Shown here piece by piece: positions 1-36,476 of a stretch of 36,476 nucleotides of DNA. A model generated the notes under the pieces. The model did no database searches. It was not told where the DNA came from and saw nothing but the letters and a program-made list of their open reading frames with translations. Source of the stretch: Bacillota bacterium (GTDB taxonomy: Bacteria; Bacillota; Clostridia; Saccharofermentanales; UBA5734); NCBI GenBank assembly GCA_029548445.1, contig JAKPNJ010000306.1, positions 1-36,476 on the forward strand, written 5' to 3'. Each line of letters opens with the position of its first letter. Positions within the stretch are counted from its first letter, which is position 1. A program made the position numbers and the translations under genes.

Positions 1-240
1 ACCGAGATCCCCACCCCGTTCCCCACCCCGGACCCGGGCGATCCGGATCCGGCGGACCCCTGGTCCGGCACCCTGTCCATCCGGGAGAAGGCCCTGCTGA
101 CCCTGGTGATCCTGGAAGCCATGCTCATCGTCCTGCTCCTGGCCCTGCCCGGCCTGGCGCCGGGCCGCCGTCGGCGCCGCCGGCGGCCGACCGGGGCCGA
201 CGACCATCCCGAACCCCGCACCGGAGAAGGGAGAACCTGA
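1..240 (+). CDS. C-terminal end of a membrane-anchored protein (partial)
   Basis: The open frame enters from the left edge and stops at a TGA at 238-240, giving the last 79 residues of a longer protein. The visible part starts with a Pro/Thr/Asp-rich linker (PTPFPTPDPG and on). It continues with one hydrophobic segment of about 20 residues (LLTLVILEAMLIVLLLALPG) and a cluster of seven consecutive arginines, then a short polar tail. This looks like a single membrane anchor with an arginine-rich cytoplasmic side, at the end of a surface or secreted protein. The functional domain lies outside the window, so no function can be named. Its stop is one base from the next ATG, so it is probably co-transcribed with the aminopeptidase that follows. 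Confidence 0.75.
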   Translation, partial: TEIPTPFPTPDPGDPDPADPWSGTLSIREKALLTLVILEAMLIVLLLALPGLAPGRRRRRRRPTGADDHPEPRTGEGRT

Positions 241-241
241 C

Positions 242-1525
242 ATGACACCAGCCCTCCGCCTGCCCATGGAATTCCACCAGGAGAACCGCCGTCTTTTCAT
301 GGAACACCTGCCGGACGGGTCCGCCGCCCTGCTGTTCGCCGGGAAGGCGCCTCGCCGCTCGGCCGACGGGCACTATGGCTTCCACGCCAACCGCAACTAT
401 TTCTACCTGGCCGGACTGGAACAGGAGGAGGGAGCCCTGCTGCTGGCGAAGATCGGCGGCGAGCTGTCGGCGACCCTGTTTTCCCTGCCGCCGGACGACC
501 TGGCGGAGCGGTGGCGCGGACGCCGACTGAAGCCCTCGGAACTGGAAGCGGCGTCGGGGATTTCCGCCACGGCGTCGACCCTGGCCCTTCCCGACCGCCT
601 GTCGGGTCTCGTCCGGAGCGGGGACGTGGAGCGGCTCTACCTGGACTTCGATCCGGAGGACAGCCACGCGGCCGTCGATTCCGTCCGGATCCTGGCCCGG
701 GATCTCCGGGAGCGGTTTCCGGCGCTGGTCCTGTCGGATGCCTGGCCGATCCTGGCCGCCCTCCGGGAGCGAAAGCGTCCCGAAGAGATCGCCTGCCTCC
801 GGGAAGCGATCCGGATCACGGGCCTGGGCATCGACGCCATGATGCGGGCCTGCCGCCCGGGGCTCCCGGAACAGCGCCTGGAAGCCGAATTCCTGTATGC
901 CATCGGCCTGGAAGGGGTTCGGGAGCCCGCCTTTCCCAGCATCGTGGCCGCCGGGGATTCCGTCTTCCAGCTCCACTACACGTCCCTGTCCGCCCCCATC
1001 CCGGCCGACCGGCTGGTCCAGGTCGACGTGGGCGCGACGGCGGGGGGGCTGTGCGCCGACATCTCCCGGTGTTTCCCATCCGGAGGCCGGTTCGATGGCC
1101 GGCAGCGGGCCCTGTACGACGGGGTGCGGCGTTGCCTGGAGACGGCCCTGTCCGCCATCGGGCCCGGGGTCCGGTTCGACGAGGTCCGGAGCCGGTGCGA
1201 GGACGTGGCCTGGGAGACGCTTCGGGACATGGGGCACCCGGTGGCCCGGGCCGACATCCGGAACCATTTCTGGCACGGGGTCTCCCACTCCCTGGGGCAC
1301 GATGTCCACGATGTCCTGCGGGAAACCGCCGGCCCCGGAAATCGCCCCCGGATCTACCAGCCCGGCATGGTGGTGTCCGTGGAACCGGGTCTCTACATCC
1401 CGGAATGGGGACTCGGCCTGCGGCTGGAGGAGGACGCCCTGGTGACCGGCACCGGCTGCGAGAACCTGTCCGCCGGCATCCCCGTCGACCCGGAGGCCAT
1501 CGAGGCGTTCATGGGCGCCCGCTGA
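242..1525 (+). CDS. pepP: Xaa-Pro aminopeptidase (M24B metallopeptidase)
   Basis: This 427-residue cytoplasmic enzyme should remove an N-terminal residue that precedes proline. Residues 1-170 look like the aminopeptidase P N-terminal domain; residues 180-420 form the pita-bread catalytic domain. All five metal ligands of the M24 family can be placed: D262 (QVDVGA), D273 (CADISR), H353 (SLGHDVHD), E381 (VSVEPGLY) and E396 (LRLEED). H245 sits where the family has a substrate-binding histidine. Length is normal for the PepP group. The start is supported by GGAGAAGGGAG upstream, which lies within the end of the preceding gene. Function at the level of Xaa-Pro peptidase is well supported; the exact peptide preference is not. 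Confidence 0.93.
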   Translation: MTPALRLPMEFHQENRRLFMEHLPDGSAALLFAGKAPRRSADGHYGFHANRNYFYLAGLEQEEGALLLAKIGGELSATLFSLPPDDLAERWRGRRLKPSELEAASGISATASTLALPDRLSGLVRSGDVERLYLDFDPEDSHAAVDSVRILARDLRERFPALVLSDAWPILAALRERKRPEEIACLREAIRITGLGIDAMMRACRPGLPEQRLEAEFLYAIGLEGVREPAFPSIVAAGDSVFQLHYTSLSAPIPADRLVQVDVGATAGGLCADISRCFPSGGRFDGRQRALYDGVRRCLETALSAIGPGVRFDEVRSRCEDVAWETLRDMGHPVARADIRNHFWHGVSHSLGHDVHDVLRETAGPGNRPRIYQPGMVVSVEPGLYIPEWGLGLRLEEDALVTGTGCENLSAGIPVDPEAIEAFMGAR

Positions 1526-1554
1526 TTCCGTTCCGCGCCGGTCCGCCTGTTCTT

Positions 1555-1563
1555 TGCTACAAT
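1555..1563 (+). promoter_or_regulatory. Extended -10 promoter upstream of the thioesterase gene
   Basis: TGC followed by TACAAT at 1558-1563 forms an extended -10 element in otherwise GC-rich DNA. No convincing -35 lies 16-18 bases upstream, which fits an extended -10 promoter. It lies about 65 bases before the thioesterase start. The same nine bases recur at 19784-19792. Confidence 0.55.
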
Positions 1564-1629
1564 GGGCCCATCGGGAATCCCGGCGGGCCTTTTCCATTCC
1601 GGACCATTCCCGGGAACCGGAGGATGACC

Positions 1630-2094
1630 ATGTCCACACGACATGTCCAGATCGTGATGCCCTGTCATGTCAATGGCAACAACCGGCTGTTCGGCGGCCA
1701 GCTCATGGCCTGGATCGACGTGGTCGGTGCCGTGGCGGCCCGGCGGCATGCCGGGTCCGACGTGACCACGGCGTCGGTGGACCACCTGGATTTCCTGTCG
1801 TCCGTCGCCCTGAACGACACGGTGGTCCTGGACGCCCGGGTCACCTGGACCGGGCGGACCTCCCTGGAAGTCTGCGTGGAGACTTTCGTGGAGCGGCTGA
1901 ACGGGGAACGGCACCTGGTCAACCGGGCTTATTCCGTGTTCGTGGCCATCGACGACCAGGGACGCCCGAAACCCGTGCCGCCCATGATTCCCGAAACCGT
2001 TGCCGAGAAGGTCGAGTGGGAGCGGGCCCTGCGCCGCCGGGCCCTGCGCCGGGAGCGGGGCCATGACCGGGGAAAGGAATCCGGCAAGGGATGA
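1630..2094 (+). CDS. Acyl-CoA thioesterase, hotdog fold (YciA/BFIT type)
   Basis: The 154-residue product matches short cytoplasmic acyl-CoA hydrolases that split acyl-CoA to free acid and CoA. The hallmark region is GNNRLFGGQLMAWIDVVGAV near the N-terminus, where the hotdog helix carries the conserved Asn, Gly-Gly and Asp. A second conserved block, TASVDHLDFLSSV, follows. Two in-frame ATGs are possible, at 1624 and 1630. GGAGG at 1619-1623 abuts the first and is six bases from the second, so 1630 is preferred. The stop overlaps the next start in an ATGA at 2091-2094, indicating coupling to the flavoprotein. The arginine- and lysine-rich C-terminus is probably disordered. Substrate chain length cannot be read from sequence. 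Confidence 0.88.
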   Translation: MSTRHVQIVMPCHVNGNNRLFGGQLMAWIDVVGAVAARRHAGSDVTTASVDHLDFLSSVALNDTVVLDARVTWTGRTSLEVCVETFVERLNGERHLVNRAYSVFVAIDDQGRPKPVPPMIPETVAEKVEWERALRRRALRRERGHDRGKESGKG

Positions 2095-3380
2095 ATCCCG
2101 TCGAGCGGATCCTGGCGGTGGTGGGAGGAGGCGCGGCCGGCCTGGCCGGCGCCATCGCCGCGGCCCGGGTCCTGGAGGCGGCCGGTGCCGGCGATTCCGT
2201 CCGGGTCGTGGTGCTGGAGAAGGGCGACCGGGTGGGCCGCAAGATCCTGGCCACCGGGAACGGCCGATGCAACCTGGGGAATGCCCGGATCGAGCCGAAT
2301 CGGTACCACGGGGAGGATCCCCGCTTTGCGGAACCCCTGCTCCATGCCTGGCCCACGGAACGGATCCTGGCGTTCTTCCGGTCCATCGGCCTGCTCTTCC
2401 ATACCGAGGAAGACGGCAAGATCTATCCCATGAGCCTGTCCGCCGCCTCGGTGCTGGACCTGCTCCGCCTGGAGATGGCGAGGCTGGGAGTGGAGGAGCG
2501 ATGCGGCTTTCCCGTGGCCGCCCTGCGGCCTGTTCCGGAAGGGCTTTTCCGGCTGTCGGCCCCGGACGGACGCAGCCTCTTCGCCCACCGGGTCCTGGTG
2601 GCGGCCGGCGGCTGCGCCCATCCCGCCCTGGGATCCGACGGCTCCGGCCATGCCTTGCTCGTATCCGTCGGCCATCGGCTGGTGGAGCCGTTTCCCGCCC
2701 TGGTGCAGCTGCGCTGCGAGCCGGAACGGGTCCGTTCCCTGCAGGGACAGAAAGTCGACGCCGCCGTCACCCTGGTGGCCGGGGATCGCCGGCTGCGGGA
2801 GGAGTTCGGCGAGGTGCTGTTTACTGAGTATGGGCTTTCCGGCCCTCCCGTCCTGCAGGTGTCCCGGCTGGCCGCCGGGGCGCTGCGGGAGCAGCCGGAC
2901 AGGGAGGTCCGGGTATGGCTGGACCTCCTGCCCGATACACCCCTGCCCGCCTGGGAGGCGACCCTTGGGAAGCGGGCCCGGGAGGCTCCCGACCGGCCAC
3001 TGGAGCATTTCCTCACTGGGCTCCTGGCCAAGCGCCTGGCCCACTGGGTCCTCCGGGAAGCCGGTGCGGCGCCCCTGTCCCGTTCCTGGGGTTCCCTGTC
3101 CGCCGGGGACATCGGCCGGATCGCCGCCTGCATGAAACGAATGGAGTTCCGCCTTGTCGGGACCCAGTCCTTCCAGCAGGCCCAGGTCACAGCCGGCGGC
3201 ATCCGGACTTCGGGGTTCCTGCCGACAACCTTCGAATCCCGACGGGTGCCGGGCCTGTATGCCGCCGGGGAAGTCCTGGACATCGACGGCGACTGCGGCG
3301 GCTTCAACCTCCATTGGGCCTGGGCGTCGGGCATGGCTGCCGGTGAAGCCGCCGCCCGTTCCCTCCTGGGAGAGGGCTAG
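2091..3380 (+). CDS. HI0933/BaiN-like FAD flavoprotein (aminoacetone oxidase-like family)
   Basis: This 429-residue protein belongs to the YhiN/HI0933 flavoprotein family. The dinucleotide-binding motif VVGGGAAGLAGAIAA lies near residue 10. The family signature GRKILATGNGRCNLGNA follows after the first strand-helix unit. The C-terminal FAD motif is LYAAGEVLDIDGDCGGFNL, with the typical WAWASGMAAG stretch. Length is normal for the family. Members have been linked to reductive steps such as bile-acid dehydroxylation (BaiN), but most have no known substrate, so only a flavin-dependent oxidoreductase is claimed. The gene is coupled to the thioesterase by ATGA and is followed one base later by a second, unrelated flavoprotein, so the three form one unit. 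Confidence 0.9.
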   Translation: MNPVERILAVVGGGAAGLAGAIAAARVLEAAGAGDSVRVVVLEKGDRVGRKILATGNGRCNLGNARIEPNRYHGEDPRFAEPLLHAWPTERILAFFRSIGLLFHTEEDGKIYPMSLSAASVLDLLRLEMARLGVEERCGFPVAALRPVPEGLFRLSAPDGRSLFAHRVLVAAGGCAHPALGSDGSGHALLVSVGHRLVEPFPALVQLRCEPERVRSLQGQKVDAAVTLVAGDRRLREEFGEVLFTEYGLSGPPVLQVSRLAAGALREQPDREVRVWLDLLPDTPLPAWEATLGKRAREAPDRPLEHFLTGLLAKRLAHWVLREAGAAPLSRSWGSLSAGDIGRIAACMKRMEFRLVGTQSFQQAQVTAGGIRTSGFLPTTFESRRVPGLYAAGEVLDIDGDCGGFNLHWAWASGMAAGEAAARSLLGEG

Positions 3381-3381
3381 C

Positions 3382-5019
3382 ATGCGGCAGGTGGACGGCG
3401 TCTCCCTGCCGCCGGACCCGCCCCCGGACGAGTCCGTCCTGATTCGGGCCGCCTGCCGGAAGGAAGGCATCCCGCCCGCTGCGGTCCGGCATATGCGGAT
3501 CCTGCGGCGGTCCGTGGACGCAAGGGACCGGAACCGGGTCCGGCTGGTATACAGCGTGGCCCTGTTCCTGCGGGACGAACCAGGCCCCGTTTCGCCCGTT
3601 TCGCCCCCCCTGCCGGCCGGGACCGCCTTCCCCTCCAGCCCGAGTTCCGTTCCTCCCCTGGTGGCCGGTGCCGGGCCGGCCGGGCTTTTCGCCGCCCTGG
3701 ACCTGGCCCTCCGGGGTTTCCGGCCCATCCTGCTGGAGCGGGGATGGCCCGTGGCGCTCCGGTCCCTGGACGTGGCCCGGTTCTTCGCCGGCGGGCCCCT
3801 GGACCCGGAATCCAATGTCCAGTTCGGCGAAGGCGGCGCGGGGACCTTCTCCGACGGCAAGCTCTATACAGGCATCCGGGACCCCCGTGCAGCCCGGGTC
3901 CTGGCCGTTCTCGCGGACTGCGGGGCACCGGCGGACATCCTCTACGACGCCCATCCCCATATCGGGACCGACGGCCTGGTCCCGGTGGTCCAGGCCCTCC
4001 GACAGCGGATCCAGGACGCGGGGGGCCGGATCCTGTTCGGGCACCGCCTGGACGGCCTGGTCCTGGAAGAGGGACGGCTGGCCGGGGTCCGCGTGACCGT
4101 CCGGACCCGGGAAGGCGCCGTCTCCCGCCTGGACCTGCCGGCCCGGGACCTGGTCCTGGCCATCGGCCACAGCGCCCGGGACACCCTGGAGCGGCTCCTG
4201 GCCGACGGCGTTCCCATGGAACCCAAGGATTTCTCCCTTGGCGTCCGCATCGAACATCGCCAGGAATGGATCGACAGCCGCCAATACGGGGCCTTCGCCG
4301 GCCTGCCCGCCCTGGGGGCGGCGGCCTACCGGCTGGCGACCCATCTCCCCGACGGACGCTCGGTGTACACGTTCTGCATGTGTCCCGGCGGCCAGGTGGT
4401 GGCCGCGGCCTCCGAGCCAGGCCGGACGGCCACCAACGGCATGAGCCTGCGGGCCCGGGACGGGGAGAACGCCAACAGCGCCCTGCTGGTGGGGGTTCCC
4501 GCGACCCGGGTGGCGCCGCTGCTCCGGGACCTGGGCCATCCGCCCGACCCCGGATCGCCGCTGTCGGGCATCGCGCTCCAGCGACTCCTGGAGGAAGCTG
4601 CCTTCCGGGCCGGCGGCGGGGATTTCCGGGCCCCGGCCCAGTGCGTGGGGGATTTCCTGGAAAGCCGGCCCTCCTCCGGATTCGGCTCCGTCCGGCCGAC
4701 CTACCGGCCGGGGACGACACCGGGAGACCTGGCCCGGATCCTGCCCGACTGGATCTGCGATGCGCTCCGGGAAGGCATCCGGGACATGGACCGGCGTCTC
4801 CGGGGATTCGCCCATCCGGAGGCCGTCCTGACCGGCACGGAAACCCGGAGTTCCTCCCCCGTCCGCTTGCTCCGGGGTCCCGACGGCTGTTCCCCCGGCA
4901 TCGGGGGCCTCTACCCCTGCGGCGAGGGGGCAGGCTATGCCGGGGGCATCCTGTCCGCAGCGGTGGACGGCCTGCGTTGTGCCGAAATCCTGGCGGCCCG
5001 GAGAGCCGCCTGTCCGTGA
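3382..5019 (+). CDS. COG2509-type FAD-dependent dehydrogenase
   Basis: The 545-residue product matches the uncharacterised FAD-dependent dehydrogenases of COG2509. Residues 1-60 are a small N-terminal domain, followed by a Pro/Ser-rich linker. The FAD-binding motif VAGAGPAGLFAALDLALRG comes next. The family block NVQFGEGGAGTFSDGKLYT follows, and near the C-terminus GLYPCGEGAGYAGGILSAA. GGAGAGG lies just upstream of the ATG, inside the end of the previous gene. The family occurs widely in Clostridia and its substrate is unknown. The odd point is the proline-rich linker between the N-terminal domain and the FAD domain, which fits the low-complexity habit seen elsewhere here. Confidence 0.9.
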   Translation: MRQVDGVSLPPDPPPDESVLIRAACRKEGIPPAAVRHMRILRRSVDARDRNRVRLVYSVALFLRDEPGPVSPVSPPLPAGTAFPSSPSSVPPLVAGAGPAGLFAALDLALRGFRPILLERGWPVALRSLDVARFFAGGPLDPESNVQFGEGGAGTFSDGKLYTGIRDPRAARVLAVLADCGAPADILYDAHPHIGTDGLVPVVQALRQRIQDAGGRILFGHRLDGLVLEEGRLAGVRVTVRTREGAVSRLDLPARDLVLAIGHSARDTLERLLADGVPMEPKDFSLGVRIEHRQEWIDSRQYGAFAGLPALGAAAYRLATHLPDGRSVYTFCMCPGGQVVAAASEPGRTATNGMSLRARDGENANSALLVGVPATRVAPLLRDLGHPPDPGSPLSGIALQRLLEEAAFRAGGGDFRAPAQCVGDFLESRPSSGFGSVRPTYRPGTTPGDLARILPDWICDALREGIRDMDRRLRGFAHPEAVLTGTETRSSSPVRLLRGPDGCSPGIGGLYPCGEGAGYAGGILSAAVDGLRCAEILAARRAACP

Positions 5020-5029
5020 GGTGACGCCC

Positions 5030-5740
5030 ATGTTGGACCGATGGATGGACCTGAGCCTGCCGATCCGCGACGGGATGCCCGTCTATCCCGGCGACCCGCC
5101 TGTTTCGATCCGGGTGGCGAGCCGACATGAGACCCATGGGTACGAACTCCGGATCCTCTCCATGGGCACCCACACGGGCACCCACCTGGACGCCCCGGTC
5201 CACTTCGTTCCGGGAGGCCCCCCCCTGTCGGACCTGCCGCCGGAGGCTTTCCTCGGGCGGGCCTTCGTGGTCCAAACCGAAATCATGCCGCCAATGGCCG
5301 ACCCGGCCGAATGGGCGCGCCTCCGGCTGCCGCCGCTTCCGGCCGGCTTCTCCCGGGGCGATATCCTGTTGCTGTCCACAGGGTGGGAGACCCGGGCGGG
5401 GACGACGGCCTGCTTCGACCGGATCCCCCGTTTCGTTCCCGGTACCGGGAGGGCCCTCGTGGCCGCCGGCGTCCGGATACTGGGCCTCGACCTGCCCACC
5501 GTCCGGGAGGAGGGACCCGACGGGGCCGCCATGCACCGGGAGCTGCTGGGGGCGGGGATCCTCCTGGTGGAAGGACTGGTCCACCTGGAGGGCCTCCTTC
5601 GGGCGGCGGGGACATGCCCGTTCCATTTCCAGGCCCTTCCCCTGCCCATCGAGGGAGGGGACGGGTGTCCCGTCCGGGCCCTGGCCGGACCCCTGCCCGC
5701 CGGGCGCTCCCGAACCGGCCGAACGGGCGGCCGGACATGA
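5030..5740 (+). CDS. Cyclase family / kynurenine formamidase-like metal hydrolase
   Basis: This 236-residue protein belongs to the Cyclase family (PF04199), cytoplasmic metal-dependent hydrolases that include bacterial kynurenine formamidase. The signature metal-binding motif HxGTHxDxPxH is present as HTGTHLDAPVHF. The family opening DLSLPIRDGMPVYPGDPP and the later block LGLDLPTVRE are also recognisable. Length is normal apart from an Arg/Gly-rich tail of about 15 residues. The start is set by GAGGTGA five bases before the ATG at 5030; it follows the COG2509 stop by ten bases. No other tryptophan catabolism gene is nearby, so the kynurenine role is only one possibility among the family's amide and lactone substrates. 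Confidence 0.85.
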   Translation: MLDRWMDLSLPIRDGMPVYPGDPPVSIRVASRHETHGYELRILSMGTHTGTHLDAPVHFVPGGPPLSDLPPEAFLGRAFVVQTEIMPPMADPAEWARLRLPPLPAGFSRGDILLLSTGWETRAGTTACFDRIPRFVPGTGRALVAAGVRILGLDLPTVREEGPDGAAMHRELLGAGILLVEGLVHLEGLLRAAGTCPFHFQALPLPIEGGDGCPVRALAGPLPAGRSRTGRTGGRT

Positions 5741-5754
5741 AGCCGGACATGGTG

Positions 5755-5760
5755 TAGAAT
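5755..5760 (+). promoter_or_regulatory. Probable -10 element for the cyclophilin gene
   Basis: TAGAAT lies 75 bases before the cyclophilin start, just after the cyclase stop. Seventeen bases upstream is CGGACA, a weak match to the -35 consensus. The call rests mainly on the AT-rich hexamer in GC-rich surroundings. Confidence 0.4.
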
Positions 5761-5835
5761 GGGTCGAGCCCCATCCGCGCCAGTCTTCAATGGCACCCGA
5801 CCGGCGGCCCCTGCCGCGACAAGGAGGAACCTTCC

Positions 5836-6357
5836 ATGCACGACGACACCCCCGCTTCCGCTGCCGCCCTTCCCCGGGTCCGGATCGAGATGGACTCCGG
5901 CGACGCCCTGGTCGTCGAGCTGTATCCGGACCAGGCGCCCCTGTCCGTGGCAAACTTCCTGGCCCTGGTGGACCAGGGCTTCTATGACGGCCTCGTGTTC
6001 CACCGGGTGATCCGGGGATTCATGATCCAGGGCGGCTGCCCCCTCGGAACCGGCACCGGTGGGCCCGGCCATACGGTCAAGGGCGAATTTTCGGCCAACG
6101 GCGTGTCGAATTCCCTGCGGCATGTCCGGGGCGTCCTGTCCATGGCCCGCTCCCGCCATCCGGACTCGGCGGGTTCCCAGTTCTTCATCGTACACCAGGA
6201 CGCGCCCCACCTGGACGGCCAGTATGCGGCCTTCGGACGGGTGGTGGAGGGCCTGGGGACCCTGGACGCCATCGCCTCGGCCAGGACCGGCGCCATGGAC
6301 CGCCCGGTGGTGCCCCAGGCCATGCGCCGGGTGAGCCGGGTCGCCGCGGATTCCTGA
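5836..6357 (+). CDS. Peptidyl-prolyl cis-trans isomerase, cyclophilin type
   Basis: The 173-residue product is a single-domain cytoplasmic cyclophilin without a signal peptide; it should catalyse proline isomerisation during folding. Visible motifs are GLVFHRVIRGFMIQGG, carrying the catalytic arginine, then AGSQFFIVHQDAPHLDG and YAAFGRVVEGL. The usual N-terminal VELYPDQAPLSVANFLALV is also present. The ATG is preceded at eight bases by AAGGAGG (5821-5827), one of the best ribosome sites in the window. Length and domain layout are ordinary. A tiny membrane peptide gene follows two bases after the stop. Confidence 0.95.
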   Translation: MHDDTPASAAALPRVRIEMDSGDALVVELYPDQAPLSVANFLALVDQGFYDGLVFHRVIRGFMIQGGCPLGTGTGGPGHTVKGEFSANGVSNSLRHVRGVLSMARSRHPDSAGSQFFIVHQDAPHLDGQYAAFGRVVEGLGTLDAIASARTGAMDRPVVPQAMRRVSRVAADS

Positions 6358-6359
6358 GC

Positions 6360-6491
6360 ATGGGGCCCCTGGAGATCCTCCTGGCGGTGGGCATCGCCCT
6401 GGTCCTGGCCGGGGGGGTCGTCGGCTACCGCGTCGCGTTGGCCAGGGCCCGGCGAAAGGGCCTGTTGCCCGGGAAAAGGAAGCCGGACTGA
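6360..6491 (+). CDS. 43-residue single-pass membrane peptide
   Basis: An ATG two bases after the cyclophilin stop opens a frame of 43 codons ending in TGA at 6489-6491. The peptide has a short N-terminus, one hydrophobic segment (ILLAVGIALVLAGGVVGY) and a strongly basic tail (RARRKGLLPGKRKPD), predicting an N-out, C-in single-pass membrane peptide. There is no independent ribosome site; translation would depend on re-initiation after cyclophilin. I do not recognise the family. A chance frame is possible in such GC-rich DNA, but the clean membrane topology and tight spacing favour a real small protein. Confidence 0.5.
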   Translation: MGPLEILLAVGIALVLAGGVVGYRVALARARRKGLLPGKRKPD

Positions 6492-6564
6492 GCGCGTCGT
6501 TCGCCGGATTATGTATCATATGGTACGCTTGGCCAGCTGAAACGGGCCTACAGTGTAGCTGTAA

Positions 6565-6592
6565 ATATGAATATATGCTCATATATTCATAT
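6565..6592 (+). promoter_or_regulatory. ArsR/SmtB-type operator, perfect 13-2-13 inverted repeat
   Basis: ATATGAATATATG at 6565-6577 and its exact reverse complement at 6580-6592 flank the dinucleotide CT. The half-sites contain TGAA and TTCA, the core of the 12-2-12 operators bound by ArsR/SmtB-family repressors. It is the longest AT-rich block in the window and lies 64 bases before the cadC start, so it most likely overlaps the start of transcription. An imperfect palindrome of 14 bases at 6513-6526 (12 of 14 positions symmetric) lies 59 bases upstream and might be a second site. Confidence 0.85.
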
Positions 6593-6655
6593 AAAAGGGG
6601 AGGGGCCGGCAGGCCGGGAGCCCTTCACGGATCCAAACCGGCCGGAGGGAACGAC

Positions 6656-7069
6656 ATGCCGACACCCGCCCCCAAGCCTCCATCCCGGGCCGACTGCACC
6701 TGCGGGACCCGATCCGCCGCCGCTGAACCTGCCGTCGACCGACCCGGCGGCACCCTGCTGGAGGATGCCGCCGACCTGTTCCGTGTCCTGGGCGACACGA
6801 CCCGGACCCGGATCCTCTGGGCCATCGCCGACGAGGGCCGGTGCGTCTGCGACATCGCCGACCGGCTCGCCATGACCCCCTCCGCCATCTCCCACCAGCT
6901 CCGGATCCTGAAGCAGGCCCGGATCGTCCGACACCGGAAGGTTGGCCGGTCGGTCTTCTATACCCTGGACGACGACCATATCCGGACCCTCCTTCGGGAT
7001 GCCATGGAGCATGCCGCGGAGATGGCCCCGCCGGCCCGGCCGGGCGGAAGGAGGCGAATCAGGACATGA
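6656..7069 (+). CDS. cadC: CadC-type ArsR/SmtB metal-sensing repressor
   Basis: This 137-residue winged-helix repressor should release the operator on binding soft or borderline metals (Cd, Pb, Zn). The recognition helix region is TPSAISHQLRILKQA and the wing is RHRKVGRSVFY. Two metal sites can be read. The alpha-3N site has C63 and C65 in RCVCDIA plus N-terminal C14 and C16. The alpha-5 site has D106, H108, H119 and E122, with the exact DxH-x10-HxxE spacing of SmtB. Staphylococcal CadC carries the same pair. The start at 6656 is chosen for GGAGGG six bases upstream; a longer upstream frame begins inside the operator. The stop overlaps the ATPase start as ATGA (7066-7069). Confidence 0.93.
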   Translation: MPTPAPKPPSRADCTCGTRSAAAEPAVDRPGGTLLEDAADLFRVLGDTTRTRILWAIADEGRCVCDIADRLAMTPSAISHQLRILKQARIVRHRKVGRSVFYTLDDDHIRTLLRDAMEHAAEMAPPARPGGRRRIRT

Positions 7070-9096
7070 ACGGATCCGACTGTTCCGACACCTGCCGCAC
7101 ATGCGCCTGTTCCGATACCGCGCCCGCTTCCGTGACGCGCCGCGGCTCGCCGGTCCCCTCTCTCCTGTCGGTCGTTCCCAAGGCCCGGCGGTGGGCCTTC
7201 GGAACGGGGCTCGTCCTGTTCGTCACCGCCGCTTTCCTGCCGGTTGGAGGCCTGGCGGATTGGCTCCGCACCGGGCTGTTTCTCGCGGCATACGCCCTGT
7301 TCGGCACCGATGTCCTGGCCGCCGCGGTCCGCCACGTTTTCCGCGGCCGGGTCCTGGACGAGACCTTCCTCATGTCCCTGGCCACCCTCGGCGCCATCGC
7401 GATCGGGGAATACCCCGAGGCCGTGGCGGTCATGGCTTTCTACCAGTTGGGCGAAATCTTCCAGGGACTGGCCGTGACACGGTCCCGGCACGCCATCTCC
7501 GCGCTGATGGATCTCCGCCCCGACTCGGCCTGGCGCCTCTCGGAAGCCGGGCGGACGGCCGTGGATCCCGCCAGCCTGCAGCCGGGGGACCGGATCGCGC
7601 TGCTGCCAGGGGAACGGGCGCCGGTGGACGCGGTGGTGGACGTCGGCCGGTCCCTGCTGGATGTGTCCATGCTGACGGGAGAGCCCATGCCCCTGGAGGC
7701 GGAACCCGGAGTCGAGATCCTGTCCGGCTCCGTGAACCGGACAGGAAGCCTGGAGCTTCGGGTGCTTCGCCGGTCCGCCGATTCCGCCGCCAGCCGGATC
7801 CTGTCCCTGGTGGAGCAGGCCCAGGCGCGAAAAGCCTCCACGGAGCGCTTCATTACCCGATTCGCCCGGACCTATACGCCGGCGGTGGTCCTCCTGGCGT
7901 CGCTCCTGGCCTTCGGTCCGCCCCTGGCCCTGGGGCTCCCGTTCCAGCCCTGGCTATACAGGGCCCTGGTCTTCCTCGTGATCTCCTGCCCCTGCGCCCT
8001 GGTGATCTCGATTCCCCTGGGCTTCCTTGGCGGCATCGGGGCCGCATCCAGGCGCGGCATCCTGGTCAAGGGCGGCACGGCGCTGGAGCAGATGCGGCAG
8101 CTGGATACGGTGGTTTTTGACAAGACCGGTACCCTGACCCGGGGTCGCTTCACGGTCACATCCCAGGCCCTGGACCCGGCCCTGGACGCTGCCGGACTCT
8201 GCGCTGCCGCCGAATCGGCCTCGCCCCATCCCATCGCCCGGGCGATCCGGGATGCCGCAGCGGAGTCAATCCGCCTCGCGCCCCGGAAACCCCTGGACCA
8301 GTACCGGGTGGAACACCACGAGGAACGCAGCGGATTCGGCGTGTCGGCCATGGTGGACGGCCGCCAGGTCCTGTGCGGCTCCGAGGCCCTTCTCCGGCAG
8401 GAAGGCATCCCGGTTCCCCAGGCCGTTTCCCCGGCATCCGGGACGGACAGCTCCCCCGACCCTGCAGCCGAAGCCGGCACCCTGGTGCATGTGGCGGTGG
8501 ACCGCCGGTATGCCGGCCACCTGGTCGTCGAGGACGAGGTCAAGCCCACGGCCGCGGAGGCGGTCCTCCTGCTCCGGAGGCTGGGTGTCCGGACCGTGGC
8601 CCTGGTGACAGGCGACGGGGAAGCGGCCGCCCGCCACGTGGCCGACCGGGCCGGCATCGGCGCGGTCCACTTCCGCCAGCTGCCGGATCAGAAGGTCCAG
8701 GTCGTGGAAAGGCTGCTGCAGGAAAAGGACGCCCTGCCGGGAGGTACCCGGAAGCGGCTGGCCTTTGTCGGGGATGGCCTGAATGACGCCCCGGTGCTGG
8801 CCCGGGCCGACGTGGGCGTGGCCATGGGCGGCGGCACAGACGCGGCCGTGGAGTCGGCGGATGTCGTCCTGATGCACGAAGACCCCCGCCGGGTGGCCGA
8901 CGGCATCCGGATCGCGAGAAAGACCCACGCCATTGTTGTCCAGAACGTGATCCTGGCCCTGGGGGTCAAGCTGGTCCTGATGGCCCTGGGCACTGCCGGC
9001 CTGTCCGGCCTGTGGGAAGCGGTGTTCGCCGACGTGGGCGTCGCGCTGCTGGCGGTCCTGAACGCCGGGAGGGCCCTGTACGCTCAGATCCGCTGA
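7066..9096 (+). CDS. cadA: P1B-type Cd/Zn/Pb-exporting ATPase
   Basis: This 676-residue membrane pump uses ATP to export divalent soft metals. Landmarks in order: TGEP near 204, the transmembrane metal site CPC at 308-310, the phosphorylated D352 in DKTGTLT, SPHP at 386-389 and GDGLND at 569-574. K635 and D656 in the last membrane helices match the Zn/Cd/Pb (ZntA-like) subgroup rather than the copper one. The usual N-terminal heavy-metal-associated (HMA) domain is missing. Instead the first 16 residues hold C6, C10, C13 and C15 in a short cysteine-rich tail. The gene is coupled to cadC and under its operator. Its last 13 bases overlap the end of a convergent gene. Confidence 0.94.
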   Translation: MNGSDCSDTCRTCACSDTAPASVTRRGSPVPSLLSVVPKARRWAFGTGLVLFVTAAFLPVGGLADWLRTGLFLAAYALFGTDVLAAAVRHVFRGRVLDETFLMSLATLGAIAIGEYPEAVAVMAFYQLGEIFQGLAVTRSRHAISALMDLRPDSAWRLSEAGRTAVDPASLQPGDRIALLPGERAPVDAVVDVGRSLLDVSMLTGEPMPLEAEPGVEILSGSVNRTGSLELRVLRRSADSAASRILSLVEQAQARKASTERFITRFARTYTPAVVLLASLLAFGPPLALGLPFQPWLYRALVFLVISCPCALVISIPLGFLGGIGAASRRGILVKGGTALEQMRQLDTVVFDKTGTLTRGRFTVTSQALDPALDAAGLCAAAESASPHPIARAIRDAAAESIRLAPRKPLDQYRVEHHEERSGFGVSAMVDGRQVLCGSEALLRQEGIPVPQAVSPASGTDSSPDPAAEAGTLVHVAVDRRYAGHLVVEDEVKPTAAEAVLLLRRLGVRTVALVTGDGEAAARHVADRAGIGAVHFRQLPDQKVQVVERLLQEKDALPGGTRKRLAFVGDGLNDAPVLARADVGVAMGGGTDAAVESADVVLMHEDPRRVADGIRIARKTHAIVVQNVILALGVKLVLMALGTAGLSGLWEAVFADVGVALLAVLNAGRALYAQIR

Positions 9097-10031
9097 ATTG
9101 TCAGGTGGGCGCCGGCGCCTTCCTTCCGCATGTTGTTGATCAGGCCGAAGGATCCCAGGCCCGCGAAGAGGATGCCCAGGCCCAGGTCCTTGAGGATGGC
9201 CAACAGGAAGTCGGGCTCTGCCAGCAGGACGATGGGAAGCAGGATCGCGTCGGCGAACCCCCAGGCCGGGTCTTCGAGCATGAGGGAGACACTGATGCCG
9301 AGGAAAGTCGCCAGGACGACGCTGACCAGCAGGACGCCCAGGACGATCCAGGGCATGCCCCGCCCGATCCGTCCCCGGAACAGCCGGTATCCGCGGTCCG
9401 CCAGGAACGCCATGATCAGGCCTGCGAGGGCGGCGATGAACCCCAGCTGGCCGATCAGGATCCAGGGGACGATGCCGACGATGCCGCCGGCCAGGGCGCC
9501 GAAGAAGCCGGTCAGGTAGCTGCCTTCCTTCCGATTGCCCTCCCGGGTGGCGGCCATGGTTTCGGACAGCTCGCCGAAGCAGGTGTCACAGAGTTCCACG
9601 GGACGGCCTCCCAGGGCGGCCGCGGCATGGGATCCCGACGCGGCGCAGCGGTGGCAGGCGGGTTCGAGCCCCAGGGCGTCGAATTCCCGGGCCAGGCCGG
9701 CCAGCAGGTTCGCCACGGCGTCCGGCATGCCGGCGGCCCTGGACAGGGGCGCCTTGGCGGTCACGAAGACCAGGCTGCCGTTTTCAACCATCAGGGTCCC
9801 CTTGACAAGGCTCTCGCGGTTCGTCTTTTCGCCGATCCAGGCCTTGAGCTTCTCGATGGCCTCGTTGGACAGGGGGACTACAGTGGTGCGGATCACCAGG
9901 TTGTCGGGTGTCATGGAGGTGCTTTCCACCCCGAACCAGTGCCGACCCACCCGGGCCAGGAGGCCCGCCTCATGCAGCTTCCAGTTTCGTGTCTCGGACA
10001 GGGTGCGCAGGAACTTGCTCGGCTTTGCCAT
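9084..10031 (-). CDS. Zinc-ribbon membrane protein of unknown function
   Basis: The 315-residue protein is not one I recognise. Residues 1-120 are soluble and mixed alpha/beta. C126, C129, C148 and C151 form a CxxC-x18-CxxC zinc ribbon (PACHRC, LCDTC). Residues 170-305 carry about four to five hydrophobic segments, ending in a short cytoplasmic tail. A membrane protein with a cytoplasmic sensing or binding domain is a fair description; no catalytic motif is visible. The start is at the ATG read from 10031, with AAGGAGGG seven bases upstream; a longer frame reaching 10097 lacks such a site. Its own promoter lies upstream. The 3' end overlaps cadA by 13 bases, but the two genes face each other, so shared function need not follow. 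Confidence 0.8.
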   Translation of the reverse strand: MAKPSKFLRTLSETRNWKLHEAGLLARVGRHWFGVESTSMTPDNLVIRTTVVPLSNEAIEKLKAWIGEKTNRESLVKGTLMVENGSLVFVTAKAPLSRAAGMPDAVANLLAGLAREFDALGLEPACHRCAASGSHAAAALGGRPVELCDTCFGELSETMAATREGNRKEGSYLTGFFGALAGGIVGIVPWILIGQLGFIAALAGLIMAFLADRGYRLFRGRIGRGMPWIVLGVLLVSVVLATFLGISVSLMLEDPAWGFADAILLPIVLLAEPDFLLAILKDLGLGILFAGLGSFGLINNMRKEGAGAHLTIQRI

Positions 10032-10079
10032 AAAAAGGCCCTCCTTGGGATTTTCTCCATCATCCCATGAGAAGGGCCC

Positions 10080-10107
10080 ATTATCAATGTACATCAACGG
10101 AATTCAA
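10080..10107 (-). promoter_or_regulatory. Sigma-A-type promoter for the zinc-ribbon gene
   Basis: On the minus strand, TTGAAT (10107-10102) is followed after 16 bases by GATAAT (10085-10080). This is one of the better -35/-10 pairs in the window. It overlaps the stop codon of the reductase gene upstream, so the zinc-ribbon gene probably has its own transcript even though it follows in the same direction. Confidence 0.6.
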
Positions 10108-11018
10108 TCCGGATGCCCATGGGCCTTCTTCGCCCTTCGAACGTATTCCAGCGCCGAAATGCCGGCGGCGGCCCCCTCCCCCACGGCCACGGACAACTGG
10201 AGGATCCCGCCGACACAATCCCCGGCGCCGAAGATGCCGGGCTGGGCGGTCGCCCCCCGGCGGTCCACCTTCAGGGCGCCGCCCTCGGTTTCCAGGCCCA
10301 GGCTGACGGCGAAAGAAAGGCTGCCGGCCATGCCCTCGGCAATGAAGAGGCCGGACAGGGGCAGGGAGTCCCCGCTGTCGAACGACACGCCGGTGAGGGT
10401 GTCCTGCCCCTCGAGCCGGCGGATGGGCCGCAGGTCGACAGGCCATCCGCGGGAACGGGCCTCGTCGAGATAGGCCTCGGACGGGGTCCGGCCGTTGGCG
10501 AGAAGGGTCACGGAAGACGCGATGGCTGCAAGTTCGCGGGCTTCATGCAGGGCGAAGGCGCCATCCCCCAGGACCGCCACCGGCTTCCCCCGATGGAAGT
10601 AGGCGTCACAGAGGGTGCAGAAGGCAACTCCCCTGCCCGTCAGGGCGTCGAGGCCCTCGATCCGGGGGGCCTTCCGGGCCTGGCCGGTGGCAATCACCAG
10701 GGCCAGGCAGCGGACCGGGCCGGCCGTGGTGGACACGAGAAACGACCCGTCCGTCTCGGGCGCGATGCCCGTGGCCTCCGCGTCGAGAAACGACACGCCC
10801 AATCGGGCGGTGTTCGCCCAGGAGTCTTCCAGGAGCTGCCTGCCGGAAACAGGACCCGGAAAGCCGAAGTAGTTGCCCACCGCGGCGTCCTTCCACAACA
10901 GGCCCGCATCCCGCGACACGACGAGAACGGAGAGACCGCCTCGAACCGCATACAGCGAAGCGGAGATCCCGGCAGGTCCCTTTCCGATGACCAGGAGATC
11001 GGTCGATACCGTCGTCAT
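10104..11018 (-). CDS. Thioredoxin-reductase-like flavoprotein lacking the NADPH motif
   Basis: The 304-residue protein has the two-domain thioredoxin reductase layout. It shows an FAD motif IGKGPAGISASLYAVRGG at residue 11, a redox pair C134/C137 in CTLCDAYFHRG, a second Rossmann motif VLGDGAFALHEA, and the terminal FAD motif GIFGAGDCVGG. The HRRxxxR stretch that grips NADPH phosphate in classical enzymes is replaced by LANGRTPSE. That suggests an electron donor other than NADPH. Ferredoxin-dependent relatives are known in Clostridia, and the gene just upstream encodes a ferredoxin-like protein. GAGAGGAG precedes the ATG. The likely role is thiol or disulfide redox chemistry; the partner disulfide protein is not visible here. 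Confidence 0.85.
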   Translation of the reverse strand: MTTVSTDLLVIGKGPAGISASLYAVRGGLSVLVVSRDAGLLWKDAAVGNYFGFPGPVSGRQLLEDSWANTARLGVSFLDAEATGIAPETDGSFLVSTTAGPVRCLALVIATGQARKAPRIEGLDALTGRGVAFCTLCDAYFHRGKPVAVLGDGAFALHEARELAAIASSVTLLANGRTPSEAYLDEARSRGWPVDLRPIRRLEGQDTLTGVSFDSGDSLPLSGLFIAEGMAGSLSFAVSLGLETEGGALKVDRRGATAQPGIFGAGDCVGGILQLSVAVGEGAAAGISALEYVRRAKKAHGHPD

Positions 11019-11031
11019 GCTGCCGCTCCTC

Positions 11032-11724
11032 TCACGTCACGATCGAGCCGTCAGCCCGGAGCGTCGTCACGGACCAGGGAACGACCCGGCCGCTGACAGC
11101 CATGGCCTGCTTCACCGCGTGGACGAGCCCCCCGCAGCAGGGCACCTGCATCCGGACCACCGTCAGGCTCCGGATGTCGTTCCGACGGAGGATTTCCGCC
11201 AACCGTTCCGAATAGTCGGTGTCGTCCAGCTTGGGGCAGCCGATCAGGGTGATGCGCCCCTTCATGAAATCCTCGTGGAAGAACCCCCGGGCGAACGCTG
11301 CGCAGTCGGCCGCCAACAGCAGGTGGGCCCCTTCCAGGAACGGGGCGTCGGGTGCGACAAGCCGCAGCTGGACCGGCCACTGGGCGAGACGGGAGGGCGC
11401 CTGGCTCCCCGGCCTCCAGTCCGAAGGGGTTTCCGTCCCCGGTTCCGTCCCCGGTTCCTTCATTTCCTCGTGCGGCACTTCCTGTTGACCCGCGAGACGC
11501 GCCTGGACGGCCGCCTCATCGTAAGGATCGGCCTCCCGGTCCTCCAGGGTGATGGCACCCGTCGGACACTCCGGCAGGCAGTTGCCGAGGCCGTCGCAAT
11601 ACCGGTCGGACACCAGCCGGGCCTTGCCGTCCACCAGGCGGATCGCCCCCTCGTGACAGGCGGACACACACAGGCCGCAGCCATTGCAGAGGTCTTCATC
11701 GATGCGGATGATGGTTCTCTTCAT
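11032..11724 (-). CDS. Ferredoxin-like iron-sulfur protein with C-terminal Cys domain
   Basis: The 230-residue protein begins with a two-cluster ferredoxin domain. C13, C16, C19 and C23 form a full CxxCxxCxxxC motif. The second motif has only C43, C49 and C53, with a leucine at 46 where a fourth cysteine would be, so it may hold a 3Fe-4S cluster or use another ligand. A Pro/Glu/Thr-rich linker follows, partly encoded by a 12-base tandem repeat. The C-terminal domain carries AADCAAF, GCPKLDD and VPCCGG, features I recall from a Clostridial iron-sulfur family of unknown role. AGGAGG precedes the start. It lies 13 bases upstream of the reductase, so the two probably work together in electron transfer. 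Confidence 0.85.
   Translation of the reverse strand: MKRTIIRIDEDLCNGCGLCVSACHEGAIRLVDGKARLVSDRYCDGLGNCLPECPTGAITLEDREADPYDEAAVQARLAGQQEVPHEEMKEPGTEPGTETPSDWRPGSQAPSRLAQWPVQLRLVAPDAPFLEGAHLLLAADCAAFARGFFHEDFMKGRITLIGCPKLDDTDYSERLAEILRRNDIRSLTVVRMQVPCCGGLVHAVKQAMAVSGRVVPWSVTTLRADGSIVT
11431..11458. repeat. 12-base tandem repeat inside the iron-sulfur gene
   Basis: TTCCGTCCCCGG occurs at 11431-11442 and 11443-11454, followed by TTCC of a third copy. On the coding (minus) strand it encodes the Gly-Thr-Glu-Pro repeats of the linker. The frame is kept because the unit is four codons. Confidence 0.8.
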
Positions 11725-11766
11725 GGCCTCGCCTCCTGGGTCGGGTTTCCGGGATGACGGCAGTGT

Positions 11767-11774
11767 ACTATAAT
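11767..11774. promoter_or_regulatory. Overlapping divergent -10 elements
   Basis: TATAAT at 11769-11774 faces the acetyltransferase gene. On the other strand the bases 11772-11767 read TATAGT, facing the iron-sulfur gene. The two hexamers overlap by four bases, so one AT-rich patch could serve both directions. Neither has a convincing -35. Confidence 0.5.
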
Positions 11775-11787
11775 CCTCCCAGGGGAA

Positions 11788-11805
11788 CCGTAGCCCCGGC
11801 TACGG
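11788..11805. promoter_or_regulatory. Perfect 8-2-8 palindrome, candidate operator or leader hairpin
   Basis: CCGTAGCC at 11788-11795 and GGCTACGG at 11798-11805 are exact inverted repeats around CC. The element starts 14 bases after the plus-strand -10, near the expected transcription start of the acetyltransferase gene. It could be a repressor site or a hairpin at the 5' end of the messenger. No regulator gene lies beside it. Confidence 0.5.
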
Positions 11806-11832
11806 ACGACGGTTCGGATCGGAGGCGGCGCC

Positions 11833-13518
11833 ATGGCGCGGACGGACACCCTGGACGCGGGAAAGGGATGGTCGGGACTCGCAGATGCGGTTCCCCCGGT
11901 TCCGCTCCACCTGGGGCCCCGGGATTTCCGATGGATCGAGTCGCCGGACGGGACGGGGAAAGTCCGCCTGGTGCTGAAGGAGATCGACCGCCAGGGAATC
12001 GCCTATGTGGTGGATTTCCGCTGCGAAAACAGGGACCAGGCCCGGCGCCTCCTGGAAACCGCCGCCGCCGAAGCCCGGGCGGCCGGGGCCCGGACCATCC
12101 GGGCCGGATTCCGCCCCTTCCTCTCCTGCGCCTTCCTTCCCGAGGACCCGCCCCCCGGATGGCATCCCGTCGGTACCTTCCACATGATGGCCCTCCGGCT
12201 CGACGCCTCGCCGCCACCCGCCATCCTGTCGGGCCCTCCCGCAATGCCCGGCCTTGCGTTCCGGTCGTTTCTCGACCATCCCGACCTCTACCCCGAGCTC
12301 CACAACCGCTGTTTCGAGGGCGTCTTCAACGCCGCCCGATGCCTGCCGGGTGAACGCGACGAACTGCTGGCCGGCATCCGGGAGGAACGGGAGGAGGCGG
12401 CCGCGGCCCTGCTGGACGAAGAACCCTGCGGGTTCTACCGCATGTCCCTGCCGGACGGGAACCGGTCGGTCCTCCTGGATTCCCTGGGGGTCCTGCCCGA
12501 GCGTCGGCAGCGGGGCATCGGACGGTGCATTTTGGCGGAATCCCTGCGAAAGGCCCGGGACCGGGGCGCCCGGGTGGTCCGCCTGATGGTGGCCGACCGG
12601 AATACTGGCGCCCTGGCCCTCTACCGCTCCGCCGGTTTCGTGGAGGAAAGGGCCTACTCCCATTATTTTGAACCCGACGGGCCGGAACCCGACCCGACGA
12701 CCGGCGAGCGCCTGGCCATCGCCCGGAACCGGCTTTGTACGGTCTCCTCCCTGGCGGAGGACCTGGCCGCCCTCGGCGTCCGGCCCGGCATGGTCCTGGA
12801 GGTCCATGTCTCCCTGCGGCGCCTGGGCTGGGTCTGTGGCGGGGCGGAAGCCCTCATCCGGGCCCTGCTGGCAGTACTCGGGCCGGAGGGAACCCTGGTG
12901 ATGGCGACCCAGAGCGGCGGAAACTCCGAGCCCTCCCGATGGGTGTCCCCGCCGGTGCCGGAGGCCTGGTGGCCGGAGATCCGGGCCGAAATGCCCCCCT
13001 ATGACCCCGCGACCACCCCGACCCGGGGCGTCGGCGTGGTGGCGGAGTGCTTCCGGTCCTGGCCCGGCGTCCGGAGGAGCCGCCATCCCGCGGCTTCCAT
13101 GGGTGCCCTGGGTCCCGCGGCGGACCGGATCGCCGGATCCCAGCCCCTGTCCTTTCCCCTGGGGGAGGGATCGCCCTGCGCGGCCCTGTATGACCTGGAC
13201 GCCCATGTGCTCCTCCTGGGGGTCCGGTACGACCGCTGTACCTCGTTGCACCTGGCCGAGTACCGGGCCGGGGACCGGCCGACGATCGGACAGGGCGCCG
13301 CCATGACGGTGGACGGCCAACGGACCTGGGTGACCTACCGGGACCTGGACCTGGATTCCGACCGGTTTGCGGAACCCGGCCGACTCCTGGAAGCGGAAGG
13401 CCGCATCGCCATGGGCCGGGTGGGAGCGGCGGAAGCCCGGCTGTTCCGGGTCCGGGACGCCGTGGACCTGGCGGTACGGACCTGGAAAATGGATGACGCG
13501 GAAGGGAAGGCACCATGA
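11833..13518 (+). CDS. GNAT / AAC(3) fusion acetyltransferase
   Basis: This 561-residue protein joins two acetyl-CoA-dependent enzymes. Residues about 140-280 are a GNAT domain, with the acetyl-CoA loop in PERRQRGIGRCILAESLRK and the following block NTGALALYRSAGFVEE. Residues 1-130 may be a second, degenerate GNAT half. Residues about 303-555 match the aminoglycoside 3-N-acetyltransferase family (PF02522, YokD-like): HVSLRRLGWVCGGAEALI, the conserved RSRHPAASMGALG with H418, and LLLGVRYDRCTSLHLAEY. Key residues of both domains appear intact. CGGAGG lies seven bases before the ATG. The natural substrate is unknown; many PF02522 proteins do not confer resistance. The stop overlaps the next start as ATGA. 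Confidence 0.88.
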   Translation: MARTDTLDAGKGWSGLADAVPPVPLHLGPRDFRWIESPDGTGKVRLVLKEIDRQGIAYVVDFRCENRDQARRLLETAAAEARAAGARTIRAGFRPFLSCAFLPEDPPPGWHPVGTFHMMALRLDASPPPAILSGPPAMPGLAFRSFLDHPDLYPELHNRCFEGVFNAARCLPGERDELLAGIREEREEAAAALLDEEPCGFYRMSLPDGNRSVLLDSLGVLPERRQRGIGRCILAESLRKARDRGARVVRLMVADRNTGALALYRSAGFVEERAYSHYFEPDGPEPDPTTGERLAIARNRLCTVSSLAEDLAALGVRPGMVLEVHVSLRRLGWVCGGAEALIRALLAVLGPEGTLVMATQSGGNSEPSRWVSPPVPEAWWPEIRAEMPPYDPATTPTRGVGVVAECFRSWPGVRRSRHPAASMGALGPAADRIAGSQPLSFPLGEGSPCAALYDLDAHVLLLGVRYDRCTSLHLAEYRAGDRPTIGQGAAMTVDGQRTWVTYRDLDLDSDRFAEPGRLLEAEGRIAMGRVGAAEARLFRVRDAVDLAVRTWKMDDAEGKAP

Positions 13519-14654
13519 GGGACGAACGACTCCATCAACTGGCCCGCCGGATGCTGCGGCGATCCCTGGACCTGTCGCCCGGCGATGCGTTCCTGGTCCG
13601 GTGCGCCCTCCCGGCGCTGCCCCTGGCCCGGGCGATCCAGGAGGTGGCTGCAGACCTGGGGGTCTTCCCGGTTCTCTCCCTGGAAGACGAAGGTTGCCGG
13701 CGCCTTTCGCTGGCCCAGTTGGAGACGGCCGGCGAGGCGGCCGGGGATTTCCTGCGGAAACAGGCCGCCTGGGAGATGCGCCGGGCCGAGGACCTGGCCG
13801 GCCTGATCACCATCCGGGCACCAGAGAATGACCAGGAGACCGCCGGCCTGTCGCCGGGGGCCCTGCAGCGGCTGGCGTCGAGCCAGCGGGAAGTCCAGGA
13901 CCTGCTGATCAACCGGCGCCGCTGGGTCCTGATGGTCTGGCCCACCCCGGGACAGGCCCAGAACGCCGGGCGCCCCACGGAGGCCTACTTCAACGAGGTC
14001 CTCTCGGTCTGCCTCCTGGATTACGACCGGATGCACGACGCCATGGAACCCCTGGCGCGGCTCATGGAGTCCACCCGGGAAGTCCGCCTCCAGGGGCCCG
14101 GCACCGACCTGTCGTTCTCCATCGAGGGGATGCCGGCGGTCCGGTGCCACGGGCTGCGCAACCTGCCCGACGGCGAAATCTACGCCGCGCCCCGCCTGGA
14201 TTCCCTGGAGGGTCAGGTGACCTACAACGTGCCGTCCACCTTCTGGGGACGGGTCTTCCGGGATGTCCGGCTCGTGTTCCGGAAGGGACGGGTCGTGGAG
14301 GCATCCTGCCGGGGCGAGCCGGAAACGGCCCTCCTGAACCGGATCCTGGATACGGACGAAGGCGCCCGGTCGGTGGGCGAGTTCTCCCTGGGGGTCAATC
14401 CCCTCATCCGGGAGCCTGTCGGCAGCACCCTGTTCGACGAGAAGATCGCCGGCTCCTTCCACCTGACGCCGGGGTCCGCCTACCTCAAGTCCGACAACGG
14501 CAACCGGTCGGCCATCCACTGGGACCTGGTCTGCATCCAGCGACCGGAGTACGGAGGCGGCGAGATCCGGTTCGACGGCCGGCTGGTCCGGAAGGACGGC
14601 CTGTTCGTCCCGGAGGCGCTCCGGGCCCTGAATCCCGACCAGCTGCTGGCCTGA
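13515..14654 (+). CDS. M29 family aminopeptidase
   Basis: The 379-residue protein belongs to the thermophilic-aminopeptidase (AmpS/PepS) family M29, cytoplasmic dinuclear metalloenzymes that release N-terminal residues. The metal ligands can be placed at E221 (LPDGEIYAAP), E289 (GEFSLGVNP), H316 (GSFHLTPG), H335 and D337 (IHWDLVC). The family block REPVGSTLFDEKIAGSFH is clear. Length is close to the usual figure of about 400, slightly short at the N-terminus. The gene is coupled by ATGA to the acetyltransferase fusion and precedes the glycerol-1-phosphate dehydrogenase by 36 bases, within what looks like one transcript. Confidence 0.92.
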   Translation: MRDERLHQLARRMLRRSLDLSPGDAFLVRCALPALPLARAIQEVAADLGVFPVLSLEDEGCRRLSLAQLETAGEAAGDFLRKQAAWEMRRAEDLAGLITIRAPENDQETAGLSPGALQRLASSQREVQDLLINRRRWVLMVWPTPGQAQNAGRPTEAYFNEVLSVCLLDYDRMHDAMEPLARLMESTREVRLQGPGTDLSFSIEGMPAVRCHGLRNLPDGEIYAAPRLDSLEGQVTYNVPSTFWGRVFRDVRLVFRKGRVVEASCRGEPETALLNRILDTDEGARSVGEFSLGVNPLIREPVGSTLFDEKIAGSFHLTPGSAYLKSDNGNRSAIHWDLVCIQRPEYGGGEIRFDGRLVRKDGLFVPEALRALNPDQLLA

Positions 14655-14690
14655 CGGCTTCGCAGCCGGCCATTGCCACCGGAGGATCCC

Positions 14691-16115
14691 ATGGATCGAC
14701 TGACCCGTTTCGACGAACCCCTGCCGGAGACGACCCCGCCGGATCCCGCCGACTGGGGGTCCCTGTCCGCTCCCGAAGTCCTGGCCCCGCTGCTGGGCCG
14801 CCGGTTCGCCTGCCCGGCCTGCGGGGCGGTCCACGTCCTCCGGACCCGTCGGATCGAGACCTCGGAGACGGCGCTGGCCCGATCCGGGGAGTTGTTGGAG
14901 GGCATGGGCTTCGCCGGCCAGCCGGTGGTCCTGTTCGACACCCGGACCTACGCGGCCTGCGGCCCGGCCCTGACGGACGGGCTGGCCCGGTTCTCGCCCC
15001 GGCCCATGATCCTCCAGGGAGACGACCTCCACGCCGACGAGCGGCTGGTGGGCAGCCTCCTCATCGCCATGTCCGACGATCCGCCGTTCCTCGTCTCCTG
15101 CGGCAGCGGCTGCCTGACCGACACCACCCGCTATGTGGCCCTGCGATGCCGACTGCCTTTTGTGTCGGTGGCCACGGCGGCGTCCATGGACGGGTACGCG
15201 TCGTCCAACACCCCGCTGATCGTCGGCGGCTTCAAGATCTCGTATCCGGGCAAGGCCCCGGAGGCCATCCTGTCCGATCCCCGGGTCCTGGCGAAGGCCC
15301 CCCGGGCCATGACCGCCGCCGGGTTCGGCGATGTCCTGGCCAAGATCGTGGCGCTGCTGGACTGGAAGCTGGCCCGGGACCTGGAAGGGGAATCCTACTG
15401 CCCCCTGGTGGCCGATCTCGTGGACAAGGCGGTGGGGGAATGCCTGGCCCTGGCGGGGGACCTGGCCGGCGGCAGCCCGTCCGCCGTCGCCCGGCTCCTG
15501 GATGTCCTGTCCCTGACCGGCGTGGCCATGCAAATGATGGGGACGTCCCGGCCGGCTTCCGGCGCGGAACACCACATCTCGCACCTCCTGGAGATGCGGG
15601 ACATCCAGCGGGGCCGCCACGGCAGCCTGCACGGGGACAAGGTGGGCATCGGCACCCTGGTTTCCATGGCCATGTATCTTCGGATGTTCGGGGACGGCGC
15701 CCTGCCGGCCCAGCGGCCCACCCTGCCGGCGGCCGCCTGGGAGCGGGAGGTCCGGCGGGTCTACGGGCCCCTGGCGGACGAGGCCATTGCGAAGAACGCC
15801 CCGGAGCCCCCGTCCGGCGCAGCATGGGAGGCCCAGCGGCGTCGGCTGGCCCGATCCATGGACGAGTATGGGTATGCTGCGGTCCGTTCGTTCCGGACGC
15901 TCCTGCCCAAGGCCCGGGACGACATGGCCGCCCTGGGGGGTCCGACCCGGCCCGACCAGCTGGGATACGGACCCGAGGATACCTTCGATGCCATCTGTTT
16001 CGGAAAGGAAGTGCGGCCCAAGTTTACCCTGCTCCGGCTGGCCGAACGGTTCGGTTGGCTCTACGACCTGGGCCGCGAAATCGCCGACGGCCTGCCCCGG
16101 GGCGTGATATACTGA
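14691..16115 (+). CDS. araM: sn-glycerol-1-phosphate dehydrogenase (AraM type)
   Basis: This cytoplasmic 474-residue enzyme should reduce dihydroxyacetone phosphate to sn-glycerol 1-phosphate with NAD(P)H. The dinucleotide motif is CGSGCLTDTTRYVAL (137-151). The metal ligands fit D167 (ASMDGYASSNTPL), a histidine in GAEHHISHLLE (292-301) and H314 (LHGDKVGIGTL). The AraM block SDPRVLAKAPRAMTAAGFGD is present. The protein is about 80 residues longer than Bacillus AraM. The extra length is spread over an N-terminal part with a CPACG pair (C41, C44) and a C-terminal extension. The ATG at 14691 is chosen for CGGAGG upstream; an earlier ATG at 14673 has no such site. In Bacillota the product feeds archaeal-type ether lipids such as heptaprenylglyceryl phosphate. 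Confidence 0.92.
   Translation: MDRLTRFDEPLPETTPPDPADWGSLSAPEVLAPLLGRRFACPACGAVHVLRTRRIETSETALARSGELLEGMGFAGQPVVLFDTRTYAACGPALTDGLARFSPRPMILQGDDLHADERLVGSLLIAMSDDPPFLVSCGSGCLTDTTRYVALRCRLPFVSVATAASMDGYASSNTPLIVGGFKISYPGKAPEAILSDPRVLAKAPRAMTAAGFGDVLAKIVALLDWKLARDLEGESYCPLVADLVDKAVGECLALAGDLAGGSPSAVARLLDVLSLTGVAMQMMGTSRPASGAEHHISHLLEMRDIQRGRHGSLHGDKVGIGTLVSMAMYLRMFGDGALPAQRPTLPAAAWEREVRRVYGPLADEAIAKNAPEPPSGAAWEAQRRRLARSMDEYGYAAVRSFRTLLPKARDDMAALGGPTRPDQLGYGPEDTFDAICFGKEVRPKFTLLRLAERFGWLYDLGREIADGLPRGVIY
16108..16113 (+). promoter_or_regulatory. Possible -10 element for the Yip1-like gene
   Basis: TATACT overlaps the last codons and stop of the glycerol-1-phosphate dehydrogenase gene, 92 bases before the next ATG. 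A run of seven adenines follows at about 16121-16127. No -35 match is visible, so this is a weak call. Confidence 0.35.
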
Positions 16116-16204
16116 AATCGAAAAAAAGGCCGCTGAAGAGCCTGTCCGGGGCATTCGGGCCCGCCCGGCCCGCCCGGGCCGAAGTGTAGAAGGAGGGTTG
16201 CCCC

Positions 16205-16879
16205 ATGTCCGAGTTTCAGGGATCCCCAGTCGTATCGGAGGCTCCGGAGAGCCGTCCGACCGGGGTGGGCGCGCTGGTCAAGGGGATGTTCAGGAGACCA
16301 GTCGATACCGTGTATGGCGCCTGGAAGGAGAAATCCCTCCATGCCTTCTTCCTGACCGCCATCCTGGTGGCCTTTTCCTATATGCTGACGGTCCTGGTTT
16401 CCAACCTGGCGGATGTCATTCGGTACAACCTGCCGTTCGGCCGGTTGCTGCTGGGTATTCTGCAAGCCCTGGCCAGTCCCCTGGAACCCCTGGCGGGCCT
16501 GGCTGTCGGCGCCCTGGTCTTCTGGCTGATGGCGCCCGGCGCGCGGCCGCAGGGGTACAAGGCCATGCTGGCCGCCTTCGGCGCCGCGGCCCTGCCCCTG
16601 GCCCTGGCGGAGCTGCTCCTGGTCCTGCCCGATATCCTGTCGAGCATTTTCCAGGTCGGTTTTACAGGGTTCCTGTACAATGTAACGGACCTTCTTTTCT
16701 GGACCCCGGCCGTTGTCCTGCTGTCGGTCCTGACCGCCCTGGCGATGCACCGGGAGATTCCGGAAGGCAAGTCCGAATCCCGCCTGGTCCTGGCCGTCGT
16801 TGTGGCGGTCGCCGCCCAAGCCCTGGCCGAGCGGATCCTGGCCTGGATCATTTATTTATCTGAAAGCCGTGTGCCCTGA
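16205..16879 (+). CDS. Yip1-like multi-pass membrane protein
   Basis: The 224-residue protein has a polar N-terminus of about 40 residues (with KGMFRRPVDTVYGAWKEKS) and then about five hydrophobic segments, the layout of the bacterial Yip1/YIP1-domain membrane proteins. The opening pattern, in which a short cytoplasmic stretch with a phrase like RPVDT leads into the first helix, is typical of that group. No catalytic residues are evident and the role is unknown; membrane organisation or transport has been suggested for the family in general. GAAGGAGGG lies six bases before the ATG. The gene ends 87 bases before serS. Confidence 0.7.
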   Translation: MSEFQGSPVVSEAPESRPTGVGALVKGMFRRPVDTVYGAWKEKSLHAFFLTAILVAFSYMLTVLVSNLADVIRYNLPFGRLLLGILQALASPLEPLAGLAVGALVFWLMAPGARPQGYKAMLAAFGAAALPLALAELLLVLPDILSSIFQVGFTGFLYNVTDLLFWTPAVVLLSVLTALAMHREIPEGKSESRLVLAVVVAVAAQALAERILAWIIYLSESRVP

Positions 16880-16922
16880 TTTTCGCCCGAACCGTCCCGG
16901 CTGCCGCCAGGGAGGTTCAAGA

Positions 16923-16947
16923 CGGTCCGGTCGCCCCGACCGGGCCG
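16923..16947 (+). promoter_or_regulatory. Strong hairpin in the serS leader
   Basis: CCGGTCG at 16927-16933 pairs with CGACCGG at 16937-16943 around CCC. The stem extends outward through a G-U pair and three more pairs to 16923 and 16947. It ends about six bases before the ribosome site of serS. There is no following T run, so it is not a standard terminator. The leader is too short for a T-box. Confidence 0.45.
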
Positions 16948-16966
16948 AAACCCGAAGGGAGCCCCC

Positions 16967-18259
16967 ATGCTGGATGTCAACCTGATCCGGAAGGATCCGG
17001 ACATGGTCCGGGACTTGCTGTCGCGGAAGGGATTCGAGGTCGATTTTTCCGAATACCTTGAGAAGGACCGGGCCCGCAGGGACCTGATCTTCCGGACGGA
17101 GCAGCTCAAGGCCGAAAAGAACAAGGTGTCGGCCCTGGTCCCTGTCCTGAGGAAGGGAGGCCGCGATGTGTCCGATACCCTGGCCCGGATGCGGCAGGTT
17201 GCGGACGACATCCGGGACGGCGAGGCGCAGATGGCGGCCCTGGACGCCTGGATCCGGGACTTCCTGGACGCGCTGCCCAACCTGCCGGATCCCTCCCTGC
17301 CGGCCGGCGGCAAGGAGAACAACCGGGTGGTCCGGGTGTTCGGTACGGCCCCCGTGTTCGATTTTCCCCCGCTCCACCATGTGGACCTGGCCGAATCCCT
17401 GGGCGTCGTCGACTACCCCCGGGGCGCCAGGCTGGGCGGCAGCGGCCACTGGGTCTACCGCCGGGACGGCGCGCGCCTGGAATGGGCGCTGCTGAACTAT
17501 TTCATCGAGGCCCACCTGGCGGACGGCTACGAGTTCATGCTGCCGCCCCATCTCCTGACCTGGGCCTGCGGGTATACCGCCGGGCAGTTCCCGAAGTTCC
17601 GGGACGATGTATACCAACTGAGAAGCGACGATACCCCGGACGGCTTCACCCACTTCATCCTCCCCACGGCCGAGACCGCCCTGGTCAACCTCCACCGGGA
17701 CGAAATCCTGGACGAGGAGGTCCTCCCGCTCCGGTACTGTGCCTATACCCCCTGCTACCGGAAGGAGGCCGGCAGCTACCGGTCCGAGGAGCGGGGCATG
17801 ATCCGGGGCCACCAGTTCAACAAGATCGAGATGTTCCAGTACGTCCGGCCCGAGGATGCGGACGCGGCCCTGGAAGAGCTCGTGGGCAAGGCGGAACGGC
17901 TGGTGCAGGGCCTGGGGCTCCACCACCGGGTCAGCCGACTGGCCGCCGGTGACTGCAGCGCCGCCATGCGGCGGACCTACGACATCGAGGTCTGGATTCC
18001 CAGCATGAACGACTTCAAGGAAGTCAGCTCCGCCTCCGACGCCGGCGACTACCAGGCCCGCCGGGGCAACATCCGCTTCCGCCGGAAGGAAACCGGCAAG
18101 CCCGAATTCGTCCATACCCTGAACGCTTCGGGGCTGGCCACCAGCCGGATTTTCCCCGCGATCCTGGAATGCAACCAGGACGCGTCGGGCCGGGTCCGGA
18201 TCCCCGAGGTCCTGAGAAAGTGGATGGGCGGCCAGGAGTTCCTGGCGCGCCCATCGTAA
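16967..18259 (+). CDS. serS: Seryl-tRNA synthetase
   Basis: This 430-residue class II synthetase charges tRNA-Ser with serine. Residues 1-110 form the long antiparallel coiled-coil arm that reads the tRNA (MLDVNLIRKDPDMVRDLL opening, then heptads with EKNKVSAL). Class II motif 2 is seen in YTPCYRKEAGSYRSEERGM, with the following RGHQFNKIEMFQYV. Motif 3 is in NASGLATSRIFPAILE; the first two residues differ from the more usual GSG form. Length is normal. The start has GAAGGGAG five bases upstream. It ends with TAA, which shows that TAA is a normal stop in this genome. It faces the DUF4015 gene with 34 bases between stops. Confidence 0.96.
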   Translation: MLDVNLIRKDPDMVRDLLSRKGFEVDFSEYLEKDRARRDLIFRTEQLKAEKNKVSALVPVLRKGGRDVSDTLARMRQVADDIRDGEAQMAALDAWIRDFLDALPNLPDPSLPAGGKENNRVVRVFGTAPVFDFPPLHHVDLAESLGVVDYPRGARLGGSGHWVYRRDGARLEWALLNYFIEAHLADGYEFMLPPHLLTWACGYTAGQFPKFRDDVYQLRSDDTPDGFTHFILPTAETALVNLHRDEILDEEVLPLRYCAYTPCYRKEAGSYRSEERGMIRGHQFNKIEMFQYVRPEDADAALEELVGKAERLVQGLGLHHRVSRLAAGDCSAAMRRTYDIEVWIPSMNDFKEVSSASDAGDYQARRGNIRFRRKETGKPEFVHTLNASGLATSRIFPAILECNQDASGRVRIPEVLRKWMGGQEFLARPS

Positions 18260-18293
18260 TCCTGCGCTTCGGGAGGACGCCGCGGCCGGCCGG

Positions 18294-19658
18294 CTATTTG
18301 CCGTCGAAGGCCGAGGCGTCGTAACTGGCCCGGGGATTCCAGCAGATCCATTCCTTGAACCCGGCGTCCTGGATGGCCTTGATCTGGGCCTTGATCTCGG
18401 CGGGCCCGTATTCCATGTAATACCCCTTGGGGAGATAGCTGGCGGTAAAGGCCTGGAGATAGGTCCGCACCGCGGCGTAGCCCTCCTGGCTGGCGGCGGG
18501 CTGGGCCAGCACCAGGCAGTTGTACAGGACTTTGTAGGGTTCCAGGTCCGGGTGCGTGAAGTGGACGCCGTTCAGCATGGTCCCCTTGCCGTTGCCGCTG
18601 TAATGGGTCGTGGAGCTGTTGGCATAATGGGAGGGGTAGATCATGGGGGCCACGTTGTCGATGCCCGTGAGGCCCACCGTGGCCCAGTCCTGCCCGATCC
18701 GCTCCCCGTCGCTCTTGCTGGACACGATGATGGCGAACACGTCGGCGCCCAGGGGAACGCCGAACTGGTCGGTCAGCAGCACCCGGGACTTCTGCAGGAA
18801 GCGGTTGATGACCTCGTACCGGGCGGGCACCCAGTCCGTTTCCCCGAAATAGGGCTTTTCGCCGGTGGTGGTGCCGCCGGTGGGGAAGCGGACATAGTCG
18901 AACTGGATCTCGTCGAAGCCCATTTCGATGGCCTCGATGGCCAGGGCGATGTTGTAATCCCAGACTTCCTGGCGATAGGGGTTCACAAAGGGCTTCTTGC
19001 CCTCGTTCGTGAAGTACAGGCTGTTGCCGGCCTTGTCCCGGATGCACAGGTCGGGACGGGCTTCCGCCAGGATGGGATCCTTGAAGACCACGATCCGGCC
19101 GATCAGGGTGATCCCCTTTTCGCGGCAAATCCGGACGAGATTCTCCACATCATAGGCCGCGCCCTTGTACGCCCCGATCTCCAGGGCCAGCTCGTTTTTC
19201 GTCGGGATATAGACGGCGTTGGATTCCTTGATGTCCACCACCAGCGCGTTGAGCAGCGGCGAGTTTTCGACAATCTCCACGTTCTTCGCCAGGTTGCCGC
19301 AGGCGCCGATGTACAGGGCCCGGGCCTCGTTGCGCTTCGGGGGAACCGGGGAGGCGACCACCGGCAGGGGGCCGAAATAATCGTTTACATCATGGAGATC
19401 CTGGCCGGGATCGGGTGTGGGATACGACCCCGGGAGTTCGATGGGCGTCGGCGTCGCGGTAGGCGGCAGGTCCGTGGGGGTCGCCGACGGTGTGCCGTCC
19501 GTGGGGGAGGCGGGATCGGTGGGCTGTCCGCCTGTCGGGCTGCCCGTGGGACTGCCGGAGGGGGTCGGATTCCCCGGGCTTCCGCAGGACGCAAGCAGCA
19601 GGGCCAGGGCCAGAAGGACCAGGAGAGCCGGGATTCCGGCGCGGCGCGGCAGGGACAT
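18294..19658 (-). CDS. DUF4015 glycoside-hydrolase-like lipoprotein
   Basis: The 454-residue protein starts with a lipoprotein signal: basic MSLPRRAG, a hydrophobic core and the lipobox LASC with C25. A Pro/Ser/Thr/Gly-rich stalk of about 60 residues follows. The rest (about 95-454) matches the putative glycoside hydrolase domain DUF4015 (PF13200), a TIM-barrel-like fold. Recognisable stretches are ALYIGACGN, LNALVVDIKE, FDEIQFDYVRFPT and APMIYPSHYANSS. The aspartates in DIKE and DEIQFDYVRFP are likely active-site residues by analogy. It should be anchored outside the cell membrane and act on an unknown glycan, perhaps cell wall. GGAGGAG precedes the ATG. It is transcribed alone, towards serS. 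Confidence 0.88.
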   Translation of the reverse strand: MSLPRRAGIPALLVLLALALLLASCGSPGNPTPSGSPTGSPTGGQPTDPASPTDGTPSATPTDLPPTATPTPIELPGSYPTPDPGQDLHDVNDYFGPLPVVASPVPPKRNEARALYIGACGNLAKNVEIVENSPLLNALVVDIKESNAVYIPTKNELALEIGAYKGAAYDVENLVRICREKGITLIGRIVVFKDPILAEARPDLCIRDKAGNSLYFTNEGKKPFVNPYRQEVWDYNIALAIEAIEMGFDEIQFDYVRFPTGGTTTGEKPYFGETDWVPARYEVINRFLQKSRVLLTDQFGVPLGADVFAIIVSSKSDGERIGQDWATVGLTGIDNVAPMIYPSHYANSSTTHYSGNGKGTMLNGVHFTHPDLEPYKVLYNCLVLAQPAASQEGYAAVRTYLQAFTASYLPKGYYMEYGPAEIKAQIKAIQDAGFKEWICWNPRASYDASAFDGK

Positions 19659-19763
19659 GGCGTGGCTCCTCCATCACATTCGGTCGTCGGCAACGGCTTC
19701 CATACAGGAGTCAAGATATTCCTCGGACCCCGTCGTGTCAATGTCCCCACGTCTCCTGCGTCA

Positions 19764-19792
19764 TTGCAGGGGGGGACGCCGGATGCTACAAT
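19764..19792 (+). promoter_or_regulatory. Sigma-A promoter for the NUDIX-YigZ unit
   Basis: TTGCAG at 19764-19769, a 17-base spacer and TACAAT at 19787-19792 make a near-ideal promoter, with TGC just before the -10 as an extended element. The same -35 and spacing occur before ctsR. The leader to the NUDIX ATG is about 80 bases. Confidence 0.75.
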
Positions 19793-19877
19793 CAGGTCGG
19801 ATGAATCGACTCGGACCGGCCCGGCCGGGACCGAAGGCCCCCGGTTTGGCCGGGCGGCCTGGGAAAGGGGTGGCTCG

Positions 19878-20291
19878 ATGCTTGTGCGCAACTGTGCCGG
19901 CGGCATCGTCTTCCATGGGGACCGGGTCCTCGTGCTGAAGAACGACAAGGGGGAATGGGTCTTCCCGAAGGGCGTCATCCGGAGCGGCGACTATCCGGAC
20001 GACGTGGCCATCGCCCGGGTCCAGCTGGAGGCGGGAGTCAAGGCCCACATCATCTCCTCCGCCGGCCGGACGAACTACGAATTCTTCTCCGTTTCCCGCT
20101 AACGGCCTGTCTGCAACAAGATCGTGTGGTACATCATGGTGGCGGACAGCGACACCATGACACCGAATCCCGACCAGAACTTCCACGAAGGCGCGTTCAT
20201 GCCGGTGGAGGAAGCCATGGAGAAAGTGACCTACAGCCAGGACAAGTCCCTCCTGATGCTCTCGTACCAGCGGTACAAGGAGCTGTCCTGA
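19878..20291 (+). pseudogene. NUDIX hydrolase interrupted by an in-frame TAA
   Basis: The frame opens at 19878 with MLVRNCAGGIVFHGDRVLVL and carries the block GEWVFPKGVIRSGDYPDD. The NUDIX box is degenerate, as I recall for this Clostridial family. A TAA at 20100-20102 ends it after 74 codons (SVSR). The same frame then continues without interruption for 62 sense codons to TGA at 20289-20291, encoding RPVCNKIVWYIMVADSD and on to SQDKSLLMLSYQRYKELS, which are the expected remaining parts of the family. The stop therefore replaces one residue, probably a glutamine or lysine, and one base change would explain it. It may be a true pseudogene, a sequencing error or a read-through case. TAA is used as a normal stop by serS, so recoding of TAA across the genome is unlikely. 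Confidence 0.8.
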
Positions 20292-20294
20292 CCC

Positions 20295-20957
20295 ATGGGA
20301 GACCCCGTCCGGATCCTGTCCGGCATCGGACGGGTCCGGATCACCGACCGACGGTCGATCTTCATCGCGGAAGCGGCACCGGTCGGGGACGAGGATGCGG
20401 CCCTGCGGCACCTGCGTGGCATCCGGGAGGAATTCCCGGATGCCACGCATCATGTGTACGCCTATCGGACCCGGCTGGACGGCGAAAGCCGGACCCAGCG
20501 CCACTCCGATGACGGCGAACCCCAGGGGACGGCGGGACTGCCCGTCCTGGACGTGCTTCTCCGGAACCGCCTCGATCAGTCCCTGGTCGTGGTGGTGCGA
20601 TACTTCGGCGGTATCCGCCTGGGACCCGGGGGCCTGGTGCGGGCCTATGGGGCCGCCGCAACCCAGGCTGTGGACATGGCGGGCATCGCGGAACTGGTGC
20701 CGGTGCGGACCTATCGCGTCACGATCTCCTACGGGGCGGCAGGTCTCCTGCTCCGGCGGCTCGAACAGGCCGGGTACCCGGTCGGGACGGTCCGCTACGG
20801 TCTCGATGTGGACGCGACGGCTGCCTGCCTCCCGGACGAGGCCGAGGACTTCCTGTCGCAGGTCCGGGACGTCGCGTCGGGTGCGGCCCTGGTCGAGCGC
20901 CTGGAGGATCGGCTGCTGCCCGTCGGACCCGGAGGCCGTCCCTCCTTCGGGACCTGA
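20295..20957 (+). CDS. IMPACT/YigZ family protein
   Basis: The 220-residue protein has the N-terminal UPF0029/IMPACT domain. The signature HSDDGEPQGTAGLPVLDVL is followed by VVVVRYFGGIRLGPGGLVRA. A C-terminal DUF1949-like domain of about 70 residues completes the usual YigZ layout. Members are small cytoplasmic proteins linked to translation control, with no proven enzyme activity. The ATG lies three bases after the stop of the NUDIX frame and has no separate ribosome site. Its translation could depend on ribosomes finishing that frame, so the internal TAA upstream might lower its expression. Confidence 0.9.
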   Translation: MGDPVRILSGIGRVRITDRRSIFIAEAAPVGDEDAALRHLRGIREEFPDATHHVYAYRTRLDGESRTQRHSDDGEPQGTAGLPVLDVLLRNRLDQSLVVVVRYFGGIRLGPGGLVRAYGAAATQAVDMAGIAELVPVRTYRVTISYGAAGLLLRRLEQAGYPVGTVRYGLDVDATAACLPDEAEDFLSQVRDVASGAALVERLEDRLLPVGPGGRPSFGT

Positions 20958-20980
20958 CGCCGGTTTTTGGCCGTCCGGCC

Positions 20981-21004
20981 GGAGACCCGACCGGAGACCC
21001 GGCC
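20981..21004. repeat. 12-base tandem duplication in the yebC promoter region
   Basis: GGAGACCCGACC at 20981-20992 is followed directly by GGAGACCCGGCC at 20993-21004, one mismatch apart. The pair covers the place where the -35 of the yebC promoter should be. Confidence 0.7.
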
Positions 21005-21012
21005 GGATGGGA

Positions 21013-21018
21013 TATAAT
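21013..21018 (+). promoter_or_regulatory. -10 element for yebC
   Basis: A perfect TATAAT lies 32 bases before the yebC ATG. The region 17 bases upstream is a GC-rich tandem repeat with no -35 match, so activation or an altered spacing may be involved. Confidence 0.6.
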
Positions 21019-21050
21019 GGAATCGAATCCGCACAAGGAGGGAACGACCC

Positions 21051-21785
21051 ATGTCCGGTCATTCCAAATGGGCCAACATCAAGCATCGAAAGTCCAAGTC
21101 CGACGCCCAGAAGGGCCAGGTCTTCACCAAGCTCGGCCGCGAAATCCAGTTGGCCGTCCGCAGCGGGGGCCCCGACCCCGACGTCAATTCCCGGCTCAAG
21201 GACCTGATCGCCAAGGCCAGGGGCTCCAACATGCCCGGAGACAGCATCCAGCGCAGTATCCGGAAGGCGGCAGGCTCCGAGGACAACGAGCAGATCGAGG
21301 AGATCACGTACGAGGGGTACGGGCCGGCAGGGATTGCGCTGATGATCCGGGCCATGACGGACAACCGCAACCGGACCGCCGGGGATGTCCGGCACATGCT
21401 GGACAAATATGGCGGCAACCTGGGTACCACCGGCTGTGTCTCGTTCCTGTTCCATGAGAAGGGCGTGATCCTGGCCAGTCGGGAAGACAGCCCCGGGGAC
21501 GGGGACGAGAGTGCGGCCATGATGGATGCGCTGGAAGCGGGGGCCGAGGATTTCGACGCCTCGGAGGATCTCTTCGAGATCTACACGCCGCCCCAGGATT
21601 TCTATGTCGTACGGGAGGCCCTGGAGAAGAAGGGATACGCCATCGCGGACTCGTCCATCCGGATGGTGCCCATTACCTGGGTCCGGGTGGAGGACCCGGA
21701 GGTCCGGGAGAAGATGGAGAAGATGCTGGAGGTCCTGGAGGAACACGACGACATCCAGGAGGTCTTCCACAACTGGGAGACCTGA
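21051..21785 (+). CDS. yebC: YebC/TACO1 family protein
   Basis: The 244-residue product is a full-length YebC. The family opening GHSKWANIKHRKSKSDAQKG is followed by FTKLGREIQLAVRSGGPDPD and YEGYGPAGIALMIRAMTDNR. Three domains of the known crystal structures fit the length. YebC proteins were long called transcription regulators (PmpR), but more recent work links the family to ribosomes and to translation of proline-rich stretches. That is notable here because many proteins in this window have proline-rich tails. AAGGAGGG lies eight bases before the ATG. The next gene follows by 31 bases and is probably co-transcribed. Confidence 0.95.
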   Translation: MSGHSKWANIKHRKSKSDAQKGQVFTKLGREIQLAVRSGGPDPDVNSRLKDLIAKARGSNMPGDSIQRSIRKAAGSEDNEQIEEITYEGYGPAGIALMIRAMTDNRNRTAGDVRHMLDKYGGNLGTTGCVSFLFHEKGVILASREDSPGDGDESAAMMDALEAGAEDFDASEDLFEIYTPPQDFYVVREALEKKGYAIADSSIRMVPITWVRVEDPEVREKMEKMLEVLEEHDDIQEVFHNWET

Positions 21786-21816
21786 TCGGACAGGGTTCGG
21801 CGCAGGGAGGACGGAA

Positions 21817-23151
21817 ATGGCGGCATTTCGGGGACCGGACCTCCGGGCGGGGATCGAGGCCGTCCTGCGCCGTCTCCGGAACCTGCGGGATTCTTTCCTT
21901 GCATCCGAAAAATCGGACAATCCGCCCGACGATCCCTCGGACGGGACCGGCATCGGCCTGGCGCCGACGGTCGACGCCGGGGGGGCCTTCACGGCCTTTG
22001 TCCCGAGACCTGCCGAGGAGATCGCCAATCCGCCGGGGAATCCCGCGCCGGCTTCTCCACCCCCTTCCGGTTCTTTCCCCGCTCCCCCCGATGCAGGGGA
22101 AACCGCCGGCGACCGGACGGCCGAACCCCGCAGGCCGGTCATCCGGGAAACCCTGGAACGCCTTGCGTCCATCCGGTCCGCTGCCCGGGCCCGGGCCCAG
22201 TCTGCCCGGACCACCGACGAGGCGGAGGGAGACGCCGGGATCCGCGAGGCCCTGGCCCGCATTTCGGTTGTGGCCTTCATCGGGCCCAGCGGGACCGGCA
22301 AGAGCACCCGGGCCCTGGCTGTGGCCCACCGGGAACAGATCCACCACATCATCGACGACGGCCTGCTGATCCATGGCGGCCGCATCGTGGCGGGCCTGTC
22401 CGCCAAGCGGGCGGCTTCCCGGCTGGAATCGGTGCGCCAGGCCCTGTTCGTGGACGACAGCCGGTCCCGGGGCATGCGCCGCTCCCTGGTAGCCGCCGGG
22501 CCGCAGGTCCTGATGGTGCTCGGTACCTCGGACGCCATGGTGGACAAGATCTGCGAGAATCTCTGGCTTCCCGCCCCGGCCCGCCGGATCCGGATCGAGG
22601 AGGTCAGCTCCGAGGACGAAATCCGCATGGCCATGCACACACGGCAGCGGGAAGGAAAGCACACGATCCCGGTGCCCAGCATGGAGATCAAGCATGAATT
22701 CTCGGGATACTTTTCCGATCCGCTGCACCGGCTCCGGGCGCGCAGGGCCCGGGACCGGGGAGGCCCCCTGCCGGCCGAGACGGAGAGGACCGTGGTCCGG
22801 CCGACTTTCTCGGGGCTCGGTCGGTACAGCATTTCCGACGAGGCCATGCGGGACATGACCCGCCTGGTGCTCCGGAAGGTGCGGGGCGTGGCGGACCTGA
22901 CCGGTTTCGAGATCCATCCCCAGGCCTATGGCGTGGACCTGTCGGCGGAACTCTGCCTGTATTACGGGGCCAATGCCCAGCAGGTCCTCCGGGAAGTCCA
23001 GCAGCGCCTGATTCATGACATCGAGGAACTGACGGCCATCAATGTCCTGAGCGTTTCGGTCCGGGCCCGGAAGGTTGTCCACGCCCCGACGGCCCAGGGG
23101 AGTCCTGTCGGATCGTCCGGCCGACCCTCACGTCGGACGGATGCCGGCTGA
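21817..23151 (+). CDS. P-loop NTPase fused to an Asp23/Gls24 domain
   Basis: The 444-residue protein has three parts. Residues 1-145 are low-complexity and Pro/Ala/Ser-rich after a short helical start. Residues 148-340 form a P-loop domain, with Walker A GPSGTGKS at 156-163 and later VLMVLGTSDAMVDKI; the fold resembles small-molecule kinases. Residues about 347-430 match the Asp23/Gls24 alkaline-shock domain (YSISDEAMRDMTRLVLRKV, then EVQQRLIHDIEEL). I recall similar fusions in Clostridia without a known role. Asp23 proteins sit at the membrane in envelope stress, so an ATP-dependent envelope factor is an inference. The start is supported by CAGGGAGGACGG upstream. The last 24 bases overlap a convergent gene. 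Confidence 0.82.
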   Translation: MAAFRGPDLRAGIEAVLRRLRNLRDSFLASEKSDNPPDDPSDGTGIGLAPTVDAGGAFTAFVPRPAEEIANPPGNPAPASPPPSGSFPAPPDAGETAGDRTAEPRRPVIRETLERLASIRSAARARAQSARTTDEAEGDAGIREALARISVVAFIGPSGTGKSTRALAVAHREQIHHIIDDGLLIHGGRIVAGLSAKRAASRLESVRQALFVDDSRSRGMRRSLVAAGPQVLMVLGTSDAMVDKICENLWLPAPARRIRIEEVSSEDEIRMAMHTRQREGKHTIPVPSMEIKHEFSGYFSDPLHRLRARRARDRGGPLPAETERTVVRPTFSGLGRYSISDEAMRDMTRLVLRKVRGVADLTGFEIHPQAYGVDLSAELCLYYGANAQQVLREVQQRLIHDIEELTAINVLSVSVRARKVVHAPTAQGSPVGSSGRPSRRTDAG

Positions 23152-24285
23152 CCCGGCCGACGGCGAGAATCGCGCGAGTCCCGCCGGACCCATGGCCCTG
23201 GCCAGGGAGAATCCCCACAATTGGGCCTGCCCCGCATCCTGCCCGAACCATGAGAGGGCCGTTTCCCGAATGGCTTCCAGGCCGCCGGGACCCGGCTCCG
23301 GCACCACATCCGGATACACAATCCGGAAGAGGCGCTCGATCCAGGTATCCACGGGATACACATCGGTCCGGATGCCGGCATACAGCAGGACGCAGTCGGC
23401 CACCTTGTCCCCCACCCCCGGCAGGGCCTTGAGCCGCCGGGCGGCCTCCCCGGGAGACTCGTCCCGCAGGGACGCCGCGAACGCCGCCATGCCGCCCTCG
23501 CCCTGGGCCGCAGCCCAGTCGGCGACGGCGAAGACGGCGGGACAGCGATACCCCCCGAAGGCTTCGGGACACCGGGCTCCCGGCCGGCAGGCGCCGGGCG
23601 GATTCCCGCGGCAGGAGCCAGGGCGGAAGGCCATGAGCCGTTCGGGATCGGGAAAGCCGAACAGGGGGCCCCGGTCCGGTTCCAGCAGGCGGGCCAGGGG
23701 ACTCCGGACCCGTTCTCCGCAGCCGATGCACAGGGCTTCGACCAGGGACCGGATCCGGGGGATGTGGTTCCGGGCCGATAGGATAAAGGAGACCAGGGTC
23801 TCGAACAGGGGCTGGCGGAGCAGCCGGATGCCGCCGCAGGCCAGGACCGCCTCCCGGTGGAAGGCGTCCCGGGCCACCCGCCGCCGGAGGGCTTCTTCCG
23901 GCTCTCCGAGCCGCAGGGTCCGGATCCAGAATGCCGCATCCTCCGGCAGGACTCCTCTCAGGAGCAGGCGGCCTGGCCTGTCGGGCGAGGCCGGGTCCGG
24001 CCCGGGGGGATCGTATGCCAGGTTGGCCAGTCGGGTACCGCAGAGGCCCGTGACGCTGCCGTCCGGCTCCGGACGGAAGCGAAAGGCCTGTCCGCCCATC
24101 AGTGTGCCGACGGGATCCAGTCGTTCCGCGAGGCCGTCCCCGGTGGGATCCGCGATTTCCAGCGACGGCAGGCGCTCTCCCCGGAAGGCCGCGAAGACCT
24201 CCCGGAAGGGGATTCCTGTATAATCAGGGGGAGCCCGGCGGGGCGCCGGTTCGGAAGGAGTGTCGGAATCCATGAAGGAACGCAT
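23128..24285 (-). CDS. OGG1-like DNA glycosylase/AP lyase with Cys-rich insert
   Basis: The product, up to 385 residues, is an 8-oxoguanine-type glycosylase of the HhH-GPD superfamily. The N-terminal part has GGQAFRFRPEPDGSVTG. The helix-hairpin-helix motif LKALPGVGDKVADCVLLYAG holds the likely catalytic lysine K294, and YPVDTWIERL the catalytic aspartate D313. An insert at about 223-249, before the expected GFRA-type turn, carries C225, C233, C239 and C248. That is unusual for OGG1 and could bind a metal. The start is uncertain: the frame reaches back to ATGs at 24285 and 24273, which overlap the start of the divergent DUF6062 gene, and neither has a good ribosome site. The 3' end overlaps its neighbour by 24 bases. 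Confidence 0.85.
   Translation of the reverse strand: MRSFMDSDTPSEPAPRRAPPDYTGIPFREVFAAFRGERLPSLEIADPTGDGLAERLDPVGTLMGGQAFRFRPEPDGSVTGLCGTRLANLAYDPPGPDPASPDRPGRLLLRGVLPEDAAFWIRTLRLGEPEEALRRRVARDAFHREAVLACGGIRLLRQPLFETLVSFILSARNHIPRIRSLVEALCIGCGERVRSPLARLLEPDRGPLFGFPDPERLMAFRPGSCRGNPPGACRPGARCPEAFGGYRCPAVFAVADWAAAQGEGGMAAFAASLRDESPGEAARRLKALPGVGDKVADCVLLYAGIRTDVYPVDTWIERLFRIVYPDVVPEPGPGGLEAIRETALSWFGQDAGQAQLWGFSLARAMGPAGLARFSPSAGSAGIRPT
24219..24224 (+). promoter_or_regulatory. -10 element for the DUF6062 gene
   Basis: A perfect TATAAT lies 47 bases before the DUF6062 ATG, within the coding frame of the divergent glycosylase as drawn. No -35 match is visible. On the minus strand the same patch reads ATTATACA and might also drive the glycosylase from a downstream start. 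Confidence 0.55.
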
Positions 24286-25009
24286 TTACACCATCCCTGT
24301 CAATGACGCGTTTGCGGCGGCCGGCGAATGTCCCCTCTGCTCCCTGGAGGACCGGTTGTCCGAGGACCTCGTGGGCTATTTCCTCGGTCCGTCGCTGATG
24401 GAGCCCGATGTCCGGACCACGACCAACGCCCGGGGTTTTTGCCGGGACCACCTGGCCCGGCTCTACAACCGGCAGGAGAACCGGCTGGGCCTGGGCCTCA
24501 TGCTGCATACCCACCTGGCGGACCTGGACCGGGACATCCTCGACCGGATGAAGCGGTTGGGCGGGGTTGCCGGCGGCCTGTTCCGGCGGAAGGAGGCCAC
24601 GGACCCCCTGCGGAAGCTGGCCGCCCATCTCGAGGAACGCCGGAACGCCTGCGCCCTGTGCGACCGGATCAACGCCACCATGGACCGGTATGTGGACGTG
24701 ATCCTCTGGCAGTATTTCAACGAGCGGGAGTTCCGGGCCCGGTTCGACGCCTGCGAGGGATTCTGTCTTCGCCACCTGTCCCTGCTGCTGTCGGGAGCGT
24801 CCCGGTACCTGGACGCCCGGCAGGCCGGCGAAATGGCGGAAGCCCTCCGGCGGATCCAGGAGGCCTGCCTGTCCCGCCTGGAAGCGGATGTGGAATGGTT
24901 CACCCTGAAATTCGACTACAAAAACCATGACAAGCCCTGGGGCAACTCCCGGGACGCCCTGCCCAGGGCCATCCGGCGCCTTCACGGGACATCGGACCTC
25001 CAGCGCTGA
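24272..25009 (+). CDS. DUF6062 family protein
   Basis: The 245-residue soluble protein matches the Clostridial DUF6062 family of unknown function. It has four paired Cys/His elements: CPLC (20-23), GFCRDHL, CALC and GFCLRHL. The CxxC and CxxH pairs suggest one or two structural metal sites. The rest is largely helical. The ATG at 24272 is preferred: GGAAGGAG ends eleven bases before it, while the GTG at 24260 overlaps that site. The gene has its own promoter and ends overlapping the convergent methyltransferase gene by 28 bases. No partner is evident from context. Confidence 0.85.
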   Translation: MKERIYTIPVNDAFAAAGECPLCSLEDRLSEDLVGYFLGPSLMEPDVRTTTNARGFCRDHLARLYNRQENRLGLGLMLHTHLADLDRDILDRMKRLGGVAGGLFRRKEATDPLRKLAAHLEERRNACALCDRINATMDRYVDVILWQYFNEREFRARFDACEGFCLRHLSLLLSGASRYLDARQAGEMAEALRRIQEACLSRLEADVEWFTLKFDYKNHDKPWGNSRDALPRAIRRLHGTSDLQR

Positions 25010-26349
25010 GCCCCCATCCAGAGGGCGCCGTACGTCGCGGCCGCCGACTCCAGCGCACCAGACAGGCGATCCGGCGCGTCCGCCGGCGGCAGCACCCCGG
25101 CGCGTCCGGTATGCCGGACCAGCAGCGACGCCAGGGTATCGGGATCGGAAACCTGGAATACAACGGGGGCCTGGACGGACAGTTCCAGGGATTCGGCCGC
25201 CGCCCCGGCTTCCGACGGCGTCCAGGGATGGGATCGCCGGAGGACCAGGGGGCTTCGCCCGTCGGCCGCTTCGTCCGGGAGACCGTCGGCCAGGAGGTCG
25301 GGGGACAGGCCGTCGGCGTCCAGGACCGGGCAGTTGTCCAGGGAATCGGGACGCCGCAGGGCCAGGACCGGGGAAGCCAGCCATTCGTCCGGGGCCAACG
25401 CCGGCAGGCGGAACTGGCGGTCCGCCGCATCCCCCCTGTCCATTCCGTCCGGACGGGACAGCCGGGCGGCCAGGGCAGCCAGGTGGTCCGGGGTCGTGCC
25501 GCAGCAGCCGCCCGCCAGCCATACGCCCTGGCCAACCAGGCCCGCCATGGCATCGGCAAAATCGACCGGTCCCATGGGAAAGACGGCCCGTCCATCCTTC
25601 AGTTCCGGCATCCCGGCGTTGGGCTTGGCGGCCAGGGGCACCCGGGCCGCAGCCAGGGCCCGGCCGAAGGGCCCGGCCATGGCGTCGGGACCGGTGGAGC
25701 AGTTGGCGCCGACGGCATCGGCGCCCAGGGCCTGGAGCGTCACGACGCAGGCTTCCAGCGGATTGCCCGACAGGGTCCGTCCCTCCGGGCCGAACGTGAG
25801 GGTCACCACCACGGGATAATCCCCCGTGTCCCGGACGGCCAATAGGGCGGCCCTGGCTTGGGCCAGGTCCATCATGGTCTCCAGGACGAACAGGTCCGCG
25901 CCGCCGTCGGCCAGGGCCCGGGCCTGGCGCCGGTACACGCCCCGCAGGGCGTCGAACGACAGGTCGCCTCCCGGCGGCAGGAAGGCGCCGGTGGGGGCCA
26001 GGTCGCCGGCGACCAGCCGCCTCCTTCCGGGGAATCCGGCCGTGACCCGATCCCGGACGGAGACCGACAGCGCCGAGAGCGACCGGTTCAGCCGGGCTGC
26101 CTCGTCCGGGTCCGCGCCGTGGTGTGCCAGCTTGATTTCGCTGCCGCCGAACGAGAAGACGTAGACAATCTCGGACCCGGCCCGGAAGTAGGCCTCCTGG
26201 ATTGCGGACAGCCGGTCCGGATGGGCCAGGGCATGGCGCTCCGGGCAGGCGCCGGCCGGCATGCCCTGCTGCTGCAGCAGGGTTCCCGTGGCCCCGTCCA
26301 GCAGGACAGGCCCCGGGGCGATCCACTCTTTCCATTCTTTCCGGTTCAT
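24982..26349 (-). CDS. Homocysteine S-methyltransferase domain protein
   Basis: The 455-residue protein has at 10-300 the barrel domain of MetH and BHMT that activates homocysteine on zinc for methyl transfer. The three zinc cysteines fit C217 (GANCSTGP) and C282, C283 (GGCCGTTPDHL); VLLDGATGTLLQQQGM opens the domain. Residues 300-455 are a region I do not recognise. A stretch PVVFQVSDPDTLASLLV faintly recalls the folate-binding barrel of MetH, so it may be a decayed remnant. No folate, cobalamin or activation domain is complete. The methyl donor is therefore unclear. AAGGGGGG precedes the ATG, which overlaps the stop of the solute-binding protein gene as ATGA. Confidence 0.86.
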   Translation of the reverse strand: MNRKEWKEWIAPGPVLLDGATGTLLQQQGMPAGACPERHALAHPDRLSAIQEAYFRAGSEIVYVFSFGGSEIKLAHHGADPDEAARLNRSLSALSVSVRDRVTAGFPGRRRLVAGDLAPTGAFLPPGGDLSFDALRGVYRRQARALADGGADLFVLETMMDLAQARAALLAVRDTGDYPVVVTLTFGPEGRTLSGNPLEACVVTLQALGADAVGANCSTGPDAMAGPFGRALAAARVPLAAKPNAGMPELKDGRAVFPMGPVDFADAMAGLVGQGVWLAGGCCGTTPDHLAALAARLSRPDGMDRGDAADRQFRLPALAPDEWLASPVLALRRPDSLDNCPVLDADGLSPDLLADGLPDEAADGRSPLVLRRSHPWTPSEAGAAAESLELSVQAPVVFQVSDPDTLASLLVRHTGRAGVLPPADAPDRLSGALESAAATYGALWMGAQRWRSDVP

Positions 26350-27995
26350 GGGTCGTCCCCCCTTGGCTCCCAGTCGTCGGGTCCGTCCGGCACAGCCTCC
26401 CCGTCGGGGGTCGGCGAGGCCTCCGGATCCGGCGTCGGCGCCGCCCGGGATGCTTCCGGCCTGTCCCGCAGGTCCGACAGCGGCAGCACCGATCCGTCCG
26501 GGGACAGAAAACGGAGGAACGACAGCCGGTCGGTCCAACTGCCCGCGATCCGGGACAGGGGATGTCCCATGGGGTTGACCAGGAGGCCCGACAGGCGGCG
26601 ACTGGTAACGAAGGCCTGGCGGCGCAGCGCCACCAGGACCCCGTCGGTGTCGGCCGGAAGGGGGCCGGACCGGCTCGTTTCCACGACGGCGTCCGGCGGC
26701 AGCCGGTTGTCCAGGGCCGCCGGCAACAGGAGCAGGTCATACACGCCGCCATACCAGGCGAGATTCGCCAGGAGGGGAAACCCCTCGTCCGCCAGGATGC
26801 AGGGAATTCCCGCAGCCACCAGCCGATCCTTCATGTCCCGGGCCAGGGCCCCGATCCGGAAGGCCTGGTCCTCTTCCATCTCCCTGGGGTACAGGATTTC
26901 CAGGGGGGCGACTCCCACCCAGGTCCTGCCCACGGTTGCAGAACGACCGGCCGCCACGGCCAGGATTCCGTTCCGCAGGGCGGGATCCGACAGGGGAGAC
27001 GATTCCGGGGCGTCGCGGTTCGCGAACAGGTAGATGTCCGGATTGCCCTCGTAGGGCGTAAAACGGAATCCCGGCATGGCCGGGATCCTGGCCTCGGTCC
27101 GGTCGTCCAGGGGGATCCGGGCCATGTCGATGTCGCCTGACATCAAATCCCGGACCAGGTGGGCGTCATCGGAAAGGACCAGCCGAACCCGCTCCACCGG
27201 ATGGATCCGCCCGTTCCGAAGCACCAGCTCGGCCCCGTTTTCCGACAGGGCATCCAGCCGGAAATCGCCGCTGCCGACCGGTTCCAGCAGGCGTTCCCGG
27301 ATCCGGTAGGCCTGCCCGGGATCATACCGGTAGAACGCCCGGTCCAGGATGCCGAATGAGAAAAGCGAGAAGTCCGGCTCCGGTTCGGGGACTGCGAAGG
27401 TAAACCGGACGACACCGGCGCCGACCGCCCCCGACCCGTTCGCTTCTTCCCCGGCTTCATCCGCCACGACTTCCTCCACCGCGGCCAGGGCGCCGAACCG
27501 GCCCTTGTGGGGACCATCATAGGAGGCATCCATCAGGGTTTGGTATGTAAAGACCACATCGGCGGCCTCCACAGGCCGGCCATCGGGGAAGGTATGGCCT
27601 TCCTCCAGGAAAAAGGACAGGGAGGTACCGCCCGGGGACACCTCCCACTTCCGGGCCAGCCCGGGCAGGAGCCCGCCCTCGGGATCCAGGGTCACGAGGG
27701 GTTCGAAGACCAGGCCGCAGAGGTCCAGTTCCGCTTCCGAGGATGCGTACAGGGGGTTGAGGCTGGCCAGGGGGCCCCGAACGCCTGCCGCCAGGACCCG
27801 TTCCCGTCGGAAGGCCGCGACGGGCACCCGATCCAGGAGCGCCTCCGCTTCCCGAACTCCTTCGGCCTTCCTGGGCAGCAGGAGTCCTGCGGCCGCCGCC
27901 AGGGATCCCGCCAGCAGGACGGCCAGGACGGCGGGAACCCACCGGAACCGTCTCCGGATCCGGCTGGGGGACCGTCCTTTCCTGTGACCGGCCAT
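26346..27995 (-). CDS. Membrane-anchored family 5 solute-binding protein
   Basis: The 549-residue protein matches the peptide/nickel-type extracellular solute-binding family (SBP_bac_5). Typical stretches are LNPLYASSEAELDLCGLVFE, LLPGLARKWEVSPGG, and FPDGRPVEAADVVFTYQTL. A basic N-terminus and one hydrophobic helix (about 22-42) anchor it; there is no lipobox cysteine, which is unusual for this family in Gram-positives. The C-terminus is Pro/Asp/Glu-rich. The start at 27995 has AAGGGAG at the right distance; a GTG at 28010 overlaps that site. No permease or ATPase of an importer is nearby. The gene is coupled to the homocysteine methyltransferase, hinting at a methionine- or peptide-related role, but this is only context. 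Confidence 0.85.
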   Translation of the reverse strand: MAGHRKGRSPSRIRRRFRWVPAVLAVLLAGSLAAAAGLLLPRKAEGVREAEALLDRVPVAAFRRERVLAAGVRGPLASLNPLYASSEAELDLCGLVFEPLVTLDPEGGLLPGLARKWEVSPGGTSLSFFLEEGHTFPDGRPVEAADVVFTYQTLMDASYDGPHKGRFGALAAVEEVVADEAGEEANGSGAVGAGVVRFTFAVPEPEPDFSLFSFGILDRAFYRYDPGQAYRIRERLLEPVGSGDFRLDALSENGAELVLRNGRIHPVERVRLVLSDDAHLVRDLMSGDIDMARIPLDDRTEARIPAMPGFRFTPYEGNPDIYLFANRDAPESSPLSDPALRNGILAVAAGRSATVGRTWVGVAPLEILYPREMEEDQAFRIGALARDMKDRLVAAGIPCILADEGFPLLANLAWYGGVYDLLLLPAALDNRLPPDAVVETSRSGPLPADTDGVLVALRRQAFVTSRRLSGLLVNPMGHPLSRIAGSWTDRLSFLRFLSPDGSVLPLSDLRDRPEASRAAPTPDPEASPTPDGEAVPDGPDDWEPRGDDP

Positions 27996-28045
27996 GGGGT
28001 CTCCCTTCACGGCGAATTATCGCGGGTTCGGGCCGCTTTTCTGCG

Positions 28046-28054
28046 ATTATACCA
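28046..28054 (-). promoter_or_regulatory. Extended -10 promoter for the solute-binding protein unit
   Basis: On the minus strand TGG followed by TATAAT (28051-28046) forms an extended -10 element about 50 bases before the ATG. No -35 match is seen at 16-18 bases. A second hexamer GATAAT (28021-28016) lies closer but would leave almost no leader. Confidence 0.6.
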
Positions 28055-28175
28055 CCGCACCCCGGCTCCGGTATCGTCCGGATCCCGGAAGGGAGACTGC
28101 GGCGCGTGTCGTGGGTGACTGCGGGAGAATGGCGGAGCCTGCATGATGGGAAAATGAGATAAATGGCCGGAATGA

Positions 28176-28184
28176 TGGTACGAT
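28176..28184 (+). promoter_or_regulatory. Extended -10 promoter for the export operon
   Basis: TGG plus TACGAT (28179-28184) lies 55 bases before the adaptor ATG. It is divergent from the extended -10 at 28046-28054, about 125 bases away. ATGATGG occurs at 28143-28149 and 28172-28178, the second copy running into this element. Confidence 0.5.
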
Positions 28185-28239
28185 GGACCGGTCCGGTATC
28201 GGACGGGATATGGGCAGGAAGCGGACGGAGGCGAACGCC

Positions 28240-29754
28240 ATGGATACGGGCAAGACGAGAAACCGGGCCAGGTCCCGCCGGCGCATATTGGCGCTGGTGC
28301 TGGTGCTGGCCGTGGCGGGAGCCGGCACCTGGGTCATCCTCGAGCGACGGAACCGGCTGCCGGAGGTCCGGGTCGGCGTGGTATCCCGGGGGGACATCGT
28401 CTCCCGGATGATGGTGACGGCCGAAATCCGTCCGCGGGAAACCCAGCAGGCCTTTGTGACATCCCAGCGCATCGAGGCCTTTCATGTGGAGGTCGGCGAC
28501 CGGGTCCGGAAGGGCGACCTCCTGGTGACCTTTGACAACAGCTTGCTTGAGGAAGCAGCGGCGGACGCGACGGATGCCCGGGAGACGGCCGAAGCCGCCG
28601 CGGAACAGGCCCGGTCCGGCCTGGAGGCCGCCGAGAAGGCCCGGGCCGCCCGGGAACGCGAACTGGACAACCAGGTCGATGACCTGCAGGCATCCGTTGC
28701 TGCGCTCCAGGCGGAAATCGCGCGGCTGTCCGAGACGGTTTCCGGCCTGCTGGACGATCTTCCCCTGCCCGATGACGGCGGCGGCGACGGCGGCGGCGCC
28801 GAAGACCCGGCCGACAATCCGTCCTCTCCCATTCTCGAGGCCCTGGGGGTGACCCTGGGAGAACTTGGCGATACCATTTCCGTGCTGGTGGGCGTCATCG
28901 CCGGCAGCGGCCTGTCCCAGACCCTGGACCCGACGCTCCAGCTCCAGGCCGTCGTAACCCAGGCAGAAGCCCTGGCGACCCAGGCCCGGGCGGGGGAAAC
29001 CCAGGCCCTGGAAGCCCTCGACAAGGCGGTTCCCGAAATTCGGGCCGAAATGGACGGCATCGTGGTGGAGGTCAACACCAGCGCCAAGGAGACCATGGAC
29101 AACCTGGTGACAGCCGGCAGCACGGTCGGAGACACCTCCGGCCTCGACCTGTCGGCCCTGCTGGGCCAGTACGGCGGATCCTCCCTGTCCGGCCTCGCCG
29201 GGCTCGGGAACCTGTCCGGTTCGTCCCTGTCGGGATCCCAGGCCCCGGTCCCCCTGGTCCGAATCCTGTCGGACCAGGACCTGGTGGCGGCGTTCAAGGC
29301 CAACCGGTACGACGCTGTCCGCATCCGGGAAGGGCAGGAGGTCCAGTACACCCAGGAGGGAAAAGCCTATTCCGGAACCGTGGTCCGGAAAGGCCTGGTG
29401 GCGGTGTCGTCGGCCTCGACCTCCGGCGTGGAGCCCATGCTGGACATCGAGATGAGCCTCGGGGGCGAGGACCTGTCGGCCCTGATCATGGGCTTCACCA
29501 TTGACGCCGAAATCGTCGTGGCCCAGTCCGAGAATGTCCTGAAGATTCCGGCCGAGGCCCTCAAGCGGGAGCGGGACCAGTATTTCGTATTCGTCCTGGA
29601 CGACGAGGGGGTTCTCTCCCGCCGGAACCTTGCACCCGGCATCCAGTCCGACGCGGAGGCCGAGATCCTGTCGGGCCTCGTGGAGGGGGAGCGCATCGTG
29701 CTGAACCCCTCCAACTCCCTGGCCGACGGCCAGCGGGTCCGGGAGCGGCCATGA
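28240..29754 (+). CDS. MacA/HlyD-like export adaptor subunit
   Basis: The 504-residue protein should link the ATPase/permease pair to the outer face of the membrane. A basic start and one hydrophobic helix (about 15-34) anchor it. The first barrel-sandwich half follows (VEVGDRVRKGDLLVTFDNSLL), then a long alanine-rich coiled coil. A Gly/Asp-rich stretch and a Gly/Ser/Leu-rich stretch (LSALLGQYGGSSLSGLAGLG) interrupt the helical hairpin region. The C-terminal barrels include LKIPAEALKRERDQYFVFVL. The middle is longer and more low-complexity than usual MacA. The ATG at 28240 has GGAGG eight bases upstream, better than two earlier in-frame ATGs. The stop overlaps the ATPase start as ATGA. Confidence 0.87.
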   Translation: MDTGKTRNRARSRRRILALVLVLAVAGAGTWVILERRNRLPEVRVGVVSRGDIVSRMMVTAEIRPRETQQAFVTSQRIEAFHVEVGDRVRKGDLLVTFDNSLLEEAAADATDARETAEAAAEQARSGLEAAEKARAARERELDNQVDDLQASVAALQAEIARLSETVSGLLDDLPLPDDGGGDGGGAEDPADNPSSPILEALGVTLGELGDTISVLVGVIAGSGLSQTLDPTLQLQAVVTQAEALATQARAGETQALEALDKAVPEIRAEMDGIVVEVNTSAKETMDNLVTAGSTVGDTSGLDLSALLGQYGGSSLSGLAGLGNLSGSSLSGSQAPVPLVRILSDQDLVAAFKANRYDAVRIREGQEVQYTQEGKAYSGTVVRKGLVAVSSASTSGVEPMLDIEMSLGGEDLSALIMGFTIDAEIVVAQSENVLKIPAEALKRERDQYFVFVLDDEGVLSRRNLAPGIQSDAEAEILSGLVEGERIVLNPSNSLADGQRVRERP

Positions 29755-30527
29755 CGGTGCCGGTTCCCCGCCCGGCCGCGCCGACTCCGGCCCGTGATCC
29801 TTCCCCCGTTCGGGAGGTGATCCGGGCGGAGCATGTCTGGAAGACCTACCGGACCGGCAAGGTGGAGTTCACGGCCCTGAAGGACGTGTCGCTGACCATC
29901 CGGCGGGGGGAGTTCACGGCCATCATGGGCCCTTCCGGATCCGGGAAGTCCACCTTCATGAACATCCTGGGATGCCTGGACAACCTGGACGAGGGGATGT
30001 ACCAACTCAACGGGCAGGATGTATCGCGAATTTCGGGCAATGACCTCTCCCTGATCCGCAACCAGGAAATCGGATTTGTCTTCCAGGCCTACAACCTGCT
30101 GCCCCGGCTCAGCCTGCTGGAGAACGTCGAATTGCCCATGGTGTACGCCGATGTTCCCCGGAGGGAACGCCGGGAGCGGTCCCTGGACGCCCTGGACCAG
30201 GTGGGACTCCGGTCCTGGGCCGAACACCGGCCCACCGAACTGTCGGGAGGGCAGCGGCAGCGGGCCGCCATCGCCCGGGCCGTCGTCAACCAGCCGGCCC
30301 TGATCCTGGCGGACGAGCCCACAGGCAATCTCGACACCGCCTCTTCGCAGGAGATCATGAAGCTGTTCCTCGAGGTGAATGCCCGGGGCGGGACCATCGT
30401 CCTGATTACCCACGAGGCGGACATCGCCGCCTATGCCGGGCGGGTCGTCCGGTTCCTGGACGGCCGGATCGTCAGCGACGTGGACCGGCGCGGCGACGTG
30501 GGGATGGAGGGGCCGCATGCTGTTTGA
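29751..30527 (+). CDS. ABC transporter ATPase, MacB/LolD type
   Basis: The 258-residue cytoplasmic ATPase powers the export unit. Walker A is GPSGSGKST, the Q-loop is in IGFVFQAYNLLPRLSLLENV, the signature is LSGGQRQRAAIARA, Walker B is ALILADEPTGNLD and the switch histidine is in LITHEAD. The NLLPRLSLLENVELPMVY block is typical of the MacB/LolD/antimicrobial-peptide exporter group. An N-terminal Pro-rich stretch of about 20 residues is extra. The gene overlaps its neighbours on both sides (4 bases upstream, 11 downstream), so the three subunits are made together. Confidence 0.95.
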   Translation: MTVPVPRPAAPTPARDPSPVREVIRAEHVWKTYRTGKVEFTALKDVSLTIRRGEFTAIMGPSGSGKSTFMNILGCLDNLDEGMYQLNGQDVSRISGNDLSLIRNQEIGFVFQAYNLLPRLSLLENVELPMVYADVPRRERRERSLDALDQVGLRSWAEHRPTELSGGQRQRAAIARAVVNQPALILADEPTGNLDTASSQEIMKLFLEVNARGGTIVLITHEADIAAYAGRVVRFLDGRIVSDVDRRGDVGMEGPHAV

Positions 30528-31737
30528 GAGCCTGAAAATGGCCTGGACCAGCCTCATGGTCAACAAGCTGCGGGCCTTCCTGACCATGCTGGGCATCATC
30601 GTGGGCATCTCGTCCGTCATCACGGTGGTTTCCCTGGGCGAAGGCGGCAAGAACGAGGTCCTGGGCGAGTTCAACAAGATCGGCGCCTCCACCGTGGCGG
30701 TCCGGGTCCTGCGCCAGAACGCCGGCGATTCCGACTACATCCGGCCGGAGGATGTCCAGGCCATCCGGGACAGGCTGGATTCGGTCCGGTACGCCTCCGC
30801 CCGGGCCCAGCGGTTCGGCACGGCCACCGTGGAGGACCTGCGGAAATCCGCCGTGCTTTTCGGCATTGATGACCAGTACACGAACATCGCCGACATGGAA
30901 ATCCTGTACGGCCGCAATTTCACGGAGACGGAGCACTCCGAGGGCCGGGCCGCGGCCCTGGTGGACGTGACGTCCGCCGTCGCCCTCTTCGGGCGGGAGG
31001 ATGTAGTGGGCGAGGAACTGTCCGTGGGCAGCAATTCCAGCCGGCTCCGGGTGCGGATCGTGGGCGTGACGCCCGCCATGGGCAGCGGGCTCCTGGCCGG
31101 AAGCTTCGGCAGTTTCGCCGAGGATTTCCCCGTCTTCGTCTACATTCCCTTCCAGACGGTCCTGCGGATCTACCCCGGTTCCGCCCGCCTGTCGGAAATC
31201 ACGATCATGTCCGTGGATCCCGAGGGCGCCGAGGAGGCCGGGGCCGCCGTGGTCCGGTTCCTCCAGTCCCGACACGGGAATGCCGACCGGGACGTCTACC
31301 GGGCGGAGACCCTGTTGGACGTCCTGGACCAGTTCAACCGGATCCTGGGCATCATCACCGCCTTCATCAGCGCCGTGGCCGGCATCTCCCTGCTGGTGGG
31401 CGGCATCGGGGTCATGAACATCATGCTCGTCTCGGTAACGGAGAGGACCCGGGAGATCGGCATCCGCAAGGCCATCGGGGCCACCTCCGGCGACATCCTG
31501 GTGCAGTTCATCACCGAATCCATGATCCTGACCATGATCGGCGGCATCATTGGGGTCGCCTTTGGCCTGGCCATGGCCTTCGGCATCGGTTCCCTGGCGG
31601 GCATCGTCCCGGTCCTGGGATTCGGGGCCATCGCCCTGGCGGTGCTTTTCTCCACGGCCGTCGGCCTTTTCTTCGGCATCTATCCGGCCCGCAAGGCCGC
31701 CCGCCTGAATCCCATCGACGCGCTGCGGTACGAGTAG
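30517..31737 (+). CDS. ABC transporter permease, MacB/FtsX type
   Basis: The 406-residue permease has the four-helix MacB layout. One helix near the N-terminus (LRAFLTMLGIIVGISSVITV) is followed by an extracytoplasmic MacB_PCD domain of about 230 residues. Then come three helices of the FtsX domain, including GGIGVMNIMLVSVTERTREIGIRKAIGA and ending in YPARKAARLNPIDALRYE. GGAGGGG lies just before the ATG at 30517. With the adaptor and ATPase it forms a complete tripartite-like exporter, probably for a peptide, macrolide or lipid-linked substrate. The substrate cannot be told from sequence. Confidence 0.94.
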   Translation: MLFESLKMAWTSLMVNKLRAFLTMLGIIVGISSVITVVSLGEGGKNEVLGEFNKIGASTVAVRVLRQNAGDSDYIRPEDVQAIRDRLDSVRYASARAQRFGTATVEDLRKSAVLFGIDDQYTNIADMEILYGRNFTETEHSEGRAAALVDVTSAVALFGREDVVGEELSVGSNSSRLRVRIVGVTPAMGSGLLAGSFGSFAEDFPVFVYIPFQTVLRIYPGSARLSEITIMSVDPEGAEEAGAAVVRFLQSRHGNADRDVYRAETLLDVLDQFNRILGIITAFISAVAGISLLVGGIGVMNIMLVSVTERTREIGIRKAIGATSGDILVQFITESMILTMIGGIIGVAFGLAMAFGIGSLAGIVPVLGFGAIALAVLFSTAVGLFFGIYPARKAARLNPIDALRYE

Positions 31738-31767
31738 GACCCGCCGCGCCGGACAGGAGACATCCCC

Positions 31768-33183
31768 TTGCATCGAATCCGACGCACCCTCCTATCGGAT
31801 CCCGGGTACTACAGGTCCCTCCTTTCCATCGCCCTGCCCATCGCCCTCCAGGCCCTGATCGGCGCGTCCCTGAACCTGGTGGACAATGTCATGGTGGGCG
31901 GACTCGGCACCGAGGCCCTGGCGGCGGTGGGCCTGGCCAATACCCTGTATTTCGTCCTCAATGTGGCCCTGTTCGGCGTCACCAGCGGCCTGTCGGTCTT
32001 CATATCCCAATACTGGGGCCGGCGGGACACGGCAGGGATCCGGCGGGCCACGGGCCTTGCCTTCCTGGTCTCCCTGGGCCTGTCCTTCGCCTTTTTCCTG
32101 GCCGCCCGGATCGCCCCGGACTTCCTGATGCGCCTCTTTACGGAGGATCCCGCCGTGGTGGGATTGGGCGCGGACTACCTGTCCGCCGTGTCGCCCGCCT
32201 ACCCCATGATGGCCGTTACCATGGTGTTCTACTCGGGCCTGCGCAGCACGGAGCGGGCGGGCCCGCCGGTGGTCACGGCCACCCTCGGCCTTTCCCTGAA
32301 CACGATCCTGAATTATGGGCTGATATATGGAGCGCTGGGGATGCCCGCCCTGGGAGTCCGGGGCGCCGCGGTGGCCACGGTCGTGGCCCGGGCCGTCGAA
32401 TGCGCCCTGATCCTGGCCTATGCCTACGGGAGCCGGGCGGCCTGCGCCGGATCGCCCCGGGCGCTGTTCGACCTGTCCCGACCCTTCCTGAAGGAGGCGG
32501 CCCGGGTGTCCCTGCCGGTCCTGCTGAACGAAAGCATGTGGGTCCTGGGCACCGCCATGTTCCCGGCCGTCTACGCCCGGATGGGCACCGACGTCATCGC
32601 CGCCGTCAACATCCTCCAGACCGTGGACCGGCTGGCCTTCGTCCTGGCCATCGGCATCGGGAACGCGGTTACGATCATGGTGGGCATGCAGGTGGGTGCC
32701 GGCGACAACCGGAGGGCCTTTCTCCACGGCGCCCGGAGCCTCTTTATCGCCCCCCTGGCGACGATCCCGGTGGCCTTGGCCCAGGTGGCGCTGCGACCGG
32801 CCATCCTGGGCTTCTTCTCCCTGACGGAGGCCAGCCGGGCCGACGCCTTCCTGCTCCTCCTGCTGGGGGCCCTTGTCCTGCCGGTCCGGGCCTACAACAT
32901 GGTGAACATCGTGGGAATCCTGCGGGGCGGCGGGGACACCGTCTTCGCCATGTCCATGGAAATCCTGACCCTGTGGGGCGTGGCGGTGCCCCTGGCCTTC
33001 GCCGCGGGCCTGTGGTTCCGCTGGCCTCTCCTGGTCGTTTTCCTGCTTTCCGCTTCCGACGAATTCCTTAAGGTCCTGGTCGGGACGCCCCGGTTCCTGT
33101 CCGGGAAGTGGATCCGGGCGGTCCGGGCGAGCGGCGACGCCGCGGGGACGAAGACGGCGACGGAGGCGGCTCCCTCCGGTTGA
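31768..33183 (+). CDS. MATE family multidrug/cation antiporter
   Basis: The 471-residue protein has about twelve hydrophobic segments in two halves. MATE landmarks are ALPIALQALIGASLNLVDNV with VGGLGTEALAAVGLANTLYF, and NILQTVDRLAFVLAIGIGNA in the second half with VGMQVGAGDNRRAF. It should export drugs or metabolites in exchange for sodium or protons. The start is a TTG at 31768, seven bases after AGGAGA; the next ATG in frame is well inside the first helical pair, so TTG is the best choice. It follows the permease by 30 bases and may belong to the same transcript. The last 25 residues are an Ala/Thr/Gly-rich tail. Confidence 0.93.
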   Translation: MHRIRRTLLSDPGYYRSLLSIALPIALQALIGASLNLVDNVMVGGLGTEALAAVGLANTLYFVLNVALFGVTSGLSVFISQYWGRRDTAGIRRATGLAFLVSLGLSFAFFLAARIAPDFLMRLFTEDPAVVGLGADYLSAVSPAYPMMAVTMVFYSGLRSTERAGPPVVTATLGLSLNTILNYGLIYGALGMPALGVRGAAVATVVARAVECALILAYAYGSRAACAGSPRALFDLSRPFLKEAARVSLPVLLNESMWVLGTAMFPAVYARMGTDVIAAVNILQTVDRLAFVLAIGIGNAVTIMVGMQVGAGDNRRAFLHGARSLFIAPLATIPVALAQVALRPAILGFFSLTEASRADAFLLLLLGALVLPVRAYNMVNIVGILRGGGDTVFAMSMEILTLWGVAVPLAFAAGLWFRWPLLVVFLLSASDEFLKVLVGTPRFLSGKWIRAVRASGDAAGTKTATEAAPSG

Positions 33184-33212
33184 TTCCGGACGTTGGACGG
33201 AGGGCTCCCCTC

Positions 33213-33241
33213 TTGCAGGGCCGGACCTTCCCGGCTATAAT
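33213..33241 (+). promoter_or_regulatory. Sigma-A promoter of the ctsR operon
   Basis: TTGCAG (33213-33218), a 17-base spacer and a perfect TATAAT (33236-33241) form the strongest promoter in the window. The CtsR operator begins ten bases after the -10. Confidence 0.85.
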
Positions 33242-33250
33242 GAACTTGAA

Positions 33251-33277
33251 GGACAAAGAAAGACAAAGTCAGACAAG
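33251..33277 (+). promoter_or_regulatory. CtsR operator, three direct heptads
   Basis: GGACAAA (33251-33257), AGACAAA (33261-33267) and AGACAAG (33271-33277) are direct repeats with three-base spacers, giving an exact ten-base period. The classical CtsR box is two RGTCAAA heptads with the same three-base spacing. Here GTC is replaced by GAC in every copy and a third heptad is added. The site covers the expected transcription start, which fits autorepression released by heat shock. Confidence 0.8.
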
Positions 33278-33322
33278 GTCGTGTCGCATCTCCTTGCCTG
33301 GCGCCAGGAAAGGAGCGTCCCG

Positions 33323-33868
33323 ATGGCTCGACTGTCCGACATGATCGAGACCGTGATCAAGGAAATGCTGGACCGGAACGACGGGCTGCTGGATACGACC
33401 CGCAGCGCCCTGGCGGACCGGTTCAACTGCGCTCCTTCCCAAATCACGTATGTCCTGTCGACCCGCTTCGGCCAGGATCACGGGTATGTCATCGAATCCC
33501 GGCGCGGCGGCGGCGGCTGGATCCGCATCCAGCGAATGCGGATGGAAGGACCGTCCGACTACCTGGTCCATGCCTTTTTCTCCCTGGGGGACGCCCTGTC
33601 CCAGGAGCAGGCCATGGTCCATATCCAGAATTTTGTCGACCACGGGGCTGCAAGCCCCGACCAGGCCGTCGTGATGCGGTCCGCCGTGTCCGACCGGTCC
33701 CTGGCCCGGGTGAATCCGCCCTGGCGGGACGCCCTGCGGGCCGACATCCTGAAGAACCTGCTGGCCGGCCTGATCCGCTGTCGGAGCCAGCAGCCGGGCG
33801 CCTGCCCGAATCCGGCACCGCCGGAGGCCGGACGTGCAACGCGGGGGGGGGATCCCCATGATCTGTGA
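33323..33868 (+). CDS. ctsR: CtsR, heat-shock repressor of clp genes
   Basis: This 181-residue repressor controls clp genes and its own operon. The N-terminal helix-turn-helix is in LADRFNCAPSQITYVLSTRF. The glycine-rich wing ESRRGGGGWIRI holds the arginine that McsB is known to phosphorylate in relatives. The C-terminal dimer and McsA/ClpC-contact domain follows. Its target is the three-heptad site just upstream. AAAGGAG lies seven bases before the ATG at 33323. The C-terminal 25 residues are Pro/Ala/Arg-rich and extend the usual length of about 155. The gene overlaps mcsA by 11 bases. Confidence 0.95.
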   Translation: MARLSDMIETVIKEMLDRNDGLLDTTRSALADRFNCAPSQITYVLSTRFGQDHGYVIESRRGGGGWIRIQRMRMEGPSDYLVHAFFSLGDALSQEQAMVHIQNFVDHGAASPDQAVVMRSAVSDRSLARVNPPWRDALRADILKNLLAGLIRCRSQQPGACPNPAPPEAGRATRGGDPHDL

Positions 33869-34595
33869 CCAGTGCCACAAGCGGGATGCGACAATCCATG
33901 TGACCCAGGCCGTCAATGGCGAGACCCAGGAGATGAACCTGTGCGCCGGATGCGCCATGCGTCTGGGATTTGTGTCGGCCGGCGGGGACCTGTCGGCCCT
34001 GCCGTTCCTGGAGGGCCTCTCGTTCCCCGCCGGCCTGTTCAAGGTGTCCCTGGGATCCCCTGTCAAGGGCGGGACGGCGGTTGGCGAGCGCTGCATCCAC
34101 TGCGGCCTGACCTTCGACGAGTTCCGAAGCGGGGGCCGGATGGGATGCGGCCGCTGCTACGCGGCCTTCGCCCATCGTCTCCTGCCCCTGATGAAGCGAA
34201 TCCAGTCCGGGGACCGGCACACGGGCCTCCGGCCCACCGGTGCCACCGCCAGGGTCATGGAGCAGGACGCCGCCCGGGAAGCCCGGGAGGCCCGGGAGGC
34301 CGCCGCCAGGGAATCCCGCCCCGAGGCCCCGCCGACGGTCAAAAGCCGGCCCAGGGTTCGGCCAGGGCCGCCAGCCGGACCCCCGCAAGCGGGATCGGCG
34401 GACGCGGCACCGGAGAGCGCCGGCCCCGCGGAACCCGGTGTTCCGGAACTTCGGGAAGAACTCCGGAAGGCCGTGGACCGGGAGGACTATGAATCCGCCG
34501 CCCGCCTGCGGGACCGGATCCGGGCCCTGTCGGAACCGGCTGACACTCCCGGGGAGAAGGATCGGGAAGAGAAGAAGGGAGGCCAGGCTCCATGA
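33858..34595 (+). CDS. mcsA: McsA, zinc-finger activator of McsB
   Basis: McsA activates the arginine kinase McsB and helps inactivate CtsR. The first zinc finger is ICDQCHKRDATIHV with LCAGCAMRLG; the second is CIHCGLTFDEF with GCGRCYAAF. The C-terminus has a UVR motif (ELREELRKAVDREDYESAAR). At 245 residues it is well over the usual 170-185, because an Ala/Arg/Glu- and Pro-rich linker of about 70 residues separates fingers and UVR; part of it is encoded by a nine-base tandem repeat. The start at 33858 follows a G-rich stretch that can serve as ribosome site. The stop overlaps mcsB as ATGA. Confidence 0.94.
   Translation: MICDQCHKRDATIHVTQAVNGETQEMNLCAGCAMRLGFVSAGGDLSALPFLEGLSFPAGLFKVSLGSPVKGGTAVGERCIHCGLTFDEFRSGGRMGCGRCYAAFAHRLLPLMKRIQSGDRHTGLRPTGATARVMEQDAAREAREAREAAARESRPEAPPTVKSRPRVRPGPPAGPPQAGSADAAPESAGPAEPGVPELREELRKAVDREDYESAARLRDRIRALSEPADTPGEKDREEKKGGQAP
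34272..34298 (+). repeat. 9-base tandem repeat in mcsA
   Basis: GCCCGGGAA at 34272-34280 is followed by GCCCGGGAG at 34281-34289 and 34290-34298. The unit is three codons and encodes Ala-Arg-Glu repeats in the linker, likely helical. Confidence 0.8.
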
Positions 34596-35701
34596 CCGCA
34601 CGGGATACGGATGTCGTCATCAGCAGCCGGGCCCGCCTGGCCCGCAACCTGGCCGAGTTCGCCTTCCCCGGCCGCCAGGATCCCGTGTCCGCCGGCAAGG
34701 TGGCCGACCGGGTCCGGGAGGCCCTGTTCGCGGGGAGCGACCACATGGCCCGGGCCTTCCGCCGCATGGCCATCGCCGACCTGCCGCCCCTGGACCGGTC
34801 CGCCCTGGTGGAGCGGCGCCTGATCAGCCGCGACCTGGCCCAGGACGGGCCCGGCCGGGAAGTCCTGGTCAGCCGGGACGAGCACCTGTCCATCATGGTC
34901 AACGAGGAGGACCATGTCCGGATCCAGGCCATCACACCGGGGTTCAGCGTGGACGAAGCCTTCGACCTGGCCCTCCGGACCGTCCGCTACCTGGAGGAGA
35001 ACCTGGCCTTCGCCTACCACGAGCGGTTCGGGTACCTGACAGCCTGTCCCACCAATGTGGGCACCGGGCTACGGGTCTCGGTCATGGTCCACCTGCCCGG
35101 CCATGTGCTGGGAGGCGCCATCGAGCCGCTGGTGGACAGTCTCCGGAAACTCCGGTTCGCGGTCCGGGGCATGTACGGCGAGCACAGCGAAGCCGGCGGC
35201 GCCCTGTACCAGGTCTCCAACCAGGCCACCCTGGGCCTGTCCGAGGACGAAATCCGCACCGAGCTCCGGCGGGTAGCCGCCTCGGTGGTGGAGCGGGAGC
35301 GGACCTTGCGGCGGGAACTCCACCGGGTCCAGCCCCTGGCCCTGGAGGACCGGGTGGGCCGTTCCCTGGGCATCCTGCGGAACGCCCGGCTGCTGACCGC
35401 CGAGGAGGCCCTCCAGCGCCTGTCGGACCTTCGGCTGGGCGTGGCCCTGGGCCTGTGTCCCGACCTGGACGCGGGAACCGTGGACGACCTGGTGAACCGG
35501 ATCGGCCCCGCCAGCCTGCAGAAGGCGCGGAACCGGGACCTGCCGCCCCAGGAACGGGACGCCGTCCGGGCCGAGGAGATCCGGACCCGGCTGGCCTCCG
35601 GGGGCGCAGCGCCTCCCATGACCCCCACCGCCCCGACGCCTGCCGACCCGACGCCACCCGGCCCCGGGACTCCGCCGGATCCCGGCCCATCCGCACCCTG
35701 A
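34592..35701 (+). CDS. mcsB: McsB, protein arginine kinase
   Basis: McsB phosphorylates arginines on CtsR and on misfolded proteins, marking them for ClpC. The phosphagen-kinase-like motifs are present: ISSRARLARN, NEEDHVRIQ, YLTACPTNVGTG with the catalytic cysteine and RGMYGEHSEAGGALYQVSNQ. The phosphoarginine-binding motif RDxxRA is intact as RDAVRA near the end. Two differences stand out. The N-terminus begins only about eight residues before ISSR, roughly 17 fewer than in Bacillus. The last 30 residues are a Pro/Thr-rich tail (TPTAPTPADPTPPGPGTPP). AAGGGAGG precedes the ATG, which overlaps mcsA. Confidence 0.95.
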   Translation: MTARDTDVVISSRARLARNLAEFAFPGRQDPVSAGKVADRVREALFAGSDHMARAFRRMAIADLPPLDRSALVERRLISRDLAQDGPGREVLVSRDEHLSIMVNEEDHVRIQAITPGFSVDEAFDLALRTVRYLEENLAFAYHERFGYLTACPTNVGTGLRVSVMVHLPGHVLGGAIEPLVDSLRKLRFAVRGMYGEHSEAGGALYQVSNQATLGLSEDEIRTELRRVAASVVERERTLRRELHRVQPLALEDRVGRSLGILRNARLLTAEEALQRLSDLRLGVALGLCPDLDAGTVDDLVNRIGPASLQKARNRDLPPQERDAVRAEEIRTRLASGGAAPPMTPTAPTPADPTPPGPGTPPDPGPSAP

Positions 35702-35726
35702 CATACCCGGACCCTGACATTCCCGC
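35695..35726 (+). repeat. 16-base direct repeat at the mcsB-clpC junction
   Basis: ACCCTGACATACCCGG at 35695-35710 is followed directly by ACCCTGACATTCCCGC at 35711-35726, two mismatches apart. The first copy contains the mcsB stop codon. It does not resemble the CtsR box. Confidence 0.8.
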
Positions 35727-35741
35727 AAGGAGGACACGACC

Positions 35742-36476
35742 ATGATGATCCGCTTTTCCGAACGATCGTCCCGGGTGTTCCAGAAGGCCTACGAAGCCTC
35801 CCTGGAACAGTCGGTTCCCTACATCGGCACCGAGCACATCCTGCTGGGCATCCTGGACGAGGAGGACGGCATGGCCTATACGGTCCTGTCGGCCGGGGGT
35901 GCCGACCCCGCCCGGATCCGGGAGGCGGTCCTGTCCCTGGGGGCCGGCAAGACCGAGGAATCGCCGGAGCCTGTCGACCCGTCCGACCCGGAGGCCATCC
36001 TGTCCCGGATGATGCCCCGGACCAAGCGGCTGGTGGAGCTGGCTGCCCACGAGGCCCGGAAAATGAACCAGGAGGTCATCGAGCCGGAGCACCTCCTCCT
36101 GGGCATGATCCGGAGCGGCGAGAGCATCGCCCTGCGGATCCTGGCGAGCATGGGCCTCAACATCAAGATGATTTATGAACAGGTCCGGCAGGGTACGGCG
36201 AACCCGCCCGGAGGCGGGGACGGCCGGGAGCGTGAGCCATCCGGCGAGACCCCGGGCGAGACCGGGGCGGGATCCGGGGACCCCGCCGTGGACGAGATCA
36301 ACCGGAACCTTGAAGGACGGGCCAAGGCCGGCGGAACGGGCACCCCCACCCTGGACAAGTTCGCCCGGGACCTGACGGCGGATGCGAAGGAGGGACGGCT
36401 GGACCCCATCATCGGCCGACAGGAGGAAATCGAGCGGGTGATGCAGATCCTCTGCCGCCGGACGAAGAACAATCCC
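35742..36476 (+). CDS. clpC: ClpC ATPase, N-terminal part (runs off the window)
   Basis: The first 245 residues of ClpC, the Hsp100 unfoldase that feeds ClpP, are present; the frame has no stop before the edge. The N-terminal Clp repeats are clear: [20 protein letters not shown] with [15 protein letters not shown], and [20 protein letters not shown] with [12 protein letters not shown]. This domain binds phosphoarginine in Bacillus ClpC. A Gly/Glu-rich linker of about 45 residues follows, then the start of the first AAA+ domain ([20 protein letters not shown] with [22 protein letters not shown]). The Walker A lies just beyond the edge. AAGGAGG is seven bases before the first of two adjacent ATGs. 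It completes the ctsR operon. Confidence 0.95.

Follow-up and report, generated by a model that had tools for sequence, protein, structure and literature searches.

An in-frame TAA at codon 75 interrupts a conserved Nudix-fold gene in a clostridial metagenome-assembled genome

In the window, the whole 36,476-nucleotide stretch of DNA analysed here, a single in-frame TAA interrupts a Nudix-fold gene that belongs to the core of its family, and we consider this codon to be probably a genuine and very recent nonsense substitution, either fixed or present as one allele of a strain mixture. The frame opens on the + strand with ATG at 19878 and spans 137 codons (19878‒20291). Its translation begins MLVRNCAGGIVF... 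and ends with SVSR at residue 74, followed by the TAA at codon 75 (20100‒20102) and then, in the same frame, by 62 sense codons and a TGA (20289‒20291).

Read through, the frame scores 41.7 bits against Pfam NUDIX (PF00293; cut-off 21.1 bits), the first half alone scores 24.7 bits, and the second half alone has no Pfam NUDIX match. We assign a Nudix domain to the read-through frame and not to the 74-residue stump. The stump part of the gene (first 74 codons, 19878‒20099, +) was delineated by its translation, the Pfam NUDIX match, and the modeled strands and helix before the stop; the TAA was located by translation, the alignment of relatives, and the model; and the conserved 62 sense codons with their TGA (20103‒20291, +) were defined by translation, alignment, and coding statistics. 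Relatives align straight through codon 75 without a gap at the stop. These coordinates, Pfam scores, and gapless alignment bear out the preliminary description, according to which a TAA splits an otherwise intact NUDIX gene and 62 sense codons of family sequence follow in the same frame; this downstream frame is ~68‒78% identical to the nearest relatives, a similarity beyond chance. A frameshift was rejected since the frame is the same on both sides of the TAA and the alignment is gapless there. Since the codon is TAA rather than UGA or UAG, it is neither a selenocysteine nor a pyrrolysine site, and the relatives mostly have Gln, Arg, or Lys at this position. On the opposite strand, a 1031-codon open frame (19761‒22856, −) lies antisense to the Nudix-fold gene, yigZ, and yebC, and one relative has an antisense frame to which a part of it aligns; it probably arises as a mirror frame of GC-rich codons. 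Elsewhere in the window, one open frame (11833‒13518, +) combines a GNAT acetyltransferase domain with an aminoglycoside N-acetyltransferase domain of the AAC(3) type.

The AlphaFold model of the read-through frame, built with 47 sequences, has a pLDDT of 96. In this model, the strands 56‒71 and 76‒89 are joined by a predicted β-turn, and the stop sits in this turn. The stump lacks strand 76‒89, strand 102‒109, and the helices 110‒116 and 120‒136 of the model. Without these two Nudix-sheet strands and the helices at the C terminus, the 74-residue stump should not form the Nudix fold. A restart after the stop was also considered: no sequence resembling a ribosome site was seen by eye before GTG 20124 or ATG 20136, and the product of a restart at ATG 20136 would be without most of strand 76‒89.

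The gene was found in 21 of 23 family genomes and in all 16 of those of good quality (completeness of 90% or more, contamination of 5% or less). When related genomes were compared, as had been suggested beforehand, none of the other 20 matching family genomes and none of the 93 distinct relatives (the family-genome loci together with 80 loci from a contig search, mostly clostridial MAGs) had an internal stop. The stop is thus absent from the orthologues, as expected for a nonsense pseudogene. At position 75, the 93 relatives have Gln in 61 cases, Arg in 13, Lys in 12, Met in 2, Gly in 2, and His, Glu, and Asn in 1 each. This genome shares the gene order DUF4015 (−), Nudix, yigZ, yebC with the two closest genomes, which identifies the gene as the orthologue rather than a stray paralogue. 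The assembly contains no second copy, and its six further NUDIX matches do not match the Nudix-fold protein. The genomes compared include none other of the same genus, and the contig scan may omit very near records.

The sequence after the stop has the properties of an intact gene. Its codon-position GC (0.52/0.32/0.90; GC2 0.32, GC3 0.90) is the pattern of a coding frame, and dN/dS is ~0.25‒0.33 against the two closest relatives. When the parts before and after the stop are compared in their leave-one-out fit to the family profile, the gene lies well inside the range of 53 intact relatives. Past the stop, its identity to the outgroup L006 amounts to 0.78, compared with 0.69 for each of two intact sister genes, and dN against L006 is 0.17, compared with 0.22 and 0.24. 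Codon-position GC, dN/dS, and profile fit after the stop thus equal those of intact relatives, in agreement with the earlier statement that there is no other decay. Relaxed constraint after the lesion, which would mark a nonsense pseudogene, was not detected, since there is no excess divergence past the stop; any loss is therefore too recent to have left such marks.

The origin of the TAA is less straightforward than first proposed. The preliminary description explained it by a single substitution from CAA or AAA. Among the relatives, codon 75 is CAG in 42, CAA in 19, AAA in 9, AGA in 7, AGG in 6, and other codons, none of them a stop, in the rest. A one-step change from CAA is possible, since CAA is found in 19 of the 93 relatives, yet it would not be the default expectation: CAA accounts for only 8 of 136 Gln codons (6%) in the confident genes of the window, and CAG, from which TAA is two steps away, is the codon in both of the closest relatives (79% and 76% identical, GC 67‒70%). 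The need for a rare CAA in a one-step origin is an argument against a real nonsense change.

If the TAA is real, ribosomes would end at codon 75 and release the 74-residue stump, and the full Nudix-fold protein would be lost or made only at a trace level. The neighboring gene downstream, yigZ (UPF0029/IMPACT family; 20295‒20957, +), is conserved and starts with ATG at 20295, just after the TGA of the Nudix frame. It had been described as having no ribosome site of its own, which does not hold: AAGGAG, a candidate ribosome-binding site (20277‒20282, +), lies inside the Nudix frame, in its final codons, with a 12-nt spacer to the yigZ ATG, and 53 of 107 relatives have a similar motif at the gene end. 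Since AAGGAG precedes the ATG, initiation of yigZ is possible. We consider that yigZ could still be initiated from this candidate site, while ribosomes would no longer run through from the Nudix-fold gene and the output of yigZ may fall.

Reassignment or suppression of UAA throughout the organism is extremely improbable; all that speaks for it is the open frame obtained when the TAA is read as sense. No UUA anticodon is present among the 40 tRNAs found in the genome, and there is no internal TAA in ~166 other family matches, so neither a UAA-reading tRNA nor another in-frame TAA accompanies the one at codon 75. The gene serS, immediately upstream, has TAA as its terminal codon at the point where its relative also terminates, supporting the earlier view that TAA is a normal stop there and arguing against reassignment. 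One class-I release factor gene was found, and its PVT motif is taken by us to be of the RF1 type; RF1 reads UAA, and its presence also argues against reassignment. The RF1-type gene lies on another contig (C210:17010‒17342), and an RF2 query over the genome finds just this RF1, while most family genomes have two class-I release factors. Since genes in the window end most often in TGA, the missing RF2 is likely a gap in the MAG.

Readthrough of the stop, as a leaky control of expression that yields full-length protein at a low level, is improbable. In its favor, the constraint continues past the stop, and the stop is located at a variable turn residue where nearly any inserted amino acid would be tolerated. 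However, a conserved readthrough stop would be kept at the same place in relatives, and none of the 93 has a stop at codon 75; the tRNAs found offer no UUA anticodon, and UAA is generally the tightest stop in bacteria. In-frame stops with continued purifying selection have been reported in bacteria, mostly as short-lived ones (PMC7918605). A related reading, in which the TAA is real and tolerated as a species-specific turn-down of a core gene, with trace readthrough of a probably non-catalytic protein, is also quite improbable, slightly more so than leaky control.

Nonsense codons and one-base errors are both ordinary events, and a single-base consensus error or a chimaeric strain consensus in the metagenome assembly, with the gene of the organism itself intact, is a serious though less probable alternative. 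Each of the 16 good-quality family genomes carries the gene, all relatives have it intact, no decay follows the stop, and many internal-stop pseudogenes in assemblies are reported to be errors (PMC11017572). The perfect preservation of a core gene, together with the spurious stops known from drafts, favors an error, and it counts against a real nonsense change that an undecayed core gene is also what a one-base consensus error looks like. The window is contig C284 of a fragmented MAG (3.03 Mb, 359 contigs, 97% complete, 3.2% contamination). On the other hand, no internal stop was found in 48 ABC_tran, 111 BPD_transp_1, 6 other NUDIX, and 1 RF-1 matches of this genome; with none in ~165 other family matches, the assembly is not riddled with errors. 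Of the ~17 window regions conserved in relatives, only the Nudix-fold gene has a mid-gene stop, and its absence from the ~16 others also points to a low error rate. Three other window alignments contain a stop which, judged against the list of open reading frames, is the gene's own stop or lies upstream of the start. A one-base error would, moreover, need the same starting codon that is rare here. Since the rate of other internal stops is low, we favor the real nonsense substitution and infer that the base itself is correct.

On its own, the codon-75 stop amounts to a single nonsense codon in a draft genome and is of little general interest. It does illustrate cleanly how an isolated stop in a core gene can be judged from relatives, tRNAs, release factor, downstream constraint, and the base rate of the assembly. 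The family itself may matter more than the stop. The Nudix-fold protein is conserved in many Clostridia, where its gene is mostly linked to yigZ. The Nudix box is GX5EX7REUXEEXGU, and non-enzymatic Nudix proteins are a recognized class (PMC5389931). The Nudix-fold family does not carry this box: in the degenerate box at residues 32‒54, within the stump part, 88 of 93 relatives have Arg at position 47 in place of the canonical catalytic Glu of 'RE', position 50 (the first Glu of 'EE') varies, and position 51 (the last Glu) is Glu in 91. Since the canonical box is lost family-wide, the family may not be a hydrolase, and the replacement of the catalytic Glu by Arg suggests a function in binding or regulation instead of hydrolysis. 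A conserved pseudo-Nudix protein adjoining yigZ in Clostridia would be a reasonable subject of its own.

Among known systems, the protein resembles the Nudix Ap4A/Ap6A hydrolases aq_158 (PDB 3i7u) and Ndx1 (PDB 1vc8) in its fold (TM-score of the model to 3i7u, 0.90) and in its best sequence matches, whereas the catalytic box is missing throughout the clostridial family, which keeps the last Glu alone. The stop resembles the spurious stops of draft assemblies (PMC11017572) in being the only flaw in a core gene of a fragmented draft MAG, but this genome does not have a generally raised error rate. It also resembles recent single-substitution pseudogenes and strain nonsense alleles (PMC7918605). 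The case differs from them in coming from a single genome, which gives no measure of fixation or persistence, and shares with them that a conserved gene carries one in-frame stop, that purifying selection is visible on both sides of it, and that other species have no stop at that site.
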